Origin: Cladocopium goreaui
Taxonomy: Eukaryota > Sar > Dinophyceae > Suessiales > Symbiodiniaceae
DNA length: 64,000 nt
NCBI GenBank assembly: GCA_947184155.2
Contig: CAMXCT020006368.1
Span: 100,001 to 164,000, forward strand
Reading direction: 5' to 3'
Positions 1-64,000 of this stretch are shown here, piece after piece. Each line of letters opens with the position of its first letter. Position 1 is the first letter of the stretch. The notes beneath the pieces are model-generated. The model searched no databases and had not been told where the DNA came from. It saw only the letters and a list, made by a program, of their open reading frames with translations. The translations under genes were made by a program, and so were the position numbers.

Positions 1-393
1 TTTGCACCTTGGCAAAGACTTGCAAGTGAAAAACAACAAACATTCAGTTTTTTGAACATATGGGAACCAAAAAAAAATTCCAGTGTAAAATCATCAAAAC
101 AAGTACGAAGTCATGCAAATACCATTCGAAATGCGAGTCCACACAAAATGCTCTGGACTCAAAACCCTGGAAAAGTTGTCGAAACAACAACTTGGCAGCA
201 GAAAAAAGAGTGAAAATCACCGGGGTCATTGCGGGCAGCGTGACCTTATTTATTCGTTTATTTATTTGTATTCTCTTATGTATTGAAACATATGCCAATG
301 ATACCTCAATTGTTGAAACAATACTGTTGTGGGTTCCGAGTTCCAATGTCCAAGGACGTCACTTGTCATCCCAGCCAATCACAATTCCGGCAC

Positions 394-787
394 CTTGGCT
401 CCGTGGTGCCCGATCTTGCTCACTATGGACTGGATGTTATCCTGTGCTGCCCGGATGTACGATCCCATGGAGCCTGTGCAATCCTCAGGCATCCAGTCAC
501 CATCCCTGCATCCAATGTCAGAAATAAACATCAAACTTGGATCTTTAACATCTACCACTTCTTTCAAGTCATTTCATGTGCCAAAATTGGCGATACCAAC
601 AAATGCCAAGAGTCACAAATAAAACACAAGTCCAGCTCGGAGTCTTGATCCAATCCAGTCTTCGCTTCTGCCTTCGGCTTGGATCCCTCATCGTCGATGA
701 CCATCCACTCGGAGCCCGTGTCAGACATGGTCTCCACGGAAGCGGCGGCAGCACGGACGGGCGTCTCGGCGGCCATGGCGGGAGGTT
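394..787 (-). CDS. Unassigned two-exon gene piece, continues past the window edge
   Basis: Two minus-strand exon-like islands. Exon 628-787 follows a CCCCCAG acceptor and holds a possible start ATG at 776 (MAAETPVRAAAASVETM...); it reads Ala/Ser/Asp-rich sequence to a GACTT|GTG donor. Exon 394-505 runs from TGCAG to CCAAG|GTG and encodes DGDWMPEDCTGSMGSYIR... . Both are GC-rich in an AT-rich background. No family recognised. The upstream Hsp70 exons at 1063-2096 end in phase 0, which does not match the ATG frame of 628-787, so this is more likely a separate gene than their continuation. The 3' end lies beyond position 1. Confidence 0.45.
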
Positions 788-1062
788 CTGGGGGCAGCTA
801 GCAGATGATAGCAGATGAAATGCTCTAAGGGCTTGAGCCGTTGAGGATACATCATGCAGGCATACATCATGCAGGCATCCATGAAAAGATATGAAGCCCA
901 TGAAAACATATGAAAACCATGGCTCCTCTATCACCATGGCCATGACTTGAGTCTGGGATACTTCCGATTTTGCATGCACCAGAAGTAAGCGGCTTAACTG
1001 GTGATGCAACTGGTTTTGTTCCGGGACTCCCATCTCAGATTCTCAGATCTGCCATTCCTCAC

Positions 1063-2096
1063 CTGATTCTTGGCTGCCTCTCCGATGAGCCGTTCATCAT
1101 CTGTGAAGGCCACCTTGCACAGAAAAAAAAAGGCCGGTCCAGCGACTGATTGAACTGTTCTGAACTGGCTTTGAACCAGAATCTATCATTAACAACAATT
1201 ATATAATATATATAATCATTAAAAACATAACAGTAACATGATTGAACTTGCATTGAGCATTGCATCTGGGTACGAAGGTGTCACAGTAATCTCTTTTGTT
1301 GGGGGAAGATCCAAAATTGGATCCTTTTGGAAGTACATCTAACTGACTTGGAGCCTTTTTCAACCATGACCATCATCAGGAAAAAACACTATCGTACAAA
1401 CATGTACAAACATGTACAAACCACATCGACCCACATATTCACTTCACTGGTCATTCGGAATGTCGTTTGGACTAGGCCAGGCACATAGGAAGGGGTAATG
1501 CGATTGCCCTGGTCGTTGGGGATGATCTCTACTCGGCCATTCCTCAGAGATGAGCTCGAGCGTTGTCAACGTTGCTGATCAAATTGATGACCCTTGGAGT
1601 ACCCTCTGGTAAACTAACATAACTATGGAAAATCATCATTTTTAATGGGAAAACTCACTATAAATTGCCATTTTCAATAGCTACGTAACAAATTACCAGA
1701 GGGTAACACACAGGCATGATCTCAGGATGTACAGCTCAGGGCTGGAACGCTTTGAAACTAGAAATTCTGTGAGCCACATAAAATGACATTCCCGGATTGA
1801 TCTTTGTAGCAATTGCTTTGGAAGGACTGACTAAGCTTCCTGACTTTGCAAACAGTGGATCCTGCGAGTTAATTGCTAAATGGCGTTGTCACCAACCTCC
1901 AAATACCTCCAATTATAGTGCCACATAGTGCCACCGGATTTCATGACCATGAGCTTATTCTGCTGAGCCACTTGTAGATGCCAACGCAGGAATAAGTGGT
2001 ACCAAGATCGATGCCAATCACCGGTCCATCAATCTTCTTTTCCTCTTCCTTTGCGAAGCTGGTGGCAAGAAAGGCCAGGGCAGCAACTCTCCACAT
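1063..2096 (-). CDS. ER Hsp70 chaperone BiP/GRP78, N-terminal exons 1-3 only
   Basis: Three exons join in frame: 1972-2096 (ATG at 2096), 1485-1542 and 1063-1113. Exon 1 encodes a short hydrophobic leader ([15 protein letters not shown]), an acidic/basic linker, then [17 protein letters not shown], the nucleotide-binding phosphate-1 loop of Hsp70. Exon 2 gives [19 protein letters not shown] and exon 3 [17 protein letters not shown], all diagnostic Hsp70 N-terminal blocks. The leader and [11 protein letters not shown] context indicate the ER form. Donors are GT (ACAA|GTGG, CTAT|GTGC, TCAG|GTGA). The next expected block (NPENTVFDVKRL-like) is not seen between 1062 and 1; unrelated exons lie there instead. 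It is a truncated copy, or later exons lie beyond the window. A family-A element sits in intron 1 (1600-1705). Confidence 0.9.
1600..1705. mobile_element. Family-A short inverted-repeat element, copy 1
   Basis: TACCCTCTGGTAAAC...ATTACCAGAGGGTA palindrome with internal AACATAACTATGG and ATAGCTATGT arms. It sits in BiP intron 1, 57 bp upstream of exon 2. TA at both ends suggests a TA target duplication. Confidence 0.85.
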
Positions 2097-2683
2097 GGTC
2101 CTGCCGGCAAGAAGACCCAAAGCGGAAGATATGAGACCGAATATTTGTTGTTGGTCTCCACATGGCTGTTCGGTGTGTCAGCGTGTGGGATATGGATTGA
2201 TGGAATTATATAGGTCATATATGATTTTCAATCACAGCCCTTCAAATCATGTGGACCTCTACCCAATCATGTGGACCTCTACCCGGGACCATGCTCTGCT
2301 CGTTTGCTCACTTGCACAACGAACTTAACGCTGGCACCACTGTCGTCCTGTTGCCGAAAGGGTCGTTCCTTCTATGGGTCGTTGCTAAGCCAAAATTGCT
2401 GCGGAGAAATGGCAGGGTCAGCTGATCTCCCTGTGGCCCCAAAGCTGGCCCAATTTTCGGTGGATAAATGTGGGCAAATATGAGACAATGCGAACAGATA
2501 TACAAAATACATCAGAATACAAGATATGCGTAGAGATATGTTACAATATGTTACATATATATGTCATATGTTTGAAATAATCCCCTCAACTTCCAAACAA
2601 AAATCAACATATATCAACATGTTTCATTTTTTATTTTTGATGTTCGTATTCAGCAAGGTTCTCTTTGAATCGCAAATCAAGCC

Positions 2684-3769
2684 CTGGGGAACCGCGACCC
2701 GTTCATGTCATCGATGATGTCCATGTAGCCCCGCCTGGCGTACGAGCGCAACTGTTTGGAAGTCAGGCAGAATGGGGGTCATTCTCCAACTTGGACACGA
2801 TAAAAGAAACGGTAAACACGTGGAACTGTGAAAACGTGTTCAGCGACATGAAACTAGTTTCCTGATTTCTTCAAAGTAATCCAAGGATAATCCTGCACAG
2901 CAGGTTATAACTACATGTGCACATACCAGGATAATCAGGACACGGCACAAGAGTGGGGTGGCGAAATATATCATGCCAACATCACCCAGCCATTTCACAC
3001 TTGATCTCCGAAAAACATACGAAGGTTGCAGTGAGTTAATAATGAGCATTTACCAACCCATCCAAGCCCCCCTGAAAGGCAGGGGCATGGTGCAATCCTG
3101 TCGCGAACTATTGTGATATTGTGAATATATGCCACCCTCACGTATTTCCGCGCAAAGGGGAATGCGTGACAATCTGACAAAACCTATAAGTAATCCAAGA
3201 TATCCAAGCAATTCCAGTCGATTTCATGATAGGTCTTGCATTCCCCGCTTGGAATACAAAACTCTTGTCAGTGGTCATGGTGGTTACCATGGATTTTCAA
3301 TTTTCATGCCCCAAGTGTTCAAACTCCCAACTGCAGGTGCGTGCGTGAATTGCCAAAAGTTCTCATTGGTGCGGTTCCGCCAGAAACAGTACAACCACCA
3401 GCCTCAGTGCTTCTGAACTGACTTGGCCGATGAGGATGTCCCAAGCACAACCATAAATTTCCAGACAAAGTCACCACCAATTCATATCTGCCAAGTGGAT
3501 CCATGTGGGACAATTGCCAACACTTTTGCTGAGCCCCGCGGATTAGACAAAACGTTCACCAAGCCACACTAAGCAAAACTAAGCCAGATCTCCCCGGTTC
3601 CATTTTTTTTTCATCCCTTTCCCAGGAGCTCGCGGAGCTCACCGTTTTTCGGATCTTTTCATCGTCTGAGGCTTCGGCCGCACTAAGACTTTCAACACGC
3701 GCGCCTTGGCCTTGTCCACTGGCTCCGAACTCTGACCTGGCACGCCAGCGGCCCCCGGGCGGGTGGCGC
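2684..3769 (-). CDS. Unassigned exons, basic protein
   Basis: Exon 3643-3769 follows a poly-A/CAG acceptor and ends CGAAAAACG|GTGAGC; it reads GATRPGAAGVPGQSSEPVDK then KARVLKVLVRPKPQTMKRSEK. Exon 2684-2751 (CCAAACAG acceptor, CCCCAG|G donor, possibly GC) reads LRSYARRGYMDIIDDMNGSR. Both are clearly coding in composition. Weaker candidates lie between (about 3136-3180 and 3370-3440). No family recognised, and co-membership in one gene is assumed from shared strand and spacing only. Confidence 0.5.
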
Positions 3770-3839
3770 CTGTTTTTTTTTGGGGGGGGTGAAGTTGAAA
3801 TAAATTGAACACTGAGGACTATTGAAAGATCTTGATATC

Positions 3840-3915
3840 TACAATCTCAATATATGTATATATATTATATATATACATTGTATACATTATATATATATAT
3901 TATATTATATGTATA
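3840..3915. repeat. AT-rich TATA microsatellite
   Basis: Alternating TA/TATAT tract in non-coding DNA. Confidence 0.7.
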
Positions 3916-3996
3916 AATTCCTAATTATTCATCATTATTCTACATCTGGAAGAGCGGGGACCACAATAATTCTCATCTTTTCCTGCTATAAAATAT

Positions 3997-4053
3997 CTAT
4001 CCATCTATCTTTCTATCCATCTATCCATCTATCCATCTATCTATCTATCTATC
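3997..4053. repeat. (CTAT/CCAT)n microsatellite
   Basis: CTATCTATCCATCTATC runs with a 4-bp period. Confidence 0.85.
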
Positions 4054-4574
4054 TGATACAACACAAAAACAGATGTAAGTGTAGGGGACCATATGGTGGG
4101 TAATAAACATCAATATATACATATATATATATATAATTGTATATATTAGGTGCAAGGCACAGTGCGCATAGTCATAAAACTGGCCCAAATGCTTCAAGAT
4201 CTTGCGCATGAGATTCTTTAGATTGCTTACCCACCATGTCACTCCCCCCCAGCTGCACCCTTGGTGGTTGCAGGATTGGTCAGCTTGCCTCAACACGTGC
4301 GCACTCCCAAGATGCGCGGACAAAGGCAGGGGCATTGTGGATGACAAGTTGGCTTCATTGGATTGTTCCTATATTTAGTAACAGTATGTAACAGTAACAT
4401 CCATGTCTAGTAGATCTACCTACTGTACAAAACTAAGCGGATTTGGGAGATGAATGTAGGAGTACAACTGTATGCCATCAACGATGATCTGGGTATGGGG
4501 TGGCATGGGAAAACGGACCCAACTTTGAGGTTTGCAGAAGAGCACTGGCCATCAAACACCTTTTTACACCTCAC

Positions 4575-5181
4575 GCATCTGCCGTCCACCATTTGCTCTA
4601 TGGTGGCTGCGGCGCGTGGAAGTAGATGACAATCAATGAATCAAAGCGAAAACCGATTGGCCAGCAGCGTTAAAGGCGGCAAACCATGCAGCCTTTCCAA
4701 ATGGAAAAGAAACGAGGCCCTTTCCGGCATCTCTTGGCAGCCAGTCATGAGCCAATTGGCACTTTTTCATACTTTTTCCCTATACTGCAAATAGGTGGTC
4801 ATTATAAGTATTGCCGGTGTTGCTATGATTTGCTGGAGAGGCTGGCATTTGGAAAAGCCGCTGGTAAAACTCCTCACCGTGTTCATATCAATCCTGACCG
4901 CACACGTAGCAGGCACTGGGAGTAACTTAATCTCAAAATGGTTGATGCAATTTCTGTTGTATCCGCTGGTCTTGACAGGATTCTCATGATTTTCTCATGC
5001 AGGTCCGGTCGTTGGAGATAGGTTATTTTGGATTATTTTTGGATTATTTATTTTGGTTATTTTGGTTGTTGTAAATGTGAAATTTTGGAACATCTTTTTC
5101 AACACAAGTGACCCAGCCTCATCCCACAAGCGGCGCCGGGGCCGTTGCTTTGGTTCCACAGACTGGGCACGACGGGCACGA
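4575..5181 (-). CDS. Unassigned short exons
   Basis: Exon 5113-5181 (CACTCAG acceptor, GCTGG|GTCA donor) reads ARRAQSVEPKQRPRRRLWDE, a strongly basic segment. Exon 4575-4606 (CGCAG acceptor, ATGC|GTGA donor) reads TIEQMVDGR. A further candidate at about 4875-4918 ends ACACG|GTGAGG. No family recognised. Confidence 0.4.
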
Positions 5182-5265
5182 CTGAGTGACTGAGCCTGAG
5201 CCTACGGCCTGGTACCTACGAGTCATGACAAACAAAACACTGTGCCTCATGTTCACGAACTATTT

Positions 5266-5375
5266 CTGGTTGGTGGTTGACCTACCCCTCTGAAAGATAT
5301 GGAAGTCAGTTGGGATGATGAAATTCCCAATATATGGAAAGTCATGAAATTCCATGGTTCCAAACCACCAACCAG
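5266..5375. mobile_element. Family-C inverted-repeat element, copy 1 (diverged)
   Basis: CTGGTTGGTGG...CCACCAACCAG termini with CCCCTCTGAAAG and GGTTCCAAAC internal blocks. Related copies lie at 8883 and 11824. Confidence 0.75.
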
Positions 5376-5430
5376 ATTTTGTTGGATGGAAAAACAAACT
5401 GACAAGTCGGTGTCTACTGTATATAAGTAC

Positions 5431-5541
5431 TACCCTCTGATTATTTAACATTGCCATGGAAAATGACCCATTCATAGATGGTTTACCGTTCTTAAAAATG
5501 GTGGATCTTTCCATGGCTATGTTAGTCATAGCCAGAGGGTA
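5431..5541. mobile_element. Family-A element, copy 2
   Basis: TACCCTCTGATTATTT...TAGCCAGAGGGTA. Its right end is 15 bp inside the intron that begins after the exon ending at 5557. Confidence 0.8.
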
Positions 5542-5556
5542 TACAGGTACTGTATC

Positions 5557-5653
5557 CCAAGATCCACGGATCACGATGGCCTGTCGCTGAGGTCGCAACA
5601 GACTTGGCTTTCTCCAATCTCGCACGACGGGGATAGCCGTAGTCATCATCCTC
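5557..5653 (-). CDS. Unassigned exon with possible GA donor
   Basis: CATCCCAG acceptor, then DDDYGYPRRARLEKAKSVAT...HRDPWIL, ending TCTTGG|GATACAG. A GA donor is needed because no GT lies near. GA donors are reported for dinoflagellates. Family-A copy 2 starts 15 bp downstream. Confidence 0.5.
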
Positions 5654-6295
5654 CTGGGATGATGAAGACAATGGGTGATTTCAATGGGCAAAACCGTGAA
5701 GAAACCCTGAAGAAATATCATCGAAAATCTATACTGTAGTGGTTTGGTTCACCTCCAAATTGGGGAATTCTTGCCATGTTTGACTCCCAGAGGATAGGAT
5801 GGCCAGGATGGCTTTGGCTACCCCTTGCATATATCTAAAGGATTCTAAAGGTCCAAAGGTGTGAATTGAAAACAAAAAATGAGAGGGAGTGTATCTCGCT
5901 GAAAATCAGAAAAGGACACAGGCACCTTAGAATTGAAAATCCATGAAAATCCACGAATTCCATGACGGAAATGATAATTAATGATAATTCATTGATTATT
6001 ATTCATTATCATTAATTATCATCCCAATGTTCATTAATGTGTGTTGAATGGACATGTTCTCTTCCCTGACAAGCAGTTTTCCATGATACCAAAATCCTGA
6101 AAATAGCAGTGTCAGACTGGGAAATAGCAGACCAAACAGTCTGACAGTTAATCCACCCCGGCCGATGTCACATGGAGATGAGAGGAGAAAATACATTAAT
6201 TACTGATCCCCCTTGATTGATGGGTAGGTACCCTTACCCCACCATTCCATAAAAATCTGGTTTATGTAATGGTTGGGTACATTACTGTAATTTTC

Positions 6296-6389
6296 GAAAG
6301 TCCTTGCGAACTGTCGGATCAGTGACTGCAAGTCTTGGGAACGAAGGCTCATTGATTGCAGCGAGTTGCACCCCGGAAGTTGCCCAAGG
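6296..6389 (-). CDS. Unassigned exon
   Basis: GTTTCCAG acceptor, AATTACA|GTAATG donor. Reads LGQLPGCNSLQSMSLRSQDL then QSLIRQFARTFENY, a helical, polar segment. No family recognised. Confidence 0.55.
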
Positions 6390-6589
6390 CTGGAAACCAT
6401 GGGTAAGTGTCAAAGTTCCCAAATAGGCTGTCACCCATGGCATCAGAACTTTGTTGTTCTTAAATCGTGTATTGTTCTTTAAGTATCTTCAATCAGCCAT
6501 AACTGGTGGGTCTTTTCATATCCTTTAACTGTTTACCGCTCAACATTTATCCTGGGGCTCATACATTTGATTAGCCCACTTTATCAGGT

Positions 6590-7040
6590 TGATTATCATT
6601 AATTATCATTAATTATCATTAATTGTCATTAATTATCATTAAGTATCATGAAATCGCTAAGGTAATCTAATGGTTTTAACATTGGCCAATGGTTTTTTTT
6701 AAACGTGGCGGATCTCCTCAATGTCCTTGGGCGAAAAAAGCGCCGGATCCGTGGAGGATCGCCTCAAGCCTGGGCGTGAGTCTTTGATGAAAGCATGGGA
6801 AAATGGGAAGGACGTGGAAGGACACATGAATAATGATAGTTAATGATAATCAATAATGATGATAAGCCATAATTAACTATCATGAACGATTAATTATGAT
6901 AATTATCAGAATTATCATCAGGATTAATGTACATAATTCATGTAATTCTGATCATTAATGATTATGATGCACATGATAATGAAAACATTGGGATGAAAAT
7001 TAATGATAATCGATAATAATTAATGATAATTAATGATAAT
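6590..7040. repeat. TTAATGATAA-type AT-rich degenerate repeats
   Basis: Two blocks (6590-6650 and about 6825-7040) of AATTATCATT / TTAATGATAA decamers. They flank the exon at 6705-6769. Simple-sequence origin; nothing else is seen in 6780-7380. Confidence 0.7.
6705..6769 (-). CDS. Unassigned exon
   Basis: ACGCCCAG acceptor, CGCCAC|GTTT donor. Reads LRRSSTDPALFSPKDIEEIR. The GC-rich island is isolated inside TTAATGATAA repeats, which makes it stand out. No family recognised. Confidence 0.55.
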
Positions 7041-7516
7041 TAACTGCGTCAATTGGGGGATCTATCTCATGAACATACCGGAATGCCATAAAAAATCCTT
7101 CAACATGATTAGCGAACTGTTTGGATGATAAATGGGAAAGGAATCATGTTGATCCTTTTCACGGAGGCGCCTTTGATTCCAAAGCACATACCCAAAGAAA
7201 TACCCAAAGAACCAGCTGAACAGTTGATATTAATTGAGAATGCATGCTGTGCAGTGCATGACTTATAACCTGTATCTAAGGGGAACCGCCCTAGAAGCTT
7301 CGACTAATCCGAGCCTGGAGGTGCCAGGACATCGTGACATCGTGACATCGTGACTCTCCATGTCTTTTTTAGTGGAGTATTCCCATCTTGGGCTTGGAAA
7401 CAAACATGATAGCATCCTATAATTCTATAGCATCCTATTACAGAGCCAAGGATATCTATTTGAAAGATATCCTTAAGGGACATACTTTAGGAGCAAAAAA
7501 TGGAGCCACAAAAAAC

Positions 7517-7604
7517 CTCTCAGCGAGGGGCTCGCGGAGGCGCCCTCATCCAGGAAATCAAAGCCTTGCAGAGTCTTCCAATCCCTGACCTCTGCCATGG
7601 TCAC
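7517..7604 (-). CDS. Unassigned exon
   Basis: TTTTTCAG acceptor, CTGAGAG|GTTT donor. Reads VTMAEVRDWKTLQGFDFLDE followed by a Ser/Ala-rich stretch. Textbook polypyrimidine acceptor. No family recognised. Confidence 0.6.
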
Positions 7605-7974
7605 CTGAAAAACGCCCAGGTTGAAATTGTCCATGGCACGGCATGGTGAAAGAAAGGGGCACAAGAAAAAAAGAGGATCCATGAGAAACAGTTGTTCCTC
7701 GGTTGGGGTAAACAGATATATATCAACTGTTTTGCAAACCTAGATTTGCAAAAAATACATGACAAACACTTGTTCCTCGCCATTCTGCTGTCAGAGTAGC
7801 CGCACAAGTAAGGTGATGCTCGTGTTGCAAAGTCTGACCCAGAAAGTAGGACTATGAACAGCATCATGCAATATCTGGGTCTTGATGAAGGAACCAACTT
7901 TAACATTTGAAGCCACCCTTCACCATCAACCTCTTTGGCATCATCTGCAACCAGGAGACACTTTCAGAGAACAC

Positions 7975-8094
7975 CTGAAGACCAGCGTGCAGCTGTTGGA
8001 ATGAATACAAATCCCTGGCGGCCCTGGCAGTTGTGTATCCTATATAAGGGGCTGGGAAAAAAAGCAAACCAAAACAGAATAGTTTATATTATGT

Positions 8095-8126
<32 letters not shown>

Positions 8127-8787
8127 ATATAATATTATAAATCAAGTTCCGCGAATTCAGAATACAGCCCGGCAAATGCGGATACGTCACCCCCAATGGG
8201 CAACTGCAGGGGTTCCAAGGTTTGCTGAAGTGGCAGGTGCAACTGGCTGCCAGAACTATTAGTGACAATGACACTTACAAGCTGCCAAAAAAAATATCGA
8301 ACCCAAGCGGTCTGGCGTATGTGTTCAGCACATGACAGCACGGTTCCCCGGGCCTTTTGGAACAACTTTGGTAAATCCTGAGCTGCTCTGGTCGTGATTT
8401 CGTGAGGCATTCACTGGGAACATACGCCCAGCCGCCCGAATTCTAGCAGCCACCAGCCGTCTGTTGGGAGCGGAAAAAAATCTCCGAAGATCGAAATGAA
8501 GCCATCAGCAATAGCGAAATGAAAGCACCTCTTACCCTCTGGTAAATTAACATAGACCCTGGCAGATAGGGGTTGGAAGATTAGTTTCCATTAAAAATTG
8601 GTGATTTTCAGGGTCTATGTTAATTTACCAGAGGGTAATGTTTCAAATCTTCGCAAAACCAGTGGATTGTCCCTTTTTTTGGGTAAATTTCCTCTGCCAA
8701 GGTTCCATCAAAGCGTCTCCCAAATGGCCTGTCACCCCACAACCATTCACCTTGGCGCGAGACTGGGCAGGGCTGGGCGGCGAGGAA
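7975..8787 (-). CDS. Cluster of five unassigned exons
   Basis: Exons: 8751-8787 (CATTCAG acceptor, CGCCAAG|GTGA donor); 8426-8460 (RLVAARIRAAG, CTGGGC|GTATG donor); about 8318-8395 (QDLPKLFQKARGTVLSCAEH, IRQTAWVRYFFWQL); 8191-8246 (QLHLPLQQTLEPLQLPIG); 7975-8023 (AARDLYSFQQLHAGLQ, CTTCAG|GTGTTC donor). They appear as separate GC islands divided by AT-rich introns, one holding a (CA)n(TA)n tract at 8095-8127. No family recognised. Confidence 0.5.
8095..8127. repeat. (CA)n(TA)n microsatellite
   Basis: CACACACACACA followed by TATATATA. Confidence 0.85.
8533..8637. mobile_element. Family-A element, copy 3 (GACCCTGG subfamily)
   Basis: Same TACCCTCTGGTAAATTAACATAG / TTACCAGAGGGTA ends as family A, but with a different core (GACCCTGGCAGATAGGGG). 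Shares that core with copies at 39034 and 45693. Confidence 0.85.
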
Positions 8788-8882
8788 CTGAATGGGAAAG
8801 GAAACCCAGCTGTTGATATCTGTTGATGTTGGTGCCGTGAAGATTAAAATTAATCAAAATGATTATGAACTACCACCATTTC

Positions 8883-8980
8883 CTGGTTGGTGGTTTCAAC
8901 CCCTCTGAAAAATATTAGTCAATGGGAAGGATTATCCCATATATTATGGAAAATAAAAAATGTTCCAAACCACCAACCAG
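8883..8980. mobile_element. Family-C element, copy 2
   Basis: CTGGTTGGTGGTTTCAACCCCTC...TTCCAAACCACCAACCAG, with the ATTATCCCATATATTATGG core shared with copy 3. Confidence 0.85.
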
Positions 8981-8989
8981 TTTCACATA

Positions 8990-9670
8990 TTCAACCGCCT
9001 GCCAGCCGCTCCGATGTTAATGTCGGGCAGTCTTTTCCATTTTTCTTCATGCCAGAAGTAAAGTCCAAGTTTCTGAGGAAAAACCATTGGCCAAGGCACA
9101 CAAGCCTCGACTTCTGCGACATAGCTGGAAATTTGAGCCTTCACATGTGCAATGATCGACCTCCCGGCTTGATATGTTGGTGGGGATTTTACACCACCGA
9201 ACTCATCAGAACTCCATTTACAAGCAGCCACCACTGATGTTGAAATGCGATCAGCCTCTGAGAATTCAGGCTTTCAGGATCCAGCTTGACGCCCCAGTGT
9301 TTGACCAAAAACAATCAAAAACAAACCAATTTTAATTCGTTGGATTGGTTTAAGGGAAAATCTTAACCGGAAACCATGGTTTTTACCATCAAATATAGGG
9401 CTTTCCTGTAAATTTTCCCATCATCCAATTCTATGATAAATTGGTGTCCCTTCACCGTTTGATACATTGACATTCGCTTAGGTGTGTGATGTGTGTACGT
9501 TCCCAAGGTGTGACACTGAATTCTTGGTCCGAGCACTGCCACCCCAAACCGCTCCTTTGAGAAGTGCCGCGTCCCGTATTTCTCACCTGAAGGGTCCGGT
9601 ATGGGACATGGGGTATGGAATCTCACCAAGGGCGCAAACATGCTGACAGGCAACAACTGCAATAGCCATG
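8990..9670 (-). CDS. Possible unassigned exons, weak
   Basis: Minus-strand open stretches around 9000-9210 (SSDEFGGVKSPPTYQAGR...) and 9520-9620 (EKYGTRHFSKERFGVAVLG) have coding character but I could not fix both splice borders. Treat as candidates. Confidence 0.3.
9341..9434. mobile_element. Family-E element, copy 1
   Basis: TGGATTGGTTTAAGGGAAAA...AATTTTCCCATCATCCA with a GGAAACCATGG core. Shared with copies at 31413 and 34096. Confidence 0.8.
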
Positions 9671-10384
9671 CTTGATTCATTCACTCATGCAGGATTGCCA
9701 GCTGCAATATCTGATTGTCCGTGATAGTCTTCAATCAGGACCTCTCTGTTGACATCACTTGAACCGACTGCATGTCTTGATTGCTCAGTAATATGAAACC
9801 CTGATATTATGCCCGTTGTTTGGTGGCTTAGCATCCCTCTCAGCACGCTTGATACGACGTATCCCATTGTTTGAAACCTAAGCCCTCGATGTCATAGATC
9901 CCATCATCTTCAGCCCCCAGATTCTTTTGCTCAAATCCAACCAATAAGCACCCCCAAATGTTTTGTTTTGTTGTTCGCCTGTAGCCATAGAGAAACCAGT
10001 CATGCCATATCCTCCGCACAACCGCGGTGTGGAAGGCCGAAGGAAGGGGAGAGGGAATGGACCAACCAACCACCAAACTTAGGAATTCCACGTGAAATTG
10101 TGGATTCTACTTGGGGATTTGCATTCCCAAACAACATGTTTTAAATTGTTTCAACGCTATTTCATCAACAACAGGGATGCACGTGAATGCTGGCATTCAG
10201 GATGTGGTGCTCATAAAACAAACGTGGGGTAATCATGGGGAATACACTACCAAAAACTGGGGGTTTCAGATACAACAGGTGTGGGACCCACCACAAAACA
10301 TAGGCATTTGAGCAGATTCCAGGTCGAAGCCAGACCCAAAAAAAGTCTATACCTAATTCGTCATTAACCAACGTCCAAAATGAC

Positions 10385-10491
10385 TACCATCTAGTTATGA
10401 CTAACATAGCCATGGAAAATGGCCCATTTATAGATGGTTTACCTATGAAAAATGGTGATTTTCTATGGCTATGTTAAATAACCAAATGGTA
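10385..10491. mobile_element. Family-A element, copy 4 (diverged ends)
   Basis: TACCATCTAGTTATGACTAAC...AATAACCAAATGGTA with TTTATAGATGGTTTACC core. The 10500-11000 stretch after it is AT-rich and I see no gene in it. Confidence 0.8.
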
Positions 10492-11065
10492 ATTACAAAA
10501 TAATTAATGAAATACTTGCTAACGAACTTTCAACATGATTGATTATGATCCACCAAAAAGATCAGAATCAATCCACTTACCAGTAGAATAGATGCAATGT
10601 TGTGCCTTGAGTTAAGATGGACTTAGGGGCTTTTTAATAGGGTTTAGGGAAGTTAAGTTCAAGTTATGTTCAGTTTGGTTATAGGTTTCGTAAGTTAAGT
10701 TCTTTTTTTTTGCGTTATTTTTTTGCAGTGTAGTCCGCAAGTTGTCATGTGATTCTGGCAAGCTCCGTTTTTCCTGCTGCATGTCGTTTTCTTAGCTTTG
10801 ATCTCAAAAAACATCGGTTTCCAGGCCAAGAAACAGCTATCTTTGCTAACTGTTTTGTATCTTTTGTTTAATACATCGGCTATCTGATGTTAATCTCCCT
10901 ATCTATAGATATAAGTTTAAAATGACTTATGCAAAATACCAACATTTATATATATATATACTTAAGCCATGTTGTAAAATACAACATATTTGCCATGATT
11001 TGCGTCTCAAGGCAGAAACTTGTACGAATGGATATTGATCCATTAGATCATGAACCTGCTTAACA

Positions 11066-11204
11066 TCAATGGCCATTTCAGGATCCTAGATTGGTACCTA
11101 CCATATATAAGGCCTATATAAGGCCTGTGTAAGGGAATATCCCCACAAAATATAGCCTTATATGGTACAGTACCTCCATTTTAGGATCCTGGATTTCCCA
11201 TTGA
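11066..11204. mobile_element. Family-D element, copy 1
   Basis: TCAATGG...CCATTGA ends with CAGGATCCTA / TTAGGATCCTG subterminal arms and an AAGGCCTATATAAGGCCT core. Flanked by a 7-bp direct repeat CTTAACA (11059-11065, 11205-11211). Lies just inside the kinase intron that starts after 11225. Confidence 0.85.
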
Positions 11205-11224
11205 CTTAACATGTGCCCAGCTAC

Positions 11225-13488
11225 GCGTGACGTCGCTGGTGGTGTTGCTGGACTTTTCCGCCAGGCCCAGGTCACCCAACTTCGACACGATGCGACCTCT
11301 GGGGAAGGTAACGTCGGTGAACCTATGCTTTAACCATGGTTAACCATGGTTAACTATGGGAAAAACTAGGGTGAAACTATAGTTAACCATGGTTAAAGGT
11401 GAACTATGGTGAACTATGGTGAACTATGGCAAAAACTCTGGTTCCACTATGGCTTAACTATGGTCAATTGAGCATATTTCACAACATTTCCCCAAAAAAC
11501 AACCCAGCTTCGACACAAAGAAACCCTGATTGAGTATTTGATCTATGCTTTAGGGGTGGCATCCATGATGAGAGGGTACTTAATATTCCAATTGTTATTC
11601 CATTATTGCTGCTTGTATCCCAATGATGGTTGATTGCTTATCCCAGCCTCAAAAATACAACAACCCTCAGAAACCATGTTATTGTAGGGGATTTACACAC
11701 ATTTGGAACCATGAGATGGGGATATTTAACAGAGGGATTGGATTAGCATATTTGTTGGTTACAAGTATATATATATATATGTATGTATGTATGTATGCAC
11801 CCCTTCACACACATACTATATATCTGGTTGGTGTTTTTAACCATCTTGAAAAATATTAGTCAATGGGAAGGATTATCCCATATATTATGGCAAAAACAAT
11901 GTTCCAAACCACCAACCAAATATATATATATACATTATAACTATATATATATACACATATATGTGTGTAATATCCCCCCATTAAGTCACCATTACATCCC
12001 CTACTCTTCACCCAAACAAATGAAGAGAAACACTGGCTGAAACTGCCAAGCGCCAAGCCACGACCATCGCTGTGGAGGAAGATGTTCTCGGGCCTAGAGC
12101 TGTAGCTTGGCCAAGTCATGGACGATGTTGTTTGGGGCCCTTGGGGAATACAACTGTTGGATAGGCAAGAACATTTTTAAATAGCATGTATATATATATA
12201 TGTATATATGTATGTATGTATGTATATATATATATGTGTATAGTAGTAACCTTAGTAACCTGACCTAACCGAACCATCCCAGATGAATTTTCAAGCCCAT
12301 TTCACGCCATCACATGTCCCAGTAACCAGTGTTTCTTAAGGCAACCAAGTTTCACCCCCATTCCATACTATTACATTGAACATTAGGAAATCCAAAGGAT
12401 CCAATGCTTGCATGTTCGTGCTTTCCGTGTTCCAGCGCTGAGCACAGGGATGCACAACCGTTTACTCCCATGGCAAATTTATTGTTCTTTGGGTATCCAT
12501 CGCAACTAAATGGTCAGGATTCATGATTCTGGGATACAGAACTTTTTTAAATGTGTATATATATATATGTATGTGTATATATATATATATACATGTGTGT
12601 GCACATACTTTTGCAGTACGGTACATGATGGACATCAATGGACCAAGTCACTTCATGTCGTTGTGGGTGATCTCATTCGAATGCATGTAGGCCAAAGCTG
12701 TAGCCACCTCCTTCAACACGACCATCATCCTGAGAAATCTGAGAACATGACTCTGACAACGTGGGGGAGAAACGGAGGATCCAGGGAGTTCCATAAAATG
12801 GTAGCCACGTGTACTTGGTGGCTCATCCCACTAAGTAAGTGGGTTATAACTAAGTTCTAACCCCAGTTATAAGTGGATTAACCCTACTTATCCCATTTAT
12901 AACTGGGGTTATAACCCACTTACTTAGTGGGATGAGCCACCAAGTAGGTATACAAACATGTGGCACTAGCTGAAACCGCTCGGAAACAAATCCCATTGCA
13001 ATGGATCGGTTGTTTCCCTGTGGCAGAATGTACCTTTGTTCAAAGGGCCGTTCATGCATGATAGCACGGGAAATTCATCAGCACTCATAAAAACTAATAA
13101 CGCATAATAAAGCCATAAACTTATGAGAATATGAAAGCAAACATCTCAGTCGGGTAAAACTCTTCCATATATATATATGTGTGTGTGCGGAATATTGCTG
13201 CCCAAGCATCCCTTGTGGGCTCAAAATCTCTTTGTCCAACCAGTTCTGAACGCTTCCGCAGTTCATCTGTTCGATAGTCATGCACCTGGCTGTCTGGTCC
13301 AAATATGGGAGAAACCGTGGTAGGTGATTTTAATCTGCGGCGGTAAACCCTTGGAGAATTTAGAAGTGACTGCAAACCTTCGAAGATTGGGGGTCGATTG
13401 CGTTTCTCGCATGTCCATAGATGTTTCCATTACTTTTCGGGTCGATCATGCCGACTTTGCGTCCATTTTGCATGTCAATGGGCACACC
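11225..13488 (-). CDS. Protein kinase catalytic domain, five exons (partial gene)
   Basis: Exons 13202-13285, 12652-12729, 12047-12093 and 11225-11296 join in phase. Together they read a hinge (CMTIEQMNCGSVQNWLDKE), helix E (MMVVLKEVATALAYMHSNEI), catalytic loop THNDMKPENIFLHSDG, and KLGDLGLAEKSSNTTSDVT. Catalytic Asp, Lys and Asn of HxDxKPEN are present, but Arg of HRD is Asn and DFG is DLG. Donors are GC (TTGG|GCAG), GT (ATGAA|GTGA), GC (CTTG|GCAG) and GT; acceptors are all AG. An upstream 108-111-bp exon (about 13381-13488, VPIDMQNGRKVGMIDPKSN) is probably the same gene but needs a GA donor to keep phase. N-lobe and post-DLG exons were not identified. Frame retention across three junctions makes the kinase call firm; the subfamily is unknown. 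Confidence 0.85.
11330..11465. repeat. TTAACCATGG / GTGAACTATG short tandem repeats
   Basis: Interspersed GGTTAACTATGG and GTGAACTATG decamers in kinase intron sequence. Confidence 0.7.
11824..11919. mobile_element. Family-C element, copy 3
   Basis: CTGGTTGGTG...CCACCAACCAA, nearly identical in core to copy 2. Located in the kinase intron between exons 12047-12093 and 11225-11296. Confidence 0.85.
12185..12242. repeat. (TATG/TATA)n microsatellite
   Basis: ATATATATGTATGTATGTATG runs in a kinase intron. Confidence 0.8.
12812..12946. mobile_element. Perfect foldback element in kinase intron
   Basis: Arms of about 39 bp (TACTTGGTGGCTCATCCCAC... and its exact complement ending GCCACCAAGTA) enclose about 57 bp that itself contains AACCCCAGTTATAA / TTATAACTGGGG. 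Single copy here; near-identical arms suggest recent insertion. Confidence 0.8.
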
Positions 13489-13624
13489 CTGGCCACGAAG
13501 GGTAGCGGAGGGCTAGGATGAATTAGCTTGATTGGACCCACCCACAGCCCAAGTATACCACCAAACCGGATGGGTTTTAAATGGTTTTAAAAGGCCAATG
13601 ACTGTTGCATTGTTGCTTGCTTTT

Positions 13625-14277
13625 CTATGTGATGGAGTGTGATGGTGGAACATCCTTATCTAAGCGGCATGCCAAAAGGTATCCATTCACTGCACTCTCC
13701 ATGGCCGTCCCCGCCGGCTGCCAGGAGACACGTAGTGCGTGGGGAAGCTCTTCCGCTGAATGTCGGACTTCAGCTTGCCTCATTAATGATCTGCACTCAG
13801 CAACACACCATCTACAGACCTGTTGCCAGCACATTGAAATATTTGAAATGGCCTACACTGGTGTCCAAGGTCCACATTTCCATCAGAATATTTAGGTACA
13901 AAACATATACTTACCAAGAATCTACCTTGTTTTCTGAAGCCATTATTTCCAACATTCTACTTACTGTGATCATCTGCTATATATCTACTTATCGATGTAC
14001 TCTATCCATACGTCCTACTCCATACATCCTACTCCAAGTGACACATATGATATCATTCCCAACAGCCACCGCCGCCCCCAAGCCGCACCAAGCCTTCTCT
14101 ATAACCTTCTTGCAGCCGGTTTTTGAAGGTCTGGTTCTCGTCACCGTAGAGGTAAACGTTGAGGTACTCCACCTCAGGGCTGTCCCATGTGACTCTGCCG
14201 AATTCTGCAGCATAATCCACCACCCATGCCGCCCATGCCCTCAGTTCGGCGCAATGTTCCGATGTCCTCTGCCCATC
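13625..14277 (-). CDS. Unassigned exons
   Basis: Exon 14106-14277 (CCTGAG acceptor, CAAGAAG|GTTATAG donor) reads DGQRTSEHCAELRAWAAWVV, then DYAAEFGRVTWDSPEVEYLN and VYLYGDENQTFKNRLQE: plainly coding, with a mixed alpha/beta look, no family recognised. About 13690-13790 is another GC-rich exon candidate; two frames are open (AEVRHSAEELPHALRVSW or SDIQRKSFPTHYVSPGSRR), with donor GTGCA|GTGAAT. Both are upstream of the kinase exons on the same strand. Confidence 0.5.
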
Positions 14278-14830
14278 CTCAGGACGTCAACACAGCTGCA
14301 CCGGAGATGGTGAGAGCCGGAGAGCAATTCTCAAATCGAATCTGGAGGTCATCGGAAGGATATCATGGATTACGTTCCTGGTTGCTGTTGAAGGGAATAC
14401 AGCTTTGAAGGGCTGAAAGCTCTCATCAAAGAAGTTGGCAGGACTGAAATGTCATGGAAGGAAAGGACTCACTGCGACTGAGAGAAAATCAGTGATGGAA
14501 CATTCCAGGCACAACGAACCCACTTCCCAGCCAATCCCTACGTATTTGAAACATGCTAATCCTATATGAATGTTTGGCCTTTTTTTTGCTTGAAGATAAT
14601 TGAAACCTGCGTGCTTGCACGTGGATTAGCCAAAATAAATGTCGTATGCCCCAAAACCACTGATTATAGTTATCAAATTCTGCATGAACAAAATGTCATG
14701 GCGCCAATGTTAGGTACCCTACCTTTATCAAAGTTATCTTCAACGGGTTAATTATTTCGTGAACTTCTTATGTCTATTGAGTCTATTGCAAACGGGTCAC
14801 ACGATGGTACTCATCCAAGATCCGGAAAAC

Positions 14831-14950
14831 TGGGGGTCTGCCGGTCTGCCCCATGTTCGCTGCACCATTGCCGGCGAGTGTCTTGCTGCCATAGACCCAC
14901 TCTTTGGCCGTGACGTCTGCATGATGGACATCGCTGAGTTTCAAGACTGC
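14831..14950 (-). CDS. Unassigned 120-bp phase-0 exon
   Basis: CTGCAG acceptor and CCCCCA|GTTTTC donor give exactly 40 codons (AVLKLSDVHHADVTAKEWVY...). The complementary strand is also open and protein-like, so strand is the main uncertainty; minus is chosen because of the clean borders and its neighbours. Confidence 0.45.
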
Positions 14951-15543
14951 CTGCAGCAGGGTGCTACGGATGCGGCATGGCATAATTTTTGAAGTGTTTC
15001 ATCACTCACTTTCAATGTAATTGGTGGACGAAGATCCTCTGAAGATGTTGGCAATGATTGGTATATATATATATATTGAACTCATCATTTGGAACAAAAA
15101 ATATCAAGTGGGTCAAGTCACAACATGCAGCCACTCTAACAACATTCCAGTCCGGTACGCTTGCGTGCCGAGCCTGACCACTGCCACGGCGTCGTGGTGC
15201 CATCATCACCCAGCCCCACTTGCCGTTGCCCAGCCAGGAGCCTATCAACGCATGTTGCGTGGAAGGGCCTGTTATGAAGGATATGCTATATATGTTAAGA
15301 AGGATATGTTAAAGGTACAGAGCCACACAAACACAAACACACACATGCATATGTTATATGTACATATATATATATATATGTGTATTATATATATATAAAT
15401 GTACTATATACATACCCATACACCGGTACTGATACACACGGATATAAACATGTTTGTCCTATACATGTAGTGGGTAACTAAACAAACATGTTGTGAGATC
15501 TTGGATTTGTACATGTAACAGGGGTAAATCTTCATTCTATGTG

Positions 15544-15647
15544 TACCCTCTGGTGAACTAATATAACTATGGAAAATCACCATGTTTAATGGGAAAACTC
15601 ACTATAAATGGTCATTTTCAATAGCTATGTTAAATTACCAGAGGGTA
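15544..15647. mobile_element. Family-A element, copy 5
   Basis: TACCCTCTGGTGAAC...TTACCAGAGGGTA, 104 bp. Surrounding 15300-16430 is mostly TA-rich intron-like DNA; a GC island at 15160-15260 is ambiguous in strand. Confidence 0.85.
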
Positions 15648-15913
15648 ATGATGTTCAATTAGTTATCTGCTCCCAACCGGACATCTACAGTACACGGATG
15701 TGATATCACCAACCAACAACAGACTCAACAAGGGTGATCTCTGCTTCAAAGTGTTTCAGGCCCCACCCCCGCATGTAGATAGGCAATTTACAACAGCCCT
15801 ACCCAACTTTCTCCACTTTCTCTTTGGCTTGGTCAAATCCCGCTGCTTCTACCCCTATGATCCCTATGTAGATACATCATGATATGCCATGATAAACATA
15901 TACAAATTACAAT

Positions 15914-15984
15914 GTATATATATATATATATATGTAGATATATATGTATATTCATGTATATATGTATATATATGTATATGTATA

Positions 15985-16015
<31 letters not shown>

Positions 16016-16016
16016 T
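15914..16016. repeat. (TATATG)n / (TA)n microsatellite
   Basis: About 100 bp of TATATATGTATATG. Confidence 0.85.
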
Positions 16017-16151
16017 TGTACAACATTGACTTGGGCTTTCCAGTTGGGTCCTTCCATAAAATTCGCTGGACCTCTTCTGAGGTCGTATTCCTCCTCCAGG
16101 CTGGACGCACCTGATTTCTATGGCGAAGATCAATCATTGATCAAGAGCAAT

Positions 16152-16265
16152 TACTCTCTGGCAAACAAACATAGCTATTGACAATGGCCATAGAAATAGT
16201 GGATTTACCCATTAAAAACGGTGATTTTCCATAGTATCATAGTTATGTTAGTTTACCAGAGGGTA
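16152..16265. mobile_element. Family-A element, copy 6
   Basis: TACTCTCTGGCAAAC...GTTTACCAGAGGGTA with a slightly expanded right arm (TAGTATCATAGTTATG). Confidence 0.8.
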
Positions 16266-16434
16266 ATATTGATGATTGATCATTGACAATCATTGGACTA
16301 CAGTAACTACATTTTTAAAAGATTTGACTTGATTGGACCTACTATCGGACTCTAAATCAATTCAAGCTACAGCTTTTTTTTAGACTCGCAGGAGTTGATT
16401 GTGAGGTTGATGATCCCAATGCAGGATCGCCCCT

Positions 16435-16786
16435 AGGGGCTCCAGCCCACAGAGGACTTGGTGGCACTTTCCCAGAAGCTGTTCATGGCTTCGAGCTCCT
16501 GGCAGGCTTCCACGCTAGGCGGCAGGAGCCCCGACATGTCGAACGTGACAATTGGATGCCGTTGGCAATGGTTGGCACCAATATGCACCAATACACTTTG
16601 TCCAAATAAATTTGCTATCACATATATGTCCAAATGTTTTGTAACAAATAGATGTCTCTGAATTGGAGGCTCATGTCCCAGTGATGGCTCACGGTGGAGC
16701 CCCATCACTGGCCACGTTGTGGCCAGCTCCTCATCATGGTTTTTTTCCGCATCTTCCGCAGCGTTGTTCGCGCCGAACATGCTATC
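16435..16786 (-). CDS. Unassigned two exons
   Basis: Exon 16693-16786 (GCCTAG acceptor, CCACC|GTGAGC donor) reads DSMFGANNAAEDAEKNHDEE then LATTWPVMGLH. A second coding island at about 16435-16560 reads TFDMSGLLPPSVEACQELEA and MNSFWESATKSSVGWSP, ending in TAG at 16434-16436; it may be a last exon. No family recognised. Confidence 0.5.
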
Positions 16787-17129
16787 CTAGGCCAACCAAA
16801 AAGCCCCAAAACATCCGGGTGGGTGGTTTCCACCAGGGAGGATGGAAAGCCAACAACTTGTTTGACCCAGTCGTTCCATGTCGTTTGAGAACTACCAAGC
16901 TACGTTGAAGCTGGAATATGCTGCGTCATCAGTCATCAGGGCCCCCCAATGAGCAACACTTGGTAGCTGTCAGGAGGTTCATGCTTGATTCTTGAAAGCA
17001 AGCCAATTTAATTAACCTTTCCTCATCTAGCTTATTATTGTATCATATTGTATCCACGTGCATCAATAGTTTCACCATGACAACATCATTTCTGTTGGTG
17101 TTCTGCTCTCCCTTGGCCCCATTAAAGAT

Positions 17130-18150
17130 TCCACAGCTGAGACTCTCCCACTTCCAGCAGTTGGTTCCGAGCCTGCTTTCCTTGGTGCCGGGCATGCCGT
17201 TTCGGATCCTTCTTGAGGTGGCAACAAATGGCTGGGCAACGTCCAAACCAAATAGCAGGCCACCTTGGCATCCTATATCCGAGGCTGACCCTCCCCTTTG
17301 ATCAAAATACAACTTCCGTCCACCAGCTTTTGACCATCATTTATGTAGCCTTTTCCCCGTGCTTTGTTGAATTGTTTAGGATCAAGATAGTGATAGATAA
17401 TGGATTGATAATGGCATTTCAATGCACGGACCCAAAAAGTGGAACTCAGAGCCACACCCAACCTCCAACCAAGGTCTACCGCTCCATTTTTTCCGTCGCA
17501 GAAGGGACCTGTTCAGCTGAGGCCGTGGATTGCACCAGATTTCGAGGAATGAACCCATTCATGGCCACACAAACCAGCCCAGTAGCCGCAGGATTGCCTC
17601 AGCGTGCTCTGCACCATGAAAGAAAGATGGATAACTTTTTGGAGAAGTGCAATTGAAATGGAATATGTGGCCCCAACCCCCCCAAAAAAAACATCTTTGC
17701 TGCAGCGCCTTTGGTTGCAGGATAATTTTCACCTCAACCGACCCGTTAAACACGCTCCCCAGATTGTCTGGTCCAAAACAAAGGAACGTAAAGGGACCAG
17801 GCAACCATCAGCTGAGGTTTCACCTCAGGTCGTCCGAGCTCTTGCACGATCTCATGTGCTCGCTCCCGGCGGTGTAAGCGTCGGGTGGCGCGGCGCCAAA
17901 GCGAAACCAAGAGACTGAGACTGTAGGAACCTGGGTCTGAACCCAAGGAACTCTCTCCAAAAATGGCATGTCAAATGCCATCAAATACCTTTATAAACAA
18001 AACAACAAATGGTGTGGAATTCAGGGAATCTCCTACCCGGGGCCTGAGATGGCAACTCCGAGCGGCTCATTCTGCCCACTTGCTGCCTCAGTGTCGAGAT
18101 GTGTCGAGGGAAGCCCGGATGAAGAGTGCTGCCTGGATTGAGACTGCCCA
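17130..18150 (-). CDS. Cluster of unassigned exons
   Basis: Minus-strand GC islands: about 18035-18150 (LNPGSTLHPGFPRHISTLRQ, CCCGG|GTAGG donor), about 17823-17915 (FGAAPPDAYTAGSEHMRSCK, ACCTGAG|GTGAAA donor) and about 17130-17240 (two open frames, one Ser/Thr/Pro-rich: AGSEPTAGSGRVSAVESL). Each is short and bordered by plausible AG/GT. No family recognised. Confidence 0.4.
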
Positions 18151-18404
18151 AGCAAAATCCATCTGACACCAAGCAATATCCATCTGACACACGCACACAC
18201 ACATATCCAAAGATGCGAAAGCATTGGATGAAAACCAACTATACAACATATTCAGCGGGCTCTCCTTAACATGCCAAAAGATCCGAAAGATTCGCTTCCC
18301 CATTAAAGAATCTCATCCAAACCTCTACTTAAAAAGCCCGTGTTCAGGCCCCCCAGCCACCAGGGCCACCCCAGGCCCAAGCATTGCAGTCCGGAGTGCG
18401 CGAC

Positions 18405-18524
18405 CTTGGTAGATTGGCGCATCCGCTGCAGTTCCCAGTCCTGAACGTCCAGCGCATGGCGCCTGGAAATGTCCTCCGGCAACTGCAGTGGCAGGTAGCC
18501 AGCACCCGTGGTGAAAAGAAAGTC
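18405..18524 (-). CDS. Unassigned 120-bp phase-0 exon
   Basis: CCCCTCAG acceptor, ACCAAG|GTCGCG donor, exactly 40 codons: DFLFTTGAGYLPLQLPEDIS then RRHALDVQDWELQRMRQSTK. Very clean exon. Family-A copy 7 lies 57 bp upstream of its acceptor. Confidence 0.7.
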
Positions 18525-18581
18525 CTGAGGGGAGAAATGAAGTCAGGGTGGAGGGTATAGGGTTCCAAGAATCTGATGTGT

Positions 18582-18685
18582 TACCCTCTGGTAAACTAAC
18601 ATAACTATGGAAAATCACCATGTTTAATGGGAAATTCCACTATAAATGGTCATTTTCAATAGCTATCTTAAATTACCAGAGGGTA
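18582..18685. mobile_element. Family-A element, copy 7
   Basis: TACCCTCTGGTAAAC...AATTACCAGAGGGTA, almost identical to copies 1 and 5. Confidence 0.85.
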
Positions 18686-18699
18686 TCTCCTTCTTGACC

Positions 18700-19010
18700 C
18701 AGAAGAAATACAAAGATTGCACGCTTTTGTGTTGGACTGCTGTGGAGCAGGGGCATCGCGGCGAATTTGGGTATTTCATCAACCAGCAATCCCCTACCAA
18801 AAATGTCACATAAAGATGGAAAACATTCCAAATTGCTTCTGACAGTATGTGGAGATATTTGCCGCGGATTCAAACTTGAGCATTTGGAAGAAATGCCAGA
18901 ACCCGCAGTGCTAAGCAAACAGAAGGGCTCCAAGTCAGTGCGAAAGCGAATGGCCTGGCAGTGGGCTGCTGACATTACAAGAGCTGAACCCCCCACTTGG
19001 GATTCATCAC
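18700..19010 (-). CDS. Possible exons, strand ambiguous
   Basis: Open and protein-like on both strands. Minus gives AHCQAIRFRTDLEPFCLLST (about 18905-18975) and LLVDEIPKFAAMPLLHSSPT (about 18710-18795); plus gives a Lys-rich frame from 18809. Minus fits the neighbours and could be the 3' part of the LEG1-like gene, but I cannot support that from motifs. Confidence 0.3.
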
Positions 19011-19310
19011 TACCTCCCATTCTTGTATGCTGGGGATGCTATTTATCCTTCATCCCAAATTCGACCAAAATGGGGTGCAAAAATCATCAAAAATCCCTGA
19101 GAGGATCATGGTAATTGCCAACTGCACTCATCATTGAAGATATTGAATTGATATGAATTGATGAGCCTTTTGTCTCCACATCTCCATGCAGCATGCGGCA
19201 GGACGTTTTTTTAGCACTTCAGCATCGAGAAAACATGAAAACATCCGGTACATTTAGGAATGGTAAGTCCCACAGTCCTACTACCAACATGACATCACAA
19301 AACGGCCCAC

Positions 19311-20492
19311 TTTGCGTGCCGAGCAGCTGCTAACAAATCAACAAAGCAGGTCCATCCTTCGCAGAAGCGTCGCTCATCCAGTGGCAAAGGCTCCAGGAGC
19401 GCTTGATACAACGGACGTGCTGCGTGCAGGGAACTCATGTGACAAGTCCAAACGTGGGCACGGAGCTTGTCATGCTCTTCCTCATGCAAAATATGCAAAC
19501 TCAACTCCCATATACATCAATATAATATCAATATAATATCAATATAATATCAATTATACATTATTATACATTATTATACATTATTATACATTATTATACA
19601 TTATTATACATTATTATACATAATTATACTACAATAATTAGCACATGATTATCACATGACACATTTGTGGCTTGAAGCTGGGACACTGGGATGGAGCGAG
19701 GAGGGCCACATGTCCATGCGCCAAATGCTGGCCACCAGCAATGGGGGTCAAGCATGCGAATTAGGAGTAGAAAAAAACATAAGAAAACTTTGGACTTTGG
19801 AACCAAATAGTCAGGTAATGTCTTTAAAATTTGTTTTCTTTAAAGCACATGATCCAATTACATTCTCAAGTCGTTTTGGAACCCTTTTGCCAAACCAGAT
19901 TCAATTAACAACATATAGATAGATATAGCAAGATGCCAACACTGTGAGCCCACGCCCACAAGGAGATCCCCCAGCTACGCTACTGAGTAACTTCGCCGAT
20001 TCCAAGCTGCTGTGGTCAAGGGCTCTGGCTCCTTTGCTCGTGACTGCAAAGATCTCCAGAAACGAACCCATTCTGCTCGGGCGGCTGCAAACTCCTTTCG
20101 CTCGGCTTCCTCAAAATCCTGGGAGAATCGATCCAGTGGCAACCGATGATCATCGATAGGTTTCCCTCCGATTGGATAAATCCGGATCCAATTTTTGGGC
20201 CCTCTGACGCCAGGAAAGGCATGGAAAAGTCACTTAGAACAGTATCATGATCTATCCATTTTGATCATTTTGGGCTGTCTCAGTACTTCGCTTGCAACCC
20301 ATATCACTCTTAAACAGCTCAATGTTAATTACTTATATCTGCTGCATATATCTGCTACATAATCTCACCACCATTCACTACCCCACTTCAGCCCAAGGTC
20401 AACGCTTTCTACCTCCTTAGTGGACACAAGGCCAGCATCTAGAGCGGCAGCCAAAGGAACCACACCTGAGCGCCCCAGAAGGCAATTTCTGG

Positions 20493-20534
<42 letters not shown>

Positions 20535-20905
20535 TTAAAATCACAACAATATTATATATATTATATATTATATATATTATATATATATATATTATATATA
20601 TTATATATATTATATATAATATATATTATATATATTATATATATAGTAACTATAGCAACTTCCCCCCCAAAATGGATAGAACAGTCATTTGCCATGATTT
20701 GTTTAATGGATTTTACATGATTTTACTCATCCGCATCTTTCCTTTCCCCGGGGTGCCATTAAGTCATATGTCAAAATATGTCCACATAAATAGTATGTCA
20801 ACCCACCAAGCGGCATAAGGAGTAGTTCATCGCCCCAAACCAACTGTCGCTGCTGATCCGTCCGTTGGCATCCCCCAGGCGTCCCGTCCGCCATTGCCAG
20901 TCCAG
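19311..20905 (-). CDS. LEG1-like protein (DUF781 family), four exons
   Basis: Exon 20812-20905 reads LDWQWRTGRLGDANG, RISSDSWFGAMNYSLC. It joins in phase across a possible GC donor (ATGCC|GCTT) to exon 20413-20465, VVPLAAALDAGLVSTKE. The WQ.RTGRL...ISxDSWW..MNY..S..P..AALDAG order matches LEG1-homologue proteins as I remember that family. Exon about 19984-20165, possibly reaching to about 20215, reads RFSQDFEEAERKEFAAARAE, WVRFWRSLQSRAKEPEPL (TACTCA|GTAG donor). Exon 19311-19504 reads KLRAHVWTCHMSSLHAARPL and DERRFCEGWTCFVDLLAAAR, like the family's GW..xVxxLAAA segment. The phase between the second and third exons is unresolved. LEG1 proteins are usually secreted; no signal peptide exon was found upstream. 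Confidence 0.6.
19518..19625. repeat. Tandem ATAATATCA and ACATTATTAT decamers
   Basis: Three CAATATAATAT units then about nine CATTATTATA units, immediately upstream of a LEG1-like acceptor. Confidence 0.85.
20492..20533. repeat. (CAT)14-type trinucleotide repeat
   Basis: Perfect CAT run inside the LEG1-like intron between exons 20413-20465 and 20812-20905. Would encode poly-His on the plus strand, but it is intronic. Confidence 0.9.
20550..20645. repeat. (TATATTATA)n repeat
   Basis: About 95 bp of TATATTATATAT, same LEG1-like intron. Confidence 0.9.
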
Positions 20906-21132
20906 CTGAGCGCTGTAACCTGAGTCTTGACGTCTCTAGGGGGAGAATGTGGGGTATATATCCCCCTATGTGAGACGTCTACTGCATTTTGTTATAAGTA
21001 GATGTCATAATAGACCTACAATAAAATTAATTATGCATTAATAGGTGTATACCCGATAATGAACCCCAATTGGAGTGATTTTTTTCCCCACCTGCCAGGT
21101 GAGGGTTGTTAGATTTTATGTCAGTTGCCTGC

Positions 21133-21223
21133 TCCTCCTCTCCTCTCCTCTCCTCTCCTCTCCTCATCTCCTCTCCTCCTCCTCGTCGTCCTCCTCGTCG
21201 TCCTCCTCGTCGTCCTCCTCGTC
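21133..21223. repeat. (CTCCT)n and (CCTCGTCGT)n pyrimidine-rich repeats
   Basis: CTCCTCTCCTC pentamers pass into CTCGTCGTCCTC nonamers. Directly abuts the 40-bp minisatellite. Confidence 0.9.
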
Positions 21224-21240
21224 CAACTGCGACCCGCAAT

Positions 21241-21508
21241 CCACAGTGTTCTCTGTCGGACCTCAACCACGACCATCCACGCCCAGTGTGCCCTGCCGGA
21301 CCTCAACCACGACCATCCACGCCCAGTGTTCCCTGCCGGACCTCAACCGCGAGTATCCGGGCCCAGTGTTCCCTGCCGGACCTGAACCACGACCATCCAC
21401 GCCTAGTGTTCCCTGCCGGACCTCAACCGCGAGGATCCATGCCAACTGTTCCCTGCCGGACCTCAACCGCGAGTATCCACGCCAAGTGTTCCCCGCCGGA
21501 CCTCATGT
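21241..21508. repeat. 40-bp minisatellite, about 6.5 units
   Basis: CCTCAACC(A/G)CGA starts at 21261, 21301, 21341, 21381, 21421 and 21461, an exact 40-bp period, with GTTCCCTGCCGGA in each unit. All three plus frames stay open because 40 is not a multiple of 3 and no unit holds a stop; this is not evidence of a gene. Confidence 0.9.
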
Positions 21509-21551
21509 AGGAAGATATGGGACAAAGAATGTGCAGAAGAAAGTTGGAAAG

Positions 21552-21744
21552 AATGTCAGAAGATATGCCAGATAGAATGCCAGATAGAATGCCAGATAGA
21601 ATGCCAGAAGATATGTCAGAATATATGCCAGAAGATATGCCAGATAGAATGCCAGAAGATATGTCAGATAGAATGCCAGAAGATATGCCAGATAGAATGC
21701 ATCAGATTTGCCAGATAGAATGCCAGAAGATATGCCAGAAGATA
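21552..21744. repeat. 12-bp minisatellite, left part (split by TIR element)
   Basis: Units ATGCCAGATAGA / ATGCCAGAAGAT / ATGTCAGAAGAT. The array resumes in the same orientation at 26124, after the inserted element. Confidence 0.9.
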
Positions 21745-22096
21745 CTTGCATCCACTTAAGCGTATTACGGTATTACAAAAAAAAATGGGGCTTTGGAGAT
21801 ATTTTCTCGTTTTGGTTTTTCAAAATTAAGTTATTTTCAGAACTCGTCGCTTTGTATTTTCAGACTTTGTTACAAAAACCTTCATGACTTTTAAAACCAT
21901 GCCACATGCGTTCTACTAGAATTCTCAGCTCAATTTTCCTTAGTTGTGGTATATGACACATTTTTCTTCTGACACACTTATTGTGGGACAGCTTTTCTGT
22001 TCTCTGCCTGGCGACGTCCGCAGAAGGAAATTTCTCGTATAGACGCCCGGCTAGATATTTTAACAAGTGTCATGACTATTTTCTTTTCTCGTTTTC

Positions 22097-22107
22097 TTTT
22101 GGCTCAA
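22097..22107 (+). other. Possible spliced-leader 3'-end relict
   Basis: TTTTGGCTCAA matches 11 contiguous bases of the dinoflagellate spliced leader 3' end, followed by T instead of G. The other leader bases do not match. Lies 90 bp before the zinc-finger ORF. Confidence 0.3.
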
Positions 22108-22197
22108 TGGTTAAGATGCGCCGCTCCATTGTGGCTGTTTCGGCCGCGGTACTGGCTTGGCTCGGCCATTTTAGTGGCTGCTTCGGCCACGGTAGCA

Positions 22198-23103
22198 ATG
22201 TCAAGCTTGGAAACCGGGGCCAAATTCAGATGGCGTAGTTCGGGCAAAAAATGGTGTAACATGTTCCTCGTCTCAGATGGCCAGCCAGAGCTAGGGTCAT
22301 GGTTGGATGTGAAGCAGCAACCTTGGGGTGTTGGTTGTAAAGTGTGCCAGGAAACTGGGGTTTCCAATCCTTTCGCTTCTTATTCAATGACCAAGAAGGG
22401 CCAACTGCAGAACTGCAATTTGATGAAGCACCATAAAAGCAAGGCGCGCAAGGCAGCGGTGAAGGAATGGTTGAAGGAAGGGGGCTGTGTTGGTCCTAGT
22501 CCCGATGCAGCCCTGGCATTGAGTCAGTTTCAAGAGCTGATGGAGTGCTTTGGCGAGAAAAGATCATTGACGCAAAAAGAGCTGCAAATGGCATGGTGTT
22601 TGGCAGAGGGGTTAAAAGCTTTGGACCAAACGTTCATTGCGAAATCTTCTCACATTTCTTTGATGCGGGATGAGCGGCATGGGCGGTTGGCCATACGATT
22701 CATGGCTGTGGCCCCAGACTTGACAACTCGAAGTGGCTTTTTAGGCCAAGCAAGGCAAGCTGGAACAGGAGCTGCCAATGTCTCCTTAGCCACATGGGCA
22801 GTCATGAAGCGTGCTTGCTCTAGATTTTATATGGCTCCTCTTAGTCAGAATCCTGGGCGTTTGAAGAAAAATCTTTTTAAACACCTGCGGTCAAGAGTTG
22901 TGGCACTCGCTGCTGATGCAGCAGCAGATGAAATGGCAAGCTGTGAAATATTAAGGTCAGCACACTTGAGTTTGAATACAGAAGACAATCAGCCAATGCT
23001 GCCAAACTTGAGGTCAGAAGTGGACAATCGATTGAGGGTTGGACACTGCTCAGGAGCCACCTGGGTATTTCAACTCACCCAAGCTGCTGCGGCCGAGGCT
23101 TGA
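22198..23103 (+). CDS. Zinc-finger/transposase-like protein of the TIR element, probably truncated
   Basis: 301 codons from ATG 22198 (MSSLETGAKFRWRSSGKKW). The frame is open further up, but the sequence before 22198 is low-complexity leader made of TCGGCC repeats. Residues about 40-90 hold W.VGCKVC...LMKHHKSKARKAA, the layout of BED/TTF-type fingers tied to hAT-like transposases; the final metal His position is Arg (KAR), so binding may be impaired. Residues about 150-210 carry SLMRDERHGRLAIRF and GFLGQARQAGTGAANV, a block I associate with a repeated dinoflagellate transposase-like family. A full catalytic domain would be much longer; the ORF stops in GCTGCTGCGGCC repeats. Intronless. Confidence 0.6.
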   Translation: MSSLETGAKFRWRSSGKKWCNMFLVSDGQPELGSWLDVKQQPWGVGCKVCQETGVSNPFASYSMTKKGQLQNCNLMKHHKSKARKAAVKEWLKEGGCVGPSPDAALALSQFQELMECFGEKRSLTQKELQMAWCLAEGLKALDQTFIAKSSHISLMRDERHGRLAIRFMAVAPDLTTRSGFLGQARQAGTGAANVSLATWAVMKRACSRFYMAPLSQNPGRLKKNLFKHLRSRVVALAADAAADEMASCEILRSAHLSLNTEDNQPMLPNLRSEVDNRLRVGHCSGATWVFQLTQAAAAEA

Positions 23104-23528
23104 GATTAAGGGCGTAGTCAGGCTGCTTCGGCCTGCTCGTTGCCAGGCTGCTTCGGCCTGCCCGAAACTTTTTTTGAAAAAAGTGGTTGCTTCAGGCTTC
23201 AGCCACAGAAGCTTGGCGGCTTCGGCCAAATCGCCTGGCTGTTTCGGCCAGCAAGGGTTTCGAGAAGACAGACTCTCTTAGAAAATAGTGGCTGCTGTGG
23301 CCTTCTTGGGACCAGGTTGTGGAAGAGACTTTGAAACCACCAAAGAGTATTTGAATCCAAAAAGGGGAAAATATGTAACATGTTTACTGTTTACTATTCA
23401 AAGGTCCTTTAACCTGGTAAGGGGGATATTTTCTTTTTTATGTAATAAGGGATTTTGACATATATTTAAAAATCATCTTAAGAATTACAGGGATGTCACC
23501 TCTTAAGACTATAACCTAACCTCCTACT

Positions 23529-23735
23529 AAGACTCTAATTCGGGGACGTCCCCTAACCTCCTAAGGGGTAATTCGGGGACGTCCCCTAACCTCCTAAGGG
23601 GTAATTCGGGGACATCCCTTAACCTCCTAAGACTCTAATTCGGGGACGTCCCCTAACCTCCTAAGGGGTAATTCGGGGACATCCCTTAACCTCCTAAGAC
23701 TCTAATTCGGGGACGTCCCCTAACCTCCTAAGGGA
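23529..23735. repeat. 33-34-bp array of GGGGACGTCCCC palindromes, six units
   Basis: Units alternate AAGACTCTAATTCGGGGACG... and AAGGGGTAATTCGGGGACG..., each ending TAACCTCCT. Further single copies of the palindrome lie at about 23791-23804 and 23908-23921. Two units have ACATCCCTT, breaking the dyad. Confidence 0.9.
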
Positions 23736-23923
23736 TATAATCAAAAACCCTATCCTATGGAGAGGGCGATTTGCCCTCTCCAACCGAAGGTCGGGGACGT
23801 CCCCTAGCTGTGTAAGGAGAGGACGAATAGAGGACGAATGTGTAATACTACTAAGTGTTTCGGTTTTACAAGCTGTTGTCCTCTGTTTGTCCTCTCCAAC
23901 CGAGCATCGGGGACGTCCCCTAC

Positions 23924-23962
23924 CTGTGTAAGGAGAGGACGAAATGACCTCTCCTTACACAG
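23924..23962. repeat. 15-bp perfect hairpin
   Basis: CTGTGTAAGGAGAGG (23924-23938) and its complement (23948-23962) with a 9-nt loop. A third, direct copy lies at about 23982-23996. Confidence 0.85.
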
Positions 23963-24073
23963 CATGTTTAACCAAAAACCTGCTGTGTAAGGAGAGGTCG
24001 TCACAGGTCGTCATGTTGCCTGAGCTTGGCTGTTTCGGCCAAGCTGGCTGCCTTGGGCCTTCGTCAGTGAGCT

Positions 24074-24168
24074 GTGTAAGAAGAGGGCTGTGAGAGGACT
24101 ATTGAATAAAATTCCTTAGGGCAAAACAACCTTTTTCGAATAGTCCTCTCACAGCCCTCTCCTTACAC
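24074..24168. repeat. 33-bp near-perfect foldback
   Basis: GTGTAAGAAGAGGGCTGTG... (24074-24106) pairs with the arm at 24135-24168 except for one substitution and one inserted base; loop about 28 nt. Shares GTGTAAGGAGAGG with the hairpin at 23924. Confidence 0.85.
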
Positions 24169-24399
24169 ACTTCGCTGCTGTCAGTCTAAGGAGAGAACTG
24201 TTAGTCCCCTCCTTAGAAGCCTCACTCAAGTCGTTTCTCGTTGTTTTCGGCTCACAAGCTTTTCCGTGTGTAAAAGCTGTTTCGGCTTAAACCGTGAAAC
24301 GTTCCAGGCTGCCTCGGCCTGCAATCACAGGCTGTTTCGGCCTGGAATATAACCTCACAGACTGGTTCGGTCTTGGAGCCAGTTTGCTACCACAGTCCT

Positions 24400-24855
24400 A
24401 TGAGCTCTGCGACGAGTCGATCCACGACTTTTCGCGAAGATCATTATCGATCTGACACCTCTGGACGGCCGCATGGCTTGGGCAGCCTTGCGAAATCGGG
24501 TATAGGGTATGTAGGAGTTGCCTTCAACCCAGAGCACCACCGGCTGCTTGCATTGCTTGAAAAAGAAATGACAAACCCTGAGTCCAGCTTGTTTTCGTCA
24601 GCTTACAGTGAAGCCGTCGGTGGCAGTGGGCAGGCACCTGTGAATCAGACCGCAAAACCAAAGGCAAAGGTAAAGGCAAAGGCCAAAGGCAAGGGAAAGG
24701 CCAAACCAAAGGCTAAGGCAAAAGCCAAAGCCAAGCAAACAAAGGATGAGCAGGAGGAAGGCGAAGAGGAAAACGACGAAGATGAAGAAGACGACGTCTG
24801 GAATCCTTTGGGAGACGACGACGATGACGACGAAGAGGACAATGGAGACAAGTGA
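24400..24855 (+). CDS. Lys-rich/acidic protein in the TIR element
   Basis: 151 codons from ATG 24400 (MSSATSRSTTFREDHYRSD). N-terminal half is ordinary mixed sequence (YVGVAFNPEHHRLLALLEKE); then an AKPKAKVKAKAKGKGKAK block, then a Glu/Asp tail ending VWNPLGDDDDDDEEDNGDK. Composition suggests a nuclear, DNA- or histone-like charged protein, but no domain is recognised. Starts 58 bp after a TCGGCC motif and ends 4 bp before the next one, so motif copies bracket the ORF. Confidence 0.5.
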   Translation: MSSATSRSTTFREDHYRSDTSGRPHGLGSLAKSGIGYVGVAFNPEHHRLLALLEKEMTNPESSLFSSAYSEAVGGSGQAPVNQTAKPKAKVKAKAKGKGKAKPKAKAKAKAKQTKDEQEEGEEENDEDEEDDVWNPLGDDDDDDEEDNGDK

Positions 24856-25051
24856 TGTGGCTGCCTCGGCCATAGACGAGACGACGTGGCTGCATCGGCC
24901 ATACCACGGTTGCATCGGCCGTGTGGCTGCCTCGGCCATAGGCGACGATGTGGCTGCGACATAGGCACTTCGGACCTATAGGCAGTTTTGATTGTGCCTT
25001 CCATGCGGGATCGAAAAAAAAGCTGCTTTTAATTTCCCACAAACATGACAG

Positions 25052-25331
25052 GTTGAAAGGTAAAAGTGTCGACTCTCTTAGGGGGATGTCCTGTTGTCAG
25101 TCGGTTTGTCTCATGTTTGCTGTACATGTTCTGGAAACATAATCATTTGCGGTTTGCTCGCACATTTAGGCCTAGGCTTAAACTACATATGACTGCGTTG
25201 AAAGGTAAAAGTGTCGACTCTCTTAGGGGGATGTCCTGAGTCGGTTTGTCTCATGTTTGCTGTACATGTTCTGAAACATAATCATTTGCGGTTTCTCGCA
25301 CATTTAGGCTCTAGGCTTAAACTACATATGA
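25052..25331. repeat. Tandem duplication, period 146 bp
   Basis: GTTGAAAGGTAAAAGTGTCG starts at 25052 and 25198; both copies run to AAACTACATATGAC with small indels. Confidence 0.9.
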
Positions 25332-26123
25332 CCATGCTGATGATGATGCCGCCGCCCGAACTTCCACGATGACGTGGCAACCCCAGTGTAGTCACTAAGC
25401 CTGATGCCAAAGTCATCCAAAGGGATCTTCTCAAAAGGTTCCATGTGGAAAAGCTGTACCAGAAGTACAGGCTGCTTCAGACCAGCACATGGCCATCGGA
25501 AAGCAAGCTTGCTTCCACTATGCGGATCGAAATTGTGAGAAGAAAAGGGGTTAAGTGGATGAATGAAAAAGAAAAAACAAAGTGATGAGAAGTAGCATTT
25601 TGACTGCATCGGCCAAGCTATGGCTGCTTCGGCCAAGCTATGGCTGCTTCGGCCAAGCTATGGCTGCTTCAGCACATGGCTGCTTCAGCCTATTCGAGTC
25701 TAATTCATATGATTTCAAAATCTATGGGAACCCATCTTTAATTCACCTGTTTGTGGCTTGCACAAACCAAACTTGCTGTAGATATTTGGAATCCTCGTTT
25801 GCCCAAGAGAAAAAATGCGTGGACCGATGATTGAAGCTATTTTCTTGTTGTTGGAAGACATGACATTGTCACTGCCGGCACACACATGCATTAAAATTTG
25901 AGCACACGCAATCTGATATTTCACCCATGGAGACATTAGCACTCCTTTTGGTTTATATGCTTCCTTCTCCTTCATTCCTTTTACAAACACTTTCTTAAAA
26001 GAAGCTGTCTACTCCACTTTTTTATTTTTATTTCTCGTTTCAGTAACTTTCTCGTGTAAGTAACTTTCTCGTGTAAGGGCAATTTTTTTTTGTAATACCG
26101 TAATGCCGCTAAGTGGATGCAAG

Positions 26124-26348
26124 GATATGTCAGATAGAATGCCAGAAGATATGCCAGATAGAACGCCAGAAGATTTGCCAGATAGAATGCCAGAGATATG
26201 TCAGAATATATGCCAGAACATATGCCAGAAGATATGCCAGGTAGAATGCCAGATAGAATGCCAGAAGATATGTCAGAAGATATGCCAGAAGATATGCCAG
26301 ATAGAATGCCAGAAGATATGTCAGATAGAATGCCAGAAGATTTGCCAG
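26124..26348. repeat. 12-bp minisatellite, right part
   Basis: ATGCCAGAAGAT / ATGTCAGATAGA units, same orientation as 21552-21744. Confidence 0.9.
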
Positions 26349-26502
26349 TAAGAAAATCTATAAATGTCATGGTGGGGATCACACGAAGTAAAGTAATTGG
26401 TTTATTTAGATTATGAAAATCATATAGACATGGAAATCAGTTGTCTCCCTCCCAACACCTTGTGGCCTTGGATGCCTTGGATGCCTTGGATCAGGGGCCC
26501 AC

Positions 26503-26695
26503 CGGGGTCCACAAAGCCATGCAGCCCCAAAAGAAGTGCCGCGTAGGCAGGCCATGGATCTGAGAAGGGCCGAAGATCTTGGAGATTGGCTCCAAAGCCA
26601 TCAGCTTTGAGAATATGGCTTGTCCTGAAATGGCGACTGGACCCATGAAGATCATCAAGGAGAATGCGACTCCCCCAAGGGGCCCGTCAAGGCCC
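26503..26695 (-). CDS. Unassigned membrane-protein exon
   Basis: GCCAAAAG acceptor, ACCCCG|GTGGGC donor, 193 bp. Reads LDGPLGGVAFSLMIFMGPVA, ISGQAIFSKLMALEPISKIF and ends near FFWGCMALWTP. The first half is a typical transmembrane helix with small residues (GG, GP, SG). A second hydrophobic candidate (ILWPPMISWVVAQLCMAICF) lies at about 26790-26870, but its frame meets TAG at the obvious donor. No family recognised. Confidence 0.55.
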
Positions 26696-27337
26696 CTTTT
26701 GGCCAGAAAAACCTCCCTCTCTGACGATAGAAATCAGGCAGTGGAGTTGATGAAGACTGAAACGAAAGGTCCGAATGCCTTGGACACCTTACCTAGGCAG
26801 CAAAGCAAATTGCCATGCAAAGTTGAGCGACGACCCATGAAATCATCGGCGGCCAAAGGATGCTTGGGAACATCCTGGTGGTCACACAGGACATCACAGG
26901 ACCCCCACTTAAGTCACTTGGAGAGATCCCAAGAAACAAACACCGTGGCATATCTTCACTCACGCAAGGCAACACAAAAACACTCCATTGGTTTTCTTGG
27001 GTTTGGATGCCTTCCGGACGTAGAGGGAAATCCTGATCCAGCACTTTTCATTTCGTTTCTAGTTCTTCAAGCGACAACCATACGATATCCCAACAACCCA
27101 CTCTAAAATCACCTGCCAAGGAGTGGACCATTGCCATGATGACTGGCCGGTGGATTGAATCTGAATTCTTTCTATTACCGCTACGACACTTCAGTATTTG
27201 ATTCAATAAGCATCGTTCTAGTGCATACTACCTGTGGTTTTTGTGCAAATAAAGAGCTGTGGCTTTGTGCAAAGAAAACATGCTCTTAATTTTCCGGTGG
27301 TTTATCCATTCTATCCCCATGTTCCCCTAACAACCCA

Positions 27338-27459
27338 TACCCTCTGGTAAACGTTAACAAAAAACTATGGAAAGATCCACCATGCTATTCATGGGAAAAT
27401 CCACTATAAATGGCCATTTTATCCATTTTCAATAGCTATTTTGACATAACCAGAGGGTA
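27338..27459. mobile_element. Family-A element, copy 8
   Basis: TACCCTCTGGTAAACG...TAACCAGAGGGTA, 122 bp, with internal insertions (GTTAACAAAA; ATCCATTTTC duplicated). Ends 26 bp after the donor of exon 27486-27609. Confidence 0.85.
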
Positions 27460-27485
27460 GTATCCCATGCTCTATGGGGATCTAC

Positions 27486-27609
27486 GGGGCCCAGGATGGC
27501 CCAGGGCCTTCCAATACGCGCCCAGTGGACTTCGCCGGAAGTTCTCAGCTGTGAGCTGCCAACCACCAGCCCGCCAGGAGGACCAGTCGATGTCCTGTGA
27601 TCGGTCGTC
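27486..27609 (-). CDS. Unassigned exon
   Basis: TTGTGAG acceptor, GGCCCC|GTAGAT donor. Reads DDRSQDIDWSSWRAGGWQLT, AENFRRSPLGAYWKALGHPG. Trp-rich and clearly coding. No family recognised. Confidence 0.6.
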
Positions 27610-27638
27610 CTCACAAGAGAATTCATGGAAAGTTAAGA

Positions 27639-27726
27639 TCAATGGCCATGTCAGGATCCCCACAAAATATGGCCTGAAATATGGTACTAACGTACCTCCA
27701 TTTTAGGATCCTGGAATTTCCATTGA
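27639..27726. mobile_element. Family-D element, copy 3 (short)
   Basis: TCAATGGCCATG...TTTCCATTGA, internally deleted relative to copies at 11066 and 35165. Flanked by a 6-bp direct repeat TTAAGA (27633-27638, 27727-27732). Confidence 0.8.
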
Positions 27727-28164
27727 TTAAGATCAAACAACAACATACAACAAGTATGTTTCAATCTTAGTGTTGTTTTGCAAATAAGTATCTAATAATC
27801 TGGCTGAATCCTCATATTCTAATCCCCTGCTTCTTGCTAACCCCTGTAATTAATACTTGAGAGCAGGCGGAGGCGGACGAAAGGTAGTGTAGTGGGAGAG
27901 GAGTGGTGTCAAAATGCTGCGCCCCTAAGATGATACACCAAAAACGTTTTTGCGCAGTCTAAGATGATTTTATCCAGAGCATGACTGCATGATACGGTGT
28001 CTTGTGCAGCGTGAAATGATGCACGAAAAGGGGTTTATTTAAAACCCCTTTTTAAGACCCCTTGAGCAACTGTTATTGAGGCTGAAGCATACCAATGCTG
28101 GACTACAGGGACATCTCCCTCATGGAAAGTGTGCCTCTAATGTGGGGGCCCGTGACCGCGTCAC

Positions 28165-28190
28165 CCGTGGGAATTGAACCCATGACCATT
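28165..28190 (-). other. Pol III B-box-like sequence
   Basis: Minus strand GGTTCAATTCC within TGGG...CCCA arms fits a tRNA T-arm/B box. No A box or acceptor stem was found at the right distance, so this is not a tRNA gene; a decayed tRNA-derived SINE is possible. Confidence 0.25.
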
Positions 28191-28579
28191 TTCGGGGGCC
28201 CCCCCCCCCTTATAATTGATATCCAATACATAACGGCGAGAATTCCTTGAATTCCGTGGGCTGGCCCCCCAATACCCCCTAAGCTTGTGCTGAAGCACGG
28301 AGAACTCAGGTAGCTGACGCTACCTTTCGTGATAAATAATCTAGCTCTCTCCACCTGAGGTCACATGGTCACCTATGGTCACCCCTCTTCTTAAATACCC
28401 GCAAACGAAAACATGCTTTACTATTGGGTGTATTCATGAATTAGAGGCCCATTTGCAAAGGATAGTTGATGTTTGCGGAGATGTGATTTTATTACAGATT
28501 ACATCAGATTACTTCCCAAAAAAGTGGTGAATTTCATGGATTTTCAGGGTCTTCGTTAATTGGGGAGATTGTGCCATTT

Positions 28580-29135
28580 TTGGAGGCCACATCCCCATCC
28601 TCCCCGCACCGCAGCTCCGCAGGCTGCGCCTGGGCCGCGGAAGCAGCGCAGCGCAGCAAGGGCAGCCTTCCACGCTGTACGCGAAGGAAGGAGCCTCGAA
28701 GCACGTGTGGTCAAGCCATGTTTGGCACACATCTTTTCATGTACAAAAGCAATTTATATTTATATAATGTATATATATATATATAACAATAATATGATTG
28801 ATATACCTGCCAAACAAGACCTGTTTCTCTTGCCCTTGCTGGTTCCAGTCGTCCATTTCCCCAGTTTATAAAGAAGCCCATAATGATGCTGCATTTTATG
28901 GGGAAAGATGGGTAAAGCTTCAAAACTATGGAATGTAAATACATGTACTTACTATATATATATGCAACCCAATGAAACTGGCAAACTCACCAACTATCAC
29001 AAAACTTTGCCGCATTTGCCCCAGCGGCGCAGCCCAAATTCCATCACGACCGCGGGGCGCCAGCGTCGCGCCATAGCGATGGATCGCATGGCCATGGCAT
29101 CCCCAGCGGTTCAGCTGTCCCCGCCCAACAGAAAA
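28580..29135. CDS. Ambiguous exon candidates
   Basis: Two GC-rich islands. 28590-28700: minus reads VLRGSFLRVQRGRLPLLRCA, but plus is also open (EATSPSSPHRSSAGCAWAAE). 29025-29130: plus reads AQPKFHHDRGAPASRHSDGS after a CCCCAG acceptor; minus is open too. Strand cannot be settled by eye. Confidence 0.3.
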
Positions 29136-30145
29136 GAAGAGCACTTCACACCATTAAAACAGCAAGGGTTTGATGGCTATAGCGGCTGGTTTTTTCTATC
29201 TGGTCATGTGATTTAAGATATTTTAAGATATTTTTAGATCATGCTTTTTCAAGGCACCGCTCGATCGATCAAAGAGGCTGGAAAGACATGGGGCTGGCAC
29301 TCACCAACTCATGTAGTTCAGAAGTGCCGAAGTTCTCAATGTTCTCATCTTATTTCATCCCCTATATAAGACACATCTCTTCCCAAACATCTGAACTTGC
29401 CCAATCCCCCGCCAGCTTCGCCGTGCCGTTCTGCGACCCAGCGGCCCAGTTTGGCATAGCAAGACCGAGCAGCTGCCCTGACCAAGGGACCAGCTAAGTT
29501 GGTTGAAATAACTATGGTAACGTTCTAAACCAATACATCACCCCCAAAATCACTACAAATGGCTGGTAGCAATCATTCCTAAATGGTATAGGTTTATGGC
29601 AATCGGTTGCTCATATTATTGAACTGCTGGTTTTATGGTATGTCCCTATAGTTCATGGTGATAAAAACAAATATTTGGAAGCAACAAACATCAGATGGTA
29701 ACGACCATTTCAACATGTATTCATGACGAAATCTTTCCCGCATCTCCAACACTACAATCTCGCACACAACCGAACACGACTGGGCTTCATCTCAACCAAG
29801 AGACCCAAAATGGCGGCCACATCGTTGAAACCACCGAGTAACCTCATAAGATGATAATTCAAAACATCTTCAAACTAGATCAAACTCACCTAACAAAAAA
29901 AAACACGCCATTCTTTTCTTTTCGCTCCTGTCTGGCACAGCTTTGCGATGCTTTGCGAGCTCGCATCTGCAAACATCTTTCAGAAAATGCCACATTTGGG
30001 GAAGCGTGGACACCTAAACAACTTTGGTGTTGCAGTGCCCAGTCTTACTTGCCAGGGCCCCAGACTGAGACAGTGAAAATTCATGTGAATACGTAGTGCT
30101 CATGTAGTGCTCCTGGGATTCCTGTGGATTCCCAGTTCCAAACAT

Positions 30146-30251
30146 TACCATCTGATAAACTAACATAACTATGGAAAATCCCCATTTTTAATGGGAAAAC
30201 TCACTATTTCTATGGCCATTTTCAATGGCTATGTTAGTTTACCAGGGGGTA
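30146..30251. mobile_element. Family-A element, copy 9
   Basis: TACCATCTGATAAAC...GTTTACCAGGGGGTA. Directly abuts a coding-like island (about 30258-30330, minus: READGFTEDEQQAIRDFR), which would use a GC donor (TTTCAG|GCGAC). Confidence 0.8.
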
Positions 30252-30257
30252 TGTCGC

Positions 30258-30330
30258 CTGAAATCGCGAATGGCTTGCTGCTCATCCTCCGTGAAACCAT
30301 CAGCCTCTCTTTTCGGGGCCGAGCTTCGGG
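30258..30330 (-). CDS. Possible exon next to family-A copy 9
   Basis: Reads FPRSSAPKREADGFTEDEQQ, AIRDF. The plus strand (MSPEIANGLLLILRETISLS) is also plausible. Included mainly for its position against the element. Confidence 0.35.
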
Positions 30331-30560
30331 GGAAACATTTGGAGCTTTCGTGAAAGCGGCCCCTTTTGCATAAAAAAAGCCAGAAAAGGCCCCGCCACAG
30401 AAGAATTCATAATCATAAAGAATCATAAAGTCATCAGTCATAAAGTATTGTAAAGTACCAAATAAATCCAAATAACATAGTACATAGTATTAGAATGTAT
30501 TAGATATATAGTAACCCATCAACTTTCGGTGTGTGCTCACCCTCGGCCCCTTAGCCCCAG

Positions 30561-30635
30561 GCCACGCTATACAACGAGGACACGGACAAGGCCTGCCATG
30601 GAAAGTCGCGCTGGGAGCATCCCAGTGGCAAATAA
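30561..30635 (+). CDS. WW-domain-like last exon
   Basis: CCTTAGCCCCAG acceptor, then ATLYNEDTDKACHGKSRWEH, PSGK and TAA. The LYNEDT...SRWEHP order matches the second half of a WW domain (aromatic, N, T, second W, P), with a few extra residues between T and W. WW domains bind proline-rich peptides. The exon with the first Trp was not found upstream. One of few plus-strand exons in the left half. Confidence 0.45.
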   Translation, partial: ATLYNEDTDKACHGKSRWEHPSGK

Positions 30636-31412
30636 GCCTCACAGCCTATGTTCTGCATGTAATGTTACACTACGTATGTGATTAATTGTGATTATGATTA
30701 TATGATTGTATATGTAAATATGTGTCAATAAATAAATTTATGCGTGTTCTATTTCATATGTATCATTTCCAGTATATCATACATATAAATAATCATTTGC
30801 AATATAGGATGGTTTGCAGTTTGCGACTGGACATGAACAGTTACAGTTGTGACTCTGAACAGTTGTGACTCGTGACACTTTATCCGTAGTTCAAACCAGT
30901 AAGGCAACAATTGCACGCCATAGAGTCATAGAGAATGCAAGATCAATAGTTCAAAACATGCTCAAAGAAGTGGTTGTGAAGCACCTTCCGCAAGCAAACT
31001 CAAGAGCAATTGCCGGCGACTCCCCAATAATCCAACAATCAATGGTCAGCTGCAGTCAGCTGCAGTCAGCTGCTGTTTCACCACAGTTGACCTAGCTCTC
31101 GCCAGTTGGTTCACCCCCTGCATATCATGGGCTTCTGATGGCCTATTGTCAGTCATAAGTACCAGAATATATCATAATTACCCTCATATCATAATACAGT
31201 ATATTGTTCAGTCATTGGTATAATTGTACATAAGATTGGACATAATTACATATAATTACATATAATAAAATTACATAATTATACATAATTAGATGTAATT
31301 ATCATACTTATAGATATATCATATACTTATTAAGGATATCTGACGATATTATAATAGTTGTCCCAATTATCTCAATATCATATAATTACATGGGTAAATA
31401 ATGCTATATTCA

Positions 31413-31505
31413 TTGGATTGGTTTAAGGGAAAATCTACAGGAAACCATGGATTTCCCCATTAAATATGGGGCTTAAACCAGCAAATTTTCCCTTAAACCA
31501 ATCCA
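31413..31505. mobile_element. Family-E element, copy 2 (most symmetric)
   Basis: TGGATTGGTTTAAGGGAAAA...TTTTCCCTTAAACCAATCCA: arms of about 20 bp pair perfectly. The 30640-31410 stretch before it is AT-rich; a weak open region at 30865-31095 has no recognisable product. Confidence 0.85.
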
Positions 31506-31545
31506 TTGATATATATATACATATATATTTAACTATAATACATAT

Positions 31546-31653
31546 TACCCTCTGGTAAACTAACATAACTATGGAACATCACCATTTTTAATGGGAAAAC
31601 TCACTATTTCTATGGCCATTTTCAATAGCTATGTAACAAATTACCAGAGGGTA
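31546..31653. mobile_element. Family-A element, copy 10
   Basis: TACCCTCTGGTAAAC...ATTACCAGAGGGTA, 37 bp after the donor of exon 31691-31755. Confidence 0.85.
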
Positions 31654-31690
31654 TAATCCCAATTCCTGGGAGCCCCTCAGCCTGCATCAC

Positions 31691-31755
31691 CTTGGCTGAG
31701 GGATCCGGATGTAGGGCGCTCAAGGCCACCAGGCAATCTGGCCGGATCATGGCGC
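31691..31755 (-). CDS. Unassigned exon between two family-A elements
   Basis: AAAGCCCAG acceptor, GCCAAG|GTGATG donor. Reads MIRPDCLVALSALHPDPSAK. Family-A copies lie 37 bp downstream and 34 bp upstream, so both flanking introns begin or end next to an element. Confidence 0.65.
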
Positions 31756-31789
31756 CTGGGCTTTCTCGACACATTTTAGGAACTTCGTT

Positions 31790-31902
31790 TACCCTCTGGT
31801 AATTTGTTACATAGCCATAGAAAATGGCCCATAGAAATAGATGGTTTACCTATTAATAGCATGGGGATTTTCCATGGCTATGTAACAAATAACCAAATGG
31901 TA
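31790..31902. mobile_element. Family-A element, copy 11
   Basis: TACCCTCTGGTAATTTG...AATAACCAAATGGTA, asymmetric ends as in copy 4. Confidence 0.85.
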
Positions 31903-32379
31903 TTAATTAAGAAAATGATAAAAACATCAGGAATTGGTAAAAACTGATTAAACATAAACATAATAAGTTTCGTAAATGCTAAAACAGTGATGAATCATTA
32001 GGTATACTGTTCATACTCAACAAAGACGTTGACATACATTGACAATAAGGAATTAAACACGTTGAAAAACCACGCTCCACCTCAACACCCACGGCCTGAT
32101 TTCACAATACTCGATGTTTCCACAAGCCCTGCACTCACCGATGCATCTGTGGAAAAACGTGGGGCCGGTGCTTGCGGTCAACTGTGGCTTGGCTTAGCTG
32201 AAAGGAAAAACATGGGAAAAACCGATCTTTCTGCTGTTCTCTTGTTGTTTGCCGGTTTTGCCGCCTGTTCCACCCAAAAAGAAATACCCTAGCAATGAGC
32301 AGTAGGTTTACAGAATCTGTTGTCCTCTTGTGGTTCCTTTAGCCTTGGCCAGTTGCCAAATCTCCCAGTCACATCAATT

Positions 32380-33065
32380 AAAGTGAAGCTGATCGGCTGC
32401 GGCCCGAGCAATTGATGGTAGGATTGGTAGGCAGCCGGTTGAGCCATGTTGAGCCACTCATCAATTCAGGGTCATCATCCTTGGAAGAACCAACGGAACT
32501 GGTGGTGATATATGGCCTGTTGCTGCCGAGAGTTTCCCAAAGCGCCAATCTGTGCAAGCGCCTCCTCATGGAAATTCGCGCACAAAGGGGTTCACAGCGC
32601 CAATGACAATACCCTTGGCTCTTATAGAATTTGTGTAGGCAGCAATTCTGCAAGGGATACTCTTGGACTCATATGGAGTTCACCATCCCCATATGCTTCA
32701 TGTATATCATATATTGACAGTTCGCCCATGTTCGGGGTAAGTCCAGACATGGGTGTGTCTGAAAATTGAATGGTTCATCAAGATCTTGCATGATTTTCAA
32801 TATAAACATATAGCCAGCTGGAGGTACACCCCATGTTCAGACACCTTGACACACCCACAGCATCTGGGATCCAGTTGTGGCGTCTCTGGGCTTCCGCCAC
32901 CAGTGACGGTTGTTTTTCCCTTCAAACGGTGGCAAAATCCAGCTCCGCACATCTCTGGCCTTGGCTCAGCATCCACAAATGGCACGTCTTTTGGGATATG
33001 TTCACAGCGAAAGATGGCCGGGTCGGGCTACACCTTGCCATTGACGAGTGCAAAAAGTGCTAATC
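32380..33065. CDS. Ambiguous exon candidates
   Basis: 32490-32600: minus NFHEEALAQIGALGNSRQQQ or plus LLPRVSQSANLCKRLLMEIR. 32940-33063: minus VPFVDAEPRPEMCGAGFC or plus FTAKDGRVGLHLAIDECKKC followed by TAA. Strand unresolved. Confidence 0.3.
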
Positions 33066-33634
33066 CCTTCCCAAAATGAAATAGCTCGCCTCAGAAATCA
33101 TGCTGTATAGTAGGGGGTGACATTGATGACATCACATATTTGGGGCCACAGAAATGACGTGTTTCCGATATTGTCTGGAGTACCATCCCAAAACAGCTGC
33201 TTTGATGGGTCCATGCACTAGTTGGCTGTGCCCCAAATGACAACTGGTCATCCTGAAGTCACATTGCTATGAGGTCGAGCTCAAATGATTTCACCACCAC
33301 TGCATGAGTCATCAGGCATCGGGGACAAAATCACCATGAGATTGTCTTTTATGGGTTGAGTTAAAGCCATGCCCAAATGGTAGGTTGATGTAGGTTGTTT
33401 TTATTGTTGGACTTACCACATGTTTAATTAATCATTATTACATAACCATTAAATATTCACCGTTCATGATTGTCATTATAACCATTATTTCACAATTAAT
33501 CATTGGCAAACCATTGTGGTTTATAGCATCATTGACCATTATACCACAATTATTATCCACCCTTGTTTCACCATGTTTTTCACCATTTGTTCCACCATTA
33601 CTTACTGGGCTGAACAAACATCCCCCCGTGGCAC

Positions 33635-33694
33635 CTGAACCACTTCTGCTGCCACCTCTTGGTACTGCTGGGTCTCTGCCGTGGGCCTCGGTGG
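33635..33694 (-). CDS. Unassigned short helical exon
   Basis: CCTTAG acceptor, GTTCAG|GTGCC donor, 20 codons: PPRPTAETQQYQEVAAEVVQ. Phase 0 on both sides. Confidence 0.55.
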
Positions 33695-33814
33695 CTAAGG
33701 AACATCCCCGAGTCTCTCTTCGTCAATTACCACAAAAAATGTGAGATAAATATATGATACAATATCAATGATATAGCATATGATGCTGTAATTTATGTTG
33801 TATGTATATATTTA

Positions 33815-33831
33815 TATATGTGATAATGATG

Positions 33832-33864
<33 letters not shown>

Positions 33865-33925
33865 ATTATTATTATTATTGTAGAATATGATAATATGATG
33901 AAAATATGGTGAAAATATGATGATA
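33815..33925. repeat. (GATGAT/ATGATC)n microsatellite
   Basis: GATGATGATCATGATGATC then ATTATTATT and ATATGATGAA units. Confidence 0.85.
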
Positions 33926-34095
33926 ATATGACTCTGGTAGCTCATGTGCTATGCCCAGTTGTTGGGGTGGCACCTCAAACAGCGCAGCGCTCTTCTGACG
34001 GACACGAGTCCAAAGTCTTCGATGCACCAACGTGTTGGAAAGAGGCCAGAAGCAAATGCCAACCCCATTGGTATTTCTTTAGAACCAAGTGTTAA

Positions 34096-34188
34096 TGGAT
34101 TGGCTAAAGGGAAAATCCACAGGAAACCATGGTTTTTACCATCAAATATAGGGCTTTCCTGTAAATTTTCCCATCATCCAATTCTATG
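34096..34188. mobile_element. Family-E element, copy 3
   Basis: TGGATTGGCTAAAGGGAAAA...TTTTCCCATCATCCA, core identical to copy 1 at 9341. Confidence 0.8.
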
Positions 34189-34685
34189 AAGAATGTCATT
34201 TCGAAAGAGTCCCCCTACTAACCATGATCTTCAGCGACGTGGTGAGTTTGCTAGCTCACCAAGAACCATGGAAGCCATAATTAGTCAATGGATATCCGGC
34301 AAACCAAACCAGAGTCTTCCAACGAAGAAACTATGAATATGATCCAACTTCTCAATCAAAGTTAAAAAAAAAGAAATCTGAGAATATCATGCTGAGAATC
34401 ACTGAAGGCTAGGGCCACTTGAGACTGGTCTCTTTACGACTTACGAGTCAAATAACGTGCATTGGGGTTCACGGCCATGGATTCCAGGATTTTTGGTGCA
34501 CACCACTACCTTGAATTGTTACAATGTGCCATGGCTTGAACCCAGTCCCTGGGTATGTCTCAAGATTGTCTCCAAAACATGGCAGATGTCAAGTGGCACG
34601 AGGCACACTCCGGGGACTTAAACGATTTGGATTTCATGCACTTCCGGTAGTTCCTTTGGACGCAACCGATTTTCATCATTAATCA

Positions 34686-34913
34686 CACAGCAACGTACAG
34701 CTTCAACCTGGCAGGTGCATGTCGCAGGAAGGTGACCAGTGAGCTTTCCAAGACAGAAAAGGAAGTATCAGCTACCAACGTGCCACAACTGGTAGAATTT
34801 GGTGCAAACATGTGCAAACCACAGTCCGGCATTGAAGGAATGTATCGATGGGGCATTCTTAAGTTGACCTTGGAATGCTCTAGTATCCAAACACACGGGT
34901 TTGTTGAGTGAGA
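34686..34913 (+). CDS. Possible plus-strand last exon, weak
   Basis: Open to TGA with polar, helical sequence (RRKVTSELSKTEKEVSATNV, VPQLVEFGANMCKPQSGIEG). The minus strand is also open. No motif. The 34190-34680 stretch has no gene I can support. Confidence 0.25.
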
Positions 34914-35164
34914 CAATGCTGGCGTTCAAGAACAACTGCGGTTGGTAAGGTCAGGTTGGCAACACAACATCCCCTCGGAAGCTGTCATTGCGATGGAGAC
35001 ATATGGAAACCTATGTTCGTCACTATTGACTCTCTCTCCATCGCCCTCTCCGAGCGTTCAGTCACAGACTGAAGGCCACTGTATACTATTGTGATCTATC
35101 GTGTCTTTATTTTTTTGGTTTCCAATTGCTTTGATTATCATAATTACTATAGATATCGTATACA

Positions 35165-35305
35165 TCAATGGGAATTTCAGGATCCTAAAATGGAGGTACC
35201 TACCATTATAAGGCCTATATAAGGCCTATGTAAGTGAATATCACCACAAAATATGGCCTTATATGGTACAGTACCTCCATTTTAGGATCCTGAAATTCCC
35301 ATTGA
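35165..35305. mobile_element. Family-D element, copy 2, with 16-bp flanking duplication
   Basis: TCAATGGGAATTTCAGG...CTGAAATTCCCATTGA perfect ends. ATAGATATCGTATACA occurs immediately outside both ends (35149-35164, 35306-35321). Confidence 0.9.
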
Positions 35306-35349
35306 ATAGATATCGTATACAGGAAATCTATTTATTTGTTTCACCCAAC

Positions 35350-35470
35350 TGCAGCCCCGATCCTGCATAGATCTCAACGTAAAGAACTCCTAGTGGGTGA
35401 CCAGCACGGGCGACCCACCCTGCTGAATGGTCTTGGTATGTCTTGGTGTCAACCCAGCACACCGAATGCC
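35350..35470 (-). CDS. Unassigned exon
   Basis: CTTTTCACCAG acceptor, GGCTGCA|GTTGGG donor, 121 bp. Reads HSVCWVDTKTYQDHSAGWVA, RAGHPLGVLYVEIYAGSGL. Compact beta-type sequence; no family recognised. Confidence 0.65.
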
Positions 35471-36194
35471 CTGGTGAAAAGAAGAACTGCTCTATAGTTT
35501 TGGAGGTTTCCAATACTAGGCCAAGAATCTTTCTAAGAAAGACTAAAGCATTGCCTACTTTGCAAAAAAATCGCCAAACTATTGAACATGGGTGTTCTCG
35601 ATTGCCTGGTTAAGCATAAAGCGAAAAACTAGTACAAGAGTGAACGTGCAGTATATTAATTATATATCAAATATGCTCACCCAAAAAAATCTACAACTCA
35701 TCAAAATAATCAAAACATATGAGAATTAGCTTGAAAATTGGGCATGCTCTCCCGCTTATATAGCACATTCAACCTGGGTGTCCGTCCCTACAGTGAGTTG
35801 AGGTGGATAGTCCCCAAGGTGGACAGTCCCAAGCAAACGGGGCAACAATCGTGAAGACGCAATAACTCCTATATATATATGCATATGTATATATAATAAT
35901 ATATGTATATAAATGCTATATATATATACCAATTTCATCTCATTTCGGGAAAATAAAGGCTGGACACATACTGCGATGGATCCGATGGATGAAAAGAATC
36001 GGATTTCCCTGGTGGTCTTTTGAGGTGTCTTGATGATGTCATCCAAAAAGTAACATGCAAAAGGGGAGAGGATTTCTAAGTTTAAAACAAATAATAAGGC
36101 GTACAATATGATGATGCTTTGGTGAATGATGAGAATGATAAACATGATCGTGGTAATGATGATGACATATCATATAACTGTAACCCTACGATCC

Positions 36195-36290
36195 CTCTTC
36201 TGCACATTCCTCGCCCAATCGGTCCTCGTCAAGGTCCCACGGGCCGAATACGGTGCTCTTCCTCGACTGGATTATCAAGTGCACACCATG
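36195..36290 (-). CDS. Possible last exon
   Basis: Minus reads VHLIIQSRKSTVFGPWDLDE, DRLGEECAEEGS then TAG. The plus frame is also open. The following 36300-37340 is AT-rich without a supported gene; a diverged family-C-like piece (CTGGCTGGTGGGTTGAAGCC) lies at 36619. Confidence 0.35.
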
Positions 36291-37375
36291 AAGTCACCCC
36301 AAGAACAAATATCATGTGATATCGTATGACGGAACATACTGGGATACAATCGGGTATAGTGGGTTGTACATTATGCAATATATATATATGTGTACATATA
36401 CATGTATGTATATTAATATATGTATATATGTTAATATCACCGTATATGTTATATAATATAAAAGTAGTACAACAGTTATATAACATATATGGCCAAATAA
36501 GTGGATCGGATGATCCTCCAAGTCTTTGATCCAAGAGGTGTTTCCAAAGGTTAAACCACTGCAGTGACTCCACCATACCTCTGGGGCCTTCCAGAATCTA
36601 CAATCTCATCGTGACTCTGCTGGCTGGTGGGTTGAAGCCTTCTGAAAATATGCTATAGTCATGGGGGATCATCACCCCAAATATGATTTTCAACTCAAGG
36701 AACTATGTGTGGAACAACCAGTGTCACAGCATTATTGGATTTATTGGTTATGTACCCATTACATCCCAATCTTGGACATCCTTAAAAGCCCAACTATATT
36801 GCCAACACAGACCAAATTCACCGGATCATCATTGGTTAATTATTATATATACCCACAATAATAATAACACGTATATCCGTATATCCCCATGTTGGATGGT
36901 GAAAAGCCCAATGATGTTTAATGGTGGCTCCTGATTAGTGCAATGGGTCGGTATGTGTCATGTTTTCTGATTTTTTTTGAGGCCCTGTGAGTTGATAATG
37001 TTGTTTTCGGTTGTTTTTCAGATCTGTACAGAACTATTTCACTTTGTTAAAACATGGTTTGTCAGCGATGATAAATACCATTTCAGTATGAGCTTTTAAA
37101 TGTTTTGTTGGTCCAATAAAAACAATGTTTTATCAATTTTCGCCCTGTGTCCTTATTAAAATGCAAGTGTCAAAGGATAAAACAGCATCCAAACAATTTT
37201 TCAAGGGGGGTAGCTCATGAGCAACTCAAATCTTCAATAGTATGTTTGTTTTGGGGGGTCGGTATTGTGCCCTACTTCATCTTGGGTGTTTTTATTCATA
37301 AAATCCTGTGTCCCTTTCTTTGGTAAAGCTGAAGTAACTTACTTAGCTTTCATCTGGAACTGGAATCCTATCTTT

Positions 37376-37800
37376 TCAATTGATTTCTTGGAAGGTTGAA
37401 GAGAAAAATCAACCGAAAGTAAATTGAAATCAGTTAAAATCATTTGTTCTCAATGGATTTCTGGAAGGTTTAAAAGGAAAATCAGTTTAAAGTACTGTAA
37501 ATTGAAATCACTTGACATCAGTTAAAATCCGTTCTTATCAATTGGTGTCTTGAAAGTTGAGAAGGAAAATCAATTGAACGTAAATTAACATCAATTGAAA
37601 TCGATTGAAATCGTTTCTTATCAATTGATTTCTTGAAGGTTTAAAATTTAAAAGGAAAACCAGTTTAAAAGGAAAATCAATTGAAATAAACTTAAATCCT
37701 TTCATATCAATTGATTTCTTGACGGTTTAAAAGAAGAATCAATTGAAAGTAATTTAAAACCAACTAAAAGTAAATTGAAATCAATTGAAACTCTTACTTA
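37376..37800. repeat. Diverged 75-90-bp tandem repeat, five units
   Basis: TCAATTGATTTCTTGAAGG recurs at about 37377, 37451, 37539, 37619 and 37709, each followed by AAAATCAATTGAAAGTAAAT-like sequence. AT-rich, non-coding. Confidence 0.8.
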
Positions 37801-37904
37801 ATAAGATCATGATCCAAAACTATTCCACACTATTCCAACCCTGACCCCCAAAACTTACCAGCCTAAAGAGACACCCTCTATCTTCAGATCTGGAAGGGTT
37901 ACTG

Positions 37905-38236
37905 TTGATGGTCCCCGACTTCAACCGTCGCCACCAAGCCTCGAAGTCTGGAACTTGCCAGCGGCACGGTAGAACTGAAGGGGCACAGCTGGCAAAAACA
38001 TCAAGAAATATCGGTTTAGTTTTCTGCTACCCTCTTGTTATTTAACATAGCCATGGAAAATCCCTTATGAATGGAGGTTTTAATGGGAAAATCATCTATA
38101 AATGGGCCATTTTCCACGGCTAACAGAAAACACCATGCAACTGTCTGATCGCACCTGGAGCTGCGGGCCGAGAAAGCACCACTGCTACCTTTTGTGCGAG
38201 GCATAGCCAGGCGAGGCTCAGCTGGCCCGGCCATGG
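37905..38236 (-). CDS. Unassigned exons, one with possible start codon
   Basis: About 38135-38236: ATG at 38232-38234 (MAGPAEPRLAMPRTKGSSGA, FSARSSR), ending CAGCTCCAG|GTGCGA. Downstream, about 37910-37975 reads CRWQVPDFEAWWRRLKSGTI. A degenerate family-A element lies between. Confidence 0.4.
38038..38125. mobile_element. Family-A element, copy 12 (right end lost)
   Basis: TACCCTCTTGTTATTTAACATAGCC intact; the right arm stops at CCACGGCTAACAG without GAGGGTA. Confidence 0.7.
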
Positions 38237-39033
38237 TTCTGAATGGTTAAAAAAATGGTTGATGGGAAGGTCATATAAGTTTTATATGTTTTTATATATA
38301 TATATATTTGTATATGTTTATATATACATATATTGTATTCCGTCGAAATTCTCTGTGCATGGGTAACCCATAATAAACCTCTACAATACTTTATATTAGT
38401 TTATTTTATCATCAATATACTTTCGCTAATTATGTTGTCGAACAGATGAGTATTCACGGGGGTTTAGCAGCATGGATCACACAAAACCACAACCGCAACA
38501 CCAGGATCTTGAGCATGCATCATGGACCGCTGGCTCCCATTGGCCACTCCTCATGTTGTTCTTGGTGATCTTATGTCATGTCATCTTCATGTCTTGATAT
38601 GTCTTGTCGCTTTTGATACCTTTGCCCGATTGGAATTCAGAATTTGTTTACCACCTCCGGCAGTGCTGACCATACATCTATAGTTGTGGCCAACATCACT
38701 ATATTTTACGATGTCAAGATGCTCATCTTTGTTACCTACTGTTGTTAGCCATATAACTCTCGTCACATTTTTTCACCCGTTGTGCCAATTGTAATCCTTT
38801 ATATATAGATATGTCAAGTATATAGGCTCTCATTTTGGTCACAACCTCTGGCTCATTAATTCAATTCCAGCGATACTATACTGCTTTTGTGAATTGCCCA
38901 AATCAATCAACCAGGAAATTGTGCTGTGGGGCTGACATTACTATTCCAAAATGTACATTAGCATTATATCATTACACAAAAACACAATGATAAGGATAGT
39001 CCATATATATATATATACCTACTTACATCTACT

Positions 39034-39125
39034 TACACTCTGGTAAATTAACATAGACATTGAACCAGTTGGAACTAATCTTCCAAACCTATCTGCCGGG
39101 GTCTATCTTAATTTACTGGAGGGTA
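39034..39125. mobile_element. Family-A element, copy 13, forms a splice donor
   Basis: TACACTCTGGTAAATT...AATTTACTGGAGGGTA, GACCCTGG-subfamily. On the minus strand its terminal TACCCTCC directly follows the exon ending at 39127, so the GT donor is made of the base before the element plus the element's first T. Confidence 0.85.
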
Positions 39126-39126
39126 C

Positions 39127-39225
39127 CCAGCATTGGCTGCCTGTGATGCTCAGTCGCTGCAAGCGCCATTTGTCCAACAAGCCACGGGCGGCCTGGGAGG
39201 TAGAGAGGCCCATAGCAACGTCTAT
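39127..39225 (-). CDS. Unassigned 99-bp exon ending at a family-A element
   Basis: TGCCCAG acceptor, phase 0, 33 codons: IDVAMGLSTSQAARGLLDKW, RLQRLSITGSQCW, then |GTACCCTCC of the element. Clean frame and borders. Confidence 0.7.
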
Positions 39226-39915
39226 CTGGGCAACAAAAAAAAATATATATATACATACACATACATATACATATGTATATATATATATACATAAATACAT
39301 CTCGATCTATATAATATGTGTAGTACCCTTTGTATTCATTATTATATGTATACACGATTGTTCCATATCGATATTTTCTGGGCAAATTAGAATATTTCAC
39401 TAATCTGAAATGTTCGGCTATTTGCGGATGATTCCCTGAATCCTAACCATGATTCCGAGGTCACTATAATTCACCCAGATCTCTCTCTCTCTCTCTCCAT
39501 CGCCTTCTCGAAGAGTTCAGCCAAGCAAAGGGCGAGTGAAACAACATCTATGAACATTTATATCAATCATAAGTAAAAACTATTTATCATATATCAAACA
39601 GTTCACCATTACCCACATTATATTTGATATCACAATATTTCGAACATGTATAGAACGTTTTTATAATCGGCACGATTGCAATCTGTGCAATTTGAGGATG
39701 CACGTTGTCACCGCAGGACCAAACTCGCGTTTCACACTCCTGCCATCCTTTAGGTAGCGGCTAGCACATGACACAACGTAAACTCCAATTGACCCCTGTA
39801 GTGAACAGCATCAACATGATAACATCAATAAACATTAGGAATCCTTGCTGTGGGATATACTGGAAAACAGCATAACAGCCTGCTTCTAGCATCTTGTAGC
39901 TACCCCACCTATGTT

Positions 39916-40560
39916 TTTTCGACGACGAAGGATTCTGTACTTTCACTGAGCTCTGTACCGCTTCTGCCCGGATGGGGTCCCTGGGCGATGGGTGGGTTGA
40001 TCTCAGGGAAATTTCTATATGGGTTTGTCTGAAAATAAGCTACTCAAAATTCCAATGGATTATCATCATGTTCAATTCATTTTCCTATATTTTCCTTATT
40101 AAACGGGCTGCTAGTTGCAGTATCCCCCATTTTCAAACCCAGGGATTTCCCATGGGTTGCAGATGTTCCCTCAACCGGTGTGCTTACTTTCATGGGCCCA
40201 GCCTGGGACTGGACGGCTCATAAGGATCGACCTGGCGCCGCGAGCAGCTAGGATCCCATCCGCGGGCCATCATGAATGAACATGCCATTCAATGCTTACA
40301 ACTAATAAATAACTATAATTATACTATAGCCAGAAATGAACCATCCCTAAATATCCCCAATATTACCTCAAACATCCATAAATTTGCCATAAATGATCAT
40401 AAATGAGCAGGAACTAACAATCATTCCATGGGAATTGTTGATGGCGGCCCAGAAAAACGCGCCTCGCGCAAGGAAGGTGCAAAGTCGAAATTTGAGGCCA
40501 CCTGGGTCGCTGGATTTTTCCGGGGCTGTAAATCTTGACTGTGCAGTCCATAAAAGTGCA
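39916..40560 (-). CDS. Unassigned exons
   Basis: Exon about 39923-39985 (CGCCCAG acceptor, AACATAG|GTGGGG donor) reads DPIRAEAVQSSVKVQNPSSS KKH. Exon about 40437-40540 (TTTACAG or CACAG acceptor) reads PRKNPATQVASNFDFAPSLR, EARFSGPPSTIP. About 40200-40260 reads ARGWDPSCSRRQ with GCCAG|GTCGA donor. Confidence 0.5.
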
Positions 40561-40563
40561 TGA

Positions 40564-40667
40564 TACCCTCTGGTAAACTAACATAGCTATTGAAAATCAC
40601 CATTTATAGTAGATTTTCCCATTAAAAAAGGTGATTTTCCATGGCTATGTTAGTTTACCAGAGGGTA
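40564..40667. mobile_element. Family-A element, copy 14
   Basis: TACCCTCTGGTAAAC...GTTTACCAGAGGGTA, near-perfect symmetry; ends 25-50 bp upstream of the exon at about 40437-40540. Confidence 0.85.
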
Positions 40668-41089
40668 TATGAAGGTACTACACTATAATCTTTACATTAT
40701 GCTGATACTGATACAACTATATTAGTCACTATATACCACTATGCACTCGTCAAGTCAATTCCTGTCTTCTTAAGTACTTTGCACGGTCAACCGTGTCATG
40801 GCACATCAATTTTTCAGATTCCATAAGCTGCAGCCGCACCTCTTTGCCAGAACAGTGAAGGGTCAGCAACCTCCCAGAGACTTCATGTGTGTGTGTGTGT
40901 CATAAACCTCCAGCTCACTTTGAGACAAGGCAAACATATAAAATAAGAGTTCACTAATATACTGTGAAACTATAATATATAGAACTAGAACCATATAACA
41001 TCATATAACCAAATGAACACTGAGAAACATGGTGCAATCATGTGCAATCACCAGTTCACAAAGTTAAGTCTCTTTATCGTGGCATCCAT

Positions 41090-43012
41090 CCGCCTGTCCC
41101 TATCTCCCTATCCCGCAGCTTTGCGGCTCCGCACGTACGTTCCACAACTTTGGTCTCTCGCAGGCCGTCAATCACCATGCTCAAACGCTGCTCCTGACCG
41201 TGAACATACCATGAACATACCATGAACTGCTGGGTGAATGGATGGCATGGATTCTTATGGAGCCTTGATGATATTCAAACATGCTTAAAACTTAAAACAT
41301 CTTAAAACTTAAGCATCTGTGAGTCTGTGACCGTCCGTGACCCGAGACCCATCTCCATGCCCAAAGTCGATGACCATTTCCCCCGTCCAGGACGCTTTTT
41401 TCAGTCACCGGTGACCTTCCTTGCGCCACATCGGTGCCTAAGCGTTCCACCAGCTTGGTGATCAAGTGATCAAGTGCCCGATGGGTAGAAGTGTACAGTA
41501 GCTGGCAAGCTGCCCAGTTATGGAACTTCTCATCATCCAAGTTGGTTCCACAAGGTTCCACAAGTCCCGAGACGCCGACGCCAGCGCTCCAATTCGACCT
41601 TGGGAGGTCGATGCATGGAGGTCATCAAAACCATGGATTTTGCCGAAAGGTAAAATCAGATCGGGGGATTGGATGATTCTGGGCAGACCCTGGCAGACCC
41701 CCATCATGCCCATCATCCATTCAGCCCTGCTGCACTCCAGCTGATGCACTTTGAAATTCCAGACAAGATGCCAAAAGAGATGCGCGTTGCTTCTTCAATT
41801 GGCGGCGCTTCTTCTGCACCAATTCCAGCAAGCCTGTTTGGGTCTTGTAGATCGCCAACGTGGAGAGCACCAAATAAATAATGAGCACCTAGAGTAACTA
41901 AAGTGAGCAATCCTTCCAACTGGGAATGTACAAATTGTATCAAATTGTGGGGATGGTTACTATCCCTTGGCCAACTGGGACGATCACCGCATCAGGAACA
42001 GGCACTTTCTTTGCCATAACCGTCGCGACAGTAGCCTGCCTTTCTCGTCCTGTTGTGGCTCAACCTCTCCACGTCGCTGCGTCAGGTCCGTCAGATCCGT
42101 CAGATCCCCAGGCGGCCACACCTTGAAAAAAGGCCAGTGGTATCCAGTGGTTAGTTGGTTCCCAAAGGTTCCGTATACAATGAATCCTATGTTCACATGT
42201 GCTCTCTCTCATATATAAAGTTTATATTTACAGTCATTTACAGCAAATGAATAGCATATGAATAGCGTCCGTAAATAGATTTAGCCCATGGTAGCAGTAG
42301 CAAACAGTGGGTTGACAGCCACACTCAGCAGCGACCAACCAACTCCACTTCAAGTGAGTGGTCTAATGCTAATTCTGCAGGTTGACAAATAGTGGTTGTA
42401 TCTGATTGTCCATTTGTGTTGAAGTTGCTGGATGTCAACTTTGAAGCTAATTCACACCATCTTGACCAAACAAAAGGAAGTTGTTTACCCTCTGGTAATT
42501 TAACATAGCTATTGAAAATGGCCATTTGTAGTGAGTTTTCCCATTAAAAATGGTGATTTTCCATTGCTATGTTAGTTTACCAGAGGGTAAATTGACAAAC
42601 TCAGTGAGTTGTTTCCATCCACCCTCAGCATCCATCAACCTGCGGCTTCATGGTGACAATGGATGCGGCCAGCATCTCTTCAATCTCTGCATCCACTACG
42701 GTGGCTTTGGAAGCTCCCTGGGCCCGGACTCCCAATACTGAACCATCCCCAAAATCATCATAAACGGGTGGTATAAACCATCCCCAAATGCTAGGTTTAT
42801 GGCATTGGGTTTGACACACATTAGCTACATATAGCTACATCAAATTGACGAATCTGAGATATCTATCAGAATCTATCATGGTTTTATCCGAAAGCCACAA
42901 GCGCACTTTGGGTACACTGAGGATCCCCACCAGATCCACCAGATCCAAGTCTGCCTTGGTGGCCTTGGTGGCCTGGCGATCCAAGCGGCAAATCACGGCT
43001 GTGGCCACTTGG
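41090..43012 (-). CDS. Coiled-coil/helical gene, 3' group of exons
   Basis: Minus-strand exons in order: 42931-43012 (QVATAVICRLDRQATKATKA, DLDLVDL); 42640-42737 (VRAQGASKATVVDAEIEEML, AASIVTMKPQ; GTTCAG acceptor, CCGCAG|GTTG donor); about 42010-42115 (DLTDLTDLTQRRGEVEPQQD, EKGRLLSRRLWQRK); about 41730-41870 (LSTLAIYKTQTGLLELVQKK, RRQLKKQRASLLASCLEFQ); about 41565-41625 (PPKVELERWRRRLGTCGTLW); about 41400-41530; about 41095-41175 (EQRLSMVIDGLRETKVVERT). Long helices rich in Glu, Arg, Lys, Gln; structural or scaffold role likely. Co-membership with the 46-49 kb exons is inferred from strand, spacing and composition. Confidence 0.5.
42486..42589. mobile_element. Family-A element, copy 15
   Basis: TACCCTCTGGTAATTT...GTTTACCAGAGGGTA; 50 bp after the donor of exon 42640-42737. 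Confidence 0.85.
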
Positions 43013-43028
43013 CTGATTTCATAATGGT

Positions 43029-43112
43029 TACCCGGCCTGGTAAACATACAAAAAGCTATTGAAAATGGCTATTTATGGTGTATTTTCCCATTGATAGCAT
43101 TACCAGAGGGTA
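43029..43112. mobile_element. Family-A element, copy 16 (internally deleted)
   Basis: TACCCGGCCTGGTAAAC...CATTACCAGAGGGTA, 84 bp, 16 bp upstream of the acceptor of exon 42931-43012. Confidence 0.75.
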
Positions 43113-44720
43113 AACCAGCGAAAAGAAACCATAACATAGCGGAGCGAGCCGCTGGCAGACACAGGAAAAATATGGAAAAATGAATGAAGATTTCATCAGC
43201 AAAACTTGGCAGATTTCACCAACAGAAAGGTTGACAGCAGGGAACAACACTAATCCACCACTGAGAGGGGAACTTCTTAATGAGCAAAAAGGACTAGGAA
43301 CCCCCTTTCAAAAAAATGCAGAACATAATCCCTGCTATCCTGTACGTTACCTTTGGGGCACGGGGCACCCGATATGGGGGACAATCACACCTGCGGTGAG
43401 GCGTCTGGTGAATCTGATTTCTGGAGCCTCAGATGGAGAGGCTGAGATTGATCAATGTCTGGCTCAACACTAGGCATCCAAGATAGCTGATTAATGAATG
43501 CTTATTCCCTCAGATATGGTAATAGGTTTTGACCCATCCCATATAGATCTATTTTCTTATATAACTTATATAAGTCTAAGAACTTAGCTAGATAATAGTG
43601 ATATTGATATTTATATTTAATATATGTGTCTCTAAGTTCATATTCTTGACAAGACTGAGTTACCATAGGGATAATAATGTTGAATTGATCATATGCAATG
43701 AAAAACGCCAACAGCGGCGTTGGGGATACTATATATATATAATTATAAATACGTATAGATAAATATGTACAAAATCCCAAATACACCAACAATGAGAATG
43801 GAAAATATCTAATATTGAGGGACAATGCTGTGGATCACATTCACGTGTTCCAGCTGAGATGGAGGCTGTTCATCTGACCTTAGCGCTATGATCAAAGTCA
43901 AACAGGTCAGGCACAAATCGGTTGCAATTTGTCGGTGATCCATCACTCATTCGGTTGGCTTTTGAGACACCCATCCCACAAAATCAGGAGTTAATTGGAA
44001 GCGCTGCCACTTTAGATTACCAGTCAAGAGTATACACATGAACTTGTCTCAAAATGGCGAATACCCCAAGGTGGCAATTAATCATCTTAATAAGATCATC
44101 TAGGAATCTAAGCCCTATGCATTGGGCTGCTAGCCAAAATCAGTGGCTCGACTTGCCGCTACATCCGCGGAAAACAGGACGGCCGACTGCCAGTGAGGCA
44201 GAACCCCGTCACAACATAGCCGCCAACAACTGCCCACTGCAAAAAAACAAACATTTGAAATCATCATTCAGATGCAGGATGAAAAGTATACCTCCTTTGA
44301 AACCACCAACCAATGGTTCATTGGTCATATACCAATGCTATATTCAGTTTGAGCAAGCTGAGTTCTGCACACAGCTGGTGGTGAAGTGGCAGCCTTGCCT
44401 GTAACGCCAACGTATCAGACTTTCCTTTGATCCATCGGCTTCACCCCAGCGCTTTCTGACCGTTAAGTTCTTGGTGCTTGGGAAGCTGCATCATGTGACG
44501 CAGCTAAGGTGCTAGGCATATGTAGCTGCATACTTCAAAACATCTCTAAACACCAATAAAAATTAATAAGTAACAAACGTTATTTCTATATATTTCTACA
44601 TGATTATATGCTTCTATCATTCTACCATGTGACACCGTTATACCTACTTATGTTGACTTAAACCATCTGAAATAAGACGTTCGGCCCCTTTAGCTATCCA
44701 GATCCTGCCAGCCCTTGCCA
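43113..44720. other. Mostly non-coding, AT-rich stretch
   Basis: A minus-strand island at 44140-44200 is GC-rich but frame and borders are unclear. The rest has TA-rich tracts (43560-43760) and no gene I can support. Confidence 0.4.
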
Positions 44721-44721
44721 T

Positions 44722-44760
44722 CACCTGCTGCTGGCTGTTTGCTCTGGGCTGGCCAGGTGC
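44722..44760 (-). CDS. Tiny unassigned exon
   Basis: GTTTCCAG acceptor, GCAG|GTGATG donor, about 39 bp: APGQPRANSQQQ. Low-complexity but with strong borders. Confidence 0.4.
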
Positions 44761-45126
44761 CTGGAAACAAACAACAGCGGCTTTTGGAGCTGGGTTGCAG
44801 TTTCAAGTGCCGTGAGTTGAATGTGAATATGGCAAACTATTCTTAAAACATTTTAAGACCTTGAAAATGGAAGTTGGAGAGCATTAAACTGAGCAATTTA
44901 TTTTTGAAGCCTCACATCATCTTTCAAACGATTCGATAACGATTCAATAACCGGCAAACGCCGTATATGACATGGACGAGCAGCGGCATTCAGTTACCTC
45001 TTCATCTGTCGTGGTCCACGACAAACATATCGTACGGAGTTCATCTTTACTGTGAACAAAAAATAATCTCCGTTGATTCTCCTGTGCAACAACAAAATCG
45101 GGTTCTCATTCATGAAGATCCAATAT

Positions 45127-45260
45127 TACCATCTGGTTATGACTAACATAGCCATGGAAAATGGATGAAAATGGCCCATTTATAGATGGTATACCTGGGT
45201 TTACCTATTAATAGCATGGTGGATCTTTCCATGGCAAACTGTGAGTCATAACCAGATGGA
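45127..45260. mobile_element. Family-A element, copy 17 (134 bp)
   Basis: TACCATCTGGTTATGAC...GTCATAACCAGATGGA with duplicated GGATGAAAATGG inside. Confidence 0.75.
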
Positions 45261-45420
45261 TTGGGGCAATCCAACCTGACGTCGTAAACCATCACCGTCC
45301 GTTAGCCCAGGATGCCTCGGAACCAGTGCTCACGGCCACCTGGAAGACGCGTAAGGCGTAAAGGGTGCTGATTGTTTGGCGGAACGACCAGGTATGGGAA
45401 CGTTTCAAGTGACTTGGAGG

Positions 45421-45525
45421 TACCCTCTGGTTATGCCAAAATAGCTATTGAAAATGGTCATTTATAGTGGAATTACCCATTGAAAATGGTGATTTTCCAT
45501 AGCTATGTTAGTTTACCAGAGGGTA
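45421..45525. mobile_element. Family-A element, copy 18
   Basis: TACCCTCTGGTTATGCC...GTTTACCAGAGGGTA; about 20-50 bp upstream of a coding island at 45349-45400 (minus, CTTCCAG|GTGGCC donor). Confidence 0.85.
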
Positions 45526-45692
45526 TCTAATATTTCTTACAGTAACATATCGAGAAAATGCAAGAAGGCTGAGAAACTCGGACCACTCAGGTCAAAAAAA
45601 AACACGTGGCAAAAAGGCTTGGATGTTCGGGGTATTTTTCTGGTCAGAAATGTCCGGAAATGTTTGCCGTCAGAGTATCCACAATAATCATA

Positions 45693-45811
45693 TACCCATT
45701 TTGATCATTAACATAGACCCTGGCAGATAGGGGTTGGAAGATTAGTTTCCACTAAAAATTGGTCATTTTCAGGGTCTATGTTAATTTGCTGGAGGGTACC
45801 CATTTTGATCA
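45693..45811. mobile_element. Family-A element, copy 19, with 15-bp flanking duplication
   Basis: GACCCTGG-subfamily core 45708-45796. TACCCATTTTGATCA lies on both sides (45693-45707, 45797-45811); the left terminal TACCCTCTGG is missing. On the minus strand the element again follows ...AATGG|GTACCC. Confidence 0.8.
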
Positions 45812-45989
45812 ATTCCCAATTCATTGGGCCATCTCCACATGAATCTTGGGCAAGTCGGAAATTGAAACAAGATCATCTGGCCAAAAAGATGATACAAAAT
45901 GATACAACTTCCCAGAAGTTGATAATTTGCGCCCGGAACTGCAATTCTTAAATAATTTATGACATTGGGCATACCCCGCACATGGCATC

Positions 45990-48900
45990 GCACAGGGGGC
46001 CTTCAAGGTCGGCTTCCCGTTGCCGCAACATGTACTCTGCGCTTCGTAGCAATTCTTCTCGTTCCTTGATGGAAATGCCGGGCCGGGGGTTTTCAATGGA
46101 ACACGACCGAGCTCTCGAAAAACAAGTAGACATCAACAAGTCGGGGAAGAAAAACAACACTTGAAGTAGGGTAACAGGGTAGGAATCCATGGAAAATAGT
46201 GGCAGGACTTTAGATCATATCAAGGGACAGCCTCAAAACTGGAGATACAACTTTGATACAACCATGAACAACCTGAAGCAATACAAAAATGACCAAACGA
46301 TAGAATCCGATAGAACTATACAAACCGACTCTTCAAGAATTTCGAGTTGCGACATGGGAGACTACATTGGGTCGACTGCTGTCCTTTTTCACAAAGGTGT
46401 TGATACCTGGACCTGTCGAAACTGTTTGGTCTAAGCATCATCCAGTTGACTCATCCTCACCTGTCAGGGAGGAATCCTGGTGGAAAGGGAAACGTGCTTC
46501 TCCTGCAGTCAGTAGTCAGATACATTCCAAACTATGATTGAAACTATTTAACAAAATCATATCCCATAGGATCCATGTATGGTATATATACTAACATTGG
46601 GGGTATATCGATGGTAAATGTTAGTATATATATATATACCATACATGGATCCTATGGGTATGGAAAAATTAAAAACATGGATCATTTCGATATCATTTCA
46701 AATTGTTCCCATGTTTCGCGGGGCGAACATCACCCCTCATTTGCCCAACTCGCTTCTGCTCCCTGCTCGCCTCATCTCGTCTCAGCTTGGCCTGGCCAAT
46801 GGCCATTTTCCAATGGACGATTTGGTCACTTTCCAATGGTGATTTCCCATGATTTTCCATTAGTCTATCAGTCTATCTGAGTCTATCAGTCTATCCATTT
46901 CCTGGTGGTCTTCTATCCACTTTCAGCTCTTTCACAAAATTTCACGCCCAAATTGTTCTATACTTCTTTGTCTCACAGTTTTCACTCGTGCACGTCAAGA
47001 ACCGTGACACGCCGCATAAAGCAGGCCAACAGCTCCCCGGAAGCCCAAGAGTCCAAGAGTAGTTGCAAGTCTGTGCCTCTTGCAAATGTTTCATGTCGCC
47101 CAATTCCGCTTCCTCTGGCAGCCATGACACTGTTGGGGGTTGGGACCTGGTGCTGGCTAAGCTCTAAATGTCGAGGCTTTGGCAGGTGGGACTCTGATGG
47201 ACTCTGAAGGCTCTGGAAGCAGGGATTGCTCCAAGATCTTCAAGTTGCAAAGCTTACGGTAAAACTAAGATAAATTCAGTGGCCAGGAGACTTCCTTCAG
47301 CAACTGGTGAACAAGTGGTTTATATCTGCTGTGTCACATGGGCCCAAAAAATGGAGAACAAAACAAATGACAAACTCTGCGGTCGGCCTGGGATCATTTC
47401 ATCTAAAATTCAAACCATTCCCAGTCATGGATGGTTTATGGCATTGTTTTAACCACATTATAGTTATCACCAACTCACCAACCCGAAATGTCTACCCATT
47501 TGATAGGGGCGTCCTTGGCTGCTAGTTGCCGTTGGGAGCAGCGCAGCTCCTTCCTAGGTGACTCGCGCTTTTTAAAGGCCAGCCATGGATGAAAGGAACT
47601 ACAACCAACCACTGAAGATCTCTGCCCAACAACTCAACAACTTTAGGATTGTCAGTTGATATGTGATGAAATTTGCCAAGATGTGATTTGATGATGTTTA
47701 CCCTCTGGTAATTTAACATAGCTATTGAAAATGGCCATTTATAGTGGATTTTCCCATTAAAAATTGTGATTTTCCATAGCTATGTTAGTTTACCAGAGGG
47801 TACCAACATGTACCAACTATCCCAGCCATCTTCGTAGGAAACGGGCCGTTGCCAAGGCGCTCCAGTTCACTGAGCTGCTGGTCCTTTCGGCGGTTCTCAA
47901 TGCGAGCATTGGCACTGAGCTCATCGGATTCCTGGCAAAATTGCTGGCGAAAAAACTCTCCTCCCATTTTCTACCTGAACGTTTAGTGGATATCAATAAA
48001 TCTAGGTAAATTGTAATATTTCACTAAGCTGAATTAAGGCCATTTGGGGATGATTTCCCTTATTAACCATGATTTCCAGTGAGGTCGCAGTGAGGTCGTT
48101 ATAATTTACCCTGATAAATATATATATATATAATATTATGTATTAATGGGGTATAAATATGAACAATGATGGAAGTTTTACCAATAAACAATGAAAATGG
48201 ATGGATATAGCTGGTTGGTGTGCCCCGTTGCTTTCTGCCTCTCATCTCACCCCTTTCACTTCCCAAAAAATATGGGGAGTATGCCAAGTGGGTTCTCATC
48301 CCCCATTCCCAACCTGTAGTCAAAACCATCGTCTAGGAAACTATCCTATATATCTATATGATATTCCATTACATTATATAAGTTGTAATACATGTTGTTC
48401 AATATGTTTTTCTATATTATATGCTATCTATGGATTTGTCTCAAAACCCAAAATGGGTGCGTAAAATGGCTTTTAAAAACCTCCAAAAACGCTGTTGCTT
48501 CACTGGTTTTGATTCATCAACATGGCAAATTGAAGCATCCCCATAAGTATGGTAAATAGCCATTCTACCTCCATTGTTTCATCAAGATAAAATCAACTAA
48601 TATATGGATTTACCATGTTTTACCGTGAACGATCATCATGTTTTCCAGCTCCAACTGGGATGAGCCATCATAAACTCCGCATTCCTGATGTCGTCTCCCA
48701 CGTTATCACCTAACCCCCCATCCCACAAAACAGGTAAGAAACTATACATCCCAACTACCCTCTGGTAAACATACAAAAAGCTATGGAAAATCACCATGTT
48801 CAATGGGTAAATCCACTATTTCAATGGCCATGTTCAATAGCTATTTTGGCATAACCAGAGGGCATATCCTTTCCCCATCCATCCCATCCATCCCCACCTG

Positions 48901-49035
48901 CTCCATCCGCCGCAGCTCCTGCCTTAGCCGCTGCACCCGCTGATCGCCCTCCGAGCGCTCCGCCGCGACCTCCGACAGCAGCCGCTTCTGTCGTTCCTCG
49001 AAGACCTCGATCTGGCGCTGGCGAAAGGGGAACAT
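45990..49035 (-). CDS. Coiled-coil gene, 5' group of exons
   Basis: Exon 48898-49035 (TTTTCCCAAG acceptor, GAGCAG|GTGGGG donor, 46 codons) reads RQRQIEVFEERQKRLLSEVA, AERSEGDQRVQRLRQELRRM: a continuous heptad-like coil. Then 47804-47960 (FFRQQFCQESDELSANARIE, NRRKDQQLSELERLGN; ends at family-A copy 20, or earlier at a GC donor); about 47493-47566 (RESPRKELRCSQRQLAAKDA); about 46990-47120 (RGTDLQLLLDSWASGELLAC, FMRRVTVLDV); 46734-46791 (AKLRRDEASREQKRVGQM); about 45990-46110 (GISIKEREELLRSAEYMLRQ, READLEGPLCDAM). Several islands are definite coding; joining phases were not all checked. Likely a long cytoskeletal or scaffold coiled-coil protein. Confidence 0.6.
46563..46658. mobile_element. Foldback element, about 36-bp arms
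   Basis: CCCATAGGATCCATGTATGG... and its complement ending CCTATGGG, loop about 20 bp. Single copy. Confidence 0.8.
47699..47802. mobile_element. Family-A element, copy 20, forms a splice donor
   Basis: TACCCTCTGGTAATTT...GTTTACCAGAGGGTA. Minus-strand exon 47804-47960 reaches ATGTTG|GTACCC at its edge. Confidence 0.85.
48756..48866. mobile_element. Family-A element, copy 21
   Basis: TACCCTCTGGTAAAC...ATAACCAGAGGGCATA, 31 bp after the donor of exon 48898-49035. Confidence 0.8.
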
Positions 49036-49050
49036 CTTGGGAAAAAAAAA

Positions 49051-49169
49051 CTCTGGTGATGACTAACATAGCCATGGTATAGATGGCCCATAGAAATAGA
49101 TGGTTGACCTGGGTTTACCTATTAAAAATGGTGGATCTTTCCATGGCTATGTTAAATAGCCAGATGGTA
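49051..49169. mobile_element. Family-A element, copy 22
   Basis: CTCTGGTGATGACTAAC...AAATAGCCAGATGGTA; its end lies 15 bp from the acceptor of exon 48898-49035. Confidence 0.75.
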
Positions 49170-49301
49170 TATCTAAAATTGTCCAATAATGTGAACAATT
49201 TGATCCTTGTTCTGGATGTTATCTCAATTAGGTAGTACCCTTGTTACTGGTAGCCGATGGTTGCCATGCGGAATCACACAACGCAGCCTTTTCTCTATGC
49301 G

Positions 49302-49317
49302 CTTGAGCCATGATGGC
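49302..49317 (-). other. Spliced-leader-like sequence
   Basis: Minus strand GCCATCATGGCTCAAG matches 14 of the last 16 bases of the dinoflagellate spliced leader and contains an ATG followed by 25 open codons. Could be a relict of a trans-spliced, reinserted RNA downstream of the retroelement. Confidence 0.35.
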
Positions 49318-49494
49318 GTCCCGTGCAATTGTTGTTTACACGTCACATGTCATACATGTGGTATCGCTGAGTTCCCTTTGACACCCCCCATGTCCGTGGT
49401 GTCCTTCGGACCACGGGCACGAGAGAAGGAACTTTGAATTAAAAGGGGTTCTGCTGCTCGAATTACGCCTATTTACATAAAACCTGCCATTCGG

Positions 49495-49507
49495 CTCCCC
49501 CTTTCCC
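49495..49507 (-). promoter_or_regulatory. Candidate polypurine tract of the retroelement
   Basis: Minus strand GGGAAAGGGGGAG, 374 bp after the stop of the last ORF. Position and composition fit a PPT before a 3' LTR; no LTR is proven. Confidence 0.3.
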
Positions 49508-49880
49508 ACATACCCGACGGGAATAGTGGTTCCGGGTTCGCCTACTCTATGGCTGTCGATGCAACGGCGCGTCTTCAAGCTGTACATCGCGAATTATTGC
49601 TAGCTAACATCTACTTTACTGTGTTGGCTAGGCAGGTCACTCACCCGACGGGAGAAGTGGACCGCTTCGTCACCCAAGATTTACAATGCTAACTAACGAA
49701 TTCACGTGCACTGTGCAGAATCTCGTGCAGATTGGGGATAATGAAAATCTTGGACCTAAGCGAATTAGTCTACTGCCTCGCTCAGAGTCCACTCAGTTGG
49801 TCTTTTCCTGATCATCTGTTCACAAAGACGATACACATCTTATAGTCCAGTGATCATTCGGATGGACAGAGGTAGTTGGT

Positions 49881-50570
49881 TTACTGCTCACGGCGGACTT
49901 TCTTCCACTGAGGTGTTGTTGGAGATTTCTCCCAACCTGCCGCACGTTTCGGAGCAGCTTTCGGCGGTGGAGGCTTCGCAGGTGGTGCTTTAGATGGTTC
50001 ATAGGGCTTCGGCATGACCTTAGCCTTTGGTGCACTGGCCGAAGATGATGACGCTGAACCAGTATCTTCAGGTCTCCTTGAAGGCTGTGCTGAGGACTTG
50101 GCTTTCGCGTCTGCCGTGGCACGCTTGGCGGCGGCACTGTCCCCGACTGCTTTGAATACCTCACTTACCACTTCGTCCCCCAGGTTCGGAGCCATCTTCA
50201 TTTTCATTTCGGACTTTCCCCTCATCGCCTCGGCCTCAGCCAGTTGAATAGCATAAGCCATCTTGCTGACGAAGTTGTGAGGTAATGGAATACCGCATTG
50301 TTGGGCAGCAAAGAGTAGTTCCACCCTTTGTTCCTTTTCTCTCAGACTCAGATATACCGAGAAAGCTGGGAGTTCAATGCAGTTGGGGAAGCCGTGGCTC
50401 CCGGAACGAAAGAAGGTGTATGATTCATATTCGGGAAAGGTTCCCTTCAACAATAGTCGGAGAAAGTTGCTGATGGTCACCCTCATCTCTTGTTTCTCCT
50501 TCGCATCACCCTGCATCTTATTCATTGGCATGAGGAAACCTAAGGACTCGGGAGTGTATATACCCGGCAC
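49881..50570 (-). CDS. C-terminal frame of the retroelement polyprotein
   Basis: 229 codons, +1 relative to the preceding ORF and overlapping its last 53 bases; begins at GTG, so it is most likely a shifted continuation, not an independent gene. Reads IYTPESLGFLMPMNKMQGDA, then a mixed region (FLRLLLKGTFPEYESYTFFR), helices rich in Ala/Lys, and a Ser/Ala/Pro/Lys tail ending KSPTTPQWKKVRREQ. The basic proline-rich tail may bind nucleic acid or direct nuclear import; no domain recognised. Confidence 0.6.
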   Translation of the reverse strand: MPGIYTPESLGFLMPMNKMQGDAKEKQEMRVTISNFLRLLLKGTFPEYESYTFFRSGSHGFPNCIELPAFSVYLSLREKEQRVELLFAAQQCGIPLPHNFVSKMAYAIQLAEAEAMRGKSEMKMKMAPNLGDEVVSEVFKAVGDSAAAKRATADAKAKSSAQPSRRPEDTGSASSSSASAPKAKVMPKPYEPSKAPPAKPPPPKAAPKRAAGWEKSPTTPQWKKVRREQ

Positions 50571-53500
50571 ATACGAGAAACTCCATCATCTTTTCGTAAA
50601 CCTCTAGAGTTTTGATGACAGGCATCATCATGTTTCTCGGCCGCCCAGAGTACATCTTTTCTCCCTCTGACCATGAGTTCTTCTTCCCTTTCTCCTGAAA
50701 GAGTTCGTCCAATTCCTGCTCAGTCGGCCGCTTGAGGTTGCCATCCTGATCTTCGCCTGTGTAAGGGCAGAAGTCGTCCAGGTCCAGTCGGACTCGCTTG
50801 GTGGCTGTCATCAACGCATAGTATTCCTCTGGGGTCAGAGTGACTCTCTGATTGTAGTAGAGTCTGAACATTGCGATGATCTTTGACATCACAGCGTTGT
50901 CATACAAGTGAGCCGCGGCCTCGGAGACATCATTGTTGACAAGTCCGTCTCCTGGCAAACCCTTGCTTCCACGTGCAAGATTCTTGGTCCATACTGGCAG
51001 GTTTGATGAAGGTTCATTCTCAGGTTCGACGTCCATTTCATCATCGTCTTCCTCTTCAACGATCTCGTCGTCTTCCTGCTGAGTCTCTTCCTCCTGATCC
51101 ATTTCCTCGTCATCGCCTTCGTTGTAGTCGACCTCGTCAGGATTGAAGCCATAATCGTTGGATTCAGATACGTTTTCCTGTGCTTGATGGACCGTATCCT
51201 TGAACAACGATTCTTCCTGTCGACGAACCTCCTCATCGAGCTCTTTCTTTGTGGCTTCATCTTCATCGTCCTCAGGAGCTTGTAGTCTATATGGTCGAAT
51301 TCCACAGCTCTCAAGCTCTGTCCAGCAAACTAGACATACTGCCAACTTCGTCGGCGTCTCATTGAGGATGTGAGGGCAATGACGGCAACCTGAAGTTTGC
51401 ACCCTCTTGCGTTCGACGATGTAGTCGATTAGCTTGATGCGGGCGATGTATTGTTCTTGTCCGCCAGGCTCAATGAGATTGTTCCTGAATTGGTTGACGA
51501 TGTTCATTGCATCCATGGTGATCTCGTCATACGGTTGCTTTTCGGCGTCGATGCATTGACTTGCGACCCTCAGAATGGACTCCTTGGTGGCGACAGTTCT
51601 TGACTTGACAGTGCCTGACCGGACTACCTGGTCGTCGCCCGACGGAACGAACAACCGGAGCCATGTCTTGTTGTTTTGATCCTTTGGATCTTGAATCCAT
51701 CCTCCTTTGATCGCTGAGAACGGGATGATCTTTGGTGAAACGATCTGTCCCGAATCCGTCAATCGACCACCGTACTCCACCATCAGGGTTTCGGTCGGGA
51801 TAAAGAGGCAGATGTAGTCCCCCTTTCGCGTGTCAACGCTCTTCGTGATGGTCCATGATCTATGATCCCACGGCACATATGGGTTGAAGAACGTAAACAT
51901 ACGATGACCCTCTCCAAGACCTCCCGGAATTAATCCTTGCCTCCAAATGCTTCGGAGGTTGGTCTTCTTCGTGATGTGGAAGCAAACCGGCAGTGACATG
52001 ATGGTATTGGGCGCAATCGGATGCGAGAGCAACGATGACATCAACAAGACATCATCTCTGGATGATCCTTCCTTGTGCCCCGTTGGGGCGCGAACTGCAA
52101 CTGGATAGAGCAACAGCCCCTCGTCTGGAATGTGCGTGTCCGCGTTGACTTTGTTGTCAATGCACGTCAGGCTGCTGCGATCAATGTCCTTGTTGATCCC
52201 GAACGCCAAGACTTGTTCACGTACACGGCGTCCATATCGGGCACAGTGGAACATGATCTTGAACAGCAATGCCATGCGATTGCTCGCCTCATTGACATTC
52301 CATGCGCTTTGATCGTTTGCTCTTCCCTTGGGGGCGAGAAAGACATGCGGCCAACGTTGGTACTCATGTCTCCAGATTGACTCACATTTGAGTACTTCCT
52401 CAATGGGTACCCAGCCGGCGTCGTCACAAAACAAACTTTGTGATTCTGAGGCCTTTCCCACGTTGTGTCGTAGGATCCTGTTCAGTGATGTGCTCACCTT
52501 GTCCTCATAGCTGTCGAGCCGATTACCGGTTTCGAAGCGATAGTTTGCCGCATACTCCACACCGCCAAAGTAGAAGCAGTTGAAGAAGTGGGCTCCCGTC
52601 GTGGGGATGATTTTCAAGAAACCATCTTGCGGCGCCTCGATCCGTTTGTAGAAGGGTTTTCTGATGTTGTTGTCGGAGTAATTTGCGAGGAACTCTGGTA
52701 CTGACCAAGTGTCACCTCCTCCTCTGACAATAGCGTCCCGGATCACTTCGTTGAGATCAACGACGTTCTGGGGTCCCAGCTTGGTAACATCACGCCCTTC
52801 AATGCAAAACCTACCATACTCATCGAGGTCTCCAACTTCGGACATAGTCCTGATGCTGTCGTACCACTGGTACTCACTAAACCTCGGTTTTGTAGGCTCA
52901 TCCGTTTGCCCTGACCCTTCAGTAGCACCTGATCCGTCCTTTCTGTGCTCAGGCGGTTCCATCTCGACGTCATCAGATGTGGGACTATCAGCCTCGAGCG
53001 ACGCTCGGACGGCCTTTAGCACCTTTCTGACTTCATCCTTCTTCTCATGTTCACATTCAAGGTGACCATGTTTGGTGCTACCACAGTACAAGCACACATT
53101 GACATCCTCAGAGACAGTGAAGAGTTTTCCCAACGCATCCAGGAGTTGTTGTTTTCCGGAAATCTCTGAGTCCCTAACCACATCAGTAGGGTCGTTTGCT
53201 GGTTCATCAGCTTCCTCCTCCCCAGGGTGAGTCGGCGACTCGTCACCTGGCTTGGCATCAGCATCAACGCCCATGCTGGCGTCATCCCCTGTGATATGGT
53301 GCTTTCTTCGATACTGAGAGAAGACCTGATCTTTCTCCCACTCCGTGAGACAGTTGAAGTTGATCAACGACTCATACCCGGGGATTGCGTGGATGATCTT
53401 CATGACCTTTTCGGCTTCTGCAGTCTGCAGAGTGCAGTCAAAAGATCCTCGTCTCTTGTCGTTGATGGTGCTTGTAGTTCTGGAGGTTGATGTGAATTGA

Positions 53501-55956
53501 GCCAATGCCTTCTCCAATCCGTTGAGGTACTCAGCAGGATCAACGCTGGCATTGAAAACATTCACAACTCCTTTTGCCATGTTTGCCACATCCAAGACAC
53601 CAAGCCAAAACTCGATGATATCCCCAGTCTTCTCGGCTGATGCACGGGAGAATCCGAAGATTTCGTTCCTTTCCTTCACCTCAGGAACAGCGACCTTCTC
53701 GAAGAAGTCCTTGTACGCGACATTTCCGCAATCTTTCGTGACCCTGTAGACTAGGAGCCACTTCTTCGCGACCTCATCATAGATTCTTTCGCGGTAGATG
53801 CTGAATTGTTTGCCGCGTCCATTCCGGAAGATTTCCAGAGCTTGTCTCTTCGATACCCTGACTCCCCCCATGTGCGATAGAGACTTCATCAAGTGCTCCC
53901 CGTACGGCAATAAAGCATTTGAAATCAAAGAAGATGCCGTGAATGTAAGCCATGTCTGAAATCCTTGATTGATGTCAACAATGTCGACACCAAGATCCTC
54001 GAATGCGACCTTCAATCTGGCCGCCAGGAGCAAGACGGATTTCCTGGCTTCCAATGTGGGAGCGGAGCGCTTGTAGTGATCTTGGGTGTTTGCAGAGCAG
54101 TTGATGCAGTGGGTCGGTTTCACCTGGCATGTTTCAATCTCATCCATCGTCACCGCATTTCTGCAGCATCCGCATAAGATGTCAGAGCTCTCCTTGTCGA
54201 TGGTAAACCACATGCATCGATCTGATACAACTGGTTCCAGTTCATGAGTGCCGACCACTGGTTCAACCCATCGGGTCTTAAACCTCTTGCCCTTTGTGAA
54301 CCTGTTGATGGCGGTTCCAGGGCCTCGTTGGAAAATGGTTGTGTCATCGGTCGCATAGTCACCTGGGGTCATTTCGCCACTTGCGATTTTGAATGCCTCA
54401 GTTGGGCCAGTCATGTCCTCCAACACCTTTGTGTTGATACCGGATTCATCAGGTTTGAATGCTCCTTCATTGAGTACGGATACATACTCCCTGTTTGTGG
54501 CACACATGAGGAAAACTCTTTGGCGAAATAGGTTCTTCTCGATGACAGACCAAATTGCAGTCTTTCCCAGGGTCCCCCTTTTGGTCGTGCTCAATATTGG
54601 GTACTGTCTTCCAAATTGGGAATACATCGACCGCCACATTCTCTGGTCAGACGTCACTAAGATCCCCTGGAGCCTCATCTTCTCGATCAGCTCAACTGCG
54701 ATTCTTGATGTGACGGAGTCCATACCGTTGAACATGGAGTCGTTGTTGATGGCGACCATCAAGGGTCGGGATGTGACTTGATCAAGGTCGATCACTCCTT
54801 TGACAAATTGATTCTTGAAATCATTCTCGAGCATTACACAGTGGGGTGGCTTTTGTTCATGGAGGAACTGCAATGATAACCAAAGATGAACCGTTATCTG
54901 GCCATCATCGATGGCATCCGTGTTGAGATGTTGCTTGACCTTATCAAGCGTGTCGAGAAATTGTTGAAGTGGTCGTTCAGATTCAGAATCATGGATCTTG
55001 AAGACTTCAACACTCTCCCATCCCATGTCAGCTAACCCCATTTGGATGCCATGTGTCCCACTTTGGGTTCCCACGCGGAACATCAAATCAGTGATGAGGA
55101 TGGTCGTCCCAGCCCTGAAGTCACCGGCCAACATGTCAACCTCCCTTGGACCGCTCGGTGCTTCAATGATCCTGCATGCAAGCGGGTTCGTGATCATCTT
55201 CTTGATTCGGCCCAATTCGGACTGGTTGGCGACGTTCACGTCATGGTGTCCAAGCATCATCAGCATTCCTGCCGTTGACAGGTAGCATCCAGTCCGCGTC
55301 AACATGTACTTGCGGACGATATGGCTATAGCACCTAAGCCAATCCTTCTCAGAGATGGTGGATGCTGTGTCCTCAGTCACGACCCCCGGATTGCAGACTC
55401 CGAAGACCATGCAGGCGTAGGCAGTCACTCTCCTCAAATACTGGGCCCAAGGTGCTGATCCCGATGTACTTGCAGCCTGAGCTGCGGGGTCTTGGACAAT
55501 TGATAACAGAAAGTGGTCCCGTTCGTCCATCCAAGCAGACGTGATGAACTCTGAATTCCTTTGATCGGGCATTGAGGATGTCCTGAAAAGATACCCATTT
55601 GGCACCCGAGGAATTACCCAGTCCTTTCTGGTAGGAGGTGTCGATGGCCTTGGCTTCGAAGGTGGAGCCTTCCGTGGTGGTGCGCTCCCAGCTGCAGAGC
55701 TGGAACCGTCGCGTCCACCGGCGGTGGAACTGCTAGGCCCAGTCTGTTGTTGTTGTTGCTGTTGCGCCCGCTGCGCATCGGCTTCCCTTTGTTGCTTGTC
55801 GTTCATCATTCTGATTGGTGAAGGATCCCAACCTGGATGATCCGGTTGACTTGGAGGGTTTCTGCCGTCTTTCGGCATCAGCGGGATGTCCCAGCCATCG
55901 ATGTGGGAGACTTCTGTGGCCCCTTGGCCCATCTGGGTGGTGGCTGTGGTCGTCAC
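50518..55956 (-). CDS. Retroelement polyprotein, second part: CCHC knuckle and Tpt1/KptA-like domain
   Basis: 1812 codons in the same frame as the RT part, separated from it by one TGA plus ten codons; starts at a GTG, so no true initiation site. Residues 1-110 are Gln/Ser/Pro-rich. About 595-621 has CGCC...C...HCINC, a possible Zn site. About 955-968 is CLYCGSTKHGHLEC (CX2CX4HX4C), a Gag-type knuckle. About 1150-1430 resembles RNA 2'-phosphotransferase Tpt1/KptA: LNRILRHN...DDAGWVPIEEVL, then CFHITKKTNLRSIWRQGLIP and GG..GHRMFTFF. Tpt1 removes splice-junction 2'-phosphates using NAD+. The middle of the domain is diverged and the usual QGHS-type motif is not clear. About 1510-1545 has GCRHC...CLVCW, another possible Zn ribbon, followed by a very acidic stretch. 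Confidence 0.75.
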   Translation of the reverse strand: MTTTATTQMGQGATEVSHIDGWDIPLMPKDGRNPPSQPDHPGWDPSPIRMMNDKQQREADAQRAQQQQQQQTGPSSSTAGGRDGSSSAAGSAPPRKAPPSKPRPSTPPTRKDWVIPRVPNGYLFRTSSMPDQRNSEFITSAWMDERDHFLLSIVQDPAAQAASTSGSAPWAQYLRRVTAYACMVFGVCNPGVVTEDTASTISEKDWLRCYSHIVRKYMLTRTGCYLSTAGMLMMLGHHDVNVANQSELGRIKKMITNPLACRIIEAPSGPREVDMLAGDFRAGTTILITDLMFRVGTQSGTHGIQMGLADMGWESVEVFKIHDSESERPLQQFLDTLDKVKQHLNTDAIDDGQITVHLWLSLQFLHEQKPPHCVMLENDFKNQFVKGVIDLDQVTSRPLMVAINNDSMFNGMDSVTSRIAVELIEKMRLQGILVTSDQRMWRSMYSQFGRQYPILSTTKRGTLGKTAIWSVIEKNLFRQRVFLMCATNREYVSVLNEGAFKPDESGINTKVLEDMTGPTEAFKIASGEMTPGDYATDDTTIFQRGPGTAINRFTKGKRFKTRWVEPVVGTHELEPVVSDRCMWFTIDKESSDILCGCCRNAVTMDEIETCQVKPTHCINCSANTQDHYKRSAPTLEARKSVLLLAARLKVAFEDLGVDIVDINQGFQTWLTFTASSLISNALLPYGEHLMKSLSHMGGVRVSKRQALEIFRNGRGKQFSIYRERIYDEVAKKWLLVYRVTKDCGNVAYKDFFEKVAVPEVKERNEIFGFSRASAEKTGDIIEFWLGVLDVANMAKGVVNVFNASVDPAEYLNGLEKALAQFTSTSRTTSTINDKRRGSFDCTLQTAEAEKVMKIIHAIPGYESLINFNCLTEWEKDQVFSQYRRKHHITGDDASMGVDADAKPGDESPTHPGEEEADEPANDPTDVVRDSEISGKQQLLDALGKLFTVSEDVNVCLYCGSTKHGHLECEHEKKDEVRKVLKAVRASLEADSPTSDDVEMEPPEHRKDGSGATEGSGQTDEPTKPRFSEYQWYDSIRTMSEVGDLDEYGRFCIEGRDVTKLGPQNVVDLNEVIRDAIVRGGGDTWSVPEFLANYSDNNIRKPFYKRIEAPQDGFLKIIPTTGAHFFNCFYFGGVEYAANYRFETGNRLDSYEDKVSTSLNRILRHNVGKASESQSLFCDDAGWVPIEEVLKCESIWRHEYQRWPHVFLAPKGRANDQSAWNVNEASNRMALLFKIMFHCARYGRRVREQVLAFGINKDIDRSSLTCIDNKVNADTHIPDEGLLLYPVAVRAPTGHKEGSSRDDVLLMSSLLSHPIAPNTIMSLPVCFHITKKTNLRSIWRQGLIPGGLGEGHRMFTFFNPYVPWDHRSWTITKSVDTRKGDYICLFIPTETLMVEYGGRLTDSGQIVSPKIIPFSAIKGGWIQDPKDQNNKTWLRLFVPSGDDQVVRSGTVKSRTVATKESILRVASQCIDAEKQPYDEITMDAMNIVNQFRNNLIEPGGQEQYIARIKLIDYIVERKRVQTSGCRHCPHILNETPTKLAVCLVCWTELESCGIRPYRLQAPEDDEDEATKKELDEEVRRQEESLFKDTVHQAQENVSESNDYGFNPDEVDYNEGDDEEMDQEEETQQEDDEIVEEEDDDEMDVEPENEPSSNLPVWTKNLARGSKGLPGDGLVNNDVSEAAAHLYDNAVMSKIIAMFRLYYNQRVTLTPEEYYALMTATKRVRLDLDDFCPYTGEDQDGNLKRPTEQELDELFQEKGKKNSWSEGEKMYSGRPRNMMMPVIKTLEVYEKMMEFLVCAGYIHSRVLRFPHANE

Positions 55957-55986
55957 ATAGTCTCGAATACAGGAGAATGTCCTGTT

Positions 55987-58900
55987 TCATTTCTCCACCT
56001 CTTCAAACATGCCCTGGTCGGCCCTTTCAATGTTGTAGCCCCCCAACTCCCACAGGTCGTCGCGGAGGTCAATGGCCTGCTTCATTCTGACCAGATCAGT
56101 CTTGATGATCCCGCTCAAGTATGACATGGATTTGAAGTTCTCCAATCGTGTCATCCACTCATGTAACATCTTGGAAACCATGAGGATGGTTTGCAGATGG
56201 ACAACGGCTGCCGTCCGCTCTAAGCTGAGATCATAACTCATCGACATCCAGTCCTCCAGGACGTTCTGAATGATGATGGTCTTACCCTGGCTGCTGGTCG
56301 CTCTGGCATTATGACGTCGGAGTGCGTAGCCGAGGCTATAGCTCTCCTCGTACATGATGTTGACCAGATACTTGATGCGGTTTTCAACTTCACTTGGCTC
56401 AGGTTCCTCTCTCCGCATCGCTTCGAATGACCAGCTTTCCCACTTCCGACGGGCAATCTCCTCGAAGTTCGTCCTCTTCCGGATTTGGTAACATGAACTT
56501 CCATAAGGAGGGTATGTCTGATTCAAGGATCCAAGGTTTGTTGGGCTTGTATTCGCGATCTTGTCTCGCAGTTCTTTAACCGTGATTTCCTTGGTAATCA
56601 TGCTGTTCTGCCCGGTGTAGTGGTCTTTGAGGGTATCCCATAGTTCATCTATTCTAATCGCACACTCGAAGGTGCACAAGAGCTGCATGATGCTTTTCTC
56701 ATCTGGATTTCTGGCGGCCCCTTCCACCAACTTTGATAATCGGGCCCCTTTGTCAATGAAGCTAGTGACAGACATCTTCAACTCATTCTCGTTGGTCACT
56801 TTTGACAACATTTTCATGAGCAACCTGATTGCATGAGTTACGAATGCTCTGCCACTTCTGTCCATGACAAAGGCTAAGGCTACAACGACGGGAGGAGAAA
56901 TCTTCACTCGATTCAACCATTCGTCAATGTCCTTATCCCTGCAACCCCTGAAGTTTGTCTCCTCGTAGGTGGAGAATGGAGCGGGGAGGTTGTGCTCTTG
57001 GCTCTTCTCCTTGATGAGGGACAAAGTTGATTTCAGTGAGCCAATACCTTTGGCCGCTGATGGGATCACGAGGTCAGTTCCAGCCATTGCGAAGACCGAG
57101 ATGAGGCAAGGAGAATCCGGATCCGTCAAGGTGCACCCACGACGCAGGTAACAGCCTAACTTCACCTTCAATTTACCTCTAACGGGATCCGGATCTGCCA
57201 ATAGCGATCCACGACGTGGATACAGCCTCAGCTTCACCTTCACACCGCCTCGTTGGGTGATGAAGTTAATGAGTAGCTGTTCATTGATGGTCTTCTCATT
57301 AACATCGCATCCATAGTCATTCACAATGACACATGCACATGACTTTGACTTATGGTGATCTACCTCATCTGATACCTTTGGTCGATATCTCCTTCCATAA
57401 GCGTTGTTGATCAACATTTGGTTTGTGACACCCCGAAGAATACATCTGACAATCTTCTCGGTATATAATTGTGTTGCACGTGTTTCTCTACCCGCACATT
57501 GACCGTGGATGTGTGAGCCATCACATTTTGCATGCAAGTCAAAGAATTCGACCCCCCACGATACGATTCTCCATGGTTTCTTGATGGCGGTCCCAACATC
57601 TTTGAATTTTGATGTCAAACCATACATGCATCCATCAAAGTCATGCACAGTTGATTGGGTCCCATTAATCAGAAACTTCATTCTCTCGTCATTCCAATAG
57701 TCGCATCCCCGAGGTAGTTCCAACAATGCCATGGCATGCAAGACATGTACACGTTGCAGACACAATGTGAACTCTTCCCATAGCTCCCAATACAGAAACG
57801 CTTTCATTCTGATGTTGTGTGCTGTGACCTCACTCACGTTTTTGTTCAAACGATTCCATGGTGAACCACCGGTGCAAGGTCCCGCAAAGAACACGCAGTC
57901 ACTAGGGCCCCTGATGCAACGTCTCCATTTCGCCCTTCCGTAGTTGGACATCAGGTTGTCATCTTCGGTAATTGTGACCACATGCATCATCTTGAACCGA
58001 CTTTGTGTGTGAATCTTTGTGATGATACTTTGCGTTTCAGCACACATGAGGAGCAAACATGGGACATCATCTTTCATCTCATAGAGGTCGAGTGATATGA
58101 CAATGTCATCGAGTACTTTTCCGAGAAAATCAGCATAAGATTGCTTGAAATGATATGTCAGAGTCTTCCCATTCTTTCGGTGGAGTGTCATCTGAATATC
58201 CCAATCATTTTGTTTTCTGGTCTCATGCTTCAGCTTGTAATGATGGGCTATAAACATGTCATCCAAAGGAATGATTTTCATGTTTCCATCAAGGATACAG
58301 GTGACCACAGTGTCCTGGCACGATGCCCTGTCCTCCACATCAGACCCGCTGTCCATCACATCTTTGATGTCTGCGTTGGATATGATCTTGAAGGTAGTGG
58401 TCCCTGTCCAAAATTCATTTCTTTTATTGGTCTTCTCGATGTTATTCCCCGCCAATCTCCATGAGTCGTGGATTAACCTCCCACTTGACTGAAACACTTG
58501 GTTGGTTTCCCGTTCATCTCTAAACCGTCTCAGCTTACATGGTAGGAAGTCAGCCTCTTTGGGGGTAAACATCTTTCTTCTCGGTACCTTATGCACTCTC
58601 GTCAACGTAGTTTCATCCTTCCATATCCATTCATCTTGATCACATTCATTTTTGGATATCTTCTTTCCTTTCCTTGACGAAGTCATGGGGTTATAAGCTT
58701 TGTCCCTTGACACTCTACCAGCAATTACATCACCACCGGCAAAGATAATTCGTCGTCGATTGGGATCTTTGTTTTCTGTTGGATATGGATCATCGTTGGG
58801 GTCCCCCGACGGAGGAAATCCCATTGGAAGACTACCCCATCCAGAACTCCCCCCATGAACAACTCGAAGAAGCGTGTTGATCACCCGAGCAGTACCACAA

Positions 58901-61900
58901 GGAGCTGCATGAATGGTTGTAGGTTCATTTCCATGGGATTGATGACAAAATAGTTGACCCACCCCCACAGTTAACTGAGGATACTTCAGGACTGGAGTCT
59001 GACGATTCGGCACCGCGGCAGCATGGAGCCCTTGTCGTGCTGTTGACGCCGGGTGTCCCGGTGAGACAATGCCGGCTGATTGCCTAGTAATCACCGACGG
59101 CGATATACTAGATTGACACGGATGGTATTGGAAACAAGCTCGTTCTACCCATTGATCAAAACGGTCTTGTTGTTGAACGGGTGGAACTCGATCCTCAACC
59201 TTGATCCATTTGCCATGAGAAAGTATCCAGGTACTTCTCAAACAGTCATGGGGCAATGATACACCAGGTGGTCGTTTTCTGAAGAAGGTTGGCGTCTTAA
59301 CAACCAGTATGGGATCCATGCCAGGTAGTTGTTGTACTTGTTCTTTACCAGAAAGACCCTTCTGATACACCTCAGGTGGTAGAATAGGTATTTCGGTATA
59401 CGGAAAATTTGGAACATCTTGAGTTTTGGTTTGAAACACTTGTCGGACAGTGGTATCGACATCCGTGGTGAGTGAGACCATATCGAGCAGATCTTTCGTA
59501 CCGATGTCACCAGGGTCCAACAGGTTGATGAGCATACATGCTCTTTTCCATGCCAACGGATTCTTGAAACCTTTGGTGTGAATGTCAGCGGCCATTTTCG
59601 AGGTCACCTCATACATGAGTACGTAGTTCTCCCGAGTAAAATGTTCATGGAGGGAAGTAATGGCTATGCCATGGGTCCTCTCAAGATGCCGCATAGTGGG
59701 GTTACGACCCGACCTGACTACACCTATCATGCCCTGATTGTCGTCATGGAACAATAATTTGGGCGACTTTCCCGTCAGCGTTTCCCAAATGCTCATAGCG
59801 GGCAAACCCATAGTACGGAGGGTGACATTGGCTGCCACGATTTCAGCCTCAGGCGTTGAATGGCTTACGCATCCTTGCCGTTTGCTGCCCCCGGACAAAG
59901 GAAACCGTGTATGGTTACCCTGAATATGCATATGAGACCCTGAAGTAGATCTCATAGACTGGGCACACCCTGCAAAATCAGCATCAGCAAATAAAGACAA
60001 TGTCAATTCATTGAAATTGTCCCCAACCCATCCGGTCATTCTTTTAGATAGGCTGGAATTCACGTAGCACATCAAGTGATACAACTTTGCATCGTCATCA
60101 ATGGTCCACTTTGTTACATTCCTGGCCAGGGAATTAATGGAACGAAGCAGATCGAAACGAGCAATCCTCGCCGCGTACAGCAGCTTCATCAACACGCTGG
60201 CAGCGTGTGGCGCTAATGCACCTCTCTCAGACTCCCCAGGCGAGACGTCTTCCCCTTGGGTTCCTTGTTCATAAAACAATGGAGCGTCCGGATCAAATTC
60301 ATGAGTACACCATGGACATACCTTCTTATTCTTGGGGTTCCCGGGACATGGTGCTCTCGACTTATGTTTCTTTGTCTCTTCAGGTAGACTTGGAGTGGAT
60401 ACGTGTTTCAGCTTCGTATCTTTTCCAACAATGTCCAAGTACTTCTCAACCGACAGTTTCAACAAACCTTCCATGTCATAGGTCATGGTTGACACCGGGG
60501 TACCATCATGAAGTTTGGTAGATCCCTTTCTCAAAACACAACCAAGATAGAGTCCTAAGTCAGTCTCGGGCTCGATGTTGAGTTTTGATCTGAGCATCTC
60601 CCAACCCTTAGTCAGGTTCTCTTCCGGTCCTGCCAGCTTTAAGTCGTCTACATAGATGACAAGAAGTAACTTCAGTTTCTTATGAAAATACATAGAAGGC
60701 CATTCTTCTCCAACAGGGACGAAGTCGAGTTCTCGAACTTTCCGATCACAATGTTGTTCCCACATTGTTCCCGAATCGCGGTGGCCATACAAAGCTTTAA
60801 CCAATCTTACAACTGGCCTATGGAATTTTCGAATATCGACATCGTCTGGCCAAGCATCTTCGGGTAGCTCAACCCAACATGGTGGTCCGGTTAGTTTTGC
60901 TTGAATGTATGCTTGAATAGCGTCGGCAAGTTTTACATTATGGCCCGGAAGACACCCATAGAAATCAGCCCATCTCGATGCCTCAAAAGTAGCTGGAGAA
61001 TTGCCCAAGTCCTGGAAGAAAGCAGCCTCCCAGAATTGGTTCTTCACCTGATTACCAAGCAAGACACCTCGGCCTTTGAATTTCCTACTAGGGCTTCCTG
61101 CAGGCAACTGGTAGTTTTTCTCAACACAAATTCCATGTACTCTGGCCATGTGAACCTCTGTCTTGTTTGCTTTTGCTTCTCGAACAACGTCATCATATTC
61201 TCTTATAACACTGAAATCATAGACTCCAGCAGCGTGTTGACCTAACCATTCCTTCCTCATGGCCTTACGTGCGTCATCGTTTTCCATCATTTCCTTTCGA
61301 CCAACAGGCCTTGCAACTGCAGTGTTGAACATCTTGTTGATACTGATTCCATCACCATTTGAAGCTGTCTTTTCTCGATGATCATCACAATGATTAATGC
61401 ATGGCATGCATGGGAATGGATGGAAAACATCACTGAGGCCACGAGCGTCTTGGGGTACTTCGTCGGTGTTGTGCAAGGTCGCAGCAGCCACCACTTTCCC
61501 CTGGTTGAAGTCATACACTTTGTCGTTGTTCCAAGTAGCCTTCGGCCCCTTGCCATTCTCGATCTCAGACCATTCGTCCCAATCCATCAAGAAGTCATCA
61601 TCATCAGGTACATCAGTGTCTGATAGATCAGAGTTGCATGGAGCACTGGCAGGAATCCCTCTCCCGACGAGAGAAGTGGATCCTTTTCCATATTGGAAAA
61701 CTTTGCCCCTTCGGACGTAGTCTTGGGACATGGCTACTCCAGAAACATGATCGTCTTTGCCTTCTTTCTTGGAAGATTTGGCTTTCTTGGCTTCTTTCTC
61801 TTTCTTCTTTTCTTCTTTTCTCTTTGCTCGCTCTTCACTCTCCTTGATTTTCGCATCGCTCTTCTTCTTTTCTTTTTCAGCTTCAATCTTCTTCTCTTCG

Positions 61901-62208
61901 GCCTTAGCGATCCCCTTTCTGACAGTCGGTGACATCTTCCTCCACTCGTCAGGGGTATACTTTGATGGCCTAGGAGTAGTTGATATTCTGCGAAAACCAC
62001 GTTCGTCAATCCGATATGGATGACCGCGAGCATTGAGCTTCACCCATTCACCATCGTCATTCAGGTATACAACCCCATCCCCAGCCTTTCCAACGGAGTA
62101 ATGTTCTGGCCCTCCTTCTGGAACATGAAGGTCTGGATGTGCAGGCTTGTCGATACCTGGTGGTCCCATTCTTTCAGATATTGCATCAAAATGTCTTTCA
62201 GCTTCCAA
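55987..62208 (-). CDS. Retroelement polyprotein, first part: Copia RT and RNase H, plus methyltransferase-like region
   Basis: 2073 codons, open from about 62287 but without an ATG (first listed codon TTG), so N-terminal Gag/PR/IN are missing. Residues 105-150 are a Lys/Glu coil. Reverse transcriptase about 290-600: motif A LADAIQAYIQA (Asp429), VRLVKALYGHRDSGTMWEQH, motif C YVDD (519-522). RNase H about 730-890: FADADFAG, STPEAEIVAA, HDDNQG and the Copia signature ADIHTKG; all acidic catalytic residues present. Beyond residue 900, about 1,170 residues are unusual for Copia. At 1437-1449 DCVFFAGPCTGGS matches the PC motif IV layout of C5-cytosine methyltransferases, followed by LLELPRGCDYW and DFDGCMYGL; motifs I and VIII were not found, so the enzyme call is tentative. 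Ends MFEEVEK-TGA. Confidence 0.85.
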   Translation of the reverse strand: MEAERHFDAISERMGPPGIDKPAHPDLHVPEGGPEHYSVGKAGDGVVYLNDDGEWVKLNARGHPYRIDERGFRRISTTPRPSKYTPDEWRKMSPTVRKGIAKAEEKKIEAEKEKKKSDAKIKESEERAKRKEEKKKEKEAKKAKSSKKEGKDDHVSGVAMSQDYVRRGKVFQYGKGSTSLVGRGIPASAPCNSDLSDTDVPDDDDFLMDWDEWSEIENGKGPKATWNNDKVYDFNQGKVVAAATLHNTDEVPQDARGLSDVFHPFPCMPCINHCDDHREKTASNGDGISINKMFNTAVARPVGRKEMMENDDARKAMRKEWLGQHAAGVYDFSVIREYDDVVREAKANKTEVHMARVHGICVEKNYQLPAGSPSRKFKGRGVLLGNQVKNQFWEAAFFQDLGNSPATFEASRWADFYGCLPGHNVKLADAIQAYIQAKLTGPPCWVELPEDAWPDDVDIRKFHRPVVRLVKALYGHRDSGTMWEQHCDRKVRELDFVPVGEEWPSMYFHKKLKLLLVIYVDDLKLAGPEENLTKGWEMLRSKLNIEPETDLGLYLGCVLRKGSTKLHDGTPVSTMTYDMEGLLKLSVEKYLDIVGKDTKLKHVSTPSLPEETKKHKSRAPCPGNPKNKKVCPWCTHEFDPDAPLFYEQGTQGEDVSPGESERGALAPHAASVLMKLLYAARIARFDLLRSINSLARNVTKWTIDDDAKLYHLMCYVNSSLSKRMTGWVGDNFNELTLSLFADADFAGCAQSMRSTSGSHMHIQGNHTRFPLSGGSKRQGCVSHSTPEAEIVAANVTLRTMGLPAMSIWETLTGKSPKLLFHDDNQGMIGVVRSGRNPTMRHLERTHGIAITSLHEHFTRENYVLMYEVTSKMAADIHTKGFKNPLAWKRACMLINLLDPGDIGTKDLLDMVSLTTDVDTTVRQVFQTKTQDVPNFPYTEIPILPPEVYQKGLSGKEQVQQLPGMDPILVVKTPTFFRKRPPGVSLPHDCLRSTWILSHGKWIKVEDRVPPVQQQDRFDQWVERACFQYHPCQSSISPSVITRQSAGIVSPGHPASTARQGLHAAAVPNRQTPVLKYPQLTVGVGQLFCHQSHGNEPTTIHAAPCGTARVINTLLRVVHGGSSGWGSLPMGFPPSGDPNDDPYPTENKDPNRRRIIFAGGDVIAGRVSRDKAYNPMTSSRKGKKISKNECDQDEWIWKDETTLTRVHKVPRRKMFTPKEADFLPCKLRRFRDERETNQVFQSSGRLIHDSWRLAGNNIEKTNKRNEFWTGTTTFKIISNADIKDVMDSGSDVEDRASCQDTVVTCILDGNMKIIPLDDMFIAHHYKLKHETRKQNDWDIQMTLHRKNGKTLTYHFKQSYADFLGKVLDDIVISLDLYEMKDDVPCLLLMCAETQSIITKIHTQSRFKMMHVVTITEDDNLMSNYGRAKWRRCIRGPSDCVFFAGPCTGGSPWNRLNKNVSEVTAHNIRMKAFLYWELWEEFTLCLQRVHVLHAMALLELPRGCDYWNDERMKFLINGTQSTVHDFDGCMYGLTSKFKDVGTAIKKPWRIVSWGVEFFDLHAKCDGSHIHGQCAGRETRATQLYTEKIVRCILRGVTNQMLINNAYGRRYRPKVSDEVDHHKSKSCACVIVNDYGCDVNEKTINEQLLINFITQRGGVKVKLRLYPRRGSLLADPDPVRGKLKVKLGCYLRRGCTLTDPDSPCLISVFAMAGTDLVIPSAAKGIGSLKSTLSLIKEKSQEHNLPAPFSTYEETNFRGCRDKDIDEWLNRVKISPPVVVALAFVMDRSGRAFVTHAIRLLMKMLSKVTNENELKMSVTSFIDKGARLSKLVEGAARNPDEKSIMQLLCTFECAIRIDELWDTLKDHYTGQNSMITKEITVKELRDKIANTSPTNLGSLNQTYPPYGSSCYQIRKRTNFEEIARRKWESWSFEAMRREEPEPSEVENRIKYLVNIMYEESYSLGYALRRHNARATSSQGKTIIIQNVLEDWMSMSYDLSLERTAAVVHLQTILMVSKMLHEWMTRLENFKSMSYLSGIIKTDLVRMKQAIDLRDDLWELGGYNIERADQGMFEEVEK

Positions 62209-62289
62209 CTCTCCTTCAGTCGGTTCTTGTGGGACCTTCGACGAAGGTACATTGGTGTCCCTTGCTACTTGTGGACTTATACCTTGACT

Positions 62290-62505
62290 TTAAGTAGACT
62301 TGCCGATGGCATAAGTCTGGAGATAGTGTGATAAGTAAAACTAAGTAGGAGATTTTTTGGTGTTACTTATAAGTTTGTTAGCTACTTATAAGTAGGGATA
62401 AGTATTGTAAGGTGGTGGAACATGAAAAAGTTATTTTTACTTAGCTACTTGTGTTTTTCTTGGATTTTGAAGGTTTTACTAAGTAGGTTTTTTTTTATCG
62501 TTTTT
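62290..62505. promoter_or_regulatory. Divergent spacer between retroelement and retrogene
   Basis: AT-rich, with repeated ACTTATAAGTAG, ACTAAGTAGG and ACTTAGCTACTT blocks and T-runs before the retrogene. May hold promoter function; dinoflagellate promoters lack a reliable consensus, so no site is named. Confidence 0.3.
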
Positions 62506-62510
62506 GTATG

Positions 62511-62532
62511 ATCGTAGGCGTCATGGCTCAAG
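62511..62532 (+). other. Relict spliced leader fused to a start codon
   Basis: The 22 bases ending CATGGCTCAAG match the dinoflagellate spliced leader at 17 of 22 positions without gaps, including CGTAG and TGGCTCAAG. A T-to-A change turns TTTTGG into CATGG and creates the ATG at 62523. Confidence 0.65.
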
Positions 62533-63854
62533 TTTTGAAAGAAATAGTTTCGACCCAAAAGTTTTTGCATGGTGTAAAGACCCTACCTCATTACGATGAG
62601 CTGCAGCGAAAACAATTGGAACGACTCAAGCCGATTGTGCAGAAGCACGTCATCTCTGTGGAGATGGCGGGTCGCATCATGGAGTCCTTCTCCGATGTCT
62701 GGAGTGTAGGAATTTTAGATGAGTTGAAGGCATTGGTTGCCGAGCAAAGTGAGTCACAGGAGGATCTGGCAAGCCGTGCTGGCTTGCAAGACTTCACCGC
62801 TTTGCCGAACTATTTATCGAAGGAATGGTGGCAGAAATTAGAATCTCGTGCCGCTGGAGTTTATAAACTTGAGCTCTTGACCAATTTTGCTGCCACTTTG
62901 GGTCTGAAGAATCCAACGGAGGCGTCCTATGGCGCTTTGGTGGCATTGTCCTTCTATGCGGACAATGTTGAGGCGTGGCCAGAATCGGACCAGGTGAAGC
63001 TCTTGAGGGCACATAAGGAGCGCATGCGCCGTTGGCTGAATAAGGCAGCAGCTGCCAGTGTCCGTTTGGAAATTTTGCCCGAGAATCCAGAGGAGATTCC
63101 AGTTTCTTTGTTTGCTGCTGCATTTCCGACGGGATTGATTCCGGGTTCCCCGGAAATTATGGATAAAGCAAGGTTGCGGCGGGTCATCGCTGATTTCCGT
63201 TTGAGGGCACCTAAGGAAGGCATGTCTTCCATGTCAGTGTTGCCGGCAAGTGGTCAAGTTGATCCTGCTGCTTTGGTGCATGCTGCAGCCACCTTAGTGG
63301 CGCGTGTGCAGACACAATCTCGACAGACCGAGGTTGACATACCAGGCTTTCGGATGTTGGAGCCTCGGGACGCAAAGGTGACCGTGGCAGCGCCTGCGTT
63401 GGCTTTGGAAGACACGAAGCCTGTTGCTGCTGCCACGCAGCCCTGTGAGGCAAAGGAAGAGCTTCCGGACAAAGTCGAGAGCGAGACCTGCGGGCCGCAA
63501 GCTGCAATCGCTGCTTTGCGGGGTGAGTTGAAAAAGAAAGGAAAAGGAGTGCCCGGAAGAAATGCAGAGGTAACGCCAAGCAAGAAGCCTGCCATACGTT
63601 CGAAAGCCAAGTGCAAGGGTATGGCAAGGCCTGCCGCTTCTGTGAAAAAGATTTTGAAGCGTCCCGCTGCTGTTGCGGCATCGTCTTCCGCGGGAAGCAT
63701 GTCGGAGGGGGGATACAATGATCGCAGGGAGACCTTGTTGAAGAAGATCCCAAAGGATGTATTGCAGCGATACAAAGGTGGTTGCTCCAGGTGCTATCAT
63801 CGCGCCTTTTGCACTCTGAGCTGTTGGGCGCGCGGGGGTTATACAAATGATTGA
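62523..63854 (+). CDS. Intronless retrogene-like protein, lysine-rich with Cys motif
   Basis: 443 residues from the ATG inside the spliced-leader relict (MAQVLKEIVSTQKFLHGVKT); an in-frame ATG at 62508 lies upstream of the relict and is not preferred. Residues about 1-220 are helical and Leu-rich (RKQLERLKPIVQKHVISVEM; LSKEWWQKLESRAAGVYKLE). About 250-370 is low-complexity Ala/Lys/Glu, with KKILKRPAAVAASS, a basic tract frequent in dinoflagellate nuclear proteins. The C-terminus carries CSRCYHRAFCTLSCW (CX2CX5CX3C), a motif I recall from many uncharacterised dinoflagellate proteins. Single exon in a genome where neighbours have many introns: consistent with recycling of a trans-spliced mRNA. 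Function unknown. Head-to-head with the retroelement, 220 bp apart. Confidence 0.75.
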   Translation: MAQVLKEIVSTQKFLHGVKTLPHYDELQRKQLERLKPIVQKHVISVEMAGRIMESFSDVWSVGILDELKALVAEQSESQEDLASRAGLQDFTALPNYLSKEWWQKLESRAAGVYKLELLTNFAATLGLKNPTEASYGALVALSFYADNVEAWPESDQVKLLRAHKERMRRWLNKAAAASVRLEILPENPEEIPVSLFAAAFPTGLIPGSPEIMDKARLRRVIADFRLRAPKEGMSSMSVLPASGQVDPAALVHAAATLVARVQTQSRQTEVDIPGFRMLEPRDAKVTVAAPALALEDTKPVAAATQPCEAKEELPDKVESETCGPQAAIAALRGELKKKGKGVPGRNAEVTPSKKPAIRSKAKCKGMARPAASVKKILKRPAAVAASSSAGSMSEGGYNDRRETLLKKIPKDVLQRYKGGCSRCYHRAFCTLSCWARGGYTND

Positions 63855-64000
63855 CAAATGAGACATTTGACGCGTTCTCCGTGAAAGGGTGCTTTCATGA
63901 TGTGTGGATTTCATTTTGTCATGGCACATGATCACATGTCTTTATATAGTATGGACAGAATGTAATACATGTAATGTCTCTGCTCGGCGTGGGTGACAGC

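Follow-up and report, generated by a model that had tools for sequence, protein, structure and literature searches.

The window (the whole 64,000-nucleotide stretch of DNA analysed here) contains, on its minus strand, a decayed member of a family of giant Ty1/Copia LTR retrotransposons from a dinoflagellate host, in whose assembly exact spliced-leader matches number 172 compared with 0 for the control. Many copies have a Tpt1-like domain in the same position, with its catalytic tetrad kept and under purifying selection. The anatomy of the element, as reconstructed, is close to certain (Table 1), and the homology of the domain to Tpt1/KptA is very probable on the basis of profile and alignment comparisons. 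A sequence-only reading of the window had proposed a Copia element with a Tpt1/KptA-like domain, and this proposal is supported by LTRs, target-site duplications, PTS_2-RNA scores, the tetrad, purifying selection and recurrent domain order; the YVDD reverse transcriptase (RT), the ADIHTKG RNase H and the other motifs that it named are all present, on the minus strand.

Table 1 Features of the window copy and the evidence for each.
Feature	Position	Strand	Evidence
3′ LTR of the window copy (TGTCAAAGGGAACT...GTTCACA)	49190..49383	-	Aligns with the 185-bp LTRs found in C1831 and in the upstream C5803 element
Polyprotein C-terminal tail, 234 aa, ending ...QWKKVRREQ; shifted frame in the window copy	49881..50585	-	Runs on from the remainder in the upstream C5803 element and in C1831
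Second open stretch, 1,822 aa: uncharacterized regions, CCHC knuckle, Tpt1 domain, acidic C-terminal region	50518..55986	-	
Tpt1/KptA-like domain	51637..52503	-	Pfam PTS_2-RNA 7.4e-5; alignment A3
CCHC zinc knuckle CLYCGSTKHGHLEC	53053..53094	-	Kept in C1831
First open stretch, 2,100 aa: linker, RT, RNase H, PCTGGS region	55987..62289	-	
PCTGGS region ('methyltransferase-like')	57310..58107	-	27-32% identity to the same region in C1597, C2768 and L038
RNase H, ending near AADIHTKG (59592-59569)	59521..60222	-	Place and motif; 35% identity to C1597
Copia RT, YVDD at 60660-60628	60526..61323	-	Pfam RVT_2 4.4e-8; 42% identity to C1597 RT
Nested DNA transposon, part only (~8.6 kb in all); inverted ends ATTGGTGTCCC/GGGACACCAAT, GTAC duplicated	62251..64000	not assigned	

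The complete organization is seen in an unbroken relative, C1831, whose 185-bp LTRs are identical, whose target duplication is 5 bp (ATAAA) and whose single 6,048-aa frame encodes, in order, Gag, CCCH fingers, protease, integrase, RT, RNase H, the PCTGGS region, a CCHC knuckle, Tpt1 and a tail, with Gag, integrase and RNase H recognized by eye. About 3,200 residues of this frame lie beyond RNase H, including the Tpt1/KptA-type ADP-ribosyltransferase domain. Three further elements (C5803, C1597 and C5598) have identical 170-173-bp LTRs and frames of 4,026-4,028 aa, and a fourth (C2768) has 135-bp LTRs that are 99.3% identical and a frame of 3,924 aa; all four, like C1831, have TG..CA LTR ends and 5-bp target duplications. 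The LTR also includes a stretch resembling the spliced leader. A conserved GGTTATCAGCCGTAG 3′ of the LTR is a candidate primer-binding site, and the complement of its 19-nt form has 329 occurrences versus 0. These elements share with Ty1/Copia the TG..CA LTRs, the 5-bp target duplications, a purine tract, an RVT_2 RT and the protease-integrase-RT-RNase H order, in which the RT follows a weak protease match (0.003-0.01) in C1831 and C1597, and integrase and RNase H are assigned by eye. They differ from Ty1/Copia in the ~1,650 (C1597) to 3,200 (C1831) residues after RNase H, including the Tpt1 domain, in having short LTRs (135-185 bp) on elements of 12-19 kb, and in the CCCH fingers upstream of the protease (in C1831, one by Pfam and a second by eye). 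Pfam searches of the window (E ≤ 1) and of the C1831 and C1597 proteins (E ≤ 0.1) gave neither a tyrosine recombinase nor an AP endonuclease.

The window copy departs from this organization through damage. The ~3,000 same-frame residues originally described after RNase H do form part of one frame in C1831, whereas in the window copy these ~3,200 residues are interrupted twice, by an in-frame stop (55987-55989) and by a shift to another frame between 50585 and 50518. Element sequence starts at ~62250, within the first open stretch, and the DNA transposon inserted at 62251 separates integrase from RT; because of this insertion, the Gag-protease-integrase part lies outside the window, ~8.6 kb further on. 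The span first assigned to the element (49881..62290) gives frame limits only, as the 3′ LTR ends at 49190 and the 5′ part is displaced beyond the transposon. The LTR located in the window copy is the 3′ LTR; the target duplication and paired LTRs are taken from relatives. RNase H of the window copy had no Pfam match. The Gag-type knuckle remarked on for lying after RT is a real CCHC motif at that place, but CCCH fingers also stand upstream of the protease.

Domain order is conserved across the one genome to which all recurrence counts refer. RNase H, PCTGGS and Tpt1 regions each have >100 scored copies (150 scored matches for RNase H), and the multiple intact copies that the sequence-only reading proposed looking for are represented by window-family open frames of 6,048-6,068 aa. 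Among the matches listed, the PCTGGS region lies 1.16-1.34 kb past RNase H for 75 of the 78 that could be tested, namely those whose contig also holds a scored PCTGGS match (the 72 others fall outside the test); for the remaining three, the PCTGGS match may be outside the matches listed. Tpt1 follows 4.4-5.2 kb past the PCTGGS region in 56/62 testable cases, and frames of at least 5,800 aa hold 7 of 108 Tpt1 matches. It is therefore exceedingly improbable that the extension is a chance fusion, or an ordinary Copia element reading through into unrelated flanks so that other copies would end after RNase H. The window frame, broken twice and split by another transposon, could be taken that way, but LTRs stand outside the extension in the unbroken copies examined, and for the window family this explanation is refuted because LTR-to-LTR copies exist and the order recurs.

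Assignment of the domain to Tpt1/KptA draws on several families. The curated Pfam cut-off for PTS_2-RNA (26 bits) is exceeded at the Copia-type loci C1597 (51.0 bits), C2768 (45.5), L038 (47.9) and L035 (60.2), and at L036 (52.3) and C2112 (94.8). Scores in the window family are just under it (window 23.3, upstream C5803 element 23.4 and C1831 24.0 bits). When the PDB was searched with a profile built from six Copia rows and no canonical Tpt1, every structure matched was a Tpt1 (at E ≤ 1, 8 distinct sequences, the strongest being 6e3a with E 6.1e-6). The window family scores under the Pfam cut-off and, with a purely bacterial Tpt1 profile, reaches only 7.5-8.3 bits, confined to the N-terminal lobe (the highest of 300 shuffled proteins reached 2.5), so its membership depends on intermediate links provided by the other families. 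Within the window, motifs of the domain on the minus strand are LRHN (Arg-His, 52476-52462), INKDIDRS (Arg, 52197-52174), CFHIT (His/Thr, from 51984), which opens CFHITKKTNLRSIWRQGL (51984-51931), EGHRMFTFF (Arg, 51912-51886) and VDTRKG (Arg, 51837-51820). The domain also occurs in other Copia families, in a DIRS-type element (C2112) and adjoining an RVT_1-type RT. A tree of 33 Tpt1 rows has terminal branches as long as 9.6 changes per column, and an AU test of a single retroelement clade (P = 0.029) carries a long-branch warning and was left out of the inference on the number of captures.

Conservation of catalytic residues and low dN/dS slightly favour a catalytically active Tpt1 domain over an inactive one. 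Equivalents of Arg68, His101, Arg121 and Arg139 are invariant across 14 aligned rows (A3). By alignment, the Arg-His-Arg-Arg tetrad, with residue roles as given in part of PMC6333775, is complete in the window, C1831, L035, L036 and the two DIRS rows covering the site; in L037, the first two tetrad residues are outside the aligned span. For the Tpt1 domain, dN/dS is 0.029, 0.024 and 0.036 in the C1597 group, 0.077 and 0.029 in the window family, 0.079 for C2112/L006 and 0.120 for C2768/L038, the last no more constrained than its surroundings (0.075-0.152). The corresponding values are 0-0.031 for RT and 0.125-0.155 for spacer and tail stretches in the C1597 group, and whole-frame values of 0.067-0.092 (full or half-length pairs) show that purifying selection spans the entire frame. 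A dead domain that serves the particle by binding RNA or as a structural module is rather unlikely: it would fit the replacement of the tetrad His by Gly in four C1597/C2768-type rows and the long insertions in the window-family domain, but not the complete tetrads elsewhere, the invariance of the NAD-lobe His and of the Arg121 and Arg139 equivalents, or the low dN/dS in most pairs. In Runella Tpt1, mutation of the tetrad His slows step 2 only threefold (PMC6333775, in part), and in human TRPT1 Ala at any tetrad position abolishes 5′-end ADP-ribosylation (PMC6582358, in part).

If active, the domain would be freed from the polyprotein by proteolysis and would then act as an NAD+-dependent enzyme on nucleic-acid phosphates. 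For this chain as a whole, up to an active enzyme acting on such phosphates in replication, the predicted case is evenly balanced. The likeliest role would be removal of 2′-phosphates from element or primer RNA cut or rejoined by host nucleases and ligases, so that the RT would not be blocked and 3′ ends would be able to prime; we regard this 2′-phosphate role as tentative. Evasion or repair of host RNA processing, as suggested earlier, may also be considered. The Tpt1 biochemistry drawn on is from parts of PMC6333775, PMC6582358 and PMC9503650. Half-tRNA priming was rejected as the shared explanation for Tpt1: a tRNA anticodon arm deduced from GGTTATCAGCCGTAG was looked for and not found, and, among the primer matches listed, the primer-site motif lies within 20 kb in 0/11 of the checked 92-101-bit (DIRS-like) Tpt1 matches, compared with 7-13 kb upstream in 30/37 Copia-class matches (contigs up to C1185). 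Because DIRS elements are not known to prime from tRNAs, primer healing cannot be the common role.

Alternatively, Tpt1 might mainly ADP-ribosylate element RNA or cDNA at 5′-phosphorylated ends, forming a cap against nucleases or sensors, instead of removing 2′-phosphates. The presence of the domain in both Copia and DIRS-type elements, which share replication intermediates with phosphorylated ends, is consistent with capping, but no partner hydrolase was found among the Pfam matches of the polyproteins (window, C1831 and C1597). Human TRPT1 and a Streptomyces KptA cap 5′-phosphorylated RNA in vitro, and TRPT1 also caps DNA; however, capping needs the full tetrad in TRPT1 (PMC6582358, in part), whereas C1597/C2768-type rows are without its His, and we consider capping an improbable main function.

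The element was also read as carrying a cytosine-methyltransferase-like motif in the PCTGGS region (DCVFFAGPCTGGS / DCVFFAGPCTGGSPWN at 57900-57853, ALLELPRGCDYW at 57729-57694 and KCDGSHIHGQC at 57528-57496, minus strand). That reading came from a short motif only and gained no support in any profile test, these tests being of little power with few sequences. The P, C and E columns are invariant in the 7 rows of alignment A2 (assigned to catalytic motifs by eye), Pro-Cys and the following Glu (ELP/ELS) are kept between families at 24-27% identity, dN/dS is 0.052-0.125, and real DNMTs are known in dinoflagellate LINE and DIRS elements (PMC5890265, in part), all of which would suit a working cytosine C5-methyltransferase. 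However, Pfam and PHROGs (E ≤ 10, 7 members of A2) returned four weak families, each in 1-2 members and none of them a methyltransferase (best E 0.018); the PDB gave 0 matches at E ≤ 1 and, at E ≤ 10, only two ferredoxin reductases (E 2.2 and 2.5); and no GxG AdoMet motif was recognizable by eye. Aligned by hhalign with M.HhaI and 80 C5-methyltransferases, A2 scored 18.75, a value that 5 of the 60 column shuffles equalled or exceeded (their mean was 14.8 and their maximum 25.5; reversed 17.4), and its C1597-type half scored 14.7 (60 shuffles, mean 15.4, maximum 28.3). A tblastn search of phages (E ≤ 10) gave 12 records, none annotated as a methyltransferase and one without annotation, and a pattern matched 10 stretches of viral contigs, with 0 relatives. 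Methyltransferase identity was set aside on the lack of homology to known C5-methyltransferases in Pfam, PHROGs, the PDB and hhalign profile tests; because the query alignment is shallow (Neff ~1.3 for the C1597-type half), this is a lack of support and not a disproof, and a putative working enzyme is possible but doubtful.

Related systems are known. SymbioDIRS-Dnmt3 and SymbioLINE-Dnmt are likewise dinoflagellate retrotransposons with a nucleic-acid-modifying enzyme captured into the coding region, but they carry DNMTs, in DIRS and LINE elements, whereas the present elements carry Tpt1, in Copia and the C2112 DIRS-type element (de Mendoza et al. 2018, PMC5890265, in part). That source describes the Copia superfamily as having no DNMT domain, and 'Tpt1' occurs 0 times in its main text. 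KptA domains inside the polyproteins of RNA-based replicators are found in Beihai picorna-like virus and Botrylloides leachii nidovirus, which are positive-strand RNA viruses, not retrotransposons (PMC9503650, in part); 'retrotranspos' and 'retroelement' have 0 occurrences in the text available from that survey. The present domain shares with Tpt1/KptA/TRPT1 the tetrad (window family) and the NAD-lobe His/Thr and Arg, but is highly divergent, has insertions, lies inside a retroelement polyprotein and, in C1597/C2768-type rows, is without the tetrad His. No report of Tpt1/KptA inside a retrotransposon was found in the literature searched; KptA in RNA-virus polyproteins is already known.

Tpt1 in several retroelement classes of one host (three Copia lineages, one DIRS-type element and one RVT_1-type element) suggests a shared need, such as 2′-phosphate scars, cleaved tRNAs or RNA end capping, and makes the job of Tpt1 outside tRNA splicing a testable question. 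It is conceivable, though short of probable, that NAD+-dependent end or junction processing is part of retrotransposition in this host, which would explain Tpt1 within or beside the RT polyprotein of several unrelated retroelement classes, possibly with a second, unrecognized nucleic-acid-modifying domain after RNase H. Single open frames here reach great length (6,048 aa in C1831), and these elements show how a 'Copia' label taken from the RT alone can conceal thousands of uncharacterized residues. NAD+/ADP-ribose chemistry is reported in phages and a few eukaryotic viruses (PMC9503650, in part); if the domain is active, these would be retrotransposons with NAD+/ADP-ribose chemistry of their own.

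The sequence-only reading had described a Copia-type reverse transcriptase (RT) followed by a long run in the same frame, and all the motifs it named were found, on the minus strand. The first two open stretches do share a frame, separated solely by a single stop at 55987-55989, but the third continues in a different one. RVT_2 maps to open stretch 1 (Pfam, 4.4e-8). An unbroken relative on contig C1831 encodes a single 6,048-aa frame between identical 185-bp LTRs, with ATAAA on both flanks as target-site duplication and the primer-site motif GGTTATCAGCCGTAG after. Pfam detects in its protein a CCCH finger, an aspartic protease (0.003), RVT_2 (4e-7; 30.3 bits, slightly under its cut-off) and PTS_2-RNA (PF01885, the Tpt1/KptA family; 24.0 bits), and a second CCCH finger, a coiled coil, Gag, integrase and RNase H were recognized by eye. 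Another relative, upstream on contig C5803, is open for 3,319 aa from inside RNase H to the same C-terminus and shares 91-92% protein identity with the window copy. The window copy and C1831 align in two blocks (89-90%, DNA), and the 8.6 kb between them belong to a DNA transposon (inverted ends; GTAC duplicated), whose insertion leaves the Gag-to-integrase part outside the window; none of its four plus-strand ORFs has a Pfam match above cut-off. At synonymous sites the window copy diverges from C1831 by about 0.31 in open stretch 1, 0.84 in open stretch 2 and about 1.1 around Tpt1, and this difference between stretches gives it the look of a two-lineage mosaic.

Features of the window and of related elements in the same assembly
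Feature	Location	Strand	Description
Open stretch 1	window 62289-55987	minus	2,100 aa, same frame as stretch 2
Open stretch 2	window 55986-50518	minus	1,822 aa
Open stretch 3	window 50585-49881	minus	234 aa, continuation in different frame
Nested DNA transposon, 8.6 kb	window 62251-64000 and on to C5841:about 170830 (L025)		inverted ends ATTGGTGTCCC/GGGACACCAAT, GTAC duplicated
ORFs of nested DNA transposon	window 62487-63854; L025	plus	455 aa; 352, 428, 713 aa in L025
~105-bp repeats	window 1591, 8525, 15535, 18573, 30144, 40555, 42477, 45413, 47690, 48756 and others	both	
Second Copia group	C5803 (separate place from window-family relative), C1597, C5598		4,026-4,028 aa; LTRs 170-173 bp, identical
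Second Copia group	C2768		3,924 aa; LTRs 135 bp, 99.3%
DIRS-type element	C2112:523692-537206 (L026-L028)		RT, RNase H (by eye), Tpt1, recombinase-like end

The C1831 LTR (L032, L034) contains GCCACTTTGGCTCAAG, which differs at one position from the 3'-terminal 16 nt of the dinoflagellate spliced leader, a likeness equalled by 0/2,000 shuffles; the window LTR (49190-49383) has a version with two mismatches, and the stretch may be a relic of a trans-spliced transcript incorporated in the LTR. In keeping with a dinoflagellate host, the 21-nt spliced leader has 172 exact occurrences in the 1.166-Gb assembly versus 0 for the reversed pattern. Dispersed repeats of ~105 bp (TACCCTCTGGTAAACTAACATAGCTATGG...), present in many copies across the window and also beside other loci, resemble non-autonomous elements.

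The proposed Tpt1/KptA-like domain is upheld as to family by Pfam and by profiles, although the window branch is very divergent and its PTS_2-RNA match in open stretch 2 (7.4e-5; 23.3 bits) falls below the cut-off of 26. In a 14-row alignment, equivalents of Clostridium Tpt1 Arg68, His101, Arg121 and Arg139 are the same in every row and those of Arg18 and Thr103 in nearly every row (residue roles from passages of PMC6333775), and His19 is replaced by Gly in four Copia rows. In the PDB, a Copia-only six-row profile matched Tpt1 chains and nothing else (best 6.1e-6). With rows taken from the joint 14-row alignment, hhalign against three canonical Tpt1 sequences gave the window pair a probability of 44% (E 2.3e-4), and eight retroelement rows and two DIRS rows 99.7% each; an unrelated control, the seven-row alignment of the PCTGGS region that follows RNase H, gave 0.2%. 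A bacteria-only Tpt1 profile (79 sequences) scored window-family proteins at 7.5-8.3 bits (N-terminal lobe only), other Copia-type proteins at 8.8-14.4 bits (mostly NAD lobe), locus L036 at 38.5 bits and contig C2112 at 71.0 bits, versus a best of 2.5 bits among 300 shuffled proteins. These profile and alignment results place the window-family domain, by sequence, in the Tpt1 family as a very divergent branch.

The domain order, sought elsewhere in this genome, recurs in many copies, some unbroken from LTR to LTR. Window-family matches number at least 150 for RNase H (150 scored of 1,693 candidates), 144 for the PCTGGS region (144 of 2,572) and 108 for Tpt1 (108 of 987). On contigs also holding a scored PCTGGS match, 75/78 RNase H matches have one 1.16-1.34 kb downstream on the same strand (none among the matches listed for the other 3), and 62/62 Tpt1 matches have one upstream on the same strand, at 4.4-5.2 kb in 56 and at 4.0, 4.3, 5.2, 7.0, 12.7 and 23.0 kb in the rest. 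Frames of at least 5,000 aa hold 15 of the 144 PCTGGS matches listed. This region is a conserved domain; its reading as a cytosine methyltransferase gained a link to methyltransferases in none of the tests run. Scoring 123 of 2,685 candidates gave at least 125 DNA-methylase matches in the assembly, which also fits a dinoflagellate host, as DNMTs are described as abundant in Symbiodinium (PMC5890265).

PF01885 has at least 150 matches (150 scored of 1,496 candidates), with C5841, the window's contig, absent among those listed: 3 at 174-180 bits (a possible host gene and two that look bacterial by eye), 22 at 92-101 bits, of which the six inspected (L004-L008, with C2112 at L005's place) are DIRS-like, and 125 at 64 bits or less. 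Loci L003 (C1) and L002 (C5523) hold bacterial-looking, planctomycete-like Tpt1 genes by eye, and these contigs are probably contamination. Fourteen matches sit in frames of 4,020-4,039 aa. A second Copia group carries 5-bp duplications (AGAAG, GAAAG, ATATC and GTATT in C5803, C1597, C5598 and C2768) and has the Pfam order CCCH/Torus, weak RVT_2, PTS_2-RNA, with a weak protease also in C1597. Protein identity to the window family is 42% in RT, 33-36% in RNase H and 27-28% in the PCTGGS/PCVGGS region, and C2768 Tpt1 is 28% identical over 114 aa (E 1e-5). The C1597 protein also has at residues ~2790-2890 a stretch with TSDS...WSGNE that looks by eye like a candidate SGNH-type hydrolase.

Tpt1 occurs in other element classes as well. 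On C2112, inspection by eye of a 2,622-aa frame shows RNase H and an LMDD region resembling RT, and profiles add PTS_2-RNA (94.8 bits) and a weak match to a tyrosine recombinase (PHROG 216, 0.0015; Pfam, 0.034); the element is flanked by split direct repeats, 100% identical, the layout of DIRS-order elements. The stretch before its Tpt1 bears a faint likeness, by eye, to a degenerate DNMT. Locus L035 combines another Copia RT (RVT_2, 45.4 bits) with Tpt1 (60.2) in broken frames. L036 (C691) has an RVT_1-type RT (21.3 bits, below the cut-off of 29.6) and Tpt1 (52.3) in different but overlapping frames; its upstream region has 20 matches, with frames up to 5,154 aa. L036 and C1316:33243-34067 form a small family with RVT_1-type RT, with Tpt1 in the L036 copy.

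Values of dN/dS (NG86; point estimates with no intervals, based on a small number of pairs) for Tpt1 are 0.029, 0.024 and 0.036 in three C1597-group pairs; the window family gives 0.077 and 0.029, C2768/L038 0.120 and C2112/L006 0.079. RT gives 0.021, 0.021, 0 and 0.031, and the PCTGGS region 0.052-0.125. Whole frames are also low (0.067-0.092; C1597 group, and C1831 versus the upstream C5803 element or open stretch 1), and selection is therefore general over the frame. Constraint on Tpt1 exceeds the frame average in the C1597 group but not in C2768/L038.

Dinoflagellate retroelements are already known to capture enzymes, and chromodomain and DnaQ-like exonuclease are accessory domains of LTR elements named in parts of PMC6338049. 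Among the openly available, published papers that our literature searches listed, none came up that places Tpt1/KptA inside a retrotransposon. The Tpt1-bearing elements, for which architecture, recurrence, selection and, in the window family, the complete Arg-His-Arg-Arg tetrad are demonstrated, would carry an active NAD+-dependent enzyme. End capping is a near rival for its role, as passages of PMC6582358 describe TRPT1/KptA capping 5'-phosphorylated RNA. Portions of PMC9503650 present KptA as a phage tool for cleaning 2'-phosphate RNA ends, and report it in two positive-strand RNA-virus polyproteins, with viral RNA end processing suggested. The reading we favour is that the domain would clear element or primer RNA of 2'-phosphate scars or ends.
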